Source: Jiella pacifica
GTDB taxonomy: Bacteria > Pseudomonadota > Alphaproteobacteria > Rhizobiales > Rhizobiaceae
Length of the DNA stretch: 64,000 bases
Direction of reading: 5' to 3'
NCBI RefSeq assembly: GCF_010500815.1
Contig: NZ_JAAAMG010000010.1
Coordinates: forward strand, 62,001-126,000
Each line of letters opens with the position of its first letter. The stretch's first letter is position 1. Both the position numbers and the translations under genes were made by a program. This document shows positions 1 through 64,000 of this stretch, piece by piece. A model generated the notes under the pieces. It made no database searches and was not told the origin of the DNA. It was given only the letters and a program-made list of their open reading frames with translations.

Positions 1-3000
1 CGGCAGATCGAAAGCGGCCGCTCGGCGCTCGCCGCGACGCTGGAAGAGCGCGTCACCGCCCTTTCCGACGCCCTGTTCGAAGCCGACCTCAAGCTTGCCA
101 CCGCCTTCGACGAGCGCCGCGACAGCCTCGCCGCGCTCATCGACGGCGCGGTCTCCTCGGCCGCCGCGACCTTCGAGGACCGGGCGGACGACGTCCGCCG
201 GACCATCGAGCAGTCGGTCGGCGACGTGTCGCAGACCCTCGAGGGCCGCCGCGAGGATCTCCTCGCCGTCCTCGAAAGCGGTTCGTCGAGCCTGGTCGGC
301 GCGCTCGACCAGCGCACCGAAGCGATCGCCACCGCCCTCGAACGCGGGCTCGGCAATGTCGAGCGGACGCTGAACGCTCGTGCCGCGACGGTCGCCGAGT
401 CGATCCGCAACACCATCACCGAAGCGACCACGGCCATGGCGCAGGAGGCCAGCCGCGCCCGCGAAGGCCTGATGGCCGAGAGCGAGAAGGTTTCGACCAG
501 CGTCGGCGACATCTCGCGGGTGTTCGACACCGCCAGCGAAGCGGCCCGAAGCCGCATCGCGGCCGAGGCCGAGCGTCTCACCGCCCGCCTGGAGGAACTG
601 GCGAGCCAGCTGTCCGAACGCACCGAAAGCGCCGGCACGAAGCTCGTCACCGAGGGCGGCCGGATCGCCGAGACGATCACCGGTTCGGCCGAGGCGATCC
701 GTTCCCTGTCGGAGGAGTCGCGTTCGCGCTTCGCCACGGAGGCTGAGGCCCTGGCCAACCAGATCGCCGGGCTCACCCACGGTATCCGCAAGGAAACCGA
801 CGAGGTGCGCGAGCAGCTGACGCAGCAGCGCATGGCCTTGGTCGACACGCTGTCCGGCATCTCCGGCGTCGTGGCGGGCGAGTTCGATCGCAACACCGAG
901 ACCTTTGCCGAGCGGATCACCACCGCCGCCGACGAGCTGCGGCAGATCGCCGAGGACAACCGCTCGCGCTTTGCCGGCGACACGAACCGGCTCGCCGCTG
1001 AGTTCGAAACCGCCATCGCCCGCATGGGCGAACTGACCGAGACCGCCCAGGGCGCACTGAAGGCCTCCGGCGAGGACTTCACCGGTCGGGTGAACCGGGC
1101 CGCCGGGTCCATGCGCAACGCCACCGGCGACATCGCCGCCGCACTCGAGGCGCGAGCCGACGCCTTCTCGGCGGAACTCGAGGCGACGACCCAGCGTCTT
1201 GCCGGCCTGCTCGCCGAAAACCCCGTCACCGGCGAGATCGACGCCTCGACGGCACGGCTGCGCGACGAGCTCGTTGCCACCACCGAGGCCATCCGCGGCG
1301 AGATCGAGGGTGTCGTCGGCCAGCTGCGCGGCGAAGTCGCGACGGTTTCCGGCCAGCTTCTGCAGGACGCTGAAAGCGTCCGCGACGAAATCGCCAATCG
1401 GGGCGGCGACCTGTCGACCCAGATCGCGGCGATCTCGGAGATCATCCGGCTGGAGACCGAGCGTGCCCGCACGACCCTCCTCGACAGCGCCAGCTCCGTC
1501 GGTGAGGAACTCGCCGACCGGATGAGCGAGACCGAGCGCCAGCTCGCGACCCGCACACGGACGATGAACGACGAGTTGGAAGAGAAGACCCGCAACCTCG
1601 CGGCGATGCTGTCGGCCCGCAACGCCGAGATCAGCCGCATGCTCGAAGAGGAAGCCCGGCCGATGCTTTCCCAGATCGGCGAAGGCGGCACGGAGCTGGC
1701 GCGGCTTCTTCAGGTCACCACCCGCGACGCGGCCGACAGGCTGCGGTCCGAGAACGCCTCGCTTGCCGCCGCCCTCGGCCGGCGGGCCCAGGAGACGATC
1801 TCCGCCCTCACCCAGTCCTCCGACGCCATTCTCGGCGCCCTGGACGAGCGGGCGGCCGCCACGGTCGGCATGGTCGGCGAGATGCGCGAGCAGCTGCAGC
1901 GCGACGTCGGCTCGCTCATCGGCCGGCTCGCCCAGACGTCGAGCTCGCTGCGCGGCCTCGTCGAAGAGACGGCCGGCAACCTCGGCGCCATCGACAATAT
2001 CCTCAAGGAGAGCGGCGCCCGCTTCGCCGAGGACGCCCAGGAGGCCTCGAACTCGATCTCGATGAGCGCCAGGATGCTCGACAGCAACGTCGACAAGCTC
2101 GACCAGCTGTCACTTGCGGCGTTTTCGCGGATTGCCTCGATGGCCCAGCGCTTCGAGGAGCACGGGGCGGTCCTGTCGGAGACCGTCGGCCTTCTGGAGA
2201 CCCGCGAGGACGGCCTGCGCCAGGTGCTCGACGGCGGCCATGCCGGCCTCGACGAGCTGTCCACCAATCTCGTCCGGCGCTCGGAGGAGATCGGCGGCCT
2301 GATGCATGCCTTCGAGGAGGTCGTCACCGGCCTGTTCGACCGGACCGAGCAGCGTTCGCGGATGATTTCCGAGCGGCTTTCGGGCGAATTGGGGGCTTCT
2401 CTCGGCGACGTCGACCGGCAGTTGCAGGAGGCCGAGGAGCGTTCGCTGCGGACGGGTGCGGTGCTGCGCGAGCAGGTCCAGGCAGCGTTGGGAGACGCCG
2501 GCGCGCGGTTCGAACGCTCGACGGAGGAGATCCGCGAGGCGGCCAAGGCAATCCGGACGGAACTCGAGAACGCCCGTTCCGAGATCAAGCGCGGCGTGTT
2601 CGAACTGCCCGAGGAGACCCGCTCCAGCACCGAGGCGATGCGCCGGGCCGTGTCCGACCAGATCCGGGCGCTGCGCGAGCTCTCCGACATCGTCTCCCAG
2701 TCCGGCCGGGCCTTCGACGTCGCCGACCGTTCGCGGCCCGCTCCGTCGCAGCCGCAGCGCCAGACGCGTCCCGCCCCCCGGGCGGCGGTGGCGGCGGCGA
2801 AGCCCGAGCCGGCGGAAAAGTCAGAGTTCGACTTCGACGACGATGACGCTTTGGACGTCGAACGCGAGATCGCCGCGTCCTTCATGAGCGACGGCAATCT
2901 GGCCCACGATCTCAGGGGCGGGAGCTACGAGCCGAGCCGAGCCGAGCCGACACGGCCGGCCGGCGAGGCCAAGGCCTCCGAGACCGCGGCGCAGCCAGCC

Positions 3001-3702
3001 ACGTCGCGCTCCGCCCCGCAGGGCGGCGGCCAGCGGCCGGCCTCGACCCAGAGCGGAACCTCGGGCACCGCCCCATCCGCTCGAACCGGCGGTGGCGGAT
3101 CGGCACCGGCCGCGCCAGCCGCGCAGGGCCCGGCACGGCCTGCTCGCCCGGAGAACGGCAGCCGCATGTCTCCTGACCGCGGCCGCAACGAGGCGGATCG
3201 CGGCGGCGGATGGGTGTCGAACCTTCTGCGCCGGGCATCGGAAGACGAAGACGCATTCGGCGACGAATTCGCTCCTTCGTCCGATGTCCCGCAGTCGTCA
3301 CCGGCCTCGGCAGCCGCCGGGCGGACGCCGGCGACGCCCGAACGTTCGCCCGATCACGTCGTCGAATCGCTGAACTCGCTGTCGATGGACATCGCCCGGG
3401 CGATCGACCACAACGCTTCCATCGAGCTGTGGGACCGCTATCGCCGCGGCGAGCGCAACGTCTTCACCCGCCGGCTCTACACCATGCAGGGCCAGCAGAC
3501 CTTCGACGACATTCGCCGCAAGTATCAGCGCGACCCCGAGTTCCGCGAGGCGGTGGATCGCTACATCGCCGACTTCGAGGCGCTGCTGCAGGACATCGCC
3601 CGCAACGATCCGGAGAACCGGGTGTCGCGGACCTATCTCGCCTCCGATACGGGCAAGGTCTACACGATGCTCGCCCACGCCTCCGGGCGGTTCGACAGCT
3701 AG
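1..3702 (+). CDS. C-terminal 1,233 residues of a giant coiled-coil protein, growth pole ring (GPR/RgsE)-like
   Basis: The frame is open from the first base and ends at TAG 3700, so the start lies outside the window. Up to about residue 890 the protein is almost continuous amphipathic helix rich in Glu, Arg, Ala and Ser, with repeats like those annotated as apolipoprotein A1/A4/E or tropomyosin-like. A Pro/Ala/Ser-rich linker follows (about 913-1117), then a compact C-terminal domain of about 115 residues containing WDRYRRGE. Large size, helical repeats and this tail fit GPR of Agrobacterium and RgsE of Sinorhizobium, inner-membrane-anchored organisers of polar growth. The N-terminal membrane segments are not visible here. 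A 5-bp tandem repeat sits in the linker. Family call is from recalled features; function is inferred. Confidence 0.7.
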   Translation, partial: RQIESGRSALAATLEERVTALSDALFEADLKLATAFDERRDSLAALIDGAVSSAAATFEDRADDVRRTIEQSVGDVSQTLEGRREDLLAVLESGSSSLVGALDQRTEAIATALERGLGNVERTLNARAATVAESIRNTITEATTAMAQEASRAREGLMAESEKVSTSVGDISRVFDTASEAARSRIAAEAERLTARLEELASQLSERTESAGTKLVTEGGRIAETITGSAEAIRSLSEESRSRFATEAEALANQIAGLTHGIRKETDEVREQLTQQRMALVDTLSGISGVVAGEFDRNTETFAERITTAADELRQIAEDNRSRFAGDTNRLAAEFETAIARMGELTETAQGALKASGEDFTGRVNRAAGSMRNATGDIAAALEARADAFSAELEATTQRLAGLLAENPVTGEIDASTARLRDELVATTEAIRGEIEGVVGQLRGEVATVSGQLLQDAESVRDEIANRGGDLSTQIAAISEIIRLETERARTTLLDSASSVGEELADRMSETERQLATRTRTMNDELEEKTRNLAAMLSARNAEISRMLEEEARPMLSQIGEGGTELARLLQVTTRDAADRLRSENASLAAALGRRAQETISALTQSSDAILGALDERAAATVGMVGEMREQLQRDVGSLIGRLAQTSSSLRGLVEETAGNLGAIDNILKESGARFAEDAQEASNSISMSARMLDSNVDKLDQLSLAAFSRIASMAQRFEEHGAVLSETVGLLETREDGLRQVLDGGHAGLDELSTNLVRRSEEIGGLMHAFEEVVTGLFDRTEQRSRMISERLSGELGASLGDVDRQLQEAEERSLRTGAVLREQVQAALGDAGARFERSTEEIREAAKAIRTELENARSEIKRGVFELPEETRSSTEAMRRAVSDQIRALRELSDIVSQSGRAFDVADRSRPAPSQPQRQTRPAPRAAVAAAKPEPAEKSEFDFDDDDALDVEREIAASFMSDGNLAHDLRGGSYEPSRAEPTRPAGEAKASETAAQPATSRSAPQGGGQRPASTQSGTSGTAPSARTGGGGSAPAAPAAQGPARPARPENGSRMSPDRGRNEADRGGGWVSNLLRRASEDEDAFGDEFAPSSDVPQSSPASAAAGRTPATPERSPDHVVESLNSLSMDIARAIDHNASIELWDRYRRGERNVFTRRLYTMQGQQTFDDIRRKYQRDPEFREAVDRYIADFEALLQDIARNDPENRVSRTYLASDTGKVYTMLAHASGRFDS
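2928..2950. repeat. 5-bp tandem repeat (CGAGC, 4.6 copies) inside the coding linker
   Basis: Four full copies of CGAGC plus CGA lie in the low-complexity linker of the GPR-like gene. The unit is not a multiple of three, so gain or loss of one copy would shift the frame ahead of the conserved C-terminal domain. Confidence 0.8.
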
Positions 3703-3733
3703 CGGCGCATCGCGGGAGCAGGTCCTCTTCGCA

Positions 3734-3766
3734 ACGAAGCCCCGGATCGGCGATCCGGGGCTTCGT
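3734..3766 (+). terminator. Hairpin terminator after the GPR-like gene
   Basis: Perfect 15-bp inverted repeat with a GGC loop, beginning 32 bases after the stop codon; the arm starts ACGAAGCCCCGG. The T-run after it is short (CGTTTGC), so it is a stable hairpin with a weak U-tract, probably ending the upstream transcript. Confidence 0.75.
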
Positions 3767-4009
3767 CGTTTGCAAAGGCGCTTCTTCGCAAGACCGAAGG
3801 CGGCGGCGGAATTGCCAGTGGGCAAATCTCGTCGCCGCAGCTAAATTCGGCATCGCGAATAGGAGGCGGCCGCAAAAAATCGCCGGTTTGTCGTGATCTG
3901 ACGAGCGTGGAGCGCGAGCGTCTCGCAAGGCCGCCTTGCTGCCATCGAAACTGCCGACGGGAAGGAATCCGGTCGGCAGGAAACATCGAACCGAAACCGG
4001 GAATCCTTG
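3767..4009. other. Intergenic region before the binding-protein gene
   Basis: Between the terminator hairpin and the next gene I see no further structured element or convincing small gene. It should hold the promoter of the following gene; a short AT-richer patch near 3838-3885 is the likeliest place, but no clear -35/-10 pair stands out. Confidence 0.4.
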
Positions 4010-5833
4010 ATGCGCAATCAATATGCCGCCGTCTGCGCCCTCGTCCTCGCAGCGGCGCCGCTTGCCGCCGCCGATGCCGCCCGCGCCGCGCCGGCCCATG
4101 CGATCGCCATGCAGGGAGAGCCGGCCTTGCCTGCCGATTTCCAGGTCCGTCCCTTCATCAATCCGGATGCCCCGCAGGGCGGCACCATGCGCTACTGCGT
4201 CTTCGGCAATTTCGACAATCTCAACCCGGTGATCGTGCGCGGCGCGCTGACGACGGCGCGGGGCATCTGGTTCGACAAGGAATTCGGCAACCTCGTCTTC
4301 GAGCCGCTGATGGAGCGCTCGCCCGACGAGCCCTTCACCATGTACGGCCTGATCGCCAGGACCGTCGAGACCGACGACAAGCGCTCCTTCGTGGAGTTTC
4401 GGCTCGATCCGAAGGCAAAGTTCTCCGACGGCGAGCCGATCACCCCGGAAGACGTCTTGTTCACGGTGCGCATGCTGCGCGAGCACGGCCGGCCGATGTA
4501 TGCCAACTGGCTGCGCCCGGCGGTGAAGATCGAAAAGGTCGGCGAGGACGGCGTGCGCTTCACCTTCGACGAGACCGCCGACAGGGAGACGCCGCTGCTC
4601 ATCGCCGGCCTGCCGGTGCTGCCCGAGCACGCCTTCGACGAGAAAACCTTCGAGCAGACGACGCTGAAGCCGGTCATCGGCTCCGGTCCCTATGTGATCG
4701 CCGACGTCAAGCCGGGCCAGGAGATCACCTACGAGAAGAACCCCGACTACTGGGCCAAGGACCTGCCGATCCGCAAAGGCATTTTCAACTACGGCACCGT
4801 GGTGATCGACTACTATCGCGACACCAACGCGCAGTTCGAGGGCTTCAAGAAGGGCAATTGCCACATCTATCTCGAGGGCGACCCCAACCACTGGCGCACT
4901 GCCTACGACTTTCCCGCGGTCGACGATGGCCGGGTCATCAAGGAGACGTTCAAGACCGGCGCCCCGCCGAACATGCTGGCCTTCGTCTTCAACACGAGAC
5001 GGCCGATCTTCTCCGACCGCAAGGTGCGCCAGGCCCTGTCGATGCTGTTCGATTTCGAATGGGCCAACAAGACGCTCTATTACGACGCCTACGAGCGCAC
5101 CGGTTCGTTCTTCCAGAATTCCGAACTGTCCGCCCTCGGCCGGCCGGCCGGCGAGAAGGAGAAGGCACTGCTCGCCCCTTATCTGGACGACATCGACCCC
5201 AAGGTGATGGACGGAACCTACCGGCCGAGCGTCAGCGACGGTTCCGGTTCGGACCGCAAGGTGATGCGCGCCGCCCTCGATCAGTTCGAGGCGGCCGGCT
5301 ACCGCTTCGAGAGCCGCCGGCTCGTCGGGCCGGACGGCAAGCCTCTCACCTTCGAGATTCTCGCCCAATCGCCTGAACAGGTGAAGATGGCGGAGGCCTA
5401 TACCCGTACGCTCGGCCGCCTCGGCATCGCGGCGACCGTCCGCCTCGTCGACGACAGCCAGTACCAGGCCCGCAAGAACGCCTTCGACTTCGACATGATC
5501 ATCGCTTCCTATTCGGCCTCGCTCTCCCCGGGTGCCGAGCAGACCTATCGCTGGAGTTCGAAGGCCAAGGACATCAACGGCTCGTTCAACTACGCCGGCG
5601 CAGCCGAGCCGGCGATCGACGCCTTGATCGACGACATCGTCACGGCCCGCTCGCGCGAGGACTTCGTCGCCGCGGTCAGGGCCTACGACCGGGTGCTGAT
5701 CTCCGGCCACTACGTCGTGCCACTGTTTCACCTGCCGGAGCAGCGTCTCGCCCGCTGGGCCTTCATCAAGCATCCCGAGACGACGCCGCTCTACGGCTAT
5801 CAGCTGCCGACCTTCTGGCGCGCACCTCAATGA
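4010..5833 (+). CDS. Family 5 extracellular solute-binding protein (YejA-like peptide binder)
   Basis: A 607-residue periplasmic binding protein of the SBP_bac_5 class, which delivers peptides to an ABC importer. An Ala-rich signal peptide covers about residues 1-25. The mature start, with an INPDAPQGGTMRY-type segment, resembles YejA-like proteins of the microcin C/oligopeptide importers, which are longer than DppA/OppA. The family core is seen in KFSDGEPITPEDVLFTVRML and in RKVRQALSMLFDFEWANKTL. I start at ATG 4010; the codon before it is TTG, a possible but less likely start. No permease or ATPase genes follow, so this is an orphan binding protein that would have to use a transporter encoded elsewhere. 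Its ligand cannot be read from sequence. Confidence 0.85.
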   Translation: MRNQYAAVCALVLAAAPLAAADAARAAPAHAIAMQGEPALPADFQVRPFINPDAPQGGTMRYCVFGNFDNLNPVIVRGALTTARGIWFDKEFGNLVFEPLMERSPDEPFTMYGLIARTVETDDKRSFVEFRLDPKAKFSDGEPITPEDVLFTVRMLREHGRPMYANWLRPAVKIEKVGEDGVRFTFDETADRETPLLIAGLPVLPEHAFDEKTFEQTTLKPVIGSGPYVIADVKPGQEITYEKNPDYWAKDLPIRKGIFNYGTVVIDYYRDTNAQFEGFKKGNCHIYLEGDPNHWRTAYDFPAVDDGRVIKETFKTGAPPNMLAFVFNTRRPIFSDRKVRQALSMLFDFEWANKTLYYDAYERTGSFFQNSELSALGRPAGEKEKALLAPYLDDIDPKVMDGTYRPSVSDGSGSDRKVMRAALDQFEAAGYRFESRRLVGPDGKPLTFEILAQSPEQVKMAEAYTRTLGRLGIAATVRLVDDSQYQARKNAFDFDMIIASYSASLSPGAEQTYRWSSKAKDINGSFNYAGAAEPAIDALIDDIVTARSREDFVAAVRAYDRVLISGHYVVPLFHLPEQRLARWAFIKHPETTPLYGYQLPTFWRAPQ

Positions 5834-5837
5834 GGCT

Positions 5838-5861
5838 GGGCCGGCGCCAGTACCCCGGCCC
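5838..5861. terminator. Weak hairpin after the binding-protein gene
   Basis: GGGCCGG pairs with CCGGCCC across a 10-base loop, starting 5 bases after the stop codon. There is no T-run, so if it ends transcription it is a weak or Rho-assisted site. Confidence 0.3.
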
Positions 5862-6056
5862 GTTGCCAATGACGGGAAAGGCTGCGGGCGCTCACCAGAA
5901 TTCGCGGCAGAACTTTTCCGAGCGTTCTCGCACACTTTCCCCGATTTCGCTTTAGCTCCCAACGCGCAAGCCTTCTCTCCGGGCTGCTGCGGCAGGCCTG
6001 ACCCAATTGATCAACGCAGCGTGGACGGCGAGCCGCCGACGATCGACCCTTCGTCC

Positions 6057-7160
6057 CTACTGGAACCCGACCGCGTCGACGATGCCTTCGTTGCAACCGC
6101 CGTCGGTGGGTTTGGCAGCGGCGATCAAGGCGGAAACGTCGGGATCGGGCGTGATCTCCCCGACGAGGCCGATGGTCAGTTCGCCGATCAGCTGGCGCTT
6201 GCCGTCGCGCGAGCAGGAGATGCGAACCCGCTCGCCCGCTCCGGGACCGAAGGCCTGATCGAAGGCCCCCCGAATCTGCTGACGGGTGAGCGTCTGGCCG
6301 ACGGCCCCGGCGAAGATCTCACGGACCTTGGAGGCATTGATCTTGCGGAGAACCGCGAGGGAATCGTCGAAATACTCGTCGGCGGTGGTCTCGTAGCAGG
6401 TGCCGTGCCGGGTCCATTCGTGGCGATCGAGCATCGATTGCGTGCCGGGCATCGCCTTCTCCATCTCCGCCCGGGTCTCGGCATCGACCTCGACCGGCGG
6501 CAGCTTGTCCCAGTCGCTGGCCTTGTCGTCGCTCTTCTGCTTTGCCGGGACGCCGCAATATTCGACGCCGCGCGGCTGCGGCCACAGGCCGTGCAGGGCG
6601 AAGTGATCGGCGTCGAAGCGGTCGCCCGTCTGCGACCGGCATTCGGCCTTGGTCTGATGGGTGTCGCAGAATGCCGGCTGCCAGCTGATGGCGAGGATGA
6701 GGTCGCGCGGGACCTCGCCGTTGCCGCCGGCGCCCGAAGGCGCCGCGCCACCGTCCGGCGCAGATTCGACCTTTCGTCCATCCGGCTCGGCAAAGTCGCC
6801 GCTGGAGCCGTCGTCGCTCTCGAGGGCGATGGATCCGGCCGAACCGGGACGCCGGAAGGCGTCGGCACTCGCCACCAGCTTCACCCAGTCGCCGCAGGTC
6901 TTGTCGACCCAGCGCCGATCCGGCGCGGCGCCGGGGACGACGACGTAGTAGTGTGTGCCGTTCGGCCGGTTCTCGCCGATGAGATGATAGGCACGGCCGC
7001 TCTCCAGCCTGGCACCGCTTTCGCTGGCGGCATTGCGGATCGAAACGGTGGCCTTGCAGTCCTTGCGGGCGATCAGATAGCCGTCGAGCGGCTCCTGTGC
7101 GAAGGCCGCAGAACCGGAAAGGCTCCCGGCGACGAGTGCCGGCAAGACCAGGATTCGCAT
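6057..7160 (-). CDS. Secreted ribonuclease T2 family protein
   Basis: A 367-residue protein with a signal peptide (MRILVLPALVAG to AFAQ). An N-terminal part of about 100 residues contains a segment resembling an SH3-type fold. A polar linker follows, then an RNase T2 domain. Both catalytic signatures are present: CAS I as HFALHGLWPQ and CAS II as HEWTRHGTC, giving the two catalytic His residues and the Glu/Lys-equivalent site. The family cleaves single-stranded RNA through a 2',3'-cyclic intermediate in the periplasm or outside the cell. I chose ATG 7160 because a G-rich Shine-Dalgarno stretch lies just upstream and the signal peptide starts there; a longer frame upstream looks non-coding. 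It stands alone, convergent with the preceding gene. Confidence 0.88.
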   Translation of the reverse strand: MRILVLPALVAGSLSGSAAFAQEPLDGYLIARKDCKATVSIRNAASESGARLESGRAYHLIGENRPNGTHYYVVVPGAAPDRRWVDKTCGDWVKLVASADAFRRPGSAGSIALESDDGSSGDFAEPDGRKVESAPDGGAAPSGAGGNGEVPRDLILAISWQPAFCDTHQTKAECRSQTGDRFDADHFALHGLWPQPRGVEYCGVPAKQKSDDKASDWDKLPPVEVDAETRAEMEKAMPGTQSMLDRHEWTRHGTCYETTADEYFDDSLAVLRKINASKVREIFAGAVGQTLTRQQIRGAFDQAFGPGAGERVRISCSRDGKRQLIGELTIGLVGEITPDPDVSALIAAAKPTDGGCNEGIVDAVGFQ

Positions 7161-7365
7161 CGTTCGATCCCCCCTTTGGCATCGGCCGGGCGCGTGCGAG
7201 TGGGCGGCCGTGTCGTTGTGATTACAGTTTAGAGTTATACTGCCTCTGGGTAAACGGCCGTCGCGCGCCTGGGAAGGCCGCGGCGACGAACAAAGCTCAT
7301 GCGATGCCTTCAAGGGAGCCCTATGTAGAGCAGACGAGACAAAACACTCAAGGAGCCGACCAGCC

Positions 7366-8322
7366 GTGGATTTCGACCATCAGACATCGATCGAAAGCCG
7401 CTCCGGCGCGACGCTCCATCTCTATGTGACCCGGGCGAAGGGGGAGCCGCGTGGCACCGTTCTCGTCTTTCATGGTCTTGCCGAACATGCCGGCCGATAC
7501 GGCCGCTTCGCCCGCGACCTTTCGGCGCTGGGATTTCACGTCCTCGCCCATGACCATCGCGGCCACGGGTCGACCGCGGCGCCCGACGCGCCGCTGCGCC
7601 GCTTCGCGACCAAGGGCGGCGCGGAGAAGCTGCTGCGGGACTGCCATGCGGTCCATCTTCATGCCGAGGAGACCTTCGGCGACCTGCCCCTCGTCGTCTT
7701 CGGCCACTCCCTCGGCGGGACGATCGCGCTGAACTACGGCGAGCGCTACGGCCGCCAGCTTGCCGGCCTTTGCGTCTGGAACGCCGACGTCTCGCACGGT
7801 ATCGAGCGGCGCATCGGACGGTTCGCCCTGAAGGCCGAGAAGGCGCTGAAAGGCTCCGACGTCGCCAGCGACCTGTCGCGCCGCGCCATGTTCGGCGCCT
7901 GGGCGAAATCGGTTTCGCCGCGTCGCACCGAGTTCGACTGGCTGAGCCACGACGAGGCCGCCGTCGACGCCTATATCCGCGATCCCCTGTGCGGTTTCAC
8001 GCCGACGGTCTCGATGATGGAGGACATCGCCAGGCTGGTCTTCGAGGCCGGCTCCAAAGCGGGGTTGTCGCTGCTCCCGTCGCATCTGCCGATTCATCTT
8101 CTCGGCGGGTCGCAGGATCCGGCGACGCGCGGCGGCAGGGCGATCGTCGAGCTCGCCGAGGCAATGCAGGCACTCGACTGCGACCGGGTCGAGAGCCACG
8201 TCATCGAGGGGGCGCGGCACGAGACGCTGATGGAGATCGAGCCGATTCGCGCGGCGGCGATGCGATCGCTCGAACGCTTCCTGGTGGCCGCGACCGAATC
8301 GGCCGGAACGAGGGGCGCTTGA
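7366..8322 (+). CDS. Alpha/beta hydrolase, monoacylglycerol lipase/lysophospholipase type
   Basis: A 318-residue cytoplasmic serine hydrolase of the Hydrolase_4 (YHH/PldB) class. Visible are the oxyanion segment VFHGLAEHAGRYGRFA, the HDHRGHG strand-loop, and the nucleophile elbow FGHSLGG (Ser near residue 112). The acid and His come from the LLGGSQDPAT and GARHETLME segments. Family members hydrolyse monoacylglycerols or lysophospholipids. The start is GTG 7366, set by AAGGAG at 7350-7355. The nearest upstream gene is divergent, so this gene has its own promoter in 7161-7365. Substrate is not determinable. Confidence 0.87.
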   Translation: MDFDHQTSIESRSGATLHLYVTRAKGEPRGTVLVFHGLAEHAGRYGRFARDLSALGFHVLAHDHRGHGSTAAPDAPLRRFATKGGAEKLLRDCHAVHLHAEETFGDLPLVVFGHSLGGTIALNYGERYGRQLAGLCVWNADVSHGIERRIGRFALKAEKALKGSDVASDLSRRAMFGAWAKSVSPRRTEFDWLSHDEAAVDAYIRDPLCGFTPTVSMMEDIARLVFEAGSKAGLSLLPSHLPIHLLGGSQDPATRGGRAIVELAEAMQALDCDRVESHVIEGARHETLMEIEPIRAAAMRSLERFLVAATESAGTRGA

Positions 8323-8431
8323 CAGGCGGTCGGCGGCGAGCCTTGGCTTGGAAGCACGTCGGACCATTGGGGCGATCGTGTCGGGTGCTTCTGAAGGGGA
8401 ACAATTTCTACCGTCATACGCTCTTCCAGCC

Positions 8432-8884
8432 ATGAGCGACCTCGGCAGCTTCATCGATCTTGAGGCCCTCGGCACCGATGCCCTCCGCCTCGTCCTCGCC
8501 GCCCTCCTCTGCGGCGCGATCGGCTTCGAACGGGAACGCAAGGAGCGCTCCGCCGGCCTCAGGACACATATGCTCGTCGGCGTCGGCGCCTGCGTCTTCA
8601 CGCTGTTGATGACGGTCCTCGTCGGCCTCTACGACGGCGATCAGGTTCGCGCCGACCCGATCCGAATGATCGGGGCGATAACCTCGGGCGTCGCCTTCCT
8701 GGCGGCGGGCGCGATCATCCAGGCAAAGGGTGAGGTCCGTGGCCTCACCACCGGCGCGTCCCTCTGGCTCTCGGGCGCGATCGGCCTCGCCTGCGGCCTG
8801 GGTGAGTTCCGGATCGGCATCCTGGCCGTCATCGTGACGCTGCTGGTGCTTCGCGGCTTGAAGATCATCGAGCGCCATATTTGA
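8432..8884 (+). CDS. MgtC/SapB-family membrane protein
   Basis: A 150-residue inner-membrane protein with four to five hydrophobic helices and the family signature GAIGFERERKERSAGLRTHM near residues 30-50. It then shows the ISGVAFLAAGAII-type helix (SGVAFLAAGAIIQ) and a TTGASLWLSGAIGLACG helix. It lacks the C-terminal cytosolic domain of true virulence MgtC, as most small members do. The family is linked to survival at low magnesium and to control of F-ATPase or membrane potential, but the biochemical role is unsettled. I start at ATG 8432, where homology begins; the frame is open to 8348, with no good ribosome-binding site for either start. It lies 109 bases after the hydrolase gene on the same strand. 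Confidence 0.85.
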   Translation: MSDLGSFIDLEALGTDALRLVLAALLCGAIGFERERKERSAGLRTHMLVGVGACVFTLLMTVLVGLYDGDQVRADPIRMIGAITSGVAFLAAGAIIQAKGEVRGLTTGASLWLSGAIGLACGLGEFRIGILAVIVTLLVLRGLKIIERHI

Positions 8885-8891
8885 ACGCTGC

Positions 8892-8918
8892 CGGCCTGAG
8901 GAAGAGTTGCTCAGGCCG
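8892..8918. terminator. Bidirectional hairpin between convergent genes
   Basis: CGGCCTGAG and CTCAGGCCG form a perfect 9-bp stem with a 9-base loop, 7 bases after the MgtC-like stop codon and 66 bases from the stop of the convergent gene. There is no T-run on either strand. Confidence 0.45.
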
Positions 8919-8983
8919 CCCTCTGGCCGGATGGCCATCGGCGCCGGCTTGCCCGGCCCGTGAGGCGCCCGCTCGGGCACAGA

Positions 8984-9946
8984 TCAAAGCAGCGATCCGT
9001 TCGACTGCGCTGCCGTGGACGCCTTCTCGTCGGTTTCGGCTTCGGCGGTCGTCGGCGGCTCGAATCGCGGATAGGACGGCGCCGGCGGGCCGACGAAGCT
9101 CGGGCCGTCGGGCAATGGCCGGACCAGACGGTATTCGACCAGTTCTTCCGGCGTCAGCACGTAGAGGCTGGCCGACGGTGTCTGCATCGCCTTGATCCAC
9201 AGGGCCGGATCGACGCCCATCTCGGCGAGCAGCGTCTGGCACTCGGCGGTCGTCGCCTGGATCTCGGCGATCGATCGGTCGACCGTCGACGGCAGTCCCG
9301 GCTCCGCGCCCGACACGGCATAGACCTGGTGAACGCCGACCCAGGAATTTTCCCCGGCCCGCCGGGTCAGGCCGCCGGCGAGGACCAGCGGGCAGGCCGA
9401 GGCGCAGTAGCCGTCGGCCGGTACGCGGGTGGAGATATCCTGCGAGCGCAGATCGCGGGCCATCGCCATGGCATCGGCGACCGAACCTCCCGGCGAATGC
9501 AGGACGAGGGTTTCGACGCCTTCGGCCGCGGGCGAGGCCAGGAACTCGCGCAGCGCCTCACCGGTGCCTACCTCGATCCGGCCGATCGCCGTCGCTTCGC
9601 CTTCCGGGCCGACGAAGAAGCGCATCGGTGCTGCCAGAGCCTCGCCTTCGGCAGGGCCGTCATAGCCCGGCAGTGTCGGCTCGCCCCGGTCGGGGCCGAC
9701 CGGAATGGTGCGCGGCAGATAGGGCCGGATCTGGTCGCCAGGGCTCGGCCGCCTGAGCGGCAACGGCTCGGTGCGGCTCAGCCGCTCACGCTCCGCCGAG
9801 CGGCCGGCCATGTCCTGATAGTCGAGAGCGACCATCGCACCGGCGACGCCGAGCAGCGCCAGGAAGACCAATCGCAGCACCGAGCCCTCGGGCAGCTTCA
9901 GGACCAGCCGCTCAAGCCGGCCCGGCGATGTCTCGTCACCGATCAC
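8984..9946 (-). CDS. Membrane-anchored ClpP/crotonase-fold periplasmic protein
   Basis: A 320-residue protein with one N-terminal membrane anchor (LRLVFLALLGVAGAMVAL). Its ClpP-like domain has ETLVLHSPGGSVADAMAMARDLR followed by GYCASACPLVLAGG. The latter carries Ser or Cys at the position of the ClpP nucleophile, and the order matches COG3904-type predicted periplasmic proteins. The family resembles SppA/NfeD-like serine peptidases, but activity has not been established. A His in WVGVHQVY could serve as the base. The long N-terminal polar stretch is unassigned. Start GTG 9946 is favoured by GGGGG upstream; a TTG at 9979 is the alternative. Confidence 0.65.
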   Translation of the reverse strand: MIGDETSPGRLERLVLKLPEGSVLRLVFLALLGVAGAMVALDYQDMAGRSAERERLSRTEPLPLRRPSPGDQIRPYLPRTIPVGPDRGEPTLPGYDGPAEGEALAAPMRFFVGPEGEATAIGRIEVGTGEALREFLASPAAEGVETLVLHSPGGSVADAMAMARDLRSQDISTRVPADGYCASACPLVLAGGLTRRAGENSWVGVHQVYAVSGAEPGLPSTVDRSIAEIQATTAECQTLLAEMGVDPALWIKAMQTPSASLYVLTPEELVEYRLVRPLPDGPSFVGPPAPSYPRFEPPTTAEAETDEKASTAAQSNGSLL

Positions 9947-10006
9947 GCTACCACCCCCTACCGGAAATGCCGGCGCCAAGCGCAGCGCTGCGGGACAGGG
10001 TCCATC

Positions 10007-11326
10007 CTACCGCGCCGCAGTCTTGGGAAAGAGAGTCGCTCCCGCCGGCCGATTGCGCTGGACGATGTCCGCGTCCTCTTCATCCGGCCCCATGATTTCG
10101 CCGTGATAAGTCGAGGAATGCCGCTCGTCCGGCTCGTCGTAACGCTCGGCGGCCTTCAGCTTCTTCTGGATGCGCAGCGCCCGCATCATCTCTCCGGCGC
10201 TCATGTCGCCCATTTCCAGCTCTTCGCCCTCCTCGCGGCGGATCACGTCCTGGACGATGCACAGGACGAAGATCAGCACCGCCGGCAGAAGATCGATCGA
10301 AATCGCCCCTGCCCAGGACGGCAGGAAGTCGCGGGCATAGCGGATGACCGCCTCTGGCGCCGACAGCGGGGTGAAGCGCAAGGGCTCGACCTTCGGCCGC
10401 GCCAGGATCTCGTCGGCGGCCGTCGCCAGCGCCTGGCTCTGGGTCTTCACCGCCGCCTCGATCGTGCCGACGACGCGGCTCTGGCGATCGCGCAGGTCGG
10501 CGTCGGTGCCGTCGGAGATCGGGGCGATGAAACTGCGGCCGAGATCCTCGGCGGCGCGGCGGACGGCGGGGGCGACCGAGGTCTGCTCGAGCGAGGTGAG
10601 CAGCCCCGACAGCGCCACCGCCTCCTCGCCATAGGCATTCGAGCGATCGGCGACGGGCCCTTGCGAGGAGACCAGCCTGCGCATGGTCGCGAGGTGTTGG
10701 CCGCCCTGTTCGAACAGCGTCTTGACCTGCTGCCGCGAACCCTCGATCTCGGCCTGGAGGCCGGAAAGCTGGCTCGACATCTGGCGGAGAAGCTGCACGA
10801 CCGTCCCGGAGCCCGAAGTTCCGGTGAGGACGCCGGAGCGGGCCTCCTGCTCGGAAAGCCCGGCGAAGCGCTGGGAAGCGAGCTGGATGTCCGGCAGGAG
10901 GCTCTGGGCCGCCAGCGCGTTCTCGTGCGCCTCGTTGAGCTTTTGCTGATATTCTTCGGTGGTGACGGCGAGATGCTGTTCGAGCGCCGCCGAGCCGGCG
11001 AGAGCCGCGGCGTTCAGCCAGGAGGACATGGCGATGATCATCGCCGAGCCGATCGCCATGGCGAGATAGAGCATGCGCCGGCCGCTGCGCACATGCGGCA
11101 TGAAGCGCATCAGGTAGGACCAAAAGGCGTAGATCGCCACCGAGACGGCCGAGGAATAGACGAGAGCGCCGAGGAAGACCGTCGTCTCGTCACCGTCGAG
11201 AAGCTCCCTGACGCCGAGATAGGTGTAGACGCCGCTGGCCAGCGCCAGGACCGACAGGGTGATGCGCGTCGTCGCGTCGAGCCGCGTGACCTGCCCCCTC
11301 AAGGTGTAAGACTGCGATGCACCCAT
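10007..11326 (-). CDS. Conserved membrane protein with central coiled coil, CtrA-box promoter
   Basis: A 439-residue protein I do not recognise by name. Three membrane helices lie in the first 120 residues (ITLSVLALASGVYTYLG, ALVYSSAVSVAIYAFW, MLYLAMAIGSAMIIAM). A helical, Gln/Glu-rich periplasmic or cytosolic region of about 190 residues follows, then another hydrophobic segment (WAGAISIDLLPAVLIFVLCIV) and an acidic cytosolic tail. The layout suggests a structural or signalling membrane protein rather than an enzyme. ATG 11326 is chosen because GTGAGGAGT sits 8 bases before it. A perfect CtrA recognition sequence at 11382-11397 suggests cell-cycle control. Confidence 0.6.
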   Translation of the reverse strand: MGASQSYTLRGQVTRLDATTRITLSVLALASGVYTYLGVRELLDGDETTVFLGALVYSSAVSVAIYAFWSYLMRFMPHVRSGRRMLYLAMAIGSAMIIAMSSWLNAAALAGSAALEQHLAVTTEEYQQKLNEAHENALAAQSLLPDIQLASQRFAGLSEQEARSGVLTGTSGSGTVVQLLRQMSSQLSGLQAEIEGSRQQVKTLFEQGGQHLATMRRLVSSQGPVADRSNAYGEEAVALSGLLTSLEQTSVAPAVRRAAEDLGRSFIAPISDGTDADLRDRQSRVVGTIEAAVKTQSQALATAADEILARPKVEPLRFTPLSAPEAVIRYARDFLPSWAGAISIDLLPAVLIFVLCIVQDVIRREEGEELEMGDMSAGEMMRALRIQKKLKAAERYDEPDERHSSTYHGEIMGPDEEDADIVQRNRPAGATLFPKTAAR

Positions 11327-11381
11327 GAACGCGGGACTCCTCACGGACTGACGGCGAGGCGATCTCGCCCCATCGCATTGC

Positions 11382-11397
11382 GTTAACGGGAGATTAA
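11382..11397 (-). promoter_or_regulatory. CtrA box (TTAA-N7-TTAAC)
   Basis: On the minus strand the sequence is TTAATCTCCCGTTAAC, an exact match to the alphaproteobacterial CtrA consensus. It lies 56 bases before the start codon of the membrane coiled-coil gene, a position suited to activation or repression by the cell-cycle regulator CtrA. Confidence 0.65.
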
Positions 11398-11563
11398 GAC
11401 TTTCCCTCGACTGGGGTAAGTACCGCCCGGCGGATTTCCCGGCGATCGCCAGGACGAAGACGGCTGAGGGTTAACGGCGAAAATTCGATCGATCCGAGGA
11501 AGCCGGCGGAGGGACCGCAGCCCGGCGCCCGATCTGCACCCAGCGCATAGGCGCCGGCTCTTT

Positions 11564-11580
11564 GATAGAAACGCTCTATC
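11564..11580. promoter_or_regulatory. Dyad GATAG-N7-CTATC
   Basis: Short inverted repeat with T-N11-A geometry like LysR-type regulator sites. It lies in the gap between the CtrA box and the small RNA. TATCGATC at 11577-11584 is repeated at 11613-11620. No regulator gene is adjacent, so its role is open. Confidence 0.3.
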
Positions 11581-11652
11581 GATCGTTTGGATATTTCTAT
11601 GTGTTTTCCGTGTATCGATCAAAAATTGCTATCGTCGAAATGCATAGCTGGC

Positions 11653-11673
11653 ATGCCGGATCGGCATTTGATC
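11653..11673 (+). promoter_or_regulatory. LysR-type box abutting a -35 element of the small RNA
   Basis: ATGCCG-GAT-CGGCAT (11653-11667) is a perfect 6-bp dyad with T-N11-A spacing. It is followed at once by TTGATC (11668-11673), which could be a -35, with CTAGGT at 11689-11694 as a poor -10. This geometry would place a LysR-type activator just upstream of RNA polymerase and a transcript start near 11700. Inference only. Confidence 0.4.
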
Positions 11674-11699
11674 CAGCAGCGTGACGAACTAGGTTGGTC

Positions 11700-11809
11700 G
11701 CAGTCGGACGCATCGGCACCTCCTCCCAGTCGATCCGTCTGGCTGTTTCCTCCCATACGGTCTTTCGAGACCACGATTGGCCGGGTTCTTTTGAACCCGG
11801 CTTTTTTTT
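11700..11809 (+). ncRNA. Candidate trans-acting small RNA with anti-Shine-Dalgarno loops (AbcR/alpha-r14-like)
   Basis: About 110 nt with three stem-loops. Stem 1 pairs 11701-10 with 11736-45 and 11712-15 with 11731-34, leaving a 15-nt apical loop that displays CCTCCTCCC (11719-11727), the complement of a Shine-Dalgarno site. The linker before stem 2 shows a second copy, TCCTCCC (11748-11754). Stem 2 is GGTCT-TTCG-AGACC (11759-11772). Stem 3 is an intrinsic terminator with eight T. This is the architecture of the rhizobial trans-acting RNAs of the alpha-r14 and AbcR (alpha-r15) families, which block translation of transporter and other mRNAs with Hfq. The 5' end is inferred; the exact family is not settled. 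Confidence 0.7.
11780..11809 (+). terminator. Intrinsic terminator of the small RNA
   Basis: GCCGGGTTC pairs perfectly with GAACCCGGC around a TTTT loop and is followed by eight T (11802-11809). This is the strongest Rho-independent terminator in the window. It ends no plus-strand protein gene, which is what points to a small RNA upstream. Confidence 0.9.
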
Positions 11810-11929
11810 GGCCTCGACACGACGCCCGGCGGCCGCCTTCGCCGCAGTGCGCAAAGAGGTCGGGACGCGGCCGGCTCCGGAGGGGACGGGGGATCCTGCT
11901 TTGAGAATGTCAGGACCTGGCAAGCGAAA

Positions 11930-11954
11930 GCGGGCGGCCCATGGGACCACCCGC
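11930..11954 (-). terminator. Hairpin after the aminotransferase gene
   Basis: On the minus strand GCGGGTGGTCC pairs with GGGCCGCCCGC, with two G-U wobbles, around a CAT loop, followed by CTTTCGCTT. The wobbles pair only in the minus-strand RNA, so it belongs to the aminotransferase transcript. Confidence 0.55.
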
Positions 11955-11986
11955 CTCTCATTGTCTCGGTCCTTGCGTCGAAGAGA

Positions 11987-14546
<2,560 letters not shown>

Positions 14547-14553
14547 CGCTTCC

Positions 14554-14599
14554 GCGCCGATCCGTCCGGGCTTGAGGGAGAGCCGAGGCGGACCGGCGC
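14554..14599. terminator. Long-loop hairpin between convergent genes
   Basis: GCGCCGATCCG (14554-14564) pairs with CGGACCGGCGC (14589-14599) over an 11-bp stem with one mismatch that becomes a wobble on the minus strand. It lies between the deacetylase stop and the stop of the convergent small gene; no T-run. Confidence 0.35.
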
Positions 14600-14621
14600 A
14601 TGAAGGACGTGGTGAAATCGT

Positions 14622-14963
14622 TCAGCGATAGGCGATGACCGGGCAACCGCGGACGCGGGCGAAGCGCACCAGCGTGTGGCTGCGGTGCTTGCGGCCGGCG
14701 ACCGTGATGGAGTGACGGTTGACGCCGCGGATGTGGGCGCGGTGGATGCCGAAGTGCCGGGCCTTGCGCAGCGCGTGGCGCGGGGTGCAGGTGCCGCGGT
14801 TCCAATGCCGGCCGTGGCCGCGATGGCGGACGAGCTCGACGCCGCCACTGCCGATCGAGATCGTGGCACGAAGATCGCCGGCGGATGCGGCGGTGGGAGC
14901 GGCGGCGCCGGCGGCACCGAGGGCGGCGACGAGGCAGAGGGTCTTTGCGAATTTCTGGAACAT
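14622..14963 (-). CDS. Small secreted His/Arg-rich protein, unknown function
   Basis: 113 residues with a clear signal peptide (KTLCLVAALGAAGAAAPTAASA) followed by a basic mature part rich in Arg and His (GHGRHWNRGTCTPRHALRKARHFG), with two or three Cys. Small secreted proteins of this kind recur in Rhizobiales, but I know no function. The basic surface could bind metal, nucleic acid or envelope polymers; that is speculation. ATG 14963 is set by AAGGAGAAG upstream. A shadow frame on the other strand covers the same DNA but has no ribosome-binding site. Confidence 0.65.
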   Translation of the reverse strand: MFQKFAKTLCLVAALGAAGAAAPTAASAGDLRATISIGSGGVELVRHRGHGRHWNRGTCTPRHALRKARHFGIHRAHIRGVNRHSITVAGRKHRSHTLVRFARVRGCPVIAYR

Positions 14964-15150
14964 GGGGGCTTCTCCTTGGGCTTCGCTGTCTCGGCGCTTT
15001 TCCTCCGCCGATGATTTGAAGATGCCAAAGAGCCGCTGAACGATGCCGGAAGGCGACATTCATTTCGCATTCAGATTGTGACGACGGGGAAAGTATCGGG
15101 CGGCGGCACAGTCTGACGGCAGGGTGGCGAAAGGTCCGCTTCCCGTCAGC

Positions 15151-15759
15151 CTAGACCAGCCGGCGCATCCAGAACTGCATCGGCTTGTCGGTTTCGCCGC
15201 TTTCGCCGATGTCGCGCCAGCGCATGTGCGAGACGAGGCCGTCGATCCGCTCATAGCCACGCTTTTTCCAGAAGCCGTCGAGCGGCACGTAGCCTTGCGG
15301 CCGGGCGGGATGGTCATCGGGTCTGACGACGCCGCAGAAGGCGGCGATCCAATAGCCGCCGGCGCGCCCCGCCTGTTCCCGCGCGTCGAAGAAGCGATGG
15401 CCGGCGCCCCGGCCGCGATAGTCCGCCAGAAGCACCGACTCGCCGAGGTAGAACACCTCGGCCGGGTCGATGCCCTTTTTGCGGAAGGCTTCGGAAAGCT
15501 GCGGCTGGTGGTCGCCGAGAGGCGCTGCCGTCGCGGCGCCGACGATCTCGCCCGCGCCGCTCCGCGCGATCACCACCATCGCGCCGGGCGATCTCGCATA
15601 TGAGGCGAGATAGGCCCGCTCGTAGTCCGCATCGCCGTCATAGAGATAGGGATAGGCCCGGAAGACGGTGATGCGGAGCCGCGCGAGATCGTCGAGGATC
15701 GGCCCGATGCCTTCGCCCGAGAGCACGTCGAAAGAGAGGTTGCCCGTCGCTCCAGCCAT
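15151..15759 (-). CDS. GNAT-fold N-acetyltransferase
   Basis: A 202-residue protein with the GNAT core. An N-terminal segment RITVFRAYPYLYDGDADYERAYLASYA leads to the central strand MVVIARSGAGEIVGAATAAPL. The acetyl-CoA pyrophosphate loop is ADYRGRGAGHRFFDARE (R-G-R-G-A-G-H pattern), and WKKRGYERIDGL closes the fold. The acceptor substrate is unknown. The start is either ATG 15759, with GAGGG just upstream, or a GTG at 15777 that overlaps the stop of the preceding gene. Either way it is coupled to the SnoaL-like gene upstream, and the two probably form one transcript. Confidence 0.8.
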   Translation of the reverse strand: MAGATGNLSFDVLSGEGIGPILDDLARLRITVFRAYPYLYDGDADYERAYLASYARSPGAMVVIARSGAGEIVGAATAAPLGDHQPQLSEAFRKKGIDPAEVFYLGESVLLADYRGRGAGHRFFDAREQAGRAGGYWIAAFCGVVRPDDHPARPQGYVPLDGFWKKRGYERIDGLVSHMRWRDIGESGETDKPMQFWMRRLV

Positions 15760-15773
15760 GCCGCCCTCGCCCG

Positions 15774-16187
15774 TCACGCCTTCGAGACGGCCGCGATCCA
15801 GGCCTTGAGGTTGTAATAGGTTGTGACGCGGGTAATTTTGCCGTCCTCAAGCGAGAAGAACTGGCCGGCGGGGATCGAATAGGCCTGGTTCGACGCTTCC
15901 GGCAGGCCGGCCGCCGTCTCCCGGTAGCGCCCGCGCACGGTGAACTCGGCTGCCGCCCGCGTGCCGTCCTCGGAGGCGAAGACGACGATGTCGGCGAGGG
16001 TCTCGTCGTAGTGGCGGTGCATCGTCGCCATGAAGACGCGGAAACTCTCCTGGCCGATCTCCCGGCCGCTTTCGTTGACGTCGTGGGCGACGTCCTCGTC
16101 GAGCAGCGCCAGCATCGTGTCGACGTCGCCCGCGTTGAAGGCTTTGAGATAGCGATGGATCAGGGCTTCGGTGTCGGTGCGGGTCAT
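15774..16187 (-). CDS. SnoaL-like/ketosteroid-isomerase-type protein
   Basis: A 137-residue NTF2-fold protein. The family pattern is visible in ALIHRYLKAFNAGDVDTMLALLDEDVAHDVNE, a helix then the first strand of the cone-shaped barrel, with GQFFSLEDGKITRVTTYYN at the end. Members include polyketide cyclases, isomerases and limonene-epoxide-hydrolase-like enzymes as well as non-enzymatic binders, so no reaction can be assigned. ATG 16187 follows AAGGATC. First gene of a likely two-gene unit with the acetyltransferase. Confidence 0.78.
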   Translation of the reverse strand: MTRTDTEALIHRYLKAFNAGDVDTMLALLDEDVAHDVNESGREIGQESFRVFMATMHRHYDETLADIVVFASEDGTRAAAEFTVRGRYRETAAGLPEASNQAYSIPAGQFFSLEDGKITRVTTYYNLKAWIAAVSKA

Positions 16188-16264
16188 CGGGGATCCTTCG
16201 GGTTGGGCGGACAATCTGTTTCGCTCCGCCCTACCCGTCAACCGCCCGAAATGCCAGCCTTCCC

Positions 16265-16369
16265 GTTAGAGCGGCATGAGGTGAGCTTCGCTCACCCTTC
16301 CGCTCAATCTTCTTGTTGGAGCATGATCTTTCCCGAAAACCGGTTCCCACTTTTCGGGATCATTCTCTA
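16265..16369. repeat. RIME-like two-palindrome intergenic repeat
   Basis: About 105 bases holding two palindromes. The first, near 16267-16308, has GGTGAGC-TTC-GCTCACC flanked by outer arms GAGCGG and CCGCTC. The second (16323-16363) has ATGATC and CCCGAAAA pairing with TTTTCGGG and ATCAT around CCGGTTCCCAC. The CCCGAAAA...CCGGTTCCCAC...TTTTCGGG sequence is a widespread rhizobial intergenic palindrome, and length and layout fit the RIME1 class. It abuts the stop codon of the lipoprotein gene and may act as its terminator. Only one copy occurs in this window. Confidence 0.7.
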
Positions 16370-16855
16370 GCTGGTGACGCCGAAGACCTCGGCGCAGCGC
16401 GAGAAGCTGAAGCCCTCGCCGTCGGTGTCGCGGCTGGTGCGGATGGTCGTGATGATTCCGGCCGAATTGGTCGAGATCTGCGCCTCGCAGCCGAGCTGTT
16501 CCGTGCGTGACGGAGAGAGCAGCACCTTTCCGGGGGGCGTCGCATCCATTCCCATATTGCCGCCGATGTTGATGATCGTCGAGCCGCGCCGCTTCTCCTC
16601 GAACTCGCGCTCCTGCTTGGTCATGTCCCGGTATTGCGCCGACACGGTCCGCTCGGTCTCGCCGCCCTGCCACGTGTAGACGGTGCCGCCGTTGTTCAGA
16701 TCGAAGGCGCTGACCGGCGGGCCGTATTGAGCGAAGAAGGCGTCGCTCGACTGGCCGATCCAGCGCCCTTGGATCGCCTGGTTGGCTTCCTCCGTCGTCG
16801 TGCAACCGGCCAGAAGGCCGAGCGCGACCACCCCCATCACCATGCTTTTCTTCAT
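16367..16855 (-). CDS. Small lipoprotein, unknown function
   Basis: 162 residues starting with a lipoprotein signal: MKKSMVMGVVALGLLAGC, lipobox LAGC with the modified Cys at residue 18. The mature protein begins TTTEEANQAIQGRWIGQSSDAFFAQYGPP and continues with VYTWQGG. This pattern is seen in Rhizobiales lipoproteins with a small beta-rich, SmpA/OmlA-like start. Two further Cys near the C-terminus (LGCEAQI and RCAEV) could form a disulphide. ATG 16855 has GGGAAG upstream; the 79-residue extension of the open frame is not protein-like. Envelope role inferred from the lipobox only. Confidence 0.72.
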   Translation of the reverse strand: MKKSMVMGVVALGLLAGCTTTEEANQAIQGRWIGQSSDAFFAQYGPPVSAFDLNNGGTVYTWQGGETERTVSAQYRDMTKQEREFEEKRRGSTIINIGGNMGMDATPPGKVLLSPSRTEQLGCEAQISTNSAGIITTIRTSRDTDGEGFSFSRCAEVFGVTS

Positions 16856-17045
16856 CGATCGACTTCCCGTCATCGCAGCCCTCACCCAGCGCGAGGCCGA
16901 CGAAACTGGCGATGCGGGCAGAAGCGACGAAAAGTCCATGACCCAGCGTCTCAGGCAGCGTCGTCCCCAGAGATTTTTCTCGCTGACCCGCGATACGTCA
17001 GACCGAGGTGGCTGCGTCGACCGTCTCTCCTTTCGGGCGACCCCT

Positions 17046-18593
17046 TCAAGCGGCGGTCTCGTCGCCCGTCTTCTCCAGCTTCGACAGGACACGGTCCCGC
17101 ACCGATGCGGTCGAGCCTTCCCCGTCGACGGACGACCAGCCGATCGCGCCGGTCGCCCTTTCGAGCTGGCGGCGGACGACGTCCGGCGTCGCGTCGGACG
17201 GATCGCCGGACCGGGCGCCGACGCGGCGAAGCAATTCTTCGGCCGGTACGTCGAGCCAGATGCCGCGGAACGGCACGCCCGCCTCTATCGCCGCCGCCTC
17301 TATCGCCGAGCGCTCCGGCGGCGTCGAGAACGTCGCATCGGCGACGACAGCGTGGCCTCCTTCGGTGATTGCCACGGCATGATCGAACAGGTCGCGATAG
17401 ACGGCCGCCGTCACCTCCCGCGCATAGGCCTCGGCACCCAGCCGCGTCTGCGGCGAAACCCCGTAGCGCGCCTTGCGCAGGCGGTCGCTCGACAGCGTCC
17501 GCGCGCCAGGCGCCGGGCCGATCTCCGGCGCGATCATGCGGGCGACGGTGGACTTGCCCGAGCCGGAGAGCCCGCCGACGGCGACGAGGAGCGGCGCCTT
17601 GTCGTCCAGAAGCGTCAGAGCGAGATCGAAATAGCTCTTCGCCTCGTCGCGCTTCTCCGCCGCGCCATCCTCCATGTCCACGGAAGCCGTCGCCGCCACA
17701 TGGGCCCGCACCGCTGCCCGCACCGCCATGAAATACGGCACGAGCGGCAGGCCACCCTCGTCGCCGGTGAGATCGAGATAGCGGTTGAGGACGAGGTTGG
17801 CGTGGCTGCGAAGATCGCGGTGCCAGAGGTCCATGAGGAGGAAGGCGAGATCGTAGAGGAGATCGGTGGTGCCGAGATCCTCGTCGAATTCCAGGCAATC
17901 GAAGACCGTCGGCTCGCCATCGACGAGGCAGATGTTGCGCAGATGAAGGTCGCCGTGGCAGCGGCGGATCATCCCCTCGCGGCCGCGCCGGTCGAGGAGG
18001 TCCGCCAGCTGGGCATGCTTCCGGCGGAAACGGGCGTTGAAGCTCTCGACCGCCTCTTCCGCGAAGACGTCGCCGCCGGCAAGCGCCGCCTCGTTGACGT
18101 CGAGAACGCCGGCCATGTGTGCCGCGCCGTCTTCCCGCGGCATTGCCTCGATATCGCGATGGAACTCGGCGATCTGCCGCGCCAGGCTCTCGATCAGGTC
18201 GTCCGTCAGGGTTCCGGCGACGGCCATGCGGTCGAACAGCGTGTCCTCGTCGAAGCGGGCCATCTCGACCACCACGTCGGCGAGTTCGCCGGCGCCGTCC
18301 AGCGCCAGATCGCCTGAAGCCTCGCGGGTGATGCGCCTGACGCCGCGATAGAGATGCGGCGCGGTGCGGCGGTTGAGTTCGACCTCCCGTTCGGCTGCCC
18401 CCAGCCGCAGCGCGGGCGTCGAGAAATCGACATAAGGACGCTTCAGCGCCCGCTTCAGCTTCACCGCGGTCTCGTGCCCGAGGAGGAGATGCGAGATGTG
18501 GGTCGTGACCTCCTCGATCGCCTCCGGATCGTCGACGAAGAGTTCGCTTTGCCTCAGGAAGGCGATCACCTTCGCCTGGCTCTCGTCCTTCAT
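17046..18593 (-). CDS. Two-domain kinase: APH-like N-terminus plus AAA_33 P-loop C-terminus
   Basis: A 515-residue cytoplasmic protein of the COG2187-COG0645 fusion type. The N-terminal half is an aminoglycoside-phosphotransferase-like domain with the catalytic loop RRCHGDLHLRNICLVDGEPTVFDCLEFDE (catalytic Asp about residue 222, metal Asp later). The C-terminal domain is a gluconate-kinase-like P-loop: VGGLSGSGKSTVARMIA (Walker A near residue 355), LSSDRLRKARYG, then GGHAVVADATFSTPPER. Both are ATP-using phosphotransferase folds. The fusion is common in proteobacteria, but its substrate is unknown. ATG 18593 is preceded by GGGGGAGATGGG. Confidence 0.82.
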   Translation of the reverse strand: MKDESQAKVIAFLRQSELFVDDPEAIEEVTTHISHLLLGHETAVKLKRALKRPYVDFSTPALRLGAAEREVELNRRTAPHLYRGVRRITREASGDLALDGAGELADVVVEMARFDEDTLFDRMAVAGTLTDDLIESLARQIAEFHRDIEAMPREDGAAHMAGVLDVNEAALAGGDVFAEEAVESFNARFRRKHAQLADLLDRRGREGMIRRCHGDLHLRNICLVDGEPTVFDCLEFDEDLGTTDLLYDLAFLLMDLWHRDLRSHANLVLNRYLDLTGDEGGLPLVPYFMAVRAAVRAHVAATASVDMEDGAAEKRDEAKSYFDLALTLLDDKAPLLVAVGGLSGSGKSTVARMIAPEIGPAPGARTLSSDRLRKARYGVSPQTRLGAEAYAREVTAAVYRDLFDHAVAITEGGHAVVADATFSTPPERSAIEAAAIEAGVPFRGIWLDVPAEELLRRVGARSGDPSDATPDVVRRQLERATGAIGWSSVDGEGSTASVRDRVLSKLEKTGDETAA

Positions 18594-18658
18594 CGCCCAT
18601 CTCCCCCGCATATCGGCAGCCGCGTCCTCATCCCTCGCCGGTGTCCGCTCGCGCCGCC

Positions 18659-18672
18659 TTGACCGGGATCAA
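18659..18672 (+). promoter_or_regulatory. FNR/FixK anaerobox TTGA-N6-TCAA before cytochrome c
   Basis: TTGACCGGGATCAA, a perfect match to the TTGA-N6-TCAA core, within a longer 11-bp dyad (18652-18679). A start 41.5 bases from its centre would be near 18707, leaving a 23-nt leader with the AGGAGGA ribosome-binding site. This is the classic class II activator layout for microoxic induction. Confidence 0.7.
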
Positions 18673-18729
18673 GGCGGCGGCGGCAAGGAGGCGCTACTTC
18701 GTCACCTCGACATAGGAGGAGACGGCACG

Positions 18730-19083
18730 ATGACAGCGCAATTCTCGAAATTCGGTCGAGCGTCGGGGCTGGTGGCAGGCTGCGCCCTCCTCTTCGGCGG
18801 CGCACTCACGGCCGCGGCGGAGGACCTGTCGCAGCTGGCGGCCGGCCAACGACTTCTCGAAGAGAACTGCGCCCGCTGCCACGCCGTCACGCGGACCGGA
18901 GACAGCCCGCACCCCGAGGCACCTCCGTTCCGCACGCTTTCGGAGCGCTATCCCGTCGAACAGATCGAGGAAGCCCTGGTCGAAGGCCTGTCGACGGGCC
19001 ATCCGGACATGCCGCAGTTCATCTTCACCCCGGCCAAGGCCGCGGCGATCGTCGCCTATCTGAAGAGCATCCAGGCCGAGTGA
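18730..19083 (+). CDS. Periplasmic class I cytochrome c
   Basis: A 117-residue monohaem cytochrome c, an electron carrier in the periplasm. It has a signal peptide to about residue 30 (ALTAAA cleavage region), the haem-attachment motif CARCH at residues 47-51, and a probable axial methionine at residue 94 in HPDMPQF. APPFRTLSERYPVEQIEEAL is the conserved central segment. A paralogue with the same positions for all ligands lies at 44939-45289. ATG 18730 follows a strong AGGAGGA (18715-18721). The anaerobox at 18659 suggests induction when oxygen is low. Partner oxidase or reductase is not in the window. Confidence 0.88.
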   Translation: MTAQFSKFGRASGLVAGCALLFGGALTAAAEDLSQLAAGQRLLEENCARCHAVTRTGDSPHPEAPPFRTLSERYPVEQIEEALVEGLSTGHPDMPQFIFTPAKAAAIVAYLKSIQAE

Positions 19084-19141
19084 CATACGCGCGGAGGGAG
19101 GATGGTGTATCCGCCCGCCAAACGGGGCCGTCCGCGGTCGG

Positions 19142-22926
<3,785 letters not shown>

Positions 22927-23390
22927 TCGTATTTCCTGACATTTCTGGACGGCCGCCGCCCGGCGCAGATCGTGGCGCAGGGGCAGCTCGCAAGGGCCCG
23001 TCGTCGCGCGGGTACGAAGGGCCGATCTCGTTGGCAGATATAAGACGGCCGGCGCGAAAGTTCAGGCCCCGCAGCGGCAGCGGCGATCCGCCTCGCCTGC
23101 CCGCCCAGGGTGAGCATCGTCAGATCGACACGGACGAGCGGGCCGTCTGACCATGGCCGATACGATCAACTGAAGTTGTCCACAGGACGTCGTACACGTC
23201 GCCAACTGACGACGGTGCCGGCCGAAATCGCGCGATTACGCCTGATTTCCCTGCCGCGGCAAGCTTCTGCCTTCCGTTTGGGCACGTCCGCAATCTGTGC
23301 ACCCCCTCTGGACTCACCGCGGAAAAATGGAGCAATTAAAAGTCCAGCGTGCACGAGCAGGTGCGCCATCCACCAATCTGCGAGGCGAAT
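22927..23390. other. Divergent promoter region between exporter and peptide importer
   Basis: 464 bases with no convincing gene. A wide dyad GTCAGA/TCTGAC lies near 23119-23151, and a small one, CAACT-GA-AGTTG, near 23168-23179. An AT-rich patch at 23325-23343 is just upstream of the binding-protein gene. I see no riboswitch or terminator. Confidence 0.4.
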
Positions 23391-24980
23391 ATGGGTTTCT
23401 CCTTCAAGACCTTCACCGGCGCGCTGGCGCTCTCCACCCTGCTGGCCTTGGGCTCCGCCCACGCCAAGGAACTCGTCATGTACAATGGCGGCGACGTCAC
23501 CTCGCTCGACCCGCACAAGCTGTCGGGCGACTGGGAAGACCGGGTCGAGGGCGACATCTTCGAGGGCCTGTTCACGGAAGACGCCAAGGCCAAGCCGATC
23601 CCCGGCGTCGCCGAAAGCTACGAGACCTCCGAAGACGGCCTGACCTGGACCTTCAAGCTGCGCGACGACGCCAAGTGGTCGGACGGCGAGCCGGTGACGG
23701 CGGAGGACTTCGTCTTCGCCTTCAAGCGGCTGATGGATCCGAAGACGGCGGCGCAATACGCCTATCTGCAGTATCCCATCAAGAACGCCGAGGCGATCAA
23801 CACCGGCAAGATCGACGATCTCGACCAGCTCGGCGTCAAGGCCGTGGACGACAAGACGCTCGAGATCACCCTCGAGCAGCCGGTCCCCTATTACCCGAGC
23901 CTGCTGACGCACTACACCGCCTATCCGGTGCCGAAGCATCTGATCGACAAGGTCGGCGACGAGTGGGTGCAGATTGCCAACATCGTCACCGACGGCCCCT
24001 ACAAGCCGGTCGAATGGGTGCCGGGCAGCCACGTCCTCACCGCCAAGAACGAGCACTGGCATGGCGGCACTGAGAAGCTCGACATCGATGGCGTCCGCTT
24101 CCTGTCGATGGAGGACGTCTCGGCCGGCTTCCGCCGCTATCAGGCCGGCGAGATCGACCTGATGACGGACTATCCCAAGGACCAGTTCAAGTTCATCCAG
24201 GAGAACCTGCCGGGCCAGGGCCACTTCGCCCCATTCGCCGGCCTCTACTACTATGTCTTCAACACGTCCAAGCCGCCCTTCGACGACGCCAAGGTGCGCG
24301 AGGCGCTGTCTCTGGCGGTCAACCGCGAGGTCATCGGGCCGAAGGTGCTCGGCTCGGGCGAGCCGGCTGCCTACGGCTGGGTGCCGCCCGGCATGAACAA
24401 CTACCCGGAGGAAGGCGCCCGCTTCGACTGGGCGGAGGAGCCTTATCCGCAGCGCCTGGAAAAGGCCAAGGCGCTTCTGCAGGAGGCCGGCTACGGCCCG
24501 GACAAGCCGCTGAACGTCACCCTCAGCTACAACACCAACGACAACCACAAGCGCGTCGCCGTCGCCGTCGCCGCGATGTGGAAGCCGCTCGGCGTCAATG
24601 TCAGCCTTGAGAACACCGAGGTGAAGGTGCACTACGCCAATCTGCGCCAGGGCGCCTTCGAGGTCGCCCGGGCCGGCTGGCTCGCCGACTTCAACGACCC
24701 GGTCAACTTCCTCGACCTTCTGAAGTCCGGTATCGAGATGAATTACGGCCAGTGGTCGAACCAGGATTACAACCAGCTGCTCGACGAGGCCGCCAAGACC
24801 CAGGATCTGGATCAGCGCGCCGGTATGCTCGAGAAGGCGGAGAAGATTGCCCTCGACGCGGATGCCGCGCTGCCGATCTACTTCTACCTGTCGGAGAACA
24901 TCGTCTCGCCGAAGATCGAGGGCTTCGAGGACAACGTCTTCGACAAGCACCGCACCCGCTGGCTGTCGATGACCGAGTAG
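23391..24980 (+). CDS. Oligopeptide-binding protein (OppA-like)
   Basis: A 529-residue periplasmic SBP_bac_5 protein. Signal peptide MGFSFKTFTGALALSTLLALGSAHA is followed by KELVMYNGGDVTSLDPHKLSGDWEDRV, the start typical of OppA/MppA-type binders. Family motifs include AKWSDGEPVTAEDFVFAFKRLMDP and DAKVREALSLAVNREVI. It would deliver peptides to the permeases encoded next to it. ATG 23391 has GAGGCGA upstream; 14 more codons are open before it. First gene of a five-gene importer operon (23391-28980) whose other members follow after 116 bases. OppA-type rather than DppA-type is judged from the N-terminal motifs; the actual peptide range is unknown. Confidence 0.9.
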   Translation: MGFSFKTFTGALALSTLLALGSAHAKELVMYNGGDVTSLDPHKLSGDWEDRVEGDIFEGLFTEDAKAKPIPGVAESYETSEDGLTWTFKLRDDAKWSDGEPVTAEDFVFAFKRLMDPKTAAQYAYLQYPIKNAEAINTGKIDDLDQLGVKAVDDKTLEITLEQPVPYYPSLLTHYTAYPVPKHLIDKVGDEWVQIANIVTDGPYKPVEWVPGSHVLTAKNEHWHGGTEKLDIDGVRFLSMEDVSAGFRRYQAGEIDLMTDYPKDQFKFIQENLPGQGHFAPFAGLYYYVFNTSKPPFDDAKVREALSLAVNREVIGPKVLGSGEPAAYGWVPPGMNNYPEEGARFDWAEEPYPQRLEKAKALLQEAGYGPDKPLNVTLSYNTNDNHKRVAVAVAAMWKPLGVNVSLENTEVKVHYANLRQGAFEVARAGWLADFNDPVNFLDLLKSGIEMNYGQWSNQDYNQLLDEAAKTQDLDQRAGMLEKAEKIALDADAALPIYFYLSENIVSPKIEGFEDNVFDKHRTRWLSMTE

Positions 24981-25096
24981 GGTTCGAGGCGCGAGGCCTG
25001 CCTCGACCCGTCTGCCGTTTCATGCGGTGACGGACACGCCGTGTCGTACCGGGGCCGATCGACGAGTCCCGGGCCATTCACAGAGACGATCCCGAC

Positions 25097-26020
25097 ATGC
25101 TCATCTTCGTCCTGAAGCGGCTGGCCTCGACGATCCCGGTCGTTCTGATCGCGATCACCGCCTGCTTCTTCATCCTGCGGCTCGCCCCCGGCGGTCCGTT
25201 CGACCAGGAGCGGGCACTTCCGCCGGAAGTCCTGGCCAATCTGCGCGCCTACTACCATCTCGACGACAGCCTGATCGTCCAGTACTTCCGATATCTCGGC
25301 CGCCTCGCCCAGCTCGATCTCGGGCCATCCTTCGTCACCAAGGACTTCACCGTCGCGCGGCAGATCGCCATCGGCCTGCCCTACACGCTGATCCTCGGCG
25401 GCTCGGCCTTTCTCCTCGCCATCGTCGGCGGCATCGTCGCCGGCGTTTACGGCGCGCTCTATCACAACCGCTCGGCCGACTGGATGATCGGCGCCATCGC
25501 CATGACCGGCCTCGTCGTGCCGAACTTCCTCGTCGCACCGATCCTGCAGCTGGTCTTCGGCGTCAGGCTCGGCTGGCTGCCGGTGGGCGGCTGGGGCGAC
25601 GGCTCGCCACGCTTCCTGCTTCTGCCGGTGATCGTGCTTGCCCTGCCGCACATTGCCCGCATCTCGCGGCTGATGCGCGGCTCGCTGATCGAGACGATGA
25701 ACTCCAACTTCATCAAGACCGCGACGGCCAAGGGCATCGGCCGCCGGCGCGTCGTGCTCAACCATGCGCTGCGCCCGGCTCTGACCCCGGTCGTTTCGTA
25801 TCTCGGCCCGGCGGCGGGCTATCTCCTCACCGGCTCGATCGTCGTCGAACAGATCTTCGGCATCCCCGGCATCGGCCGCTATTTCGTCAACGCCGCGCTC
25901 AACCGCGACTACGGCATGGTTCTCGGCACGGTGATCTTCTACATGGCGCTGATCGTTCTTCTGAACCTCCTCGTCGATCTCGCCTATGCATGGCTCGATC
26001 CGAAGGTGCGTCAACGATGA
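25097..26020 (+). CDS. oppB: Oligopeptide ABC permease (OppB-like)
   Basis: A 307-residue inner-membrane permease with six helices. The first helix is at residues 9-30, as in all OppB/DppB proteins (LKRLASTIPVVLIAITACFFILRLAPGGPF). The coupling segment is FIKTATAKGIGRRRVVLNHALRPALTPV, the EAA loop that contacts the ATPases, followed by SIVVEQIFGIPGIGRYFVNAALNRDY. It forms the heterodimeric channel with the OppC-like protein. The stop overlaps the start of the next gene (ATGA), showing translational coupling. Confidence 0.92.
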   Translation: MLIFVLKRLASTIPVVLIAITACFFILRLAPGGPFDQERALPPEVLANLRAYYHLDDSLIVQYFRYLGRLAQLDLGPSFVTKDFTVARQIAIGLPYTLILGGSAFLLAIVGGIVAGVYGALYHNRSADWMIGAIAMTGLVVPNFLVAPILQLVFGVRLGWLPVGGWGDGSPRFLLLPVIVLALPHIARISRLMRGSLIETMNSNFIKTATAKGIGRRRVVLNHALRPALTPVVSYLGPAAGYLLTGSIVVEQIFGIPGIGRYFVNAALNRDYGMVLGTVIFYMALIVLLNLLVDLAYAWLDPKVRQR

Positions 26021-26939
26021 CCCTTTACGTCGGCAAGCGCGAAGCGCTGGAAGACGCGTTCATCGGCCGCGACGACGAGATGCCGCGCGGCAAACCCCGC
26101 TCGGTGACCCGCGACGCGATGCGGCGGCTGCGCGCCAACAAGGCAGCGATGGCGGCGCTTTTCGTCTTCGCCTTCATCGTGCTCGCGGCGATCTTCGGCC
26201 CCTATCTGATCCCCTACGACTACGAGACGCCGGACTGGAACGCCTTCACCGCGCCGCCCTCCATCGAGAGCGGCCACTATTTCGGCACCGACCAGAACGG
26301 CCGCGACCTTCTCGCCCGCACCCTCTACGGCACCCGGGTCTCGCTGCTCGTGGCGCTCATCGCAACCGCCGTCTCCGTATTCGTCGGCGTCCTCTATGGC
26401 GCAGTGTCGGGCTTTGCCGGCGGGCGGATCGATGCCGCGATGATGCGCTTCGTCGACGTCATGTACGCGCTTCCCTACATCCTCTTCGTCATTCTCCTCA
26501 TGGTGATGTTCGGCCGGAACGTCTTCCTGCTCTTCGCCGCGATCGGCCTGCTCGAATGGCTGACCATGGCGCGCATCGTCCGCGGCCAGACCCTCTCCCT
26601 GAAGGAGAAGGAATTCGTCGAGGCGGCGCGGGCGGCGGGCGTTTCCAGCTTCCCGATCATCCTGCGCCACATCGTGCCGAACCTCGTCGGCCCGGTGGTG
26701 ATCTACGCCTCGCTGACCATTCCGGAGATCGTCATCACCGAGAGCTTCCTGTCCTATCTCGGCTTCGGCGTACAGGAGCCGCTGACTTCCCTCGGCACGC
26801 TGATCTCCGAGGGCACCGACGCCATCGGCGCCGCCGACTGGCTGCTGTTCTTCCCCGGCGGCGTGCTGGTGACCATGCTCCTCGCGCTCGCCTTCATCGG
26901 CGATGGCCTGCGCGACGCCTTCGACCCGAAGGACCGGTA

Positions 26940-26940
<1 letters not shown>
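26017..26940 (+). CDS. oppC: Oligopeptide ABC permease (OppC-like)
   Basis: A 307-residue permease with the longer cytosolic N-terminus of OppC proteins (about 45 residues including SVTRDAMRRLRANKAAM). Six helices follow. The HYFGTDQNGRDLLARTLYGTRVSL entry motif and the EAA loop KEFVEAARAAGVSSFPIILRHIVPNLV are typical. It pairs with OppB. It overlaps the OppB-like gene by 4 bases and its TAA overlaps the ATG of the ATPase gene by one base (TAATG). Confidence 0.92.
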
Positions 26941-27972
<1,032 letters not shown>

Positions 27973-27980
<8 letters not shown>

Positions 27981-28980
27981 GACTTTGCTTTCGGTGGAAC
28001 ATCTCTCCACCGTCTTCTCGCTGCGCGGCCGCTCGCTGTTTGCGCCGAATGTCGAGCTCAAGGCGGTCAGCGACGTCTCGTTCAGCCTCGAAAAGGGCGA
28101 GACCCTCGGCATCGTCGGGGAATCGGGCTGCGGCAAGTCGACCCTCGGCCGCTCGATCCTCCGGCTGATCGAGCCGACCGAGGGGCGAGTCGTCTGGCAG
28201 GGCAAGAGCCTCACCGACCTGTCCGCCGGCGAGATGCGCAAGGCGCGACGGGATCTCTCGATCATCTTCCAGGATCCGGTGGCCTCGCTCGATCCGCGGA
28301 TGAATGTCGGCCAGATCATCGCCGAGCCGCTGAAGGTCGCCGAACCGTCGCTGTCGCGCAAGGAACGGCGCGAGCGGGTGGAAAAGGTGATGGAGGAAGT
28401 GGGCCTCGCGCCGGAGATGATCAACCGCTATCCGCACGAATTCTCCGGCGGCCAAGCCCAGCGCATCGGCATCGCCCGGGCGATCGTGACGGAGCCCAAG
28501 CTGATCGTCTGCGACGAGCCGGTCTCGGCCCTCGACGTCTCGATCCAGGCGCAGATCGTCAATCTTCTGAAGGCGCTGAAGCAGCGGATGGGGCTGACGC
28601 TGATCTTCATCAGCCACGACCTCTCTGTCGTGCGTCTCGTCTCCGACCGGATCCTCGTCCTCTATCTCGGCCGCGTGGTGGAGATCGGCCCGCGCCGCGA
28701 TGTGTTCGCCAATCCCGGGCACCCCTACACCAAGGCGCTGCTGGCAGCCGCGCCGATCCCCGACCCGAAGATCGCCCGGCAGCGTGAAAAAACCCCGCTG
28801 AGAGGCGATCCGCCGTCGCCGATCGATCCGCCGTCCGGCTGCGCCTTCCGCACCAGATGTCCGATCGCCCGGGACGTCTGCGCCGAGGAACGGCCTCCGC
28901 TGGCCGAAGTCGGCGCCGGGCATCACGCCGCGTGTCTGTTCTGGGAAGAGGTGCGGGCGGATCCGGCGATCGCGGGCTGA
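27973..28980 (+). CDS. oppF: Oligopeptide ABC ATPase (OppF-like)
   Basis: A 335-residue ATPase, partner of the OppD-like protein. It has Walker A GESGCGKSTLGRSIL near residue 50, IFQDPVASLDPRMNVG, the signature HEFSGGQAQRIGIARAI, Walker B LIVCDEPVSALDVSIQAQ and H-loop ISHDLSVV. The C-terminal Cys cluster is CAFRTRCPIARDVCAEERPPL. It starts 8 bases inside the end of the previous gene. End of the importer operon; the tRNA-Gly gene that follows is on the other strand. Confidence 0.92.
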
Positions 28981-29041
28981 CGGGATTCGAAGCCGAGCGC
29001 CCTCGGATGAAAGCGCAGCTTGGGCCAAGAGCTGAAAGGGC

Positions 29042-29116
29042 TGGAGCGGGCGATGGGGATTGAACCCACGACATCAAGCTTGGGAAGCTTGCGTTCTACC
29101 ACTGAACTACACCCGC
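29042..29116 (-). tRNA. tRNA-Gly (anticodon CCC)
   Basis: Full cloverleaf on the minus strand. The 7-bp acceptor stem is GCGGGTG with CGCCCGC, the anticodon stem CAAGC/GCTTG has loop TTCCCAA (anticodon CCC), and the T-arm contains TTCAATC. The discriminator is T and CCA is encoded (29042-29044). It reads GGG codons. Convergent with the peptide operon. Confidence 0.95.
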
Positions 29117-29188
29117 AGCAGAGCGGACATTGCCGCCGCGCCGCCGCGCCGTCAAGCGATTTTCGCCGGACGGCCCGACTTCTCGGTC

Positions 29189-29833
29189 TCAGTCGCCGCC
29201 GTTCAGGCCGGCCGCCTCCCTGGCGAGTTCGGTGATCCCGGCCCAGTCGCGGGCGGCGACTTTGTCCTTCGGCGCCAGCCAAGAGCCGCCAACGCAAAGA
29301 ACGTTCGGCAAGCTGAGGTAATCCTTGACGTTCTTCATCGAGACGCCGCCTGTCGGACAGAACTTGATCTGCGGGATGACCGGGGCGATCGACTTGAGCA
29401 GCGCGGCGCCGCCGATCTGCTCGGCGGGGAAGAATTTGAGGATCTCGTAGCCCTCCTGCAGCATCGCCATCATCTCGCTCGGCGTCGCGGAGCCCGGCAA
29501 CAGGGGCACGTCGGAGCCACGGGCCGCATCGAGGATCTCCACCGTCGCACCCGGCGAGACGATGAACTCGGCCCCGGCCTTCTCCGCCTCGGCGAACTGC
29601 CTGGGGGTGAGGATCGTGCCGGCGCCGCAGACCATTTCCGGCACCTCGGCCTTGATCGCCCGGATCGCCTCGAGCGCCGCGGGCGTCCTCAGTGTCACCT
29701 CGATCGAGCCGATGCCGCCGGCGACCAGCGCCCGGGCGAGCGAGACGCCCTCGGCGGCGCTGCCGACCGCGACCACCGGAACCACCGGCTGGGCCGTCAA
29801 GATGGCAAGTAGACGTTTCGTATCCTGGCTCAT
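29189..29833 (-). CDS. eda: KDPG (2-keto-3-deoxy-6-phosphogluconate) aldolase
   Basis: A 214-residue class I aldolase of the Entner-Doudoroff pathway, cleaving KDPG to pyruvate and glyceraldehyde 3-phosphate; it may also act on 4-hydroxy-2-oxoglutarate. The catalytic Glu sits in SIEVTLRTPAALEAIRAI and the Schiff-base Lys in GYEILKFFPAEQIGG (near residue 133). The phosphate-binding FCPTGGVSMKNVKDYL and the C-terminal CVGGSWLAP segments are complete. ATG 29833 follows GGAGCG at a rather long 12-13 bases; the 27-codon upstream extension is not conserved-looking. Other Entner-Doudoroff genes are not adjacent. Confidence 0.93.
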   Translation of the reverse strand: MSQDTKRLLAILTAQPVVPVVAVGSAAEGVSLARALVAGGIGSIEVTLRTPAALEAIRAIKAEVPEMVCGAGTILTPRQFAEAEKAGAEFIVSPGATVEILDAARGSDVPLLPGSATPSEMMAMLQEGYEILKFFPAEQIGGAALLKSIAPVIPQIKFCPTGGVSMKNVKDYLSLPNVLCVGGSWLAPKDKVAARDWAGITELAREAAGLNGGD

Positions 29834-29911
29834 GGCACTGACGCGCTCCAAACATCGTGAATCGCGCGAAGGCTTAGACCATCGCCCGTCATGGTGGGAA
29901 GCGGCGCGGCG

Positions 29912-29943
29912 CAAAAAAGCAAAAGGGCGCCACGCGGCGCCCT
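29912..29943 (-). terminator. Intrinsic terminator of the cell-wall hydrolase gene
   Basis: On the minus strand AGGGCGCC and GGCGCCCT form an 8-bp stem with a 4-base loop, followed by TTTTGCTTTTTT. It lies 25 bases after the hydrolase stop codon and directly upstream of the aldolase gene. Confidence 0.85.
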
Positions 29944-29968
29944 CACACTCGGCTTCAGGCGAACCAGA

Positions 29969-31162
29969 TCAGAGTCCGCCGTTATAGGTGCGATAGAAGA
30001 TGTGGCGGCCGATCTTGTCGACCCTCTCCATCGCCCGGGCCCAGCGGGGCCGCACGTAGTTGGCGTGGTAATGGGTCGCGGACCCGACCTCGGAGATCCA
30101 GATCTCGCCGGTCGTCACCTTCTTGGCGATGTCCTCGGCCTCGGCGTAGGAGCCGGCATCGCGGATCCTGTCCTTGTGGCCGTCGCAGGCGAAGGAGAAC
30201 TGGCAACGATTGCGCCAGTTCTTGTTCTGGTAGACGACGCCGCAAATGGTGTTCGGATAGGCAGGGTTGCGCACGCGGTTGAGGATAACCTGGGCGACGG
30301 CCGCCTGGCCTTGCGAAGATTCGCCGCGCGCCTCGAAATAGATGCCGTTGGCAAGACAGGTCTGTTCGGACTCGCTGCTGGCCTCCTTCGGCAGAGCCGT
30401 GGCGGCCCAGGCGTGGTCGTTGTCGTCGATCGGCGGGATGAAGGCTTCCGGCTGATCCTTGAGGACACGCTCGAACATCGACGAGGCCCTGCCGCCGACA
30501 CCGCCATCGGCGGGCGCATAGCCGAGGGCTCCGGTGTCGTCGGACGACTTCAGCGAGGCAAGCATGACCTTGTCTTCCGCGGCCTGACCGATCTTGCGCT
30601 TGTCGAACTTCGGCGGCCCCATCAACTGGAAGCTCGCGGCGATGGCGACGGAGTCCTTGGTCGAGGTGGAAAGCTGGGCAAAGGCGGTACGGATGCGCGC
30701 TTCACCGCCGGCAACCCTCGGACCGATGATGCCCTTGCCGTCGAAGACCGATCCGGCGGCGAGGCCGAAGCGGAACATCTCGTTTGCCGGACGGCGCTCG
30801 ACGACGCGGCTCGCCTTGCCGGCGCGCTGGACGCGCCCTTCGTCGCCCTCGGCCACCATCGCCATCCGCCGGGCGAGCATGTCTGCCGCCTTGCGCTCCG
30901 CGGTGACGCGAGCCCCTTCTTCGGACGAATAGACGAGATCGACCGCGGACATCTGGCCGAGGCCGTTCGGCACGAGGAAGGCATGCGCCCGCTCCGCGAC
31001 GTCCGGCCCGGCGACGAGCCGGGTGATATCCTGATGATCGATCCGGGAAGTGCTCGCCCCCGCGAGCAGGATCCCCATGATTGCGATCGTGATCGCTCGT
31101 CCGGCATTGCGATTGCCGCGACGTTGCCTGCGGCTCTTCGCCGCCTGCCCCTCAGCCCCCAT
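29969..31162 (-). CDS. Membrane-anchored cell-wall hydrolase, SleB/Hydrolase_2 domain
   Basis: A 397-residue protein with a single N-terminal membrane anchor or uncleaved signal (AITIAIMGILLAGAS, about 24-38). A long unassigned region follows, then a C-terminal Hydrolase_2 domain from about residue 265. The domain shows CLANGIYFEARGESSQGQAAVAQVILNRVRNPAYPNTICGVVYQ, with the catalytic Glu in the YFEARGE motif, then CQFSFACDG and GSATHYHANYVRPRW. This family contains lytic-transglycosylase-like spore cortex enzymes and, in alphaproteobacteria, peptidoglycan remodelling enzymes. ATG 31162 is preceded by a G-rich tract; a TTG one codon earlier is possible. Own terminator at 29912. Confidence 0.85.
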   Translation of the reverse strand: MGAEGQAAKSRRQRRGNRNAGRAITIAIMGILLAGASTSRIDHQDITRLVAGPDVAERAHAFLVPNGLGQMSAVDLVYSSEEGARVTAERKAADMLARRMAMVAEGDEGRVQRAGKASRVVERRPANEMFRFGLAAGSVFDGKGIIGPRVAGGEARIRTAFAQLSTSTKDSVAIAASFQLMGPPKFDKRKIGQAAEDKVMLASLKSSDDTGALGYAPADGGVGGRASSMFERVLKDQPEAFIPPIDDNDHAWAATALPKEASSESEQTCLANGIYFEARGESSQGQAAVAQVILNRVRNPAYPNTICGVVYQNKNWRNRCQFSFACDGHKDRIRDAGSYAEAEDIAKKVTTGEIWISEVGSATHYHANYVRPRWARAMERVDKIGRHIFYRTYNGGL

Positions 31163-31231
31163 CAAGCCCCCGCTTGCGTGTTACAGTTTTCCCACAGATG
31201 CTGCTAAAACATCCCCCATTAACCTTGTCCA

Positions 31232-31239
31232 ATGGTTAA
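31232..31239 (-). promoter_or_regulatory. Possible CtrA half-site TTAACCAT
   Basis: TTAACCAT on the minus strand, 70 bases before the hydrolase start. A TTGGAC/TTTTAG pair spaced 17 bases apart follows and could be the promoter. Half-sites of this form occur at CtrA-controlled promoters, but eight bases also arise by chance. Confidence 0.3.
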
Positions 31240-31254
31240 CAAAATTTGGTCATT

Positions 31255-32718
31255 TCAAGACGAGCGCCGCTTTTTCCCAGCATAAGGGTTGGCGGCCTTG
31301 CGAAGCGCCAGCCTGATCGGCACGCCGGGGAAATCGAAATCCTCCCGTAACCCATTGATCAGATAGCGCGTGTAGGAGGCGCCGAGCGCCTCTGGCCGAG
31401 CCGTCGATATGATGAAGCTCGGTGGCCGCGACTTCACTTGGGTAATATACTTGATGTTAACGCGTCGTCCAGCCACGGCCGGCGGCGGATGTCTAGCGAC
31501 TGCTCGCTCAAGCCATTGATTGAGTTTGGCGGTGCTGATTCGGCGGTTCCAGATCTCATGGGTGTCGGCCGCCGCCCGCATCAGCCGGTCGATCCCCTCG
31601 CCGGTCTCGCCGGAAACCGGCACGGCCTTGATCCCGCGCACCTGCGGCAGGAGGCGTTGGGTCTTCTCGTGCAGGTCCTTGAGCAGCGCCTGACGGTCTT
31701 CGATCAGGTCCCACTTGTTGAAGGCGATCACCGGCGCCCGTCCCTCGCGCACGATCAGGTCGACGATCGAAAGGTCCTGGCGCTCGAAGGGGATGGTCAC
31801 GTCGAAGACGATGACCACGACCTCGGCGAAGCGGATGGCCCGAAGACCGTCGGCGACGGAGAGCTTCTCGAGCTTTTCCTGGATGCGCGCCTTGCGGCGC
31901 ATGCCGGCGGTGTCGAAGACCTTGATCTTGCGTCCCCGCCACTCCCATTCGACGGAGATCGAATCCCGGGTGATGCCGGCCTCCGGCCCGGTCAAAAGCC
32001 GGTCCTCCCCGAGGAAGCGGTTGATCAGCGTCGACTTGCCGGCATTCGGCCGCCCGACGATGGCAAGCCGCAGCGGCTTGGTCTCGTCATAGTCTTCGAT
32101 CGGCTCTTCCTCGTCGGCAAGAGCGGCCGCTTCCGCCGCATCCATCTCCGCCTGCGTCAGCTCGCCTTCCGGCCGGTCGCCGTCCTCACGGGGCCTGCGG
32201 GCCGTGCCGTGCGGGCGAAAAGCACCGCGGCCGAGGGTCTCGACCATGGCGTCGCGCAATTCGGCCATGCCCTCGCCATGCTCGGCGGAAATCCCCACCG
32301 GCTCGCCGAGGCCGATGGCATAGGCGTCGAGAAGGCCGGCCTGAGAGCCCCGTGCCTCCGCCTTGTTGGCAACGAGGATCACCCTTTTGGCGGAGCGCCG
32401 CAGGAGTTCGGCGAAGTCCTGGTCCTGCGGCGTCAGGCCGGTCTTCACGTCGATCATGAAGAGGCAGAGGTCCGCCGCCTTGATCGCCTCCTCGGTCTGG
32501 GCGCGCATGCGGCCCTCGAGCGTATCGGCCCCGGCCTGTTCGAGACCCGCCGTGTCGACGATCTCGAAGGCGAGATCCATCAGCCGCGCCTCCCCGAGCC
32601 GGCGGTCGCGGGTGACGCCCGGCTGATCGTCGACGAGAGCCAGACGACGGCCGACGAGGCGGTTGAACAAGGTCGACTTCCCGACGTTCGGTCGACCGAT
32701 GATTGCGATGGTGACCAT
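31255..32718 (-). CDS. der: Ribosome-assembly GTPase Der (EngA)
   Basis: A 487-residue GTPase essential for 50S subunit maturation. Two tandem GTPase domains are plain. The first has G1 [16 protein letters not shown]3 DTAGLEQ and G4 NKAE. The second (from about 218) has G1 [16 protein letters not shown]3 [20 protein letters not shown] and G4 NKWD. A KH-like domain closes the protein ([40 protein letters not shown]). The linker between GTPase domains is long and acidic, as in other alphaproteobacteria. It lies 44 bases after the TPR membrane protein gene, as in many genomes, so the two are likely co-transcribed. Confidence 0.96.
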
Positions 32719-32762
32719 GTCGGGTGTCGCTCCTTCGTGAATGGGGGCCGGCAGCCTCCGGC

Positions 32763-33950
32763 TCAGTTGCCGGTGGGGCCGCCGGGTGGCGATGCCGGCG
32801 GGACGCCGGCGTCGCTGGTGGCTTCGGCCGGCGTGGCAGGCGCCTCGCCGTTCGGCGCGGCGGTTTCTGAGCCGGCCTCGCCATCCGCCGGCACATCGGC
32901 GGCTGGGGCGGAGCCGGTGGTTCCGGCGGAAGGCGCCTGTTCTTCGGTCACGGGCGAAGCCGGTGCCGCCGTTTCTGCGGGTTGGGCAGAAGACGACGGT
33001 GCGGTGGGTGCGGTTTCGGAACCGGCCGGAGCAGACGCATCGCTCGGCTGGGCTGCCGCAGGAGCCGCTTCCCCGGACTGAGCCGCTGCCGGCGCTTCGT
33101 CGTCGCTCGACTGGCCAAGGCCGGTGGTCGACATCGTAACACCAGAGGCTCCCGCCTCGCCATCCCCGGCACTCGTTTCCTGGCCCTGCCCGCCGTCGAG
33201 AAGGCCCGGCAGATCGACGGTGCCGAGACCGTTGTCGGCGCTGGCCGGCGGCGGCGTCGTGCCGCCCTCCGTCGGCGGCAGCGCATTTGGGCCGGTGGCG
33301 CCGGCATTGATCAGATCGAGCAGGATCCGGGCGCGGCCGGAAACGTCCGACGGCGTTCCGGGATCGGTGACGAGCCCCTGCAGCAGCGGCTTGGCCGTCT
33401 CGGTGTCGCCGGCCTTCCAGGCAGCGAGCGCGATCGCCTCGCGGGCCGGAAAACGCAACGGATCGCTGTCGCCCGAAAGCCGCTCCACCCTCTGGCGAAC
33501 GTCGTCCAGGCTGCCGTTGTCGACCAGGACATAGGCGGCGCGGATCGCCGCCATGTCGCGCAGGCCGGCAGGCACGTCGGCGTCGTTCGCGACCGCATCA
33601 TAGGCCGCGACCGCCTGCTCCGGCTTGCCGGCCTTGGCCTCGATTCCTCCGATCGAAAGCCTCGCCAGCGCCGGATAAGCGCCGACGCCGTTGCCGGCGA
33701 TCTCCTGCAGCGCCTTGATCGCATCGTCGGACTTGCCCTCGTCGGCCAGCCGCATCGCGGCGGCATAGCGGTCCCCGGCGGCATTCGCCTGGTTGGTCTG
33801 GTAGTGCTCATAGGCGACGACGCCGGCGGTGACGCCGATCACGACGATCGCGCCGCCGAGCAGCCAGGCGCCGAACCGCGTCCACACCGCCTTGACCTTG
33901 TCCTGGCGAAGCTCTTCGTCGACTTCCCTGAAAAAACTGTCGTCGCTCAT
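32763..33950 (-). CDS. Single-span TPR_21 membrane protein (YfgM-like) with long Ala/Pro/Ser tail
   Basis: A 395-residue inner-membrane protein. The order is a cytosolic start ([21 protein letters not shown]), one membrane helix at about 27-48, and a periplasmic TPR-like helical region to about 215. The family (TPR_21; YfgM of E. coli) binds the SecYEG translocon and periplasmic chaperones, and its gene is typically next to der, as here. The last 180 residues are a low-complexity Ala/Pro/Ser/Thr/Glu-rich tail that most relatives lack. NnrU lies upstream in the same direction (116-base gap). Confidence 0.82.
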
Positions 33951-34066
33951 CCGCTCGCTTTCCTCCTTTTCCGCCGCCGCGGCTTGCGAAGGGCCAGAGC
34001 GAGGGAAATCAACGCGTCTTCTAACGATTTTTCACGGCGACGAAAGAGCGGGGTGCGTTCGAGCCG

Positions 34067-34639
34067 TCAAACGAGCGGCGAAACGCCGACGAGCCAGCGA
34101 TGCAGGCCGGCGACGAATGCCGCCGAGACGACAAGGCCGGCAACCACCGCCAGGACGTCGCCCTTGGCCCGCGGCCGCTCCGCCAGAACCGGAGCATGGC
34201 GCCCGAGGGAGTTCAGATAGTCGACGACCGCCCAGACGAAGAAGGACCCGAACAGCACGACGTCGGCGGTGCCGCCATTGGCGATGACATGGGCGAACGC
34301 CCAGACGGCGACCCCCAGCACCATCGGATGGCGGACGGTTTTCTTGATATGCCCCGCCGGCACATAGGCCGCGGCGGCGAGGATGAAGGATATCGGCACG
34401 AGGACGAGCGCCAGATGCCCGGCACCGGCGAAGGGATCGTAGAGGACGCCCTGTCCGGCCCGCGCCCAGCCGTAGCCATAGACGACGAGGACGAGGCCGA
34501 TCAGCGAGAGGAGCGAGTAGGCGCCCTTGAAGCGCCCCTCGCCGAGCCGCCGCACCATCGCCCTGTAGCCGGTCTCGGAGACGATGCGGAAGGAATGGAT
34601 GCCTAGAAAGATGAAAAGTCCGATGATCAAAGTGGTCAT
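34067..34639 (-). CDS. NnrU-family membrane protein
   Basis: A 190-residue protein with five or six membrane helices and the NnrU features GIHSFRIV near the start, FKGAYSLLSLIGLVLVVYGYG, and HIKKTVRHPMVLGVAVWAFAHVIANGG. The last is the His-containing helix shared with isoprenylcysteine-methyltransferase-like proteins. NnrU was named from denitrification clusters, but most family members, including this one, are not near nitrite or nitric oxide reductases; the role may concern carotenoid isomerisation or other lipid chemistry. ATG 34639 has GAGGG upstream. Divergent from the MAPEG gene. Confidence 0.85.
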   Translation of the reverse strand: MTTLIIGLFIFLGIHSFRIVSETGYRAMVRRLGEGRFKGAYSLLSLIGLVLVVYGYGWARAGQGVLYDPFAGAGHLALVLVPISFILAAAAYVPAGHIKKTVRHPMVLGVAVWAFAHVIANGGTADVVLFGSFFVWAVVDYLNSLGRHAPVLAERPRAKGDVLAVVAGLVVSAAFVAGLHRWLVGVSPLV

Positions 34640-34788
34640 TCTGCCCTCGCCCCATCCGGCGCTGCGACGCGCGGGCCGACTGCCGGTTCGCGGCGCGCAA
34701 CTTCGCCGTGACCTTTGCCTCAGCACGTTACACGGATAATACGTCTGCGGCGCCCGGAACGACGCGTCACCGCGCAACGAAGGATGAA

Positions 34789-35205
34789 ATGATCATGAAT
34801 GCCGCAGGAATTGCCGCCGTCGCGATCTATGCCGGGCTGAACGGCGCCGTGCTCTTCTGGCTCGCCGTCCAGACCGGCCGGATCCGCCAGCGCGAAAAGG
34901 TTTTCATGGGCGACGGTGGAAATCCGCGGATGATCCGGGTCATGCGCGGCCACGCCAACGCCATCGAGTTCATTCCGATCACGCTGATCGCAATGACGCT
35001 CGCGGCCCTTCTCGGCACCTCGGCGCCGATCATCCACGTCCTCGGCATCCTGCTTACCGTCGGCCGGGTTCTCCATGGGCTGCACTTCGCCGCCGCCGAC
35101 GCGCCGATGTGGCAGCGCATGGCCGGCACCGGGCTGTCGTTCCTGGCGATGGCAGGGGCGTCTCTCGCGGCGATCGTGTCGGGGGTCATGGTGCTGGGAG
35201 GGTAA
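34789..35205 (+). CDS. MAPEG-family membrane protein
   Basis: A 138-residue four-helix inner-membrane protein. The family pattern is NAAGIAAVAIYAGLNGAVLFWLAVQTGRIRQREKVFMGDGGNPRMIRVMRGHANAIEFIPI, where R-x-x-R-A/G-H-x-N-x-x-E-x-x-P is the glutathione-binding signature of MAPEG proteins (glutathione transferases and eicosanoid enzymes in animals). Bacterial substrates are mostly unknown. Start ATG 34789 or 34795; AAGGA at 34780 fits 34795 better by spacing. Convergent with the oxidoreductase gene. Confidence 0.85.
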   Translation: MIMNAAGIAAVAIYAGLNGAVLFWLAVQTGRIRQREKVFMGDGGNPRMIRVMRGHANAIEFIPITLIAMTLAALLGTSAPIIHVLGILLTVGRVLHGLHFAAADAPMWQRMAGTGLSFLAMAGASLAAIVSGVMVLGG

Positions 35206-35293
35206 GGCGGGGTAGCCGCCGGCGGCCGGAGCCAGAAACTGCGCCATCTTCTGTTTGGCCCAACTCCGGCTCAGGAGCCAGCCCCCGCATCAC

Positions 35294-37399
35294 CTATGCC
35301 CGCAACCAAACCCGGTTGTCGTGAAACGCCGCTCCGCCGAAGGGGGCGACCGGGTCGGCGCCGGTGAGGACGTTGATGCCCTCGCCGTCGAGGAAGTCCC
35401 CGTTCGCCCACAAGCCCTCATGGACGAGGACGCCGGGCTTCACCGTGTCGGTCACCTTCAGAGTGAGCCGCACCTCGCCGCGCGGATTGCCGATCGACAC
35501 GACGGCGCCGTCCTGCAGGCCCTCGCGCACGGCATCCTCGGGGTGGATCATCAGCGCCGGCCCGCCTTCCCGCTGCCGCGAGCCGCCGGTTTCGGCGAAG
35601 GTGGAGTTGAGGAACTGGCGCGCCGGCGACGTCGCCAGCCGGTAGGGATGGGCAGCATCCGCCGTCTCGATCAGCTCGACATGGTCCGGAAAGACCGGCA
35701 GCGCGGCATGCGGGCCCTGTGGCCCGAGGCTTTCGGGCGGGCGGTTCGGCGCCATCGAGCCCGTCCAGTCGGGCTTGAAGCGGAATTTTCCGTCCGGCCA
35801 GGCGAAGCCTGACAGGAAATGCGCCGTCTCGAAATCCGGCTGCTTGTCGATCCAGCGGCCGGCCTTCAGCGCGTCGTATCCGCCGACGTGGCCCCCGGCC
35901 TTCAGCATGTTGTCGATCAGCTGGCGCTCGGTCAGGCCGAAGCCGGCATGGCGGGAGACGCCGAGGCGCCTCGCCAGTTCCTCGACCACAAAATGATTGG
36001 TGCGGACCGTTGCCGGCGGGTCGACGAGCTTCGGGCCGAGCACGATGTGGTTCTGGCCGCCACCGCGATAGATGTCGTCATGTTCGAGGAACATCGTCGC
36101 GGGGATGACGAGATCGGCGAGCTTCGCCGTGTCGGTCATGAACTGCTCGTGGACGGCGACGAAAAGATCGTCGCGCATCAGCCCCCGATTCACCAGCCGC
36201 TGCTCCGGGCAGACATTGGCCGGATTGGTGTTCTGGATCAGCATCGCGGTCACCGGCGGGCCGCCCGACAGGGCCTCGCGGTCGCCGGTCAGCACCGCGC
36301 CGATGCGCGACTGGTCGAGATGGCGGACCGACGGGTCGCGATAGGCCGAGCCCATGATCTCCGACTTGTCGAGACCGAAGATGTCGGAGTTGGAATGGAA
36401 CGCCCCGCCGCCCTCGTGGCGCCAGTTGCCGTAGACCGCCGGCACGCTCATCGCCGCGTGCATGGCGACAGCGCCGTTGCGCTGCCGGGTGAAGCCGTAG
36501 CCGAGGCGGAAGAAGGTCTTCGGCGTCCGCCCGATCAGCGCGGCGAAGGCCTCGATCTCCTCGGCGGGCAGGCCAGTGATCGACGCAGCCCATTCCGGCG
36601 TGCGCGAGGCCAGATGCGCCTCCAGCCCCGCCGGATCGTCGGTGTATCGGGCGAGATAGTCGCGGTCCGCCTTGCCGTCCCGGAACGCCACATGCATCAG
36701 CGCGCAGGCGAGCGCCGCGTCGGTGCCGGGGCGAAGCTTCAAAGCCAGATCGGCCTGCTTCATCGTGGCGTTGTCGTAGATGTCGACGACGACGATCTTC
36801 GCCCCGCGCTCCTTCCGGGCCTTGGCCGCATGGGTCATGACGTTGACCTGGGTCGCCACCGCATTGGTGCCCCAGATCACCACGCAATCCGACTTGGCGA
36901 TCTCGCGCGGATCGGCGCCGCGCATCGCGCCGGCGCCCGCGAACCAGCCGGTCCAGGCCATGTTGGTGCAGATGGAATCGAACTGGCCCGAATAGCGCTT
37001 GGCGTGGCGCAGCCGGTGGATGCCGTCGCGCTGCACGAGGCCCATCGTGCCGGCATATTGATAGGGCCAGACGGCCTCCGACCCGTGTGCGATCTCGGCC
37101 GCAAGGAACTTCTCGGCAATCAGGTCGAGCGCGTCGTCCCATTCGATCTCGCGCCACTCGCCAGCGCCCTTTTCGCCAATACGCTGAAGCGGTTTCAGCA
37201 GTCTCTTCGCGTGATGGATGCGCTCGGCGTAGCGCGCCACCTTGGCGCAGATGACGCCGGCCGTATAGTCGTTGTCCTCGGCGCCGCGCAGGCGGCCGAT
37301 CTCGCCGTTGTCGAGGATCTCGACGTCGAGGGCGCAGGTCGACGGGCAATCGTGGGGACAGGCACTGTGGCCGATGGCGATGGGAAGCGGCTTGTTCAT
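35294..37399 (-). CDS. Molybdopterin oxidoreductase, DMSO-reductase/BisC family
   Basis: A 701-residue molybdenum enzyme. The N-terminal Fe-S motif CPHDCPSTCALDVEI-...-GVICAKVARY gives four Cys for a [4Fe-4S] cluster. The MGD-binding core includes VVIWGTNAVATQVNVM and MLIQNTNPANVCPEQRLV, and the C-terminal MopB_CT domain has RLATSPARQFLNSTFAE and GDGAVVSIGNPRGEVRL-like strands. No Tat or Sec signal is visible, so it is probably cytoplasmic, as in BisC/YoaE-like or assimilatory enzymes. It stands alone, without electron-transfer subunits. Substrate unknown. Confidence 0.88.
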   Translation of the reverse strand: MNKPLPIAIGHSACPHDCPSTCALDVEILDNGEIGRLRGAEDNDYTAGVICAKVARYAERIHHAKRLLKPLQRIGEKGAGEWREIEWDDALDLIAEKFLAAEIAHGSEAVWPYQYAGTMGLVQRDGIHRLRHAKRYSGQFDSICTNMAWTGWFAGAGAMRGADPREIAKSDCVVIWGTNAVATQVNVMTHAAKARKERGAKIVVVDIYDNATMKQADLALKLRPGTDAALACALMHVAFRDGKADRDYLARYTDDPAGLEAHLASRTPEWAASITGLPAEEIEAFAALIGRTPKTFFRLGYGFTRQRNGAVAMHAAMSVPAVYGNWRHEGGGAFHSNSDIFGLDKSEIMGSAYRDPSVRHLDQSRIGAVLTGDREALSGGPPVTAMLIQNTNPANVCPEQRLVNRGLMRDDLFVAVHEQFMTDTAKLADLVIPATMFLEHDDIYRGGGQNHIVLGPKLVDPPATVRTNHFVVEELARRLGVSRHAGFGLTERQLIDNMLKAGGHVGGYDALKAGRWIDKQPDFETAHFLSGFAWPDGKFRFKPDWTGSMAPNRPPESLGPQGPHAALPVFPDHVELIETADAAHPYRLATSPARQFLNSTFAETGGSRQREGGPALMIHPEDAVREGLQDGAVVSIGNPRGEVRLTLKVTDTVKPGVLVHEGLWANGDFLDGEGINVLTGADPVAPFGGAAFHDNRVWLRA

Positions 37400-37578
37400 C
37401 GCGCCACTTTAGCGACATTCGTTGCAGCGCGACAGAACCGGATTGTGGCCGGGACAACTGCGTGTGTCTCGGCGGCACTACATTGCGGTCGCCCACAGAC
37501 CGATGTCCGGCCGCGACGGAGACCGGACGCCCGGCATCGTCGATGTCCGACGTTTGCTCGCGTCGACGTCTCTTGGTC

Positions 37579-39438
37579 TCAGGACCAGAGAGCGACCTTC
37601 ATCGCTTCCCCACGCCCGCGGATCGGAACGACCTCCCACCGAGCCGGCAGCTCGACGCCAGCGGTGTCCGCGACGTCCCACAAGGCCGCGGAGATGACGA
37701 TGTCGGCGTGCTGCGCCTTGCCGACCTCCATCAGACGGCTGGCGACGTTGACGCTGTCGCCGGTGGCGGTGATGTGCTGGGCGTCGTCGTGGCCGAGCCG
37801 GGAGAGGACGACCGGACCGTAATGGGCGCCCAGCCGGACGCCCTGGAGCGCGGTCTCGGTTCGGCTTTCGGCGATCCAGCGGCGCACCGCCGCGATCACC
37901 CCGAGGCTGGCGCGAACCGCATTGGTGGCATCCTGCGGGCTCGGCTCGGGCAGGCCGAAGACCACCATGGCGCCATCGCCCATGAAGCTGAGGACCACGC
38001 CGCCCCGCGGCAACAACTCCTCGACGACGAGGCTGTGGAACTCCTTCAGGAGGTCCCGACTGCGCGCCGCGCCGAGCCGCTCGCTCATGCCGGTAAAACC
38101 GGCGAGATCGACGAAGAGAACCGCGACGTCCCGTTCCTCCGGAACCGTCAGATAATCCGGATTGCGGGCGATGTGCTCGGCCAGCGCCTGCGGTTGAAAA
38201 CGCCGCAGCGCCGCCTCGGCCGCCGCCAGCCTGCGTGAAATCTGCCGGTCCCGCCGAAGCCGCAGGAGGGCGGCGAGCGCGGCGGGCGGCACGACGGCGA
38301 CGATCGGCAGGATTGCGGCCAGCCAATAACCGCTCGTGATGGCGAGGAACGTCGCGCCCAGCCAGGCGACCAGGGCACCGAGCGAAGCGACGAGCGCGAT
38401 CGGCAGGGGCAACAGGGCTACCGCCGCAACAGACAGAAGCGTCAGCGAGACGGCTGCCACCGCGTCGATCCGCCGGACGGCGCCGTCGCGGATCAGCTGG
38501 GTGCCGTCGACGAGGTTGGCCGCCGCCGTCGCCAGGACTTCCACGCCCGGCATCTGCGGATCGAAGGGGGTGGCGAAGTTGTCGCCGATCGCCGTCGCCG
38601 TCACGCCGAGGAAGACCAGCCGCCCGTCGAGACGTTCGTCCGCCTCGCCGCCGAGAAGACCCGATGCGCTGACGGTCGTGATCGCCCCGGTCGGACCGTA
38701 GAAACGGATTGGCAGGTGCCAACCGATGTCGAGCCGCCGCGTCGTCTCGCCGAGCTGGAGGGTGTCACCCGCCAGAGACGGCGGGATCTCGACGCCGAGC
38801 CCGGCCGCAGTCAGGACGATCGAAGGCTGAGGACCAGTCGGGGTCACGACGACGAGGGGCATCTGGCGCGGCGTCCCGCCGGCATCCGTCGCGACGTTGA
38901 CGAGGCCGACCTTCGCGCTCGCGGCGAAAACCGCCGCCGGCGCCAGGACGTCCTTCGCCACCGGGACGAGGGAGGAAAGGCTCTTGTCGAAGCTCGCGGC
39001 GGCGGCGATCACCGACGGCAGACGCGCCAGAGCCTCGGCCAGCGCCGCGTCTTTCGGGTCTGCGGCCGCGCCTTTGGCGAAGAGCATGTCGATGGCGATG
39101 GCCTTCGCCCCGCTCGCGGCGATGGTGTCGACGATCCGCGCCAACCGGTCACGCGCCAACGGATAGCCGGCCTCCGCCGCAACGGTCGCGTCGTCGATGG
39201 CGACGATGGCGATCCCGTCCGGCGGCGCCAGCGGCCCGGCCGCGATCACCCGCCAGTCGAGCGCCGCCGCCTCGATGCGGTCGACGACGCTTCCGGTGCC
39301 TTGAAGATGCATCCGCGCGAGAAAGCCGCTCCACCCGAGGGCGAGGATCATCAGCGCGGCGGTCGAGAGCCAGGGCAGCCGGTATGTCCAACGGCTCGGC
39401 CGCCGCGGTATCGATCGCGGCGAAACAGGCGGCTTCAC
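37579..39438 (-). CDS. CHASE2-domain adenylate/guanylate cyclase
   Basis: About 619 residues. After one membrane helix (LPWLSTAALMILALGWSGF) comes a periplasmic CHASE2 sensor with its GIAIVAIDDATVAAEAGYPLARDRLARIVD start and GRLVFLGVTATAIGDNFATPFDPQMPGVEV end. Three membrane helices follow, then a class III cyclase domain (DVAVLFVDLAGFTGMSERLG with the first metal Asp; FMGDGAMVVFG with the second). It would make cAMP in response to an envelope signal. No ATG is available; GTG 39438 is my choice, with GTG 39456 and TTG 39540 as alternatives. The FecR gene immediately upstream is a standard partner. Confidence 0.86.
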   Translation of the reverse strand: MKPPVSPRSIPRRPSRWTYRLPWLSTAALMILALGWSGFLARMHLQGTGSVVDRIEAAALDWRVIAAGPLAPPDGIAIVAIDDATVAAEAGYPLARDRLARIVDTIAASGAKAIAIDMLFAKGAAADPKDAALAEALARLPSVIAAAASFDKSLSSLVPVAKDVLAPAAVFAASAKVGLVNVATDAGGTPRQMPLVVVTPTGPQPSIVLTAAGLGVEIPPSLAGDTLQLGETTRRLDIGWHLPIRFYGPTGAITTVSASGLLGGEADERLDGRLVFLGVTATAIGDNFATPFDPQMPGVEVLATAAANLVDGTQLIRDGAVRRIDAVAAVSLTLLSVAAVALLPLPIALVASLGALVAWLGATFLAITSGYWLAAILPIVAVVPPAALAALLRLRRDRQISRRLAAAEAALRRFQPQALAEHIARNPDYLTVPEERDVAVLFVDLAGFTGMSERLGAARSRDLLKEFHSLVVEELLPRGGVVLSFMGDGAMVVFGLPEPSPQDATNAVRASLGVIAAVRRWIAESRTETALQGVRLGAHYGPVVLSRLGHDDAQHITATGDSVNVASRLMEVGKAQHADIVISAALWDVADTAGVELPARWEVVPIRGRGEAMKVALWS

Positions 39439-39529
39439 GCCGCACCGATCGGGCACGCCACGCCGCGTCGCACGACCGTCGTTGCCAAGCGCCGGCGACA
39501 GAACAGCTCCGCCATGGCCACCCGCTTCG

Positions 39530-40087
39530 TCACCGGCCAAAGCGGGCCAGCAGCGCCCTCACCCGCGGCTGCGGCCACGCCCGGACGACGAGCGGCTCGC
39601 CGGGGCTGACGTCGACGCCCTCGCCGGGCCCGAGCAGCACGGCGGCGGAGCCTTCGCGGCGGGCGACCTCGACCCGCCCTTCGACGACGAAGACGGAGGT
39701 GACGCCGGCCCCGACGTCGACGGCAAAGCGCGTTCCGCGCACTGTGGCGATCGCGTGCGGGGTCAGCACCTGGAAGGAATCGCGTGGCGACACCTCGATG
39801 AGGATGGCCCGCCCCTCGAGATCGACCCCACTCTGCGGAGCCTGGGCGGTCAGCGCCGCGGCGGCCTCCTGTTCGATCACGAGGCCATTGCCGCAATCGA
39901 GCACCTGACGCGGCGGATCGTCGAGGCTGGCCGCCGCGCAGCCGGGCAAGGTCTGCGCCCGCGCCTCTCCCGGCAGAAGCGTGAGCGGCACCGTCATGAC
40001 GAGCACCGCCGCCATGACGACGGCCCGAGCGGTGGCTCGCGCTGCCACCCGGCAGCGGGAGGCACGCCTCGTGACGACCTTGTCCAT
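39530..40087 (-). CDS. Secreted FecR-domain protein, partner of the cyclase
   Basis: A 185-residue exported protein. Signal peptide AVVMAAVLVMTVPLTLLPGEARA is followed by a FecR domain: ILIEVSPRDSFQVLTPHAIATVRGTRFAVDVGAGVTSVFVVEGRVEVARR. Freestanding periplasmic FecR proteins next to CHASE2 cyclases are common, and the pair probably forms one sensory unit, unlike the FecR of iron signalling, which spans the membrane. It also has a small Cys pair (LPGCAAA...LDCGNG). ATG 40087 follows GAGATGAGG. Co-directional with and just upstream of the cyclase gene. Confidence 0.82.
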   Translation of the reverse strand: MDKVVTRRASRCRVAARATARAVVMAAVLVMTVPLTLLPGEARAQTLPGCAAASLDDPPRQVLDCGNGLVIEQEAAAALTAQAPQSGVDLEGRAILIEVSPRDSFQVLTPHAIATVRGTRFAVDVGAGVTSVFVVEGRVEVARREGSAAVLLGPGEGVDVSPGEPLVVRAWPQPRVRALLARFGR

Positions 40088-40403
40088 TACCTCATCTCCC
40101 TTTCCGGTGGAGCTCGCCATCAATCTTGCCGCGCTTCACCGGGGCCGGCGGAGCGCCTTCCGATCGCACGCTTCGAGGGCCCTCGGCAGTGACCTGCGAC
40201 ACAGGAGCGTCACGCAGATGGCCAACGAAGCGCCTCGATATCCGCGCGCCAGTTCCTCTCCTTCGCTTACAGTGCAACGTTTTCTTAGCGGCTGGAAGTC
40301 ATGATTGCCCCGCGGCGGCCGCAGACGTTACGGCGGCGGCTGAACGAGAGCGTTCGCGCGGCCTTGATCGTCGGCCGGCGGCGCCGAAGCCGGCGCGGGT
40401 CAG
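40088..40403. other. Divergent promoter region, FecR and sugar transferase
   Basis: 316 bases between divergent genes with no supported ORF. The imperfect dyad CTGCGACACAGGA...GTCACGCAG near 40193-40217 has a similar relative (TCCTGCGTCACAG) near 42008, downstream of the sugar transferase. An AT-rich patch near 40270-40290 may hold the rightward promoter. Confidence 0.35.
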
Positions 40404-41942
<1,539 letters not shown>

Positions 41943-42112
41943 GCCCACGGCCCGCCTCCACCTCCATGCCCCCGCGGCCACGGGCCGCGCCGCGACGTCG
42001 CAAGTGTCCTGCGTCACAGCCCATGGAGCCGGTCTCGTGCTTCCACTTCTCCCGAAGTCTTCGCTGATCACGGCGGCCATCCGGCCCCCGGCGAAGACCG
42101 GGAGGAGACGAG

Positions 42113-42313
42113 ATGGACCGCCGCCGCACCCACACGCACCGGATCTTTCTGGCGGTATTCCTCCTCGCCCAGACGACCGGCTTCAACGGCGAAGGCGCCA
42201 GCGGCGCGCGGCGGGCGATCGAGATCCTCGCCGGCCAGAAATCCGACGCGCTCATCCCGCCGCTGCAGGCCGCCGTTTCGGCGAACGGCGATACCATCGC
42301 GGATGTCGACTGA
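42113..42313 (+). CDS. Possible small secreted protein (66 aa)
   Basis: A short frame whose main support is an excellent ribosome-binding site, GGAGGAG at 42101-42107, five bases before ATG 42113. The peptide begins with a basic stretch then a hydrophobic segment (IFLAVFLLAQTTGF), like a signal peptide or membrane anchor, and ends in about 35 polar residues. No family recognised. It lies after the sugar transferase gene in the same direction and convergent with dusA. Could be chance. Confidence 0.4.
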   Translation: MDRRRTHTHRIFLAVFLLAQTTGFNGEGASGARRAIEILAGQKSDALIPPLQAAVSANGDTIADVD

Positions 42314-42403
42314 GCCCGGCATTCCGCGGCCATCAGGCCCTTGCCGTCCACCCCCGGCTCGCTACGGCTGGCCGGACGTTCTCCCCGCCGGTCGAAGGCC
42401 GGT

Positions 42404-43447
42404 TCAGGCTGCCGCGCTGGCCGGCTCCAGCCGAACGTGCCCGAAAGCCTCGCGGATGAGGTCCGGCGACGCCCCTGGCCGGCTCGCCCCCTCGGAGAGG
42501 ACCTGACGCCAGCGCCGCGCCCCCGGGCGGCCGGAAAACAGCCCCGTCATGTGCCGGGCGACTTTGCCGACCTTGCCGCCGGCGGCGACGTGCCGGGCAG
42601 TGTAGGCGACCATCGCCTCGATCAAGGCGCCGTAATCGAATTCGCTCTCGACCTCGTCGTAGAACGCCGCGTCGACCCCGATCAGAATGTCCGGCGTCTG
42701 ATAGGCCGCGCGCCCGAGCATGACGCCGTTCAGATCCTGGGCCTCGCCCAGCGCCCGATCGAGCGTCTTCAGCCCACCATTGAGCCCGACGAACATCGGC
42801 CCCAGCCGCGCCTTCAAGCGGTGGACGCGGTCGTAGTCGAGCGGTGGAATTTCGCGGTTCTCCTTCGGGCTAAGGCCGTCCAGCCAGGCTTTTCGCGCGT
42901 GCACCCAGAGACCTGCGACGCCCGCCGAAACGGCGGCGTCGGCCAGTGCGTCGAGCGCTTCTTCGATGTCCTGCTCGTCAACGCCGAGCCGGCACTTCAC
43001 CGTGACCGGCGTTTCGCCGGCCGCTCCGACCATCGCGGCGAGGCATTCGCCGACGAGCGCCGGATCGCGCATCAAGCAGGCACCGAAGGTGCCGGACTGC
43101 ACCCGGTCCGACGGGCAGCCGACATTGAGGTTGATCTCGTCATAGCCGAAATCGCGGGCGAGCCGTATCGCGCGATCAAGCTTGTCGGGGTTCGATCCGC
43201 CGAGCTGCAGCGCCACCGGATGCTCGGTTGCGTCATGTCCCAGCAGCCTCTCGAGATCGCCATGGAGCACCGCCTCGTCGACGATCATCTCGGTGAAGAG
43301 CTTGGCCCGTCGGGTCAACTGGCGATGAAAGAACCGGCAATGCCGGTCCGTCCAATCGATCATCGGCGCAATGGCGAAGCGCGAACTCTCTCGAAACGGC
43401 ATGTTCTCGGACACGGGAAAACTCGATTGGGATAGGGACTGCGACAT
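42404..43447 (-). CDS. dusA: tRNA-dihydrouridine(20/20a) synthase DusA
   Basis: A 347-residue FMN enzyme reducing uridine to dihydrouridine in the tRNA D-loop. Motifs: FAIAPMIDWTDRHCRFFHR (FMN site and DusA-type WTDRHCR), the catalytic Cys in NLNVGCPSDRVQSGTFGACLM, VTVKCRLGVDEQD, GLWVHARKAWLDGLSPKENREIPPLDY and the FMN phosphate site in GVMLGRAAYQTP. DusA rather than DusB/C is indicated by WTDRHCR and the KAWLxGLSPKENR segment. Start ATG 43447; ATG 43402, nearer the conserved core, is possible, and neither has a strong ribosome-binding site. Confidence 0.94.
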   Translation of the reverse strand: MSQSLSQSSFPVSENMPFRESSRFAIAPMIDWTDRHCRFFHRQLTRRAKLFTEMIVDEAVLHGDLERLLGHDATEHPVALQLGGSNPDKLDRAIRLARDFGYDEINLNVGCPSDRVQSGTFGACLMRDPALVGECLAAMVGAAGETPVTVKCRLGVDEQDIEEALDALADAAVSAGVAGLWVHARKAWLDGLSPKENREIPPLDYDRVHRLKARLGPMFVGLNGGLKTLDRALGEAQDLNGVMLGRAAYQTPDILIGVDAAFYDEVESEFDYGALIEAMVAYTARHVAAGGKVGKVARHMTGLFSGRPGARRWRQVLSEGASRPGASPDLIREAFGHVRLEPASAAA

Positions 43448-43920
43448 GGCTTCGTCCGGATGGCGTCGAGCGGACGGCGCGTCTTCACGCGTCCCGACCA
43501 TTCCAGCGCGGTGCCGGACCTATCGCGGAAACAGGACGCGATGCGCAAGCCAAAGGTGGGTTTTCAGGCCTTCCGTTCCAAGGTCGTTTCGGACCCAGGG
43601 CGGACGGAAAGCTCTCCTGCGAAGGCAGATCGATCCGACGCGGGCGAAGGATGCGAGGCGATACGCCCATCCTCGCCCAGCAGTTCAACGGCGGCAGGTC
43701 TACCGAGACCGCGTCGATCGAGCGAGGGCACGACCGCTCATGAGCGCGAGATGGGGCGAGCCGCTCACTGTGCACATTGCCCTCCTTTCCCCGAAAAGCC
43801 AGGGCGCGTTTGCCTCGCTTTTGTCTAGCGCTCGCCGAAAAGAACGGCTATCGGTTCGAGGTCGTCGATTCAGCCACCCTCGCCAGGCCAGATCAGTGTC
43901 ATGGGACGGGCGAGCGCGAC
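43448..43920. other. Gap between dusA and tRNA-Ile2
   Basis: 473 bases with no supported gene. Several short frames cross it, but none has a ribosome-binding site or recognisable product. A weak GGATG/CATCC stem lies near 43648-43672. It must hold the promoters for dusA and the tRNA. Confidence 0.4.
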
Positions 43921-43996
43921 GGGCCTGTAGCTCAATGGTTAGAGCCGGCGGCTCATAACCGCTTGGTTGGGGGTTCGAGTCCCTCCGGGCCCACCA
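43921..43996 (+). tRNA. tRNA-Ile2 (anticodon CAT, lysidine type)
   Basis: Complete cloverleaf: acceptor GGGCCTG with CGGGCCC, D-arm AGCTCAATGGTTAGAGC, anticodon stem GGCGG/CCGCT with loop CTCATAA, variable loop ending TTGGTT, T-loop TTCGAGT, encoded CCA. The GGCGG stem and TTGGTT variable region match tRNA-Ile2 (CAU converted by TilS to read AUA) better than elongator tRNA-Met, whose stem is usually ATCAC-like. Isoacceptor call is by recalled resemblance. Confidence 0.9.
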
Positions 43997-44009
43997 TTTT
44001 CCTTGCAAG

Positions 44010-44037
44010 TCATTGCAGACAACTCATTGCAGACAAC
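44010..44037. repeat. Tandem duplication of a 14-bp unit after the tRNA
   Basis: TCATTGCAGACAAC occurs twice head to tail, starting 13 bases after the tRNA 3' end, and is flanked by TTGCAAG and ATTGCAATGG. Short tandem copies just behind a tRNA are typical traces of site-specific insertion, but no integrase or second tRNA fragment is visible. Confidence 0.75.
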
Positions 44038-44410
44038 GGATTGCAATGGACATTTCGGACTGGACACAGGCCGAAGTGCATGACGACGAATCGGTATCCC
44101 TGCCAGCTGATATGGCTGCATGCCCGACGCTCCCGCTCCCCCCCGCATTTGTCGTCGGGCCTGGCCGGCGCGCTGACACTCCTTGGGCACCACTTCTGCG
44201 GAGAATAGCAGCAGATGTCAGCTTATGTTGACTGTGTTGTGTCAATATCATTTGGCAATCCGATAGTAGTCGCCGAACATTATTCCCAATGATGAAATAT
44301 CATCGGTGACTCTGTTGCCAGGGGTCGGTCTCGATGATCTAATGACCGGACGGTGGCGCCGGAGCGCGCCGCACGGGCGTCTTTCCCATATCCATTGGAC
44401 TGGTGTCACC
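44038..44410. other. AT-richer gap after tRNA-Ile2
   Basis: No supported gene. Around 44205-44310 the sequence is clearly richer in A/T than the rest of the window and contains TTGAC-N8-GTCAA (44228-44245) and the small hairpin GATGA-AATA-TCATC (44291-44304). The composition fits a regulatory or foreign segment. Confidence 0.45.
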
Positions 44411-44419
44411 GTGGACAAG

Positions 44420-44629
44420 ATGATCGCCGAGCTCAACATCGAGAACTTCCGACGCCAGTTGGGCGGCGAAGAAGATCCGATCAAACGCGCGACCCTCCGA
44501 CGCTTGATCGTCGAGGAAGAGAGACATCTCGCAGCGATCGTTCAGGACGAGCGAATTCAGCGTGGCAGGTGCCCTGGCGCTGCATCGAGTGTTTCCGGAG
44601 GGCTCTCTCCGCGGCACGACAAGACGTGA
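44420..44629 (+). CDS. Small helical protein of a rhizobial hypothetical family
   Basis: About 69 residues: MIAELNIENFRRQLGGEEDPIKRATLRRLIVEEERHLAAI. The pattern N-I-x-x-F-x-x-x-L-x-x-E-x-D-x-x-K/R-R-x-x-L-x-x-L-x-x-E-E-x-x-x-L recurs in short hypothetical proteins of Rhizobiales and predicts a two-helix hairpin; no function is known. Start may be ATG 44420 or GTG 44411; no strong ribosome-binding site. The last 25 residues do not fit the family and may be a run-on. Confidence 0.55.
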   Translation: MIAELNIENFRRQLGGEEDPIKRATLRRLIVEEERHLAAIVQDERIQRGRCPGAASSVSGGLSPRHDKT

Positions 44630-44938
44630 CGGGACCGCCTTACGGTCGCCGGTAGACGTCGCGGCGGTAAAGCAGCTGGCGTCGCGTCGGCAGATCCGTC
44701 GCATCTCATTGCGCTCGATTGGAGCGACGAGCGGCACGCGAGGCATGCCGCCCACAACCCGACAATGTGGCAATTCGAAAGACCGGGCAGCGCCCAGAGC
44801 TTCATCATGCCGGTCCTGTCAGCCGATAGCTGCAACGATTGCCGGTGAAGCGCTCCGTCGTGGTCGGCGTCGCGTCATCGACCACTCGAACCGCGTCCAC
44901 GGCCACCACCTGTGAGAGGTCGGCGACTTCTGCAGCGG
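44630..44938. other. Gap without recognisable gene
   Basis: 309 bases. Frames exist on both strands (for example 44562-44915 plus), but their products are Arg/Ser-rich and resemble nothing; no ribosome-binding sites, no strong hairpins. Possibly decayed sequence. Confidence 0.4.
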
Positions 44939-45289
44939 CTACTCCATCACCGACGCGATATAGGCGATGATGTCGTCGATCTGGCTCTGGTTCGCGGTGA
45001 AGACCGGCATTCCTTCATGTCCGGTATCGATCGTCCCGATGAAGGTCTCTTCGAGCGCGTCGATCGGAAAGCGCTCCGAGAGGGTGCGGAATGGCGGAGC
45101 CTTGAGGTTCGGGCTCGCGCCCGTCGCTCCCACGGCATGGCAGCGGGAGCAATTGGCGACGGCCAACTCGTGCCCCCGGGAAACGGCATCTTGGGCATAG
45201 CCGCCGTCCTGAGCCTGACCCGTTTCGATGGCGCAGACCGTGGCGATGGCCGCAAGTCCAGCGGCAAGACGGACACGAAGATGATGCAT
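44939..45289 (-). CDS. Periplasmic class I cytochrome c, paralogue of the 18.7-kb gene
   Basis: A 116-residue monohaem cytochrome. Signal peptide to about residue 26 (VCAIETGQAQ), CSRCH at residues 47-51, axial Met at 94 in HEGMPVF. The central APPFRTLSERFPIDALEETF matches the other copy nearly residue for residue, and the haem ligands fall at identical positions. Presumably carries electrons in the periplasm. ATG 45289 follows GGAGACGAGG. I find no anaerobox directly upstream, unlike the first copy. Confidence 0.88.
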   Translation of the reverse strand: MHHLRVRLAAGLAAIATVCAIETGQAQDGGYAQDAVSRGHELAVANCSRCHAVGATGASPNLKAPPFRTLSERFPIDALEETFIGTIDTGHEGMPVFTANQSQIDDIIAYIASVME

Positions 45290-45617
45290 GCCGGCCTCGT
45301 CTCCTTCGCTTCGCTTCTTGCGCCGCCCCCTTCGGCAGGGCCATAGCGGCGCAGCTCGTTTCTATGTGCCGAACTGTATTTCCGGGCCGAAGCCGCCCTC
45401 ATATCCGCCCCGGTCTTTTTCCCATGCCCATCGTGAGCAGGGCGATGTCGTCGGCGTCCGTCTTCGGTCGTCTGTCGACGCGGTCCGAAGCTCGTCGAAG
45501 GCGGCCACAAGGGCCTTCACAGGCACGCGGTGGCAGGCCCGAGCAAGACACAGAGCAGGACGACAGCGAAGCGTCGCATGGCGTTCCCGGAAATGGCCTC
45601 GCCTGGTGGAAAGCCGT
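45290..45617. other. Gap holding a possible broken lipoprotein-like frame
   Basis: 328 bases. On the minus strand from 45579 a frame reads MRRFAVVLLCVLLGPATACL then stops. In the next frame the DNA continues open with DRRPKTDADDIALLTMGMG. It could be a small exported protein with a frameshift, or chance. No ribosome-binding site. Confidence 0.3.
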
Positions 45618-46022
45618 TCAGGCGTGGCGGATCGCATTGGCGATATCGCCGATTGGATGGGCGGTCAGGTCCTTCGGCAATTCCCCGACGATCCGGCCTG
45701 CGAGCTGCGGGTGGATGTGGCGCCGGATCTCACCGAGTGTCCGCGGATCGGCGATGAGAAAGACTCGGTCGAGCGAGCCGTCAAGCGCCAGATGGTTCAG
45801 ATGGTCGGCGACCGCCGCGGCAAAATCATCCTCGGCGCTGCGGTCGGAATCGGGGTTCGCGGAGCCTTGCCGGTGATGCGCGCCCGAGCCGGAGTTCTTG
45901 GAGACGATGTGGGGGGTATCGCATGCGACGAGGTCGATATGCGGCTCTGCGCCGCGATTGCGGAAGAGTTTCAGGGCCGCGCCGTCAGCGACTGCGACGA
46001 GGGTGCCATTCGGCAGGATCAT
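45618..46022 (-). CDS. Host-attachment-type protein (Host_attach family)
   Basis: A 134-residue soluble protein. The start TLVAVADGAALKLFRNRG (strand, then helix) and the end HIHPQLAGRIVGELPKDLTAHPIGDIANAI are those of the family named after a protein required for Agrobacterium attachment to host cells. Its real role is unclear; relatives resemble eRF1/Pelota-type domains and often sit in stress or microoxia gene sets. ATG 46022 is fixed by AAGGAG 9 bases upstream. An anaerobox lies 71 bases before the start. Confidence 0.75.
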   Translation of the reverse strand: MILPNGTLVAVADGAALKLFRNRGAEPHIDLVACDTPHIVSKNSGSGAHHRQGSANPDSDRSAEDDFAAAVADHLNHLALDGSLDRVFLIADPRTLGEIRRHIHPQLAGRIVGELPKDLTAHPIGDIANAIRHA

Positions 46023-46092
46023 GGACCGTTGCTCCTTTCGGGGCGCCTTTGCGCCGTCCACCACAGGGCGCCACAGCCGCCGGCGATCCGCA

Positions 46093-46106
46093 TTGCGCCA
46101 GATCAA
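46093..46106 (-). promoter_or_regulatory. FixK/FNR-type box TTGATCTGGCGCAA
   Basis: Minus-strand sequence TTGAT-CTGG-CGCAA, one half perfect and the other with a G for T, a form common among rhizobial FixK sites. Centre to start codon is about 77 bases, leaving a leader of about 36 nt if transcription starts 41.5 bases from the centre. Confidence 0.6.
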
Positions 46107-46250
46107 AGTGGGCACGGAGCGGCGGCGGCGAAATCGCATTTCCGCCCTTGACGTTCGGCATCTCGAAGGGATCCCGGGCCAAAGTATGATCGTGGATTCC
46201 TTGACGCTGCGGCCGCCCCTCCGACTTGTGCTGCCACGGACCTGCGGGCC

Positions 46251-46694
46251 TCAGCCGGCCTCGGTCGATCCTTCGGTCAGCGCCGGCTCCCGCCCAAGCT
46301 CCTGCACGACCGCCGGCTCATCACCGTCGTCCGGCCCCGAAAGGGTCCAGGCCCCGGAAAATTCAGTGGCCAGCAGATCGGTGGTCTGGTCGTTCAGTCG
46401 CGTGATCGCTCGTCCGAGTTCCGAATACTGCCGGAGCGCCGTCGCCAGCCAATCGCGTTGCAGCTTCTCGACGCGGGGATGATCCCAACAAGCCATCAAC
46501 TCCACGAAGGTCTTCTGATCCTGGATCATGCGCTCGGCCATGAATCCCAGGCTTCCTGCTGCGAAGGCCGCGGCGCTCTGACATGACATCGTCGCCAGTC
46601 TCAGGGGAACGTGCCAAGCCTGATAGTCCATGAATATCAATTCTGCGGGCTGGACCGCATCCTCGAAGGAGCCTTGGATCGATGAAGATTGCAT
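46251..46694 (-). CDS. Phasin-like helical protein
   Basis: A 147-residue, mostly helical acidic protein: AVQPAELIFMDYQAWHVPLRLATMSCQSAAAFAAGSLGFMAERMIQDQKTFVELMACWDHPRVEKLQRDWLATALRQYSEL. The phrase about an assigned area followed by L-Q-x-x-[WF]-x-x-x-x-x-x-Y is typical of phasins, which coat polyhydroxyalkanoate granules. It is an atypical, short member, so the call is tentative. ATG 46694 has only a weak GAAAG; the upstream open frame is Arg-rich and unlikely. Sits between two genes with anaeroboxes. Confidence 0.5.
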   Translation of the reverse strand: MQSSSIQGSFEDAVQPAELIFMDYQAWHVPLRLATMSCQSAAAFAAGSLGFMAERMIQDQKTFVELMACWDHPRVEKLQRDWLATALRQYSELGRAITRLNDQTTDLLATEFSGAWTLSGPDDGDEPAVVQELGREPALTEGSTEAG

Positions 46695-46815
46695 GATGAC
46701 GTCTTTCGCCTGGCGGAAACCGATGGGTCGTGCGGGTCGCGTCACCCGCGATCTCCGCATGCGGATCGAAGGACGGAAGGGCAAGCCGGCTGCGACGGCT
46801 TCCCCTCCACGCTGC

Positions 46816-47463
46816 TCAGGGGATGTGAAGGTGGTCGTTCACGGCCTTGACGCCGGGCGCCGACCATGCCGCGCGCTCGACAGCCGTTCGTTCGGCCCAG
46901 TCGTGGACATGCCCTTCGAGCTTCACCGTTCCGTCGACGACGCTCACGGTGATCGCCCTGGCCTCGACCTCGGCATTGCGCTTGAGAGCCTCGTCGATCC
47001 GCTTCTTCACGTCGGCGGAAGTCGCGTGAGGGGCCACCTCGATCATGTTGGTGATGCCGAGGACGCCATCGAGATCGCGCACAGCTTCGGCGGCGGCGTT
47101 GCGCTGATACTGCCACTCGACCGTGCCGGAAATCGTCACCCAGCCGTTCTCGACCTTCACCTGGACCTTGTCGTCCGGGATCATCGTGTTCCAGCCGATG
47201 ACGTTGAGCGAACGCCGTGCGATCTCGTCGTCCGCCGTCCGGTGCGAACCGAGGGGGCGCACCTCGATCTCCTCGGCGATGCCGCGCACGCCCTTGACCC
47301 GGCGAACCACCTCCTCGACCTTGCGCTTCTGCGCGTAGGTCGGCACATGGCCCGTCAGCGTGGCGACGCCGTTCTCGACGGCAACGCCGATATGCGCGGC
47401 CTCGATGCTGGGCTCGAATTCCAGTTCGTCCAAAATATCTTGCCGCAGAGTGATGCCGTTCAT
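46816..47463 (-). CDS. Triple BON-domain protein (OsmY-like, cytosolic)
   Basis: A 215-residue protein made of three BON domains: at about 7-75 (IGVAVENGVATLTGHVPTYAQKRKVEEVV), 80-148 (VQVKVENGWVTISGTVEWQYQRNAAAEAV) and 150-215 (ITVSVVDGTVKLEGHVHDWAERTAVERA). Each has the alpha-beta-beta pattern and the central G-x-V-x-L-x-G. BON proteins bind membranes or polymers and are induced by osmotic and other stress; no signal peptide is present. The ribosome-binding site decides the start: GGAGG touches the first ATG (47472) but is nine bases from the second, so 47463 is used. Confidence 0.85.
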   Translation of the reverse strand: MNGITLRQDILDELEFEPSIEAAHIGVAVENGVATLTGHVPTYAQKRKVEEVVRRVKGVRGIAEEIEVRPLGSHRTADDEIARRSLNVIGWNTMIPDDKVQVKVENGWVTISGTVEWQYQRNAAAEAVRDLDGVLGITNMIEVAPHATSADVKKRIDEALKRNAEVEARAITVSVVDGTVKLEGHVHDWAERTAVERAAWSAPGVKAVNDHLHIP

Positions 47464-47539
47464 GACTTTCATCCTCCAGGACGTGCGGGATCCGTCCCGC
47501 CGACCAGATGATGATGAGAGCTTGCTTGCTTGCCGACTT

Positions 47540-47553
47540 TGACATGAATCAAT
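47540..47553 (-). promoter_or_regulatory. FNR/FixK anaerobox TTGA-N6-TCAA before the BON gene
   Basis: TTGATTCATGTCAA on the minus strand, a perfect TTGA-N6-TCAA. A start 41.5 bases from its centre would be near 47505, giving a leader of about 41 nt that includes the GGAGG site. Confidence 0.7.
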
Positions 47554-47685
47554 CGTCGGATGATTTGCTTCCGATGATCATTTTGGACACATGCAATCCC
47601 GAACACGTCGATGCATCCGTCCGGGTGCATTCTCGGTTTCGATGTGGCTGCTTTGATCGTTCGCTGAAGGCGAGGATGATCCGGT

Positions 47686-48753
47686 TCAGGGCGCGACCTC
47701 GGGTGGACCGCCGGAAGGTCGGGCGGCTTCCTCCCGCAGTCGCCATATCTGCAGAAGCGCAAGCAAGACGGCAACGACGAGCGGGCCGAGCACCAACCCG
47801 GTCGTCCCGAAGACGAGCAGACCGCCGACGACGGCGGTAAAGGTCACCGCGCTGTGGATCATCAGCTGTCGCCCGACCAGGATCGGATAGACGAGATTGT
47901 CGACCAGGCCGACGACCAAGGTCCCCCATATGACCAGGACGATCGCTGCCTGAAAATCGCCGACGAGTGCCAGATAGGCCGCAGCGGGAAACCATATGAC
48001 GAAGGCGCCGAGGAACGGGACGATGCCCAGAAAGCCCATGACGACGCCCCAGAAGATCGGCGCGGGCAGACCGAGCCACCAAAAGCTCAGCCCCCCCAGG
48101 ACCCCCTGCAGCATAGCGACGAAGGCGGTCCCGAGGACAGTGGCGCGAACGGTGGCGATCACGCGTTCGGAAAGAAGCGCGAATTCTTCCTGCGAAAGGG
48201 GAAGCGCCGCCTTCAGCGTCGTTCCTGCCTGCTCCTCGTCACGCAGCAGATAAAACAGGAAATAGAAGGTCAGAAGCAGGTTGATGGAGCCGGTGATCGA
48301 GCCCTGCAGGAGGGCGGCGCTCCAGCGCCCGAGCCAGGCGGCGACAGACTGGAGAAAACTCTGCATGTCGAACTGACGGTCGACCCAGTCCGCCGCCGCT
48401 GCGACGGACGGATGTGCATCGAGGAGCCCGGACCAGGGATCGGCGGCGACCACGGCTTCCAGATTGGTTGCGCTGCGGACGGCCTCCGACAAAAGCGCGC
48501 TGCCGAGCATCAGTCCGGGAAAGACGACCAGGGCTGCGACGAGAGCGACCGTCACGCTGGCCGATACCGCGTCGCTTCCGGTCGCTTGGCGAAGCCTGCG
48601 ATGCAGCGGCCGAATGAGGGATGCCAGGACGAACGACCAGACGATCGCCGGCAGGAACGGCGCCGCCATGAGAAAGCAGAGATAAAGCCCGGCGATCACT
48701 GCCGTGATCAAGATGAGCGACGAGAGCGTCCGCCGGTCCCGCAACGACATCAT
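47686..48753 (-). CDS. AI-2E family membrane transporter
   Basis: A 355-residue protein with about eight helices. The N-terminal pair of adjacent helices (LSSLILITAVIAGLYLCFLMAAPFLPAIVWSFVLASLIRPLHRRL) is typical, as are the middle region LTFYFLFYLLRDEEQAGTTLKAALPLS and the conserved G-x-P block GVVMGFLGIVPFLGAFVIWFPAAAYL. VDNLVYPILVGRQLMIHSAVTF and GTTGLVLGPLVVAVLLALL follow. The family includes TqsA (autoinducer-2 export) and sodium/proton antiporters; the substrate here is not known. Its ATG overlaps the stop of the damaged HAD/P-loop gene (ATGA), so it was once the downstream partner of that gene. Confidence 0.88.
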   Translation of the reverse strand: MMSLRDRRTLSSLILITAVIAGLYLCFLMAAPFLPAIVWSFVLASLIRPLHRRLRQATGSDAVSASVTVALVAALVVFPGLMLGSALLSEAVRSATNLEAVVAADPWSGLLDAHPSVAAAADWVDRQFDMQSFLQSVAAWLGRWSAALLQGSITGSINLLLTFYFLFYLLRDEEQAGTTLKAALPLSQEEFALLSERVIATVRATVLGTAFVAMLQGVLGGLSFWWLGLPAPIFWGVVMGFLGIVPFLGAFVIWFPAAAYLALVGDFQAAIVLVIWGTLVVGLVDNLVYPILVGRQLMIHSAVTFTAVVGGLLVFGTTGLVLGPLVVAVLLALLQIWRLREEAARPSGGPPEVAP

Positions 48754-49486
48754 CGCTGACGCCTCGTCGGCCGGGACTTTGCCGGACCATCGGCATCGAC
48801 CTCACCGCGAACCGGCAGTTTGGAAACCGCCCGTCGAACGACGCCGTCCCGGAGGACGCGGGCGAAGCTGCGGATCGGCCCTGCGTCGCAGAAGGCATGC
48901 TTGCCCGGTTGCAGGCGGTGGACCGAAGCCGGCTCACTCACTTTCACCCAGATCGGCCGTTCCGGCGCACCGATCTGCCAGAAGAGGACTTCGTCCGACC
49001 CCTGCGCCGGCAGTTCCATCGGCATCTGCACTCCCATCGCCTGGGCGACGCAGGCAAAGGCTGCATCCGCATGTTTGCCCATCGCGATGACGAACCTTAT
49101 ACGGCGCAGCGCATCCGCGGCAATCGCATGCGGATAGGCCTTGACGAGGATCACCCCCTCGTTGCCGTGGCGGATCGAAGCTTCGCCTCTCGCCTTCGCC
49201 GGCCAGACCACGTGCGCCTCGTCGATCAAAAGCCGATGTGGCCGCCCCGTCCGACGCCTGGGTCGGGCGACTTCAACCAGCACCGCTTCCGCAAGCAGGC
49301 GTCGCTCGTTGGGAGGGTGCGCCTGCGTGTTGACGACGGGATCGACGGCGTCCTCGCGAAGGAGCTTCAGGGCTTCATCGGCCGGGGGGGGGGACTGCGG
49401 AGCGTGCCGATGAGGACCGCGTGCTCGAGATCGACAGGGTCACCTTCCGGATCGGTGATGCAGAATTCGATGCGCTTCTCTGCCAT
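48750..49486 (-). pseudogene. Remnant of a HAD-hydrolase/HerA-like ATPase hybrid, frameshifted at a C10 tract
   Basis: The minus strand encodes RIEFCITDPEGDPVDLEHAVLIGTLRS (49386-49480) in one frame. After ten C (49384-49393) the match continues in another: ADEALKLLREDAVDPVV, then RRTGRPHRLLIDEAHVVWPAKA and LPAQGSDEVLFWQIGAPERPIWVKV. These correspond to the ATPase half (Walker B DPEGDY, second acidic motif DEAHH) of the COG0561-type HAD plus P-loop hybrid proteins. The HAD domain and Walker A are absent: homology stops at about 49486, where a dgkA remnant on the other strand starts. Eight or eleven C would restore the frame. Confidence 0.75.
49384..49393. repeat. Homopolymer of ten G (plus strand) at a frameshift
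   Basis: The longest homopolymer I noticed in the window. On the coding minus strand it is C10 in the HAD/P-loop remnant, exactly where the reading frame changes. Such tracts slip readily during replication and are also a common sequencing error. Confidence 0.85.
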
Positions 49487-49763
49487 GCGCCAGCACGAAC
49501 TGGTCGGCGGCGGGCTGGTCATCTCGACCGATCGGGCGATCGGCGTCTCGGCTCTTTTCATAGCCGGACAACGCCTGGCCATTGCGATGCTCCTTGCTGC
49601 GGAGGCGCTGAACGCCGCGATCGAGAAGATCGTCGATCGCCTGTCGCCCGAGCGCAGTTCCTTCGCTCGCGATAGCCAGGATCTCTGTTTGGCCGCGATG
49701 CTCTTTCTCATCATCGCGAATGGGATCTTCGTTGCCATCGCCTCGAAGTCAGCCTGGGCGTGA
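49485..49763 (+). pseudogene. dgkA: N-terminally truncated diacylglycerol kinase
   Basis: The plus strand encodes about 92 residues that follow DgkA from the R-Q-E-L position onward. RQHELVGGGLVISTDRAIG leads to LAIAMLLAAEALNAAIEKIVDRLSPERSSFARDSQDLCLAAMLFLIIANG. The E-x-L-N-x-A-I-E-x-x-V-D catalytic helix and the A-x-D-x-x-x-x-A helix are intact. About 30 N-terminal residues, including the surface helix, are missing, and the frame upstream is antisense to the HAD/P-loop remnant. A start at ATG 49485 is possible, but there is no clear ribosome-binding site. Probably inactive. Confidence 0.7.
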
Positions 49764-49891
49764 CCGTCGCAGGTCTCTGTCCGAGCGGCGCGGGTTTGGC
49801 TGTGAGAACCGACGATCCACCGACAGCGACGCGTGCCACCGCCCGATGCGGCGGTCGAACCGGCGCCCGGTCGCGCCGGTGGAGAGGTCTG

Positions 49892-50649
49892 ATGGATATG
49901 AACCTTACAGAACAGCGCGTTCTGGTCACCGGCGGCTCCAAGGGTATCGGCTTCGCCATTGCTGATGTCTTCGCGGCGGACGGCGCTGACGTCATGGCCG
50001 TCGGCCGTGACGAGGCCCGGCTTGCCGCTGCGAAAGCCCATGGAACCGCGATCATCGCCCATGCCTGCGACATCGGCGATGCGGCTGCCCGCAAGGGACT
50101 TATCGAGATCGCCGGCGATATAGACATCCTCGTCAATTGTGCCGGGGCGATCCCCGGCGGCGATCTGTTCGCTCTGCCGATCGAGACCTGGCAGGAGTCC
50201 TGGCAGCTCAAGGTCTTCGGCTATATCGACCTGACGCGGCTGCGCTGGAAGGCATGAAGACGCGCAGCAGCGGCACGGTCGTGAACATCATCGGCGATCT
50301 CGGCCGCTCGCCACGCTTCGACTATGTCTGTGGCTCGACCGCCAATGCCGCGCTCATCGCCTTCACCGAGGCGGTCGGCGCGAAGAGCACCGACTGGAAC
50401 GAGCGGGTCTTCGGGGTGAACCCGTCCGGCACGAAAATCGATCGGGTGGTTCAGGTGGCACGCAAGAGGGCCGAAAGCGCGCTGGGAGACCCGGAGCGCT
50501 GGCCCGAGATCCTGTCGAACCTGCCTTTCGGCCGCCTAGCGGAGCCAGACGAGATCGCCCGCATGGTCGTGATGCTGGCATCTCCGCTGGCAGGCTATTT
50601 GTCAGGCACCGTCGTCGACATCGATGCGGGGCTTCGGCACCGGAAGTGA
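49892..50649 (+). pseudogene. Short-chain dehydrogenase/reductase broken by a 1-base deletion
   Basis: Starts at ATG 49892 behind GGAGAGG and reads an SDR: QRVLVTGGSKGIGFAIADVF (NAD(P) motif) and DIDILVNCAGAIPGG. At about 50239 the frame ends in GYIDLTRLRWKA-stop. One frame over it resumes in register, AALEGMKTRSSGTVVNIIGDLGRS, and runs to the typical end GRLAEPDEIARMVVMLASPLAGYLSGTVVDIDAGL. One lost base in the Arg codon before AAL explains it. The active-site Tyr segment reads YVCGSTANAAL, without the usual Lys, as in one atypical SDR subgroup. Non-functional unless the deletion is an error. Confidence 0.82.
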
Positions 50650-50755
50650 GACTGCTCGCGCCTCGAAGGGTGTTCGATCGCAGACTATACGATCTGGTGT
50701 CGCGAGGGTTCTCGATTCCATTTGAGCCGTCCAGGCGACCCTCGCCCAGCACGGC

Positions 50756-51046
50756 TCACGCTCTCACATAGGCCCAGCCATCTCCCTGCCTGCGGACAAG
50801 ATGAAGGATCGCGGCGGGTACGCGAACGAGCCCCTCGCGGGGCTCGCGCCCCAGCCTCTTCAGCGTGTTCGAGCACAGGACGAGATGCCCATCCGTTTCG
50901 TCGGGCGCATCGAGGGCGGCGGCGACCGCGCCGGCATTGACGACGATCTCGATCGCGGCATCCGGCACCGCGCGGATCAGGTTCCGAGCGTTGGATCGCG
51001 CTCGCTCCAGCGAGTCTGCATCCACGGCGTGGATCAGGACCTTCAT
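50756..51046 (-). CDS. DsrE-family protein
   Basis: A 96-residue cytosolic protein: MKVLIHAVDADSLERARSNARNLIRAVPDAAIEIVVNAGAVAAALDA, then HLVLCSNTLKRLGREPREGLVRVPAAILHLVRRQGDGWAYVRA. The start strand-helix and the Cys in LCSNTL mark the DsrE/DsrF-like superfamily, in which a conserved Cys can carry persulphide sulphur. Its ATG overlaps the stop of the ABC ATPase gene (ATGA), making it the last gene of the importer operon. That suggests a sulphur-containing substrate, which is inference. Confidence 0.82.
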   Translation of the reverse strand: MKVLIHAVDADSLERARSNARNLIRAVPDAAIEIVVNAGAVAAALDAPDETDGHLVLCSNTLKRLGREPREGLVRVPAAILHLVRRQGDGWAYVRA

Positions 51047-51858
51047 ATTCCTTCTCCGTCGATGCCGCCCATCGCCGACGAGATCCGTTCCGCCGCCGCC
51101 TCCTGAGCGGTGTCTTCATGGGCTCGATCGCGACTTCGCCGGCCCATCGGCTCGTCATGCACGACCCGCGCCGGCGACCCGCCCATCACGAGGATGCGGT
51201 CGGAGAGATAGGTCGCTTCGCGAATGTCGTGGGTCACGAACAGGACGGCGAGCTCCCTCTCTGACCAGATACCCAAGAGCTCGTCCTGCAGATGGCGCCG
51301 CGTCAGTGCGTCGACCGCGGAAAACGGCTCGTCCATCAGGACGATCTTCGGCCGCACGGCGAGCGCCCGGGCGATGCCGACGCGCTGGCTCTGACCGCCG
51401 GAGAGGTCCGACGGCCAGCGATCGCGATAGCCCAGCATGTTCACGAGTGACAGGACCTCGTCGACCCGGTCGGACCGTTCGCCTTTCGACAGGCCGAGCC
51501 CCTCGACCCCATAGGCGATGTTGCCGCCCACCGTTCGCCACGGCAGCAGCCGGCTGTCCTGGAACACGACCGAGCGTCGCCGGCTGCCCTCGATCCGTTC
51601 GACGTCCAGATGAAGGCGTCCACCATCGAGCGGCAGCAGGCCGGCAAGACAGCGCAGCACCGTCGACTTGCCGACCCCCGATCCGCCGACGAGCGAGACG
51701 AATTCGCCCGCCCGCAGTGACAGATCGAGGTCGGAAAAGACAGGCGCCGCGCCCTTGCGATAGCGATAGCTCGCGTTCTCGACGCCGAGGACAACGGCGC
51801 GCGTAGCCTCTCCCGTCACGGCTGGCGAGCTCAAGCGGGCCTCCATCGCAGCAGCCAT
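51043..51858 (-). CDS. NitT/TauT-type ABC importer ATPase
   Basis: A 271-residue ATPase of the nitrate/sulfonate/taurine class: Walker A GGSGVGKSTVLRCLAGLL (near residue 60), Q-loop VVFQDSRLLPWRTVGGNIAYG (the LLPW form is typical of SsuB/TauB/NrtD), signature DLSGGQSQRVGIARAL, Walker B IVLMDEPFSAVDAL and FVTHDIREA. It powers import with the permease encoded just upstream; the genes overlap. ATG 51858 has GAGAGGG directly adjacent, so ATG 51846 is also possible. Confidence 0.9.
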   Translation of the reverse strand: MAAAMEARLSSPAVTGEATRAVVLGVENASYRYRKGAAPVFSDLDLSLRAGEFVSLVGGSGVGKSTVLRCLAGLLPLDGGRLHLDVERIEGSRRRSVVFQDSRLLPWRTVGGNIAYGVEGLGLSKGERSDRVDEVLSLVNMLGYRDRWPSDLSGGQSQRVGIARALAVRPKIVLMDEPFSAVDALTRRHLQDELLGIWSERELAVLFVTHDIREATYLSDRILVMGGSPARVVHDEPMGRRSRDRAHEDTAQEAAAERISSAMGGIDGEGI

Positions 51859-52664
51859 CCCTCTCCGAGCGAGAAAGCGAAATCCATCAAGCCATAGATC
51901 AGCGAGATGATCAGCATATAGACCACGACCGCGTCATAGGCGCCGACGCCCGCAGCCGCGTTCATCTCCTGCCCGATGCCGGGAACGCCCAAAAGTTCGG
52001 CGGCGATCAGCGTCATCCACGCCTGCCCGACGCCGGTCCTGATACCCGCCAGAATTCCGGACGCCGCGCCCGGCAGGGTGATGGCGAATGTCACGTCGAC
52101 AAACCGGTTGCGGCCGAAGGCGCGCGCGAGCTCGTAAAAGCGCGGATCGACATTGCGGACCGCGGAATAGGTCGCGAAGTAGTTCACCCAGAAGACGCCG
52201 ATCGAAATGACGAAGGCCGCGCCGGCATGGCTCACCTGAAACCAGGCGATCGCGAAGACCACCCAGGCGAGCGGCGGGATCGGACGGAGGATCCGGGCGA
52301 GCAGCCGCTGCATGTCGTCGAAGATGCGGTTGACGGCCGCCAGGAGACCGACGACGAGGCCGAGAACCGTGCCCATCGACAGGCCCCAGGCGTAGTGGAT
52401 CAGGCTCGATCCGACCGCGGGAAACAGCCGTCCGCTCTCGATCTCGCCTCGCAGAGCCGGAAATATGGCGGAGGGATCCGGCAAGGTCCCGCGCGGCGCC
52501 CAGTTGAATTCGTAGGCGAGCTTCCAAACGCCGACGGAAACCACCAGCCCCGCAAGGCCGAGCACAAGCCGCCGGGCATGGATGAGCAGATTACCGGTCT
52601 GGACAGAGTGCTCATCCTCTGACGTTTTTCCCGCCGGGGCATGGATCGCCGAGATGCGTTTCAT
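51831..52664 (-). CDS. NitT/TauT-type ABC importer permease
   Basis: A 277-residue BPD_transp_1 permease with six helices (first: LVLGLAGLVVSVGVWKLAYEF). SsuC/TauC features are RPIPPLAWVVFAIAWFQVSHAGAAFVISIGVFWVNYFATYSAVRNVDPRFYELARAFG and the coupling loop FAITLPGAASGILAGIRTGVGQAWMTLIAAELLG. It overlaps the binding-protein gene by four bases (ATGA), so the operon is tightly coupled. Confidence 0.9.
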   Translation of the reverse strand: MKRISAIHAPAGKTSEDEHSVQTGNLLIHARRLVLGLAGLVVSVGVWKLAYEFNWAPRGTLPDPSAIFPALRGEIESGRLFPAVGSSLIHYAWGLSMGTVLGLVVGLLAAVNRIFDDMQRLLARILRPIPPLAWVVFAIAWFQVSHAGAAFVISIGVFWVNYFATYSAVRNVDPRFYELARAFGRNRFVDVTFAITLPGAASGILAGIRTGVGQAWMTLIAAELLGVPGIGQEMNAAAGVGAYDAVVVYMLIISLIYGLMDFAFSLGEGWLLRWRPA

Positions 52665-53713
52665 TGCGCCACGGCTTCAGGCTTTGCCGGCGCCCCCTGC
52701 CCGTCCTTCGGCGACAGCCGATCATAGAACGAGGTGTCGATCAGCTTTTCGACGTCGACGTCTTCACGGAGCGTGCCTTCCGCCTTCTGGAAGTCTCGCA
52801 TCGCGACGGTGCCTTCGACGATCTTGTTGGGATCGGCGACGAAGGACTGGCGCGAGCGGTCGAGCGCCTGGCGCACGACCTCCAGCGGCAACCGCCCTCC
52901 ACCGACATATTTCCCCACCGCCTCGGCCGCGCCCGGGGCCTTGTCGCGAAGCGCCTCGGTCGCGTCGCGCTGCGCAGCGACCATGGCTTCGACCACCTCG
53001 GGATGCTCCTTGATCAGCGACCCGCGGACCGCGAGAACGGCACCGGGCTGGCCGGGAAACATCTGAGATCCGGAGGCCAGGACATTCGCGTCCGCATCGC
53101 GGGACAGCGCCAGCGACACGGCCGGTTCCAGAATGGCCGCTCCGTCGACTGCGCCCGTCAGCAGCGCCTGCTGCACCTGCGCCGCGCCCTGATGGATGAT
53201 CTCGATGTCGTCCACGGAAGCGCCGAGCTGCTTCGTCAGCCAGTATTTGAGTACGGTGTCGGGCACCGAGCCGGTCGGAAAGGTCGAGATCCTGGCTTTG
53301 CGGCCCTGTTTCGCGGCGAAGTCGGAAAAGGTCTGCTTCTCCACGCCACCGGTGGCGAAGCCGGCGAGGTCGCCGACGGCGACGAAGCTGATCTGCTCGA
53401 CAATGTTCGATGCGACGACCTTGATGTCGGCGCCCCGCGCGGACGCGACCATGGCCGGACCGATGCCGAAATAGGCCGCATCAAGCTGCCCCGCGAGGAG
53501 CGCCTGCACCATTGCCGGTCCTTCCTGGAACTCGACCAGATCCGGCTTGATCCCGGCTTTCTCAAAGGCGCCGTTCTCCAGCGCAACGAACAGCTGCGCG
53601 TCCGGCAGAATCGGAAGATAGCCGATCTCGACCGTGACCTTGTCCTGAGCACAAACGGCGCTGGCGGCAAAGAGGCCGGCGATGAGCGCGGCGATCTGGA
53701 GGATACGGTTCAT
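52661..53713 (-). CDS. NitT/TauT-type periplasmic binding protein
   Basis: A 350-residue NMT1/SsuA-like binding protein. Signal peptide ILQIAALIAGLFAASAVCAQ is followed by KVTVEIGYLPILPDAQLFVALENGAFEKAGIKPDLVEFQEGPAMVQALLAGQLDAAYFGIGPAM, the signature start of the class, and RKARISTFPTGSVPDTVLKYWL. It captures a small anion such as a sulfonate, taurine or nitrate; the DsrE gene in the operon favours a sulphur compound. ATG 53713 is set by GGAAG. First gene of the four-gene operon reading leftward. Confidence 0.88.
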   Translation of the reverse strand: MNRILQIAALIAGLFAASAVCAQDKVTVEIGYLPILPDAQLFVALENGAFEKAGIKPDLVEFQEGPAMVQALLAGQLDAAYFGIGPAMVASARGADIKVVASNIVEQISFVAVGDLAGFATGGVEKQTFSDFAAKQGRKARISTFPTGSVPDTVLKYWLTKQLGASVDDIEIIHQGAAQVQQALLTGAVDGAAILEPAVSLALSRDADANVLASGSQMFPGQPGAVLAVRGSLIKEHPEVVEAMVAAQRDATEALRDKAPGAAEAVGKYVGGGRLPLEVVRQALDRSRQSFVADPNKIVEGTVAMRDFQKAEGTLREDVDVEKLIDTSFYDRLSPKDGQGAPAKPEAVAQ

Positions 53714-53964
53714 GAGGGCTTCCGTCTTTCGATCAGGGCATTCCGATTGACCGATATCTGAGGCGTCAGAGGGCGCGAAGCGAGCAACGAACATCCGCAT
53801 TGCGGCCAATGATTGGGAAATTATGCTGTGGGCGCCTGCAACCGCCAGGCGGACGGCGGCCGATGGTTCTCCCAGAGGGCTCGCCTGCCGGCGCATGCGA
53901 AACGCCGCGTGAGCGGCTGCCAGCTGATGCACCAGAGTAACGGCACGCGGCCGGATTTGACTCC

Positions 53965-53976
53965 CAAAACGTTTTG
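53965..53976. promoter_or_regulatory. LacI-family operator 1 (CAAAACGTTTTG)
   Basis: Perfect 12-bp palindrome with the AACGTT core usual for LacI/GalR-type regulators. It is 36 bases before the CTG start of the LacI-headed chimera, consistent with autoregulation. Confidence 0.65.
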
Positions 53977-53987
53977 AGCCAGTTTTC

Positions 53988-53999
53988 CAAAACGTTTCG
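53988..53999. promoter_or_regulatory. LacI-family operator 2 (CAAAACGTTTCG)
   Basis: Second near-palindrome with the core AAACGTTT, centre 23 bases from operator 1 and touching the ribosome-binding site. Two turns of helix apart, the pair suits two dimers on one face of the DNA. Confidence 0.6.
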
Positions 54000-54011
54000 G
54001 GAGGAACGGTT

Positions 54012-54989
54012 CTGGCCAATCTGAAGACACTCGCGCAGACGCTGGGCCTGTCGATCACGACAGTGTCCCGAGCGCTCGACGGCTATTCCGACGTATCGGA
54101 AAAGACCCGCGAGCGCGTTCGCGCGGCTGCCGATGCCGCCGGCTACCGCCCCAATGCCGCGGCCCGCAGGTTGCGCCGTCCCTGGGAGAGCGGCAGCGAC
54201 AATTCGCCGGCCTGGGACGCGGCGCTGGCGCGCGTGCCGGTGACGACCACGACGCCGGTCCGCCGCAAGGACACCGGCCATGTCGACGCCGCGATGCGCC
54301 CGCGCGACGAGGACTATGCCCGGTTCATCCACCTCGTCGATCTCTATGCCGATTGCGGCTGGGATCCGGCAGAGCAGTGGCGGCGCACGCCGTTCAAGAT
54401 CGCGGACGTCCAGACGACGGCGATCCTGGCGCGGGCCAGCGAGGATCTCGCAGAGATCGCCGACAACCTCGGCAGGACAGACGAAGCGAGCGAGATCCGC
54501 GCCATGGTGGAGCGCTCTCGCGCGGCCCTCGCCGGCACCTGGCGCGACGCGCTCAGCCGCTTCGTCTCGCGCGACCTCGTTTCACGCGAGGACGTGACGG
54601 CACCGACGCAGGCGTCGTTCCTGCCACTCCTCGCCCTCGATCTGGTGCCACCCCGGCGCGAGGCCGCCGAGCGGGAGATGCGCGACTGGTGTGAGGGGCT
54701 CGTCGTGGCATTTCCCTCGACGCCTCGGAGCAGCCCTCAGTTCGAGGCCAAGCGCTACTGGCGCGGCCCGGTCTGGGCGGTAATCAACTGGCTGCTGATC
54801 GACGGCCTCGAGCGCAACGACCTGACGGAATTCGCGGCCGACCTGCGCCAAGGCACGGTCGCGGCCATCGAGCGCGCCGGCTTCTGCGAGTATTTCGATC
54901 CGGTCACCGGCGAAGGCTGCGGCGGCGAGGGCTTCTCATGGACGGCCGCGGCCTATCTGCAGTTCACGGCCATGAGCGCAAGACAGTGA
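54012..54989 (+). CDS. Chimera: LacI-family DNA-binding head fused in frame to C-terminal part of a GH63-type glycosidase
   Basis: Residues 1-55 are a textbook LacI HTH and hinge: ANLKTLAQTLGLSITTVSRALDGYSDVSEKTRERVRAAADAAGYRPNAAARRLR. Without a break comes RPWESGSDNSPAWDAAL, an internal motif of GH63-type glucosylglycerate/mannosylglycerate hydrolases. The rest of that domain follows to EYFDPVTGEGCGGEGFSWTAAAYLQFTA. The effector-binding domain and roughly the first 170 residues of the enzyme are missing. No natural protein has this order, so a deletion joined two genes. The HTH requires a start at CTG 54012 (GGGAGG at 53999-54004); the first standard start is GTG 54063, which would cut the HTH. 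Confidence 0.8.
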   Translation: MANLKTLAQTLGLSITTVSRALDGYSDVSEKTRERVRAAADAAGYRPNAAARRLRRPWESGSDNSPAWDAALARVPVTTTTPVRRKDTGHVDAAMRPRDEDYARFIHLVDLYADCGWDPAEQWRRTPFKIADVQTTAILARASEDLAEIADNLGRTDEASEIRAMVERSRAALAGTWRDALSRFVSRDLVSREDVTAPTQASFLPLLALDLVPPRREAAEREMRDWCEGLVVAFPSTPRSSPQFEAKRYWRGPVWAVINWLLIDGLERNDLTEFAADLRQGTVAAIERAGFCEYFDPVTGEGCGGEGFSWTAAAYLQFTAMSARQ

Positions 54990-55083
54990 CGACACACATC
55001 GCAGGCCGGACGAGTCGAGCGCGTTTTCACCGATTGATCACAATGGCGACCTTGTGGCCGAGCCAGATTCTTCAGTCCAATCC

Positions 55084-55431
55084 ATGAAACGGACGTCACC
55101 GATGAACCTCCGCAGATCCGCCTCGACGCTCCTCCCGCTGGCGACGTTGCTCGCCCTTGGCTTCTCCTCGCCGGCGACTGCCTCCAGCGAAGAGAGCTGG
55201 CAGAAGATGTTCGCCGCCGCGAAGAAGGCCTGCATCGAGGCTTCGGGCCTTGCCAAGGCGAAGGCGTCGGAGCCGGTCGTTTTCAGCGACGACATCGGCT
55301 ATGTCGCGCTTCTCGTCGCGGGCACCTATCCGCAGAAGCACATGAAGGGCCAGAAAGGGCAGATGCTCTGCCTCTTTGAGCGCTCGACCGGCAAGGCCAG
55401 CACCGAGGAGGCTGCCGGCTGGCGCTGGTGA
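55084..55431 (+). CDS. Small secreted protein, unknown function
   Basis: 115 residues with a signal peptide (SASTLLPLATLLALGFSSPATAS) and a mature part SEESWQKMFAAAKKACIEASGLAKAKASEPVVFSDDIGYVALLVAGTYPQKHMKGQKGQMLCLFERSTGKA. Two Cys may form a disulphide. Resembles small periplasmic proteins of alphaproteobacteria, but I cannot name a family. Start ATG 55084, or ATG 55102 closer to the signal peptide; no good ribosome-binding site for either. Confidence 0.6.
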   Translation: MKRTSPMNLRRSASTLLPLATLLALGFSSPATASSEESWQKMFAAAKKACIEASGLAKAKASEPVVFSDDIGYVALLVAGTYPQKHMKGQKGQMLCLFERSTGKASTEEAAGWRW

Positions 55432-55440
55432 TCAATCCGG

Positions 55441-55456
55441 CGTCAGATGGCTGACG
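55441..55456. terminator. Hairpin between convergent genes
   Basis: CGTCAG-ATGG-CTGACG, a perfect 6-bp stem between the stop codons of the small secreted protein and the ligase; no T-run. Confidence 0.35.
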
Positions 55457-55489
55457 GGACATGGCCACTGCCCCGTTCGAGAACAGCCC

Positions 55490-56728
55490 CTATCCGTCCA
55501 GCTTTCTCTGATCGTCGACCACCTTGCCGTCATTGGGCAAGCTTCCCGGCGCAGCGAAGACCACGTCCCCCCGGACGCGGCACTCGGCACGCAGAGCCTC
55601 GGCAAGCTTATCAGCGAGCCCCTCCGGCGGGCCGTCGCATTCGACATGCAGCGCGAGCTTGTCGTGGCCGCCCTCTTCCGTGATGACGAGGCGCGCCCGG
55701 CCGAGTTCACCATGCGGTTTGACGATCCGGGCGACCTGCTCCGGACGAACGAACATGCCGCGCACCTTCGTCGTCTGATCGGCGCGGCCCATCCACCCCT
55801 TCAGCCGCAGGCCGGTTCGCCCGCAGGGCGACGGCTCCGTCATCACCGCCGACATGTCGCCGGTGGCGAAGCGGATCAGCGGATAAAGCGGGTTGAAAGT
55901 GGTGACGACCACCTCGCCGACCTCGCCGGGCTCCACCGGATCGCTGGTGCCCGGGCGCACGATCTCGACGAGGACGTTCTCCTCGATCACCATGCCGTCG
56001 GAAGCGCCCGCCGTCTCATAGGCGATGAGGCCGAGTTCGGCCGTCGCATAGCACTGGCGGATGGCGATGCCCCGGTCGGCATACCAGGCCCGCAGATTGG
56101 GAAACAGCGGCCCGCCGCTCACCAGCGCCGTCTTCAGGCTGACCGTGTCGGCGCCGCTGTCGTCGCCGCGCTCGAGAATGGTCTTGAGGAAATCGGGCGT
56201 TCCTACATAGGCGGTGAGGCGCAGCCGCTCGATGGCCGCCACCTGCTGCGCGGTATTGCCGACGCCGCCGGGAAACACCACCGCTCCCACCGCCGCAGCG
56301 GCATGATCGAACATCACGCCCGCCGGGGTCAGATGATAGGCGAAGGCGTTGAGCACCCGGTCGTTCCTGCCGATACCGGCGGCATGAAGCGCCCGGCCCA
56401 TGCGCCAATGCTCCTCGTCGCCTTCCGGCTCGACGATCGGACCGGGAGAGAGATAAAGCCGGCGGAACCCGCCCGGCTCCTGGGTGGCGAGGCCGCCGAG
56501 CGGCGGATCCTGCTCCTGCAGGGCCGGCAGGTCGGATTTGCGCAGAATCGGCAGCGCCGCGAGGGCCCTGCGATCGGTGATCGCGCCCGGATCGACCCCG
56601 TCGAGCGTCCGGGCATAAGCCGGCGCATGCGCAGCCGCGTGGGCGAGCTGACGCCGCAGCGCATCGAAAAGATCGGCCTCCCGCGCCTCGCGCGAGCGGG
56701 TTTCGAGGTCGTCGAAGAATTCGGTCAT
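55490..56728 (-). CDS. Phenylacetate-CoA-ligase-like AMP-forming ligase
   Basis: A 412-residue adenylate-forming enzyme of the PaaK type: FDALRRQLAHAAAHAPAYARTLDGVDPGAI near the start, AGVMFDHAAAAVGAVVFPGGVGNTAQQVAAIERLRLTAYVGTPDFLKTIL, QCYATAELGLIAYE and FNPLYPLIRFATGDMS, then GRADQTTKVRGMFVRPEQV and a C-terminal swinging domain. It activates a carboxylic acid to its CoA thioester through an acyl-adenylate. The usual SSGTTG loop is replaced by a LYLSPGPIVEPEG-type segment, as in a subgroup of PaaK-like proteins. Last gene of the operon, 28 bases after the ATPase gene. Confidence 0.8.
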   Translation of the reverse strand: MTEFFDDLETRSREAREADLFDALRRQLAHAAAHAPAYARTLDGVDPGAITDRRALAALPILRKSDLPALQEQDPPLGGLATQEPGGFRRLYLSPGPIVEPEGDEEHWRMGRALHAAGIGRNDRVLNAFAYHLTPAGVMFDHAAAAVGAVVFPGGVGNTAQQVAAIERLRLTAYVGTPDFLKTILERGDDSGADTVSLKTALVSGGPLFPNLRAWYADRGIAIRQCYATAELGLIAYETAGASDGMVIEENVLVEIVRPGTSDPVEPGEVGEVVVTTFNPLYPLIRFATGDMSAVMTEPSPCGRTGLRLKGWMGRADQTTKVRGMFVRPEQVARIVKPHGELGRARLVITEEGGHDKLALHVECDGPPEGLADKLAEALRAECRVRGDVVFAAPGSLPNDGKVVDDQRKLDG

Positions 56729-56755
56729 AGGTCGCCTTCCTCCCCTTGCCGTCGC

Positions 56756-57592
56756 TCAAAGCCAGCGCTTGCGACGGCGGAAGCTCTTCACGTTGCGAAA
56801 CGAACGGCGCTCGCCGCCGCCAAGATAGAACTCCTTGACGTCCTCGTTCTCGACCAGTTCGGCCCCGGTGCCGTCGAGGACGATCTTGCCGCTTTCGATG
56901 ATGTAGCCGTAGTCGGCGACCTTCAGCGCCATGTTGGCGTTCTGCTCGACGAGAAGGATGGTGATCCCCAATTCCTCGTTCAGCCGGCGGATGATGCCGA
57001 ACACCTCCTTCACCAGAAGCGGCGACAGGCCCATCGAGGGCTCGTCCATCATGATCAGCCGCGGCTTGGCCATCATCGCGCGGCCGATCGCCAGCATCTG
57101 CTGTTCGCCGCCGGACAGATACCCGGCAAGGCCCTGGCGCTCCTTCAATCGCGGAAAGAAGCGATAGACATCGGCGATCTCGGCCTCGATATCGGCGCCA
57201 GGACGGGAAAACGCGCCGAGCCGCAGATTATCGCGGATGGTCATGTCCTGGACGATGCCGCGGCCCTCCATGACGAGAAAGATCCCATCCCGAACCTTCT
57301 TGTCGGGAGGCGTTCTGGTGACGTCCGCCCCCTCATAGGACACCGTCCCGCGGGTGATCTCGCCGTCCTCGGTCTTGAGCAGGCCGGCGATGGCCTTCAG
57401 GGTGGTCGACTTGCCGGCGCCGTTGGCACCGAGAAGTGCGGTGATCTCGCCGCGCCTGGCCTGAAGCGACATGCCGCGCAGGACCAGGATCACGTCGTTG
57501 AAGACGACCTCGACATTGTTGAGCTCGAGCAGCGGCGGGCTATCGCTCCCGGCCTTCTCGGACGGCCTCGCGGTGTCGGCAGTAAGGATCAT
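56756..57592 (-). CDS. Branched-chain-amino-acid-type ABC ATPase (LivF-like)
   Basis: A 278-residue ATPase with Walker A GANGAGKSTTLKAIAGLL near residue 55, the LivF-type LVMEGRGIVQDMTIRDNLRLGAF, signature YLSGGEQQMLAIGRAMMAKPRLIMMDEPSMGLSPLLV and LLVEQNANMALKVADYGYIIESG. LivF rather than LivG is shown by EQNAxxAL and SMGL. A 20-residue N-terminal extension and a basic tail (FRRRKRWL) are unusual. Part of the importer with the LivG-like ATPase at the other end of the operon. Confidence 0.92.
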   Translation of the reverse strand: MILTADTARPSEKAGSDSPPLLELNNVEVVFNDVILVLRGMSLQARRGEITALLGANGAGKSTTLKAIAGLLKTEDGEITRGTVSYEGADVTRTPPDKKVRDGIFLVMEGRGIVQDMTIRDNLRLGAFSRPGADIEAEIADVYRFFPRLKERQGLAGYLSGGEQQMLAIGRAMMAKPRLIMMDEPSMGLSPLLVKEVFGIIRRLNEELGITILLVEQNANMALKVADYGYIIESGKIVLDGTGAELVENEDVKEFYLGGGERRSFRNVKSFRRRKRWL

Positions 57593-57672
57593 CGGACTTC
57601 GACTCGCGGCTCGATTTCGGACAGGGCCGACCGGCCATCGCGGCCGGCCGGCGGTTCATGCGGGCCTCGCAC

Positions 57673-58917
57673 TTACTGTCCGAGCCACTCCTCGCGGCGC
57701 GGCACGTCGATCTCGGCGATTTCCTTGATGACCGCCTTGCCGTCGGTGAAGGAGCCGGAGTTGATCGTCACCCTGAGAAGACCGCGATGGTCCTCCGGCG
57801 TCCAGGTCGAGGGCGAGCAGACGCCCTCGAGCCCTTCCGGCACCCAGTCGGTCTTCTGATACATGCCGTCACGGATGTTCTTGCCGGTGATGCCGCCATT
57901 CGCCTTCGCCCACTGCATGGCTTCCTTCATGTAATAGGCCGAACAGATGCCGCGCAGATAATGGTGAGTCGGCCGGTCGCCGACCTGGCCGCCGCCATTC
58001 TCGAGAATCTTCTTGACCAGCCCCATGCCCGGCACGTCGGCCCCGTAGAAGGGCGTCGAGGAAGGGAAGATCAGGTTCTGCGCCTCGGCCGCTTCCACGG
58101 TCTGGTAGTCGCCGGCCCAGGGATTGCCCATATAGGTCGCCTCGACGCCGACCGTGTTGCAGCTCTTGATCAGCGACACGACCGAACCGCCGAGATTGCC
58201 CATATAGACATATTGGGCGCCGGAATCCTTGATCGTCAGGCACTGCGCCTTGAAGTCGCCCGGCGCGAGCGGCACGACGACCGGCTGGGCGACGGTGAAG
58301 CCCAGCTCCTCGGCATAGGACGCGCAGGCCTCTTTCGGCGCATTGGGATAAGGATGGTTGTCGCCGGTGTGGACGAAGGTCGGGTTCTCCGTCCCCTTCT
58401 CCTTGGCGTCCTCGGCGGCCCACTGGACCAGCGCCCGGCAAGCGTCGGAATAGGACGGGCCGTAGAAGAAATTGAAGGGCGCCGGTGCCTTCGTGTTCGC
58501 GTTCTTGCCCTGCGGGTCGGTCAGATGCGCCGAATAGGAGCCGGAGATCGTCGGGATCTCGGCGCGCGCGACGAAGGAGATCAGCGCCTCCGTGTCGGCC
58601 GTGCCCCAGCCCTGCAGGGCGACCATGTCGTTGCCGACCCATTTCTTGAACTGGGCGATCGCTTCCGGCACTTTGTAGGCGTAGTCGACAGTGTCGAGCT
58701 CGACCATCGTGCCATCGATGCCGCCATCGGCGTTAATCTCTTTGAAGGCGTCGGCGACGCCCGGGCCATACTGCTTGCCGACGAAGGACGTCGCGCCGGT
58801 ATAATCGGCGAGATGGCCGACGAGGACGCTGTCATCCTGGGCGAGCGCCGGCGCGCCGGCGATGATGGTGGTGGCCGCGAGCGCAGCCGTCAGGGTCAGT
58901 CTGTGAAGCGTTGCCAT
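57673..58917 (-). CDS. LivJ-type periplasmic binding protein
   Basis: A 414-residue type I periplasmic binding protein with signal peptide LTLTAALAATTIIAGAPALAQ. The mature start, VLVGHLADYTGATSFVGKQYGPGVADAFKEINADGGIDG, and the middle ALISFVARAEIPTISGSYSAHLTDP are of the Peripla_BP_6 class. Members that accompany CoA-ligase genes tend to bind aromatic or other carboxylates rather than amino acids; that assignment is by context. ATG 58917 is set by GGGAGGAATT. Confidence 0.88.
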   Translation of the reverse strand: MATLHRLTLTAALAATTIIAGAPALAQDDSVLVGHLADYTGATSFVGKQYGPGVADAFKEINADGGIDGTMVELDTVDYAYKVPEAIAQFKKWVGNDMVALQGWGTADTEALISFVARAEIPTISGSYSAHLTDPQGKNANTKAPAPFNFFYGPSYSDACRALVQWAAEDAKEKGTENPTFVHTGDNHPYPNAPKEACASYAEELGFTVAQPVVVPLAPGDFKAQCLTIKDSGAQYVYMGNLGGSVVSLIKSCNTVGVEATYMGNPWAGDYQTVEAAEAQNLIFPSSTPFYGADVPGMGLVKKILENGGGQVGDRPTHHYLRGICSAYYMKEAMQWAKANGGITGKNIRDGMYQKTDWVPEGLEGVCSPSTWTPEDHRGLLRVTINSGSFTDGKAVIKEIAEIDVPRREEWLGQ

Positions 58918-59035
58918 TGTCGAATTCCTCCCATTCGCGGACTTTGCGGTGGCTCGATATGCTGACGGTGCCGCGAAGACCGCCGTCATCGGTTGAAGTG
59001 CGCCGGCCCACCCTCCCCGGCGGTCCGGCCATGGC

Positions 59036-60097
59036 TCAGTGCGAGAAGGGAAACAGCTTCCAGCTCGCCCGCGTCATGCGCCAGCGATGGACGAGTCCCT
59101 CCGGTTCGAGAACGAGAAACAGGATAATCGCCGCACCGACGCTCATCTGCTTGATGTAGGCCGTGCCCTGCGCGATGGCCGGGACGACGGTCGCCACGCC
59201 ATTGGCGAAAACCTCCATCGCCTGCGGCAAAAGCAGGATGAAGGCCGCGCCCAGAAGCGATCCTGAAACCGAGCCGAGCCCGCCGATGATGATCATCGCC
59301 AGGAATTCGATCGACAGGATGATGGTGAAGCCCTCTGCCGAGACGAAGCCGAGATAATGGCCGTAGAGCGCCCCGCCGATGCCGGCGAAGAAGGACGAGA
59401 TGCCGAAGGACAGGATGCGGTATCGCGTCAGATTGATGCCCATGATCTCGGCCGAGAGATAATGGTCACGCACCGCCACCAGCGCCCGCCCGTCCCGGGT
59501 GCGGGCGAGATTGGCGACGGCGACGAAGGCGACGACCACCCAGAACAGGACGAGATAGAGATAGCGCGCGTCGTTGTTGAGCTGGAAGCCGAAGACGCTC
59601 GCCGTCTCGGCCAGCGACCCGTAGGTGCCGCCGGTGAACCAGTCGGCGCGGGCGAAGAAGTCCTGCAGGATATACTGCGATGCGAGCGTCGCGATGGCGA
59701 GATAGAGCCCCTTCAGCCGCGCCGCCGGAATGCCGAAGATCATGCCGACGGCCATGGTCATGAGCCCGGCGAGCGGGATCGCAATCAGGACCGGAATGCC
59801 GTTGCCGGAAATCCAGGCCGAGGCGAAGGCCCCGAAGCCGAAGAAGGCCCCATGGCCGAGCGAGATCTGGCCGGTCATGCCGGTCAGGACGTTCAGCCCC
59901 AAAGCGGCGATGCCGTAGATGCCGATCAGGATGAGCTGGGACAGAACGTAGCCGCCGAAGACCAGCGGGCAGAGCGCCACCAGAACGACGCCGGCCAGAA
60001 CCGCCATCGTCTCGTTGCGGGTGCGGAAGAGCGTCCGGTCGGCGGCGTAGGTCGCACGGAAATCGCCGGTGGGTCTTGGATTGGGAACATGGGCCAC
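59036..60097 (-). CDS. LivM-type ABC permease
   Basis: A 353-residue permease with about nine helices. Family motifs are GYVLSQLILIGIYGIAALGLNVLTGMTGQISLGHGAFFGFGAFASAW, RLKGLYLAIATLASQYILQDFF, AVRDHYLSAEIMGINLTRYRILSFGISSFFAGIGGALYG and the EFLAMIIIGGLGSVSGSLLGA coupling helix. It forms the channel with the LivH-like protein, whose gene ends four bases upstream of this start. Confidence 0.92.
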   Translation of the reverse strand: MAHVPNPRPTGDFRATYAADRTLFRTRNETMAVLAGVVLVALCPLVFGGYVLSQLILIGIYGIAALGLNVLTGMTGQISLGHGAFFGFGAFASAWISGNGIPVLIAIPLAGLMTMAVGMIFGIPAARLKGLYLAIATLASQYILQDFFARADWFTGGTYGSLAETASVFGFQLNNDARYLYLVLFWVVVAFVAVANLARTRDGRALVAVRDHYLSAEIMGINLTRYRILSFGISSFFAGIGGALYGHYLGFVSAEGFTIILSIEFLAMIIIGGLGSVSGSLLGAAFILLLPQAMEVFANGVATVVPAIAQGTAYIKQMSVGAAIILFLVLEPEGLVHRWRMTRASWKLFPFSH

Positions 60098-60101
60098 GGG
60101 G

Positions 60102-60995
60102 TTACACTCGCTCGATGTCGGGCGTGCCGAGCAGGCCGTAGGGTTTGATCATCAGGATGATGAGCAGGACGTAGAAGGGCGCCACCGAATACATGTTGCC
60201 GATATGGAGGTACTGGCCGTCGACGAACTCGGCGAGGTTTTCCAGAATGCCGATGGTCAGCCCGCCGATGATCGCGCCGACGATCGAATCCAGCCCGCCC
60301 ACGATGACCGCCGGAAACACCTTGATGCCGATGATGGCGAGCGAGTTCGACACCGCGGAGACGAGGCCGATGACGACGCCGGCAATGCCGGAAACGACGG
60401 CCGAGATTGCCCAGGCCATGGCAAAGACCCGCCCCACCGAAATGCCGAGCGACTGCGCGATCTGCTGGTTATAGGCCGTCGCCCGCATAGCGAGGCCCCA
60501 GCGCGAATACTGGAAGAACCAGAAGAACAGGCCCATGACGACGAGCGACAGGACGAAGCTCATCAGATAGGCCGTCTCGACGTTGAGCCCGGCGATCTCC
60601 ACCGTCCCCCGATCGAAGACCCGTGGGAACCGCACGGCGTTGTTGCCGAAGATCCAGTTCATCGTCGCCTGCATGAAGATCGACAGGCCGATGGTCGCCA
60701 TGATCACCGAGATCACCGGCTCGCCGAGGAGCGGGCGCAGAAGCACGACCTGCACGAGGATGCCGAACACCATCATGAACACGAGCGAGAACAGGAAGGC
60801 GAGCCAGAAGGGCAGGCCCATGTTAACGACGAGCGCGAGGCAGACCCAAGCGCCGAGGACGACGAATTCGCCCTGTGCGAAGTTCACCACCTGGGTCGAT
60901 TTGTAGATCAGGACGAAGCACATGGCGACGATGCCGTAGAGCATGCCGACGATGACGCCGTTGACGAGAAGCTGAATGAGAAGAGAGGTGTTCAT
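60102..60995 (-). CDS. LivH-type ABC permease
   Basis: A 297-residue permease: LLIQLLVNGVIVGMLYGIVAMCFVLIYKSTQVVNFAQGEFVVLGAWV at the start, MRATAYNQQIAQSLGISVGRVFAMAWAISAVVSGIAGVVIG, and the end FPAVIVGGLDSIVGAIIGGLTIGILENLAE. ATG 60995 overlaps the stop of the CoA ligase gene by four bases (ATGA), so permease and ligase are translated together; a longer open frame upstream is inside the ligase. Confidence 0.92.
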   Translation of the reverse strand: MNTSLLIQLLVNGVIVGMLYGIVAMCFVLIYKSTQVVNFAQGEFVVLGAWVCLALVVNMGLPFWLAFLFSLVFMMVFGILVQVVLLRPLLGEPVISVIMATIGLSIFMQATMNWIFGNNAVRFPRVFDRGTVEIAGLNVETAYLMSFVLSLVVMGLFFWFFQYSRWGLAMRATAYNQQIAQSLGISVGRVFAMAWAISAVVSGIAGVVIGLVSAVSNSLAIIGIKVFPAVIVGGLDSIVGAIIGGLTIGILENLAEFVDGQYLHIGNMYSVAPFYVLLIILMIKPYGLLGTPDIERV

Positions 60996-62983
60996 GCCGC
61001 CTGGCTCTCCGTCTTTTGCGTGTCTGGCGCGTTGTGGAGGGTCTCGATCGCAAGGGTCGTGACCACCCGCTGCTTCGAGCCGTCCTGGAAGTGGATGACG
61101 GTGTCGATGTCGACATGATCGGCACCGGAATAGATCCGCGCGATGATGTCTTCGTACTTCTCTGCGATGACGCTGCGCCGCACCTTCTTGGTGCGGGTCA
61201 GTTCGCCGTCGTCGGCGTCGAGCTCCTTGTAGAGGAGGACGAATTTGGTGATGCGCTGCTGCGCCGGGAGGGTGGCGTTGACGCGCTCGACCTCCTCGCG
61301 GATGAGCGCATAGACTTCCGGCCGTGAGGCGAGGTCGGAATAGGTGGTGAAGGAGATCCGCCGCTCCTCGGCCCATTTGGCGACGATCGGATAGCGGATG
61401 CAGATCATCGCGCCGAGATAGGGCCGGTTCTTGCCCAGGATCACGGCCTCGGCGACGTAGGTCGAGAATTTCAGCTTGTTCTCGATGAATTGCGGGGAGA
61501 AGCGGACCCCGCGAGAGGTCTCCGCCAGATCCTTGACCCGGTCGATCACCACGAGATGGCCCTTCTCGGTCAGATAGCCGGCATCGCCGGTCTGGAACCA
61601 GCCATCGTCGGAGAAGCTCTCCTTCGAAGCTTCGGCGTTGCGGTAATAGCCGCTCATCATGTTCGGATGGCGCACCAGCACCTCGCCGAGCCCTTCGGGA
61701 TCGGGATCGCGGATCGACAGCGTCACCCCCGGCATCGGAAAGCCGACCGTCTCATAGTCGACATGTCCGGCCTGGTGGATCGTGTGGGCGCCGAGCGCTT
61801 CGGTCTGGCCATAGAGCTGCTTCAAGGGCAGGCCCATGGCCTGGAAGAAGCGGAACGTATCCGGCCCCATGGCGGCGCCGCCGGTGGCGGCCGATTTCAG
61901 CCGCGAAAAGCCGAGCCTGTCCCGCAAATGGCGGAACAGGCCCCATTCTGCGGCGCCGTCGCGGCCACCCTTTTCCATCGCCGCCATGCCGCGGGCGACA
62001 CCCCAATCGTAGATGCGGCGCTTCCAGGGCGTGGCATCCATGATGCGGGCTCTGATGTCGGCCGCAACGCCCTCCCAGGCGCGCGGTGACAGGAGCACGA
62101 AGGTCGGGCCGATCTCGCGCAGATCGGCCATCATCGTGCGCTCCTCCTCGGGAAAATTGACCTTCATCCGGGCGAGGAAGTTCCAGCCGACCGAATACAT
62201 CTGCTCCATCACCCAGGAGAGCGGGAGGACCGCGACATATTCGTCCTCGGGTCCGCGTGGGTCGGCCCTGAGATACGCCGCGGCATGGCCGATGAAGGCG
62301 TCGCCCGTCCACTCGGCGAGCTTGGGGCTCGAGGTCGTGCCCGAGGTGGTGCAGAGGATCGCGACATCGGCGCCGTCGGTCCCCTCGACCATGCGCTTCC
62401 AGAGCCCCGCATCCTTTTGAAGCGCGAGGCGTCCGCGCTCCTCGAGGTCCGCCATCGCGATCAACCGCGGATCGTCGTATTTCCGCATGCCGCGCGGGTC
62501 GGTGTAGACGATCGCCACGACGCTCGGAATCGCATCGCCGAGATTGAGCAGCTTGTCGACCTGCTCCTCGTCCTCGGCGACGACCAGCTTGGGATGGGCG
62601 TGGCCGGCGAGATAGCGGATTTCCTCTTCCAGCGCGTCGCGGTACACGCCGAGGCTCATCGCCCTGCAGGCGTGGGCGGCGACCTCGCCCCAGACCCATT
62701 CCGGGCGGTTGTCGCCGATCAGCGCCACGACGTCCCCCGCGCCGACGCCGAGTTCTGCGAAGGCCGCGGCCATGCGCGAGATATGACCCTCGACCTCTTC
62801 CCAGGTGTAGCTGATCCAGATGCCGAATTCCTTCTCGCGCTGGGCGACGAGACGGGGATGGCGCTCGGCATTGTAGCGCAGCAATTTCGGCAGCGTCTTC
62901 AGCTGCGCCGCTTCCTTCAGTTCGGGCGCGGTATCCGGCCAGCCAATCGCGTCGCCGCTGATTTCGAGCCGACGCTCCGTCAT
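60992..62983 (-). CDS. AMP-forming acyl-CoA synthetase (long-chain FadD/FAA type)
   Basis: A 663-residue adenylate-forming ligase. The ATP/AMP motif is VAILCTTSGTTSSPKLAEWTG, followed by KQLYGQTEALGAHTIHQAG, FQTGDAGYLTEKGHLVVIDRVKDLAETSRGVRFSPQFIENKL and AVILGKNRPYLGAMICI, the layout of long-chain acyl-CoA synthetases. It would trap an imported carboxylic acid as its CoA thioester on the inner face of the membrane. It overlaps both neighbours (LivG-like upstream, LivH-like downstream) by four bases, so transport and activation are genetically welded. Confidence 0.9.
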   Translation of the reverse strand: MTERRLEISGDAIGWPDTAPELKEAAQLKTLPKLLRYNAERHPRLVAQREKEFGIWISYTWEEVEGHISRMAAAFAELGVGAGDVVALIGDNRPEWVWGEVAAHACRAMSLGVYRDALEEEIRYLAGHAHPKLVVAEDEEQVDKLLNLGDAIPSVVAIVYTDPRGMRKYDDPRLIAMADLEERGRLALQKDAGLWKRMVEGTDGADVAILCTTSGTTSSPKLAEWTGDAFIGHAAAYLRADPRGPEDEYVAVLPLSWVMEQMYSVGWNFLARMKVNFPEEERTMMADLREIGPTFVLLSPRAWEGVAADIRARIMDATPWKRRIYDWGVARGMAAMEKGGRDGAAEWGLFRHLRDRLGFSRLKSAATGGAAMGPDTFRFFQAMGLPLKQLYGQTEALGAHTIHQAGHVDYETVGFPMPGVTLSIRDPDPEGLGEVLVRHPNMMSGYYRNAEASKESFSDDGWFQTGDAGYLTEKGHLVVIDRVKDLAETSRGVRFSPQFIENKLKFSTYVAEAVILGKNRPYLGAMICIRYPIVAKWAEERRISFTTYSDLASRPEVYALIREEVERVNATLPAQQRITKFVLLYKELDADDGELTRTKKVRRSVIAEKYEDIIARIYSGADHVDIDTVIHFQDGSKQRVVTTLAIETLHNAPDTQKTESQAA

Positions 62984-63807
62984 GCCACGGCCTCCGCTTC
63001 CTCGGCGGCGAGCGCGTCGAGCAACTCGTCGTCTTCCCCGAGATAGGCTTTCTTCACATGCTCGTCGGCCAGCACCTCTTCGGGGCTTCCGGCGGCGATG
63101 ATGCGGCCGAAATCGAGCACCGCGACCCGGTCCGACAGGTCCATCACCACGCCCATGTCATGCTCGATCATCATGATCGTCATGTCGAATTCCTCACGCA
63201 GCGCGATGATGAAGCGGGCCATGTCCTCCTTTTCTTCGAGGTTCATGCCGGCCATCGGCTCGTCGAGGAGGATCAGTTCGGGCTCGATCGCGATCGCCCG
63301 GGCAAGCTCAACCCGCTTGCGCAGGCCATAGGACAGAATGCCCGCCGGCTCGTTGCGCACATGCTGGATTTCGAGGAAGTCGATGATCGTCTCGACGAAG
63401 CGGCGTTCCTTCAGCTCCTCGCGCCGCGCGCCGCCGATCCAATAGGCCATGCCGGTGACGAAGTTGTTCTTCATCCGGTGGTGGCGGCCGACGAGAATAT
63501 TGTCGAGCACGCTCATATGGCCGAACAAAGCGAGGTTCTGAAACGTCCGTCCAATGCCGAGACTTGCCCGGTCATTGATCGAATGTTTCAAAAGATCGCC
63601 GCCCTGCCAGGAAATGGCGCCGCTCGTCGGGCGATAGCGGCCCGAGATGCAGTTCAGCATCGACGTCTTGCCGGCGCCGTTCGGCCCGATCAGCGAAAAG
63701 AGCTCGCCCTTTCGCACGTCGAACGACACGTTGCTCAACGCCTTGACGCCGCCAAAGCGCACCGACACGTCGTCGACCTTCAGGATCACACTGCCTCGAT
63801 CCGCCAA
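62980..63807 (-). CDS. Branched-chain-amino-acid-type ABC ATPase (LivG-like)
   Basis: A 275-residue ATPase: VRFGGVKALSNVSFDVRKGELFSLIGPNGAGKTSMLNCISGRYRP (Walker A near residue 40), IGRTFQNLALFGHMSVLDNILVGRH, a weak signature ILSYGLRKRVELARAIAIEPELILLDEPMAGMNLEE, and MIEHDMGVVMDLSDRVAVLDFG. The signature lacks the usual S-G-G-Q, having S-Y-G-L, as is common in LivG relatives. Start is TTG 63807, preceded by GGGAGGAG at 7 bases; a GTG six codons on is the alternative. First gene of the seven-gene operon in this window. Confidence 0.9.
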   Translation of the reverse strand: MADRGSVILKVDDVSVRFGGVKALSNVSFDVRKGELFSLIGPNGAGKTSMLNCISGRYRPTSGAISWQGGDLLKHSINDRASLGIGRTFQNLALFGHMSVLDNILVGRHHRMKNNFVTGMAYWIGGARREELKERRFVETIIDFLEIQHVRNEPAGILSYGLRKRVELARAIAIEPELILLDEPMAGMNLEEKEDMARFIIALREEFDMTIMMIEHDMGVVMDLSDRVAVLDFGRIIAAGSPEEVLADEHVKKAYLGEDDELLDALAAEEAEAVA

Positions 63808-63956
63808 AAACGCTCCTCCCTTTGGCGTTGTCCGCCGGCTTAGGGCCTCCCTGCCCTTTGCCGGCGGTCATTCACTCCCCGTCCGTCACCGGATGCCTCG
63901 AACCCTTCTCACTGCGCCTTTTCGCCAGCCGATCGCCGGCCCGCTAACATTCGCCG

Positions 63957-64000
63957 TCACCGGCTCCGCCGTTCCAAGAAGGCCGCGATGCCGGCCCGCG
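63957..64000 (-). CDS. C-terminal tail of a probable enoyl-CoA hydratase
   Basis: On the minus strand the last bases of the window read RAGIAAFLERRSR then TGA. This ending resembles the terminal E-G-I-A-A-F-L-E-K-R of crotonase-fold enoyl-CoA hydratases. The body lies outside the window. A beta-oxidation gene here would suit the adjacent uptake and CoA-ligase operon, 149 bases downstream. Fourteen residues are thin evidence. Confidence 0.45.
   Translation of the reverse strand, partial: RAGIAAFLERRSR

Follow-up and report, generated by a model that had tools for sequence, protein, structure and literature searches.

Results

A small RNA gene facing an aminotransferase gene

Between two minus-strand genes of the window, by which we mean the whole 64,000-nt stretch of the Jiella pacifica genome that was analysed, lies a short plus-strand gene for a small RNA (sRNA; Table 1). 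The computational evidence establishes it as a real, conserved gene, and its expression is to be expected from what holds for the AbcR family. Downstream, across a gap of 177 bp, it faces the convergent aminotransferase gene, which we take to be aatA.

Table 1. Features of the sRNA locus and a candidate pairing site in the window
Feature	Position	Strand	Basis
sRNA gene, very probably a diverged abcR	11701..11809	+	conservation, ar15 match, alignment, fold, compensatory changes
SL1 hairpin, 11-nt apical loop 11718-11728 displaying aSD1	11702..11744	+	fold
aSD1 in SL1 loop, CCUCCUCCC (DNA CCTCCTCCC)	11719-11727	+	fold, ensemble unpairing
aSD2 in SL1-SL2 linker, GUUUCCUCCC	11745..11754	+	alignment, loci comparison, ensemble unpairing
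aSD2 stretch at DNA level, TTTCCTCCC	11746-11754	+	
SL2 hairpin, GGUCU-UUCG-AGACC	11759..11772	+	fold
Intrinsic terminator, 10-pair stem (11779-11802) and T-run	11779..11809	+	scan, fold
Putative VtlR/LsrB box GCAT-N3-TG-N3-T, GCATAGCTGGCAT	11642..11654	+	sequence reading, comparison of loci
Proposed -35 TTGATC (11668-11673) and -10 TAGGTT (11690-11695)	11668..11695	+	by eye from conservation
Aminotransferase gene (Aminotran_1_2), convergent neighbour marking the abcR locus	11987..13189	-	Pfam, synteny
445-aa gene, no Pfam match, upstream neighbour	10007..11344	-	Pfam scan, carrier comparison
TGGGAGGAA, ribosome site of a Peripla_BP_6 gene (57673-58917), candidate aSD2 pairing partner	58925..58933	-	start codon 58917

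Folded alone, positions 11702-11809 (+) reach -46.3 kcal/mol; 200 dinucleotide shuffles average -28.1 (z -5.5), and none of them folded as well. The three hairpins that the initial annotation had described are present in that order, and the RNA is closed, as it had also stated, by a terminator with a T-run. The first apical loop displays the anti-Shine-Dalgarno (anti-SD) sequence predicted for it, in 11 nucleotides rather than 15, and the second anti-SD motif was likewise correctly placed in the linker. Every base of the two motifs, aSD1 and aSD2, stays unpaired in 92% or more of the fold ensemble. Of the extent first proposed for the gene, 11640..11809, the 3' end near 11809 stands; the likely 5' end is 11701-11703, and the RNA is thus about 107-109 nt long. 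In the window CCTCCTCCC by itself is not enriched (one occurrence, 1.18 expected), so that the signal lies in the conserved context and not in the motif alone. At curated cut-offs Rfam finds nothing at the locus, its matches in the window being two tRNAs only. The -35 and -10 elements were read by eye because a simple promoter scan of 11340-12000 called no sigma-70 site.

Conservation and distribution

In a DNA search of 61 genomes, 13 proved to carry the sRNA. They comprise all ten genomes of the own genus and 3 of the 27 that represent other genera of the family (three different genera); the 24 genomes from other families gave no match. The loops, whose conservation in relatives was central to the original reading, are invariant in all 13 aligned sequences (CTCCTCCC and CTGTTTCCTCCCA). 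In this alignment 7 of 24 consensus pairs have changed on both sides, compared with a shuffled mean of 2.4 (0 of 500 as high), a test that favours the structure, as the consensus was derived from the same alignment; 94.9% of alignment cells pair, against 22.5-51.4% with the partners slid. Two open reading frames (105 and 121 aa) run across the sRNA, and a protein-coding reading was rejected, together with chance, because indels among the relatives are not multiples of three and the loops are invariant.

Scanning named genomes with a sequence pattern gave 54 matching stretches. The terminator is present in 32 of the 33 titled Jiella, Aurantimonas, Aureimonas, Fulvimarina, Mangrovicella or Consotaella (placement in Aurantimonadaceae was checked for two of these, Jiella and Mangrovicella) and in none of the 21 under other titles. 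One genome (G084) holds two strong copies, at C31:71128 and C12:149105, scoring 61.9 and 61.5 bits to R1, a model built from the 13 carrier sequences.

Relationship to the alpha-r15 family

Members of alpha-r15 are described, in the available part of PMC3712013, as having three hairpins, an anti-SD motif in the 5' loop and a 3' terminator, and the Jiella sRNA has this anatomy. The locus is also the best match to the ar15 model (RF02345) in its own genome, spanning model positions 1-112 with 23.8 bits and E 0.028, the next best reaching 15.2 bits. It falls short of the Rfam gathering cut-off of 40 bits, and our claim is therefore one of orthology and not of Rfam membership. With E up to 10, ar15 also matched in 12 of 14 control genomes, never above the cut-off, so that the score alone proves little and E 0.028 is weak by itself.

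At E 0.001 canonical ar15 was not detected in any of the 13 carriers, and it was detected in 22 of the 24 non-carrier genomes of the family. Among 297 family genomes R1 matched in 122 and ar15 in 226. The two models coincide at 11 or more places (G010, G013, G017, G023, G025, G027, G034, G185, G218, G246 and G275), and they match at different places in G022; matches between the two run in both directions and over full length. The canonical RNA of G173 begins with the same 5' end as the Jiella sRNA (CAGTCGACGGG ... GTCGACTGTTCCCC).

Gene order points the same way on one side of the locus. Of 23 canonical loci, 19 have abcR behind vtlR, on its strand and no more than 1.6 kb away, and 12 have it convergent with aatA at a distance of up to 4.1 kb (up to 410 nt in six of them). 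These counts cover limited stretches from 23 of 25 ar15-positive genomes, so that some misses may lie outside them. The full order trxB-vtlR-abcR-aatA occurs in G022, trxB being named by its sequence. At the Jiella locus the aatA side fits and vtlR is absent: the vtlR orthologue of this genome, 67% identical to that of G022, sits on contig C19, where searches with ar15 and with R1 find no abcR behind it. Across the carriers, aatA lies near the sRNA in 11 of 13 (it was not found in the examined stretches of G001 and G030), and the 445-aa gene adjoins it in all 13.

Proposed promoter and operator

According to the accessible text of PMC8844928, the abcR1 promoter of Sinorhizobium meliloti carries an LsrB box, GCAT-N3-TG-N3-T, at -61 to -49, and PMC7486931, also available in part, proposes the same box in Brucella and Agrobacterium. 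In Jiella GCATAGCTGGCAT lies 59 nt upstream of the model start, in keeping with the position of the AbcR1 box about 60 bp upstream. The operator of the initial annotation was a dyad touching the -35; an operator-like element is indeed conserved, as this box, 13 bp upstream of the -35 and not in contact with it. By reading, 10 of the 13 carriers have the strict box. At 33 named loci of the clade it stands at the expected place in 22, and in 28 when either TG or AG is allowed, against 0.06 (strict) and 0.11 (relaxed) under mononucleotide shuffles. Canonical loci are similar: among the 33 of 37 listed ar15 hits that were examined for linker and box (four were left out), 19 have a relaxed box 61-62 nt ahead of the model start, and in 13 it has the strict form. 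The box and the VtlR orthologue in the genome thus support the suggested control by a LysR-type regulator, presumably VtlR.

VrsA of Agrobacterium tumefaciens, likened here by description, is another sRNA preceded by a VtlR box; unlike the Jiella sRNA, it is located elsewhere and is antisense to a gene (PMC7486931, in the part available). Upstream of the VtlR box in Jiella are GATAGA-N5-TCTATC (11564-11580) and GATC-AAAAATT-GCTATC (11617-11633), and similar GATAG/CTATC pairs recur at the same place in other loci of the genus. Perhaps they form a second operator, or the operator of the divergent 445-aa gene.

A second anti-SD motif, probably rewritten

The sRNA resembles AbcR1 and AbcR2 in its three hairpins, in CUCCUCCC in the SL1 loop, in its terminator, in having a second anti-SD motif between SL1 and SL2, in a VtlR/LsrB box near -60 and in its place beside aatA. 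It differs in that vtlR is not adjacent, its score is under the Rfam cut-off, a single copy was found in its own genome, the SL2 sequence departs from canonical AbcR, and aSD2 reads GUUUCCUCCC instead of the GUUCCCCUC of AbcR1 and AbcR2. For S. meliloti AbcR1/2, the part of PMC8844928 at hand gives aSD1 as CUCCUCCC and aSD2 as UUCCCCUC, within a stretch called ultraconserved, and excerpts of PMC5461406 give GUUCCC as the M2 motif of Brucella AbcR. Neither UUCCCCUC nor GUUCCC is the form found in Jiella, and GUUUCCUCCC is present at all 20 of the model-found clade loci that were read (L088-L107). Six further loci in the same list (L108-L113) have canonical GTTCCCCTC.

MmgR, an sRNA under nitrogen control, contains in the own genome a stretch of ten letters identical to the new aSD2. 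At one locus (L039, in G021, C33 44255-44358), where an ar15 hit of 39.3 bits lies beside vtlR and aatA, the linker reads GTTCCCTCCGAAGG, intermediate between the two forms of aSD2.

Sites before solute-binding-protein genes

Possible targets were sought among 930 genes called, with a crude gene caller, from 1.196 Mb (21%) of the own genome, chosen regardless of targets. The site GGGAGGAA was counted ahead of 7 of 22 solute-binding-protein genes, compared with 11 of the 908 remaining genes (p 4e-8); GGAGG lacking the flanking extension precedes 1 of 22 and 121 of 908. As the 22-gene set had been found partly with query proteins picked by their ribosome site, a blind definition giving 25 genes was used, with which the site precedes 4 of 25 solute-binding-protein genes and 14 of 905 others (p 0.001); a stricter neighbour definition yielded 2 genes only and was useless. 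There was no enrichment of GGGAGGAA before exported proteins other than solute-binding ones (4/166 vs 14/764) or before permease and ATPase genes (1/28), nor of GGGAGGAG, the site expected for aSD1, before solute-binding-protein genes (1/22 vs 6/908). The importers proposed as targets at the outset are accordingly narrowed to their solute-binding proteins, and few such sites lie in the window; there GGGAGGAAA has two occurrences against 0.46 expected, one of them being the complement of the sRNA itself. Duplex energies at the starts of solute-binding-protein genes differ weakly (p 0.065 for aSD1, 0.070 for aSD2), and the sRNA duplexes favour these genes no more than does plain 16S pairing at the same start regions (p 0.043).

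In the whole own genome there are 11 distinct GGGAGGAAAC-ATG sites, including those of three solute-binding proteins and one ABC permease. In 30 clade genomes GGGAGGAAAC-N1-10-ATG has a density of 1.28 per Mb, and in 30 canonical ones the density is 0.94 (rank test p 0.048); measured against the old-seed site, the two sets do not differ significantly (Fisher p 0.061, rank p 0.20). Pfam solute-binding-protein genes are headed by the site at 20 of 48 classified places in the clade, some of which are the same gene in close relatives, and at 8 of 31 in canonical genomes, so that sites of this type favour such genes in both. The classified places were drawn from 187 clade matches (own genome complete, others sampled) and 153 canonical ones, with one locus, L280, dropped. 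A 2x2 design for seed co-evolution failed because the old-seed pattern GAGGGGAAC-N1-10-ATG heads an open reading frame of at least 60 aa at only 41 of 70 sites. Targeting of solute-binding-protein genes by the sRNA is supported by these site counts as a prediction, and the ability of GGGAGGAA sites to pair equally with MmgR, through the same ten letters, counts against assigning them to one sRNA specifically.

Discussion

We consider it very probable that this sRNA is a diverged orthologue of AbcR (alpha-r15), which would be activated by VtlR and would block translation of uptake-system mRNAs through its anti-SD motifs. Anatomy, locus, promoter and distribution carry the case for orthology. 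The initial annotation had named AbcR and alpha-r14 together; two-way covariance-model matches, synteny, the promoter box and the complementary distribution support alpha-r15, at a score below the Rfam cut-off, and alpha-r14 is disfavoured. By analogy with the family, VtlR (LsrB), encoded away from abcR, would bind the box at 11642-11654 and activate transcription from about 11702, yielding an RNA that ends at about 11809 and probably binds Hfq. This RNA would expose CCUCCUCCC at the apex of SL1 and GUUUCCUCCC between SL1 and SL2, and both could pair with ribosome-binding sites of uptake-system mRNAs and repress their translation.

The divergence of the sequence invites other identities. Conceivably, AbcR gave way at the aatA locus to a different sRNA family of the clade, which gained a VtlR box and whose anti-SD motifs are convergent. 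Such motifs do recur among unrelated families, the aSD2 and SL2 sequences are clearly unlike the ar15 consensus, and the ar15 score is under the cut-off. We nevertheless judge a replacement improbable, given that the models match both ways over full length with the elements in the same order, that the box lies at nearly the same distance (59 vs 61-62 nt), and that canonical RNAs, such as that of G173, share the 5' end. It is less probable still that the locus makes no functional RNA, being the terminator of a convergent gene with chance hairpins: a terminator beside a convergent gene is what the locus offers, but invariant loops, compensatory pair changes and an upstream box conserved across genera would be very hard to account for on that reading.

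An alpha-r14 (NfeR1-like) RNA with fewer CCUCCUCCC hairpins would explain the SL1 loop, since CCUCCUCCC is the alpha-r14 loop, and the locus scores 24.6 bits to RF02344. That is far under the cut-off of 58.8, however, and the Jiella sRNA has one such hairpin where RF02344 members have three or more; SmelA075 and SmelA099 display three or four each (PMC3927594, in the part available). A separate tandem alpha-r14 array on C12 reaches 72.4 bits, and locus and promoter are of the abcR type, which makes this identity very unlikely. Equally hard to credit is a diverged second copy of MmgR (suhB, RF00519). The linker does reproduce the MmgR stretch, both RNAs have single-stranded GUUUCCUCCC and a T-rich terminator, and the 25.5 bits to RF00519 are slightly above the ar15 score; they are below the cut-off of 41, MmgR proper is a separate, strong copy on C56 (65.3 bits) that differs in its 5' hairpin and size, and the SL1 hairpin and its aSD loop, like the locus and the box, agree with abcR. 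Two further candidates were rejected: EcpR1, which, according to the portion of PMC4414408 available, has loops UCCGCCGCAUCU and UCCUCG and a gene by divK-pleD, and the other weak Rfam matches at the locus, all under their own cut-offs.

What is new, with the sRNA read as a diverged AbcR, is a clade-wide variant that combines a rewritten second seed with an unlinked regulator gene. Nutrient uptake in rhizobia and their relatives is under the control of AbcR RNAs; by the Rfam cut-off the clade genomes examined seem to be without one, and they appear to carry instead an AbcR with an altered seed and a regulator gene elsewhere. We found no paper on AbcR in Aurantimonadaceae or on sRNA in Jiella in the open-licence literature, and no sRNA of Aurantimonas, Fulvimarina or Aureimonas is among the matches listed there. 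The clade thus presents a natural experiment, the change of an sRNA seed described as ultraconserved in the accessible text of PMC8844928. It also gives reason to widen the ar15 model, and it makes a concrete prediction, namely that solute-binding-protein mRNAs with GGGAGGAA sites would be the chief targets.

A bolder idea, which we hold to be possible and rather doubtful, is that the second seed of AbcR, described as ultraconserved for rhizobia, was rewritten into the MmgR seed in this clade (Jiella, Aurantimonas, Aureimonas, Fulvimarina and allied genera), so that convergence of seeds on a shared GGGAGGAAAC site merged two regulons. Were this so, two sRNAs under different control, by VtlR and by nitrogen, would meet at one site before solute-binding-protein genes, and the merger would sit in the very lineage whose sRNA gene has become separated from the gene of its regulator.

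Related motifs were also seen at other places. The alpha-r14 array consists of five RF02344 matches in about 750 bp (L168-L171 and L174, G000:C12:135550-136296), and a terminator-like hairpin with a TCCTCCC loop (L172, G000:C73:200992-201084, minus strand) gives a weak alpha-r14 match of 30.3 bits.
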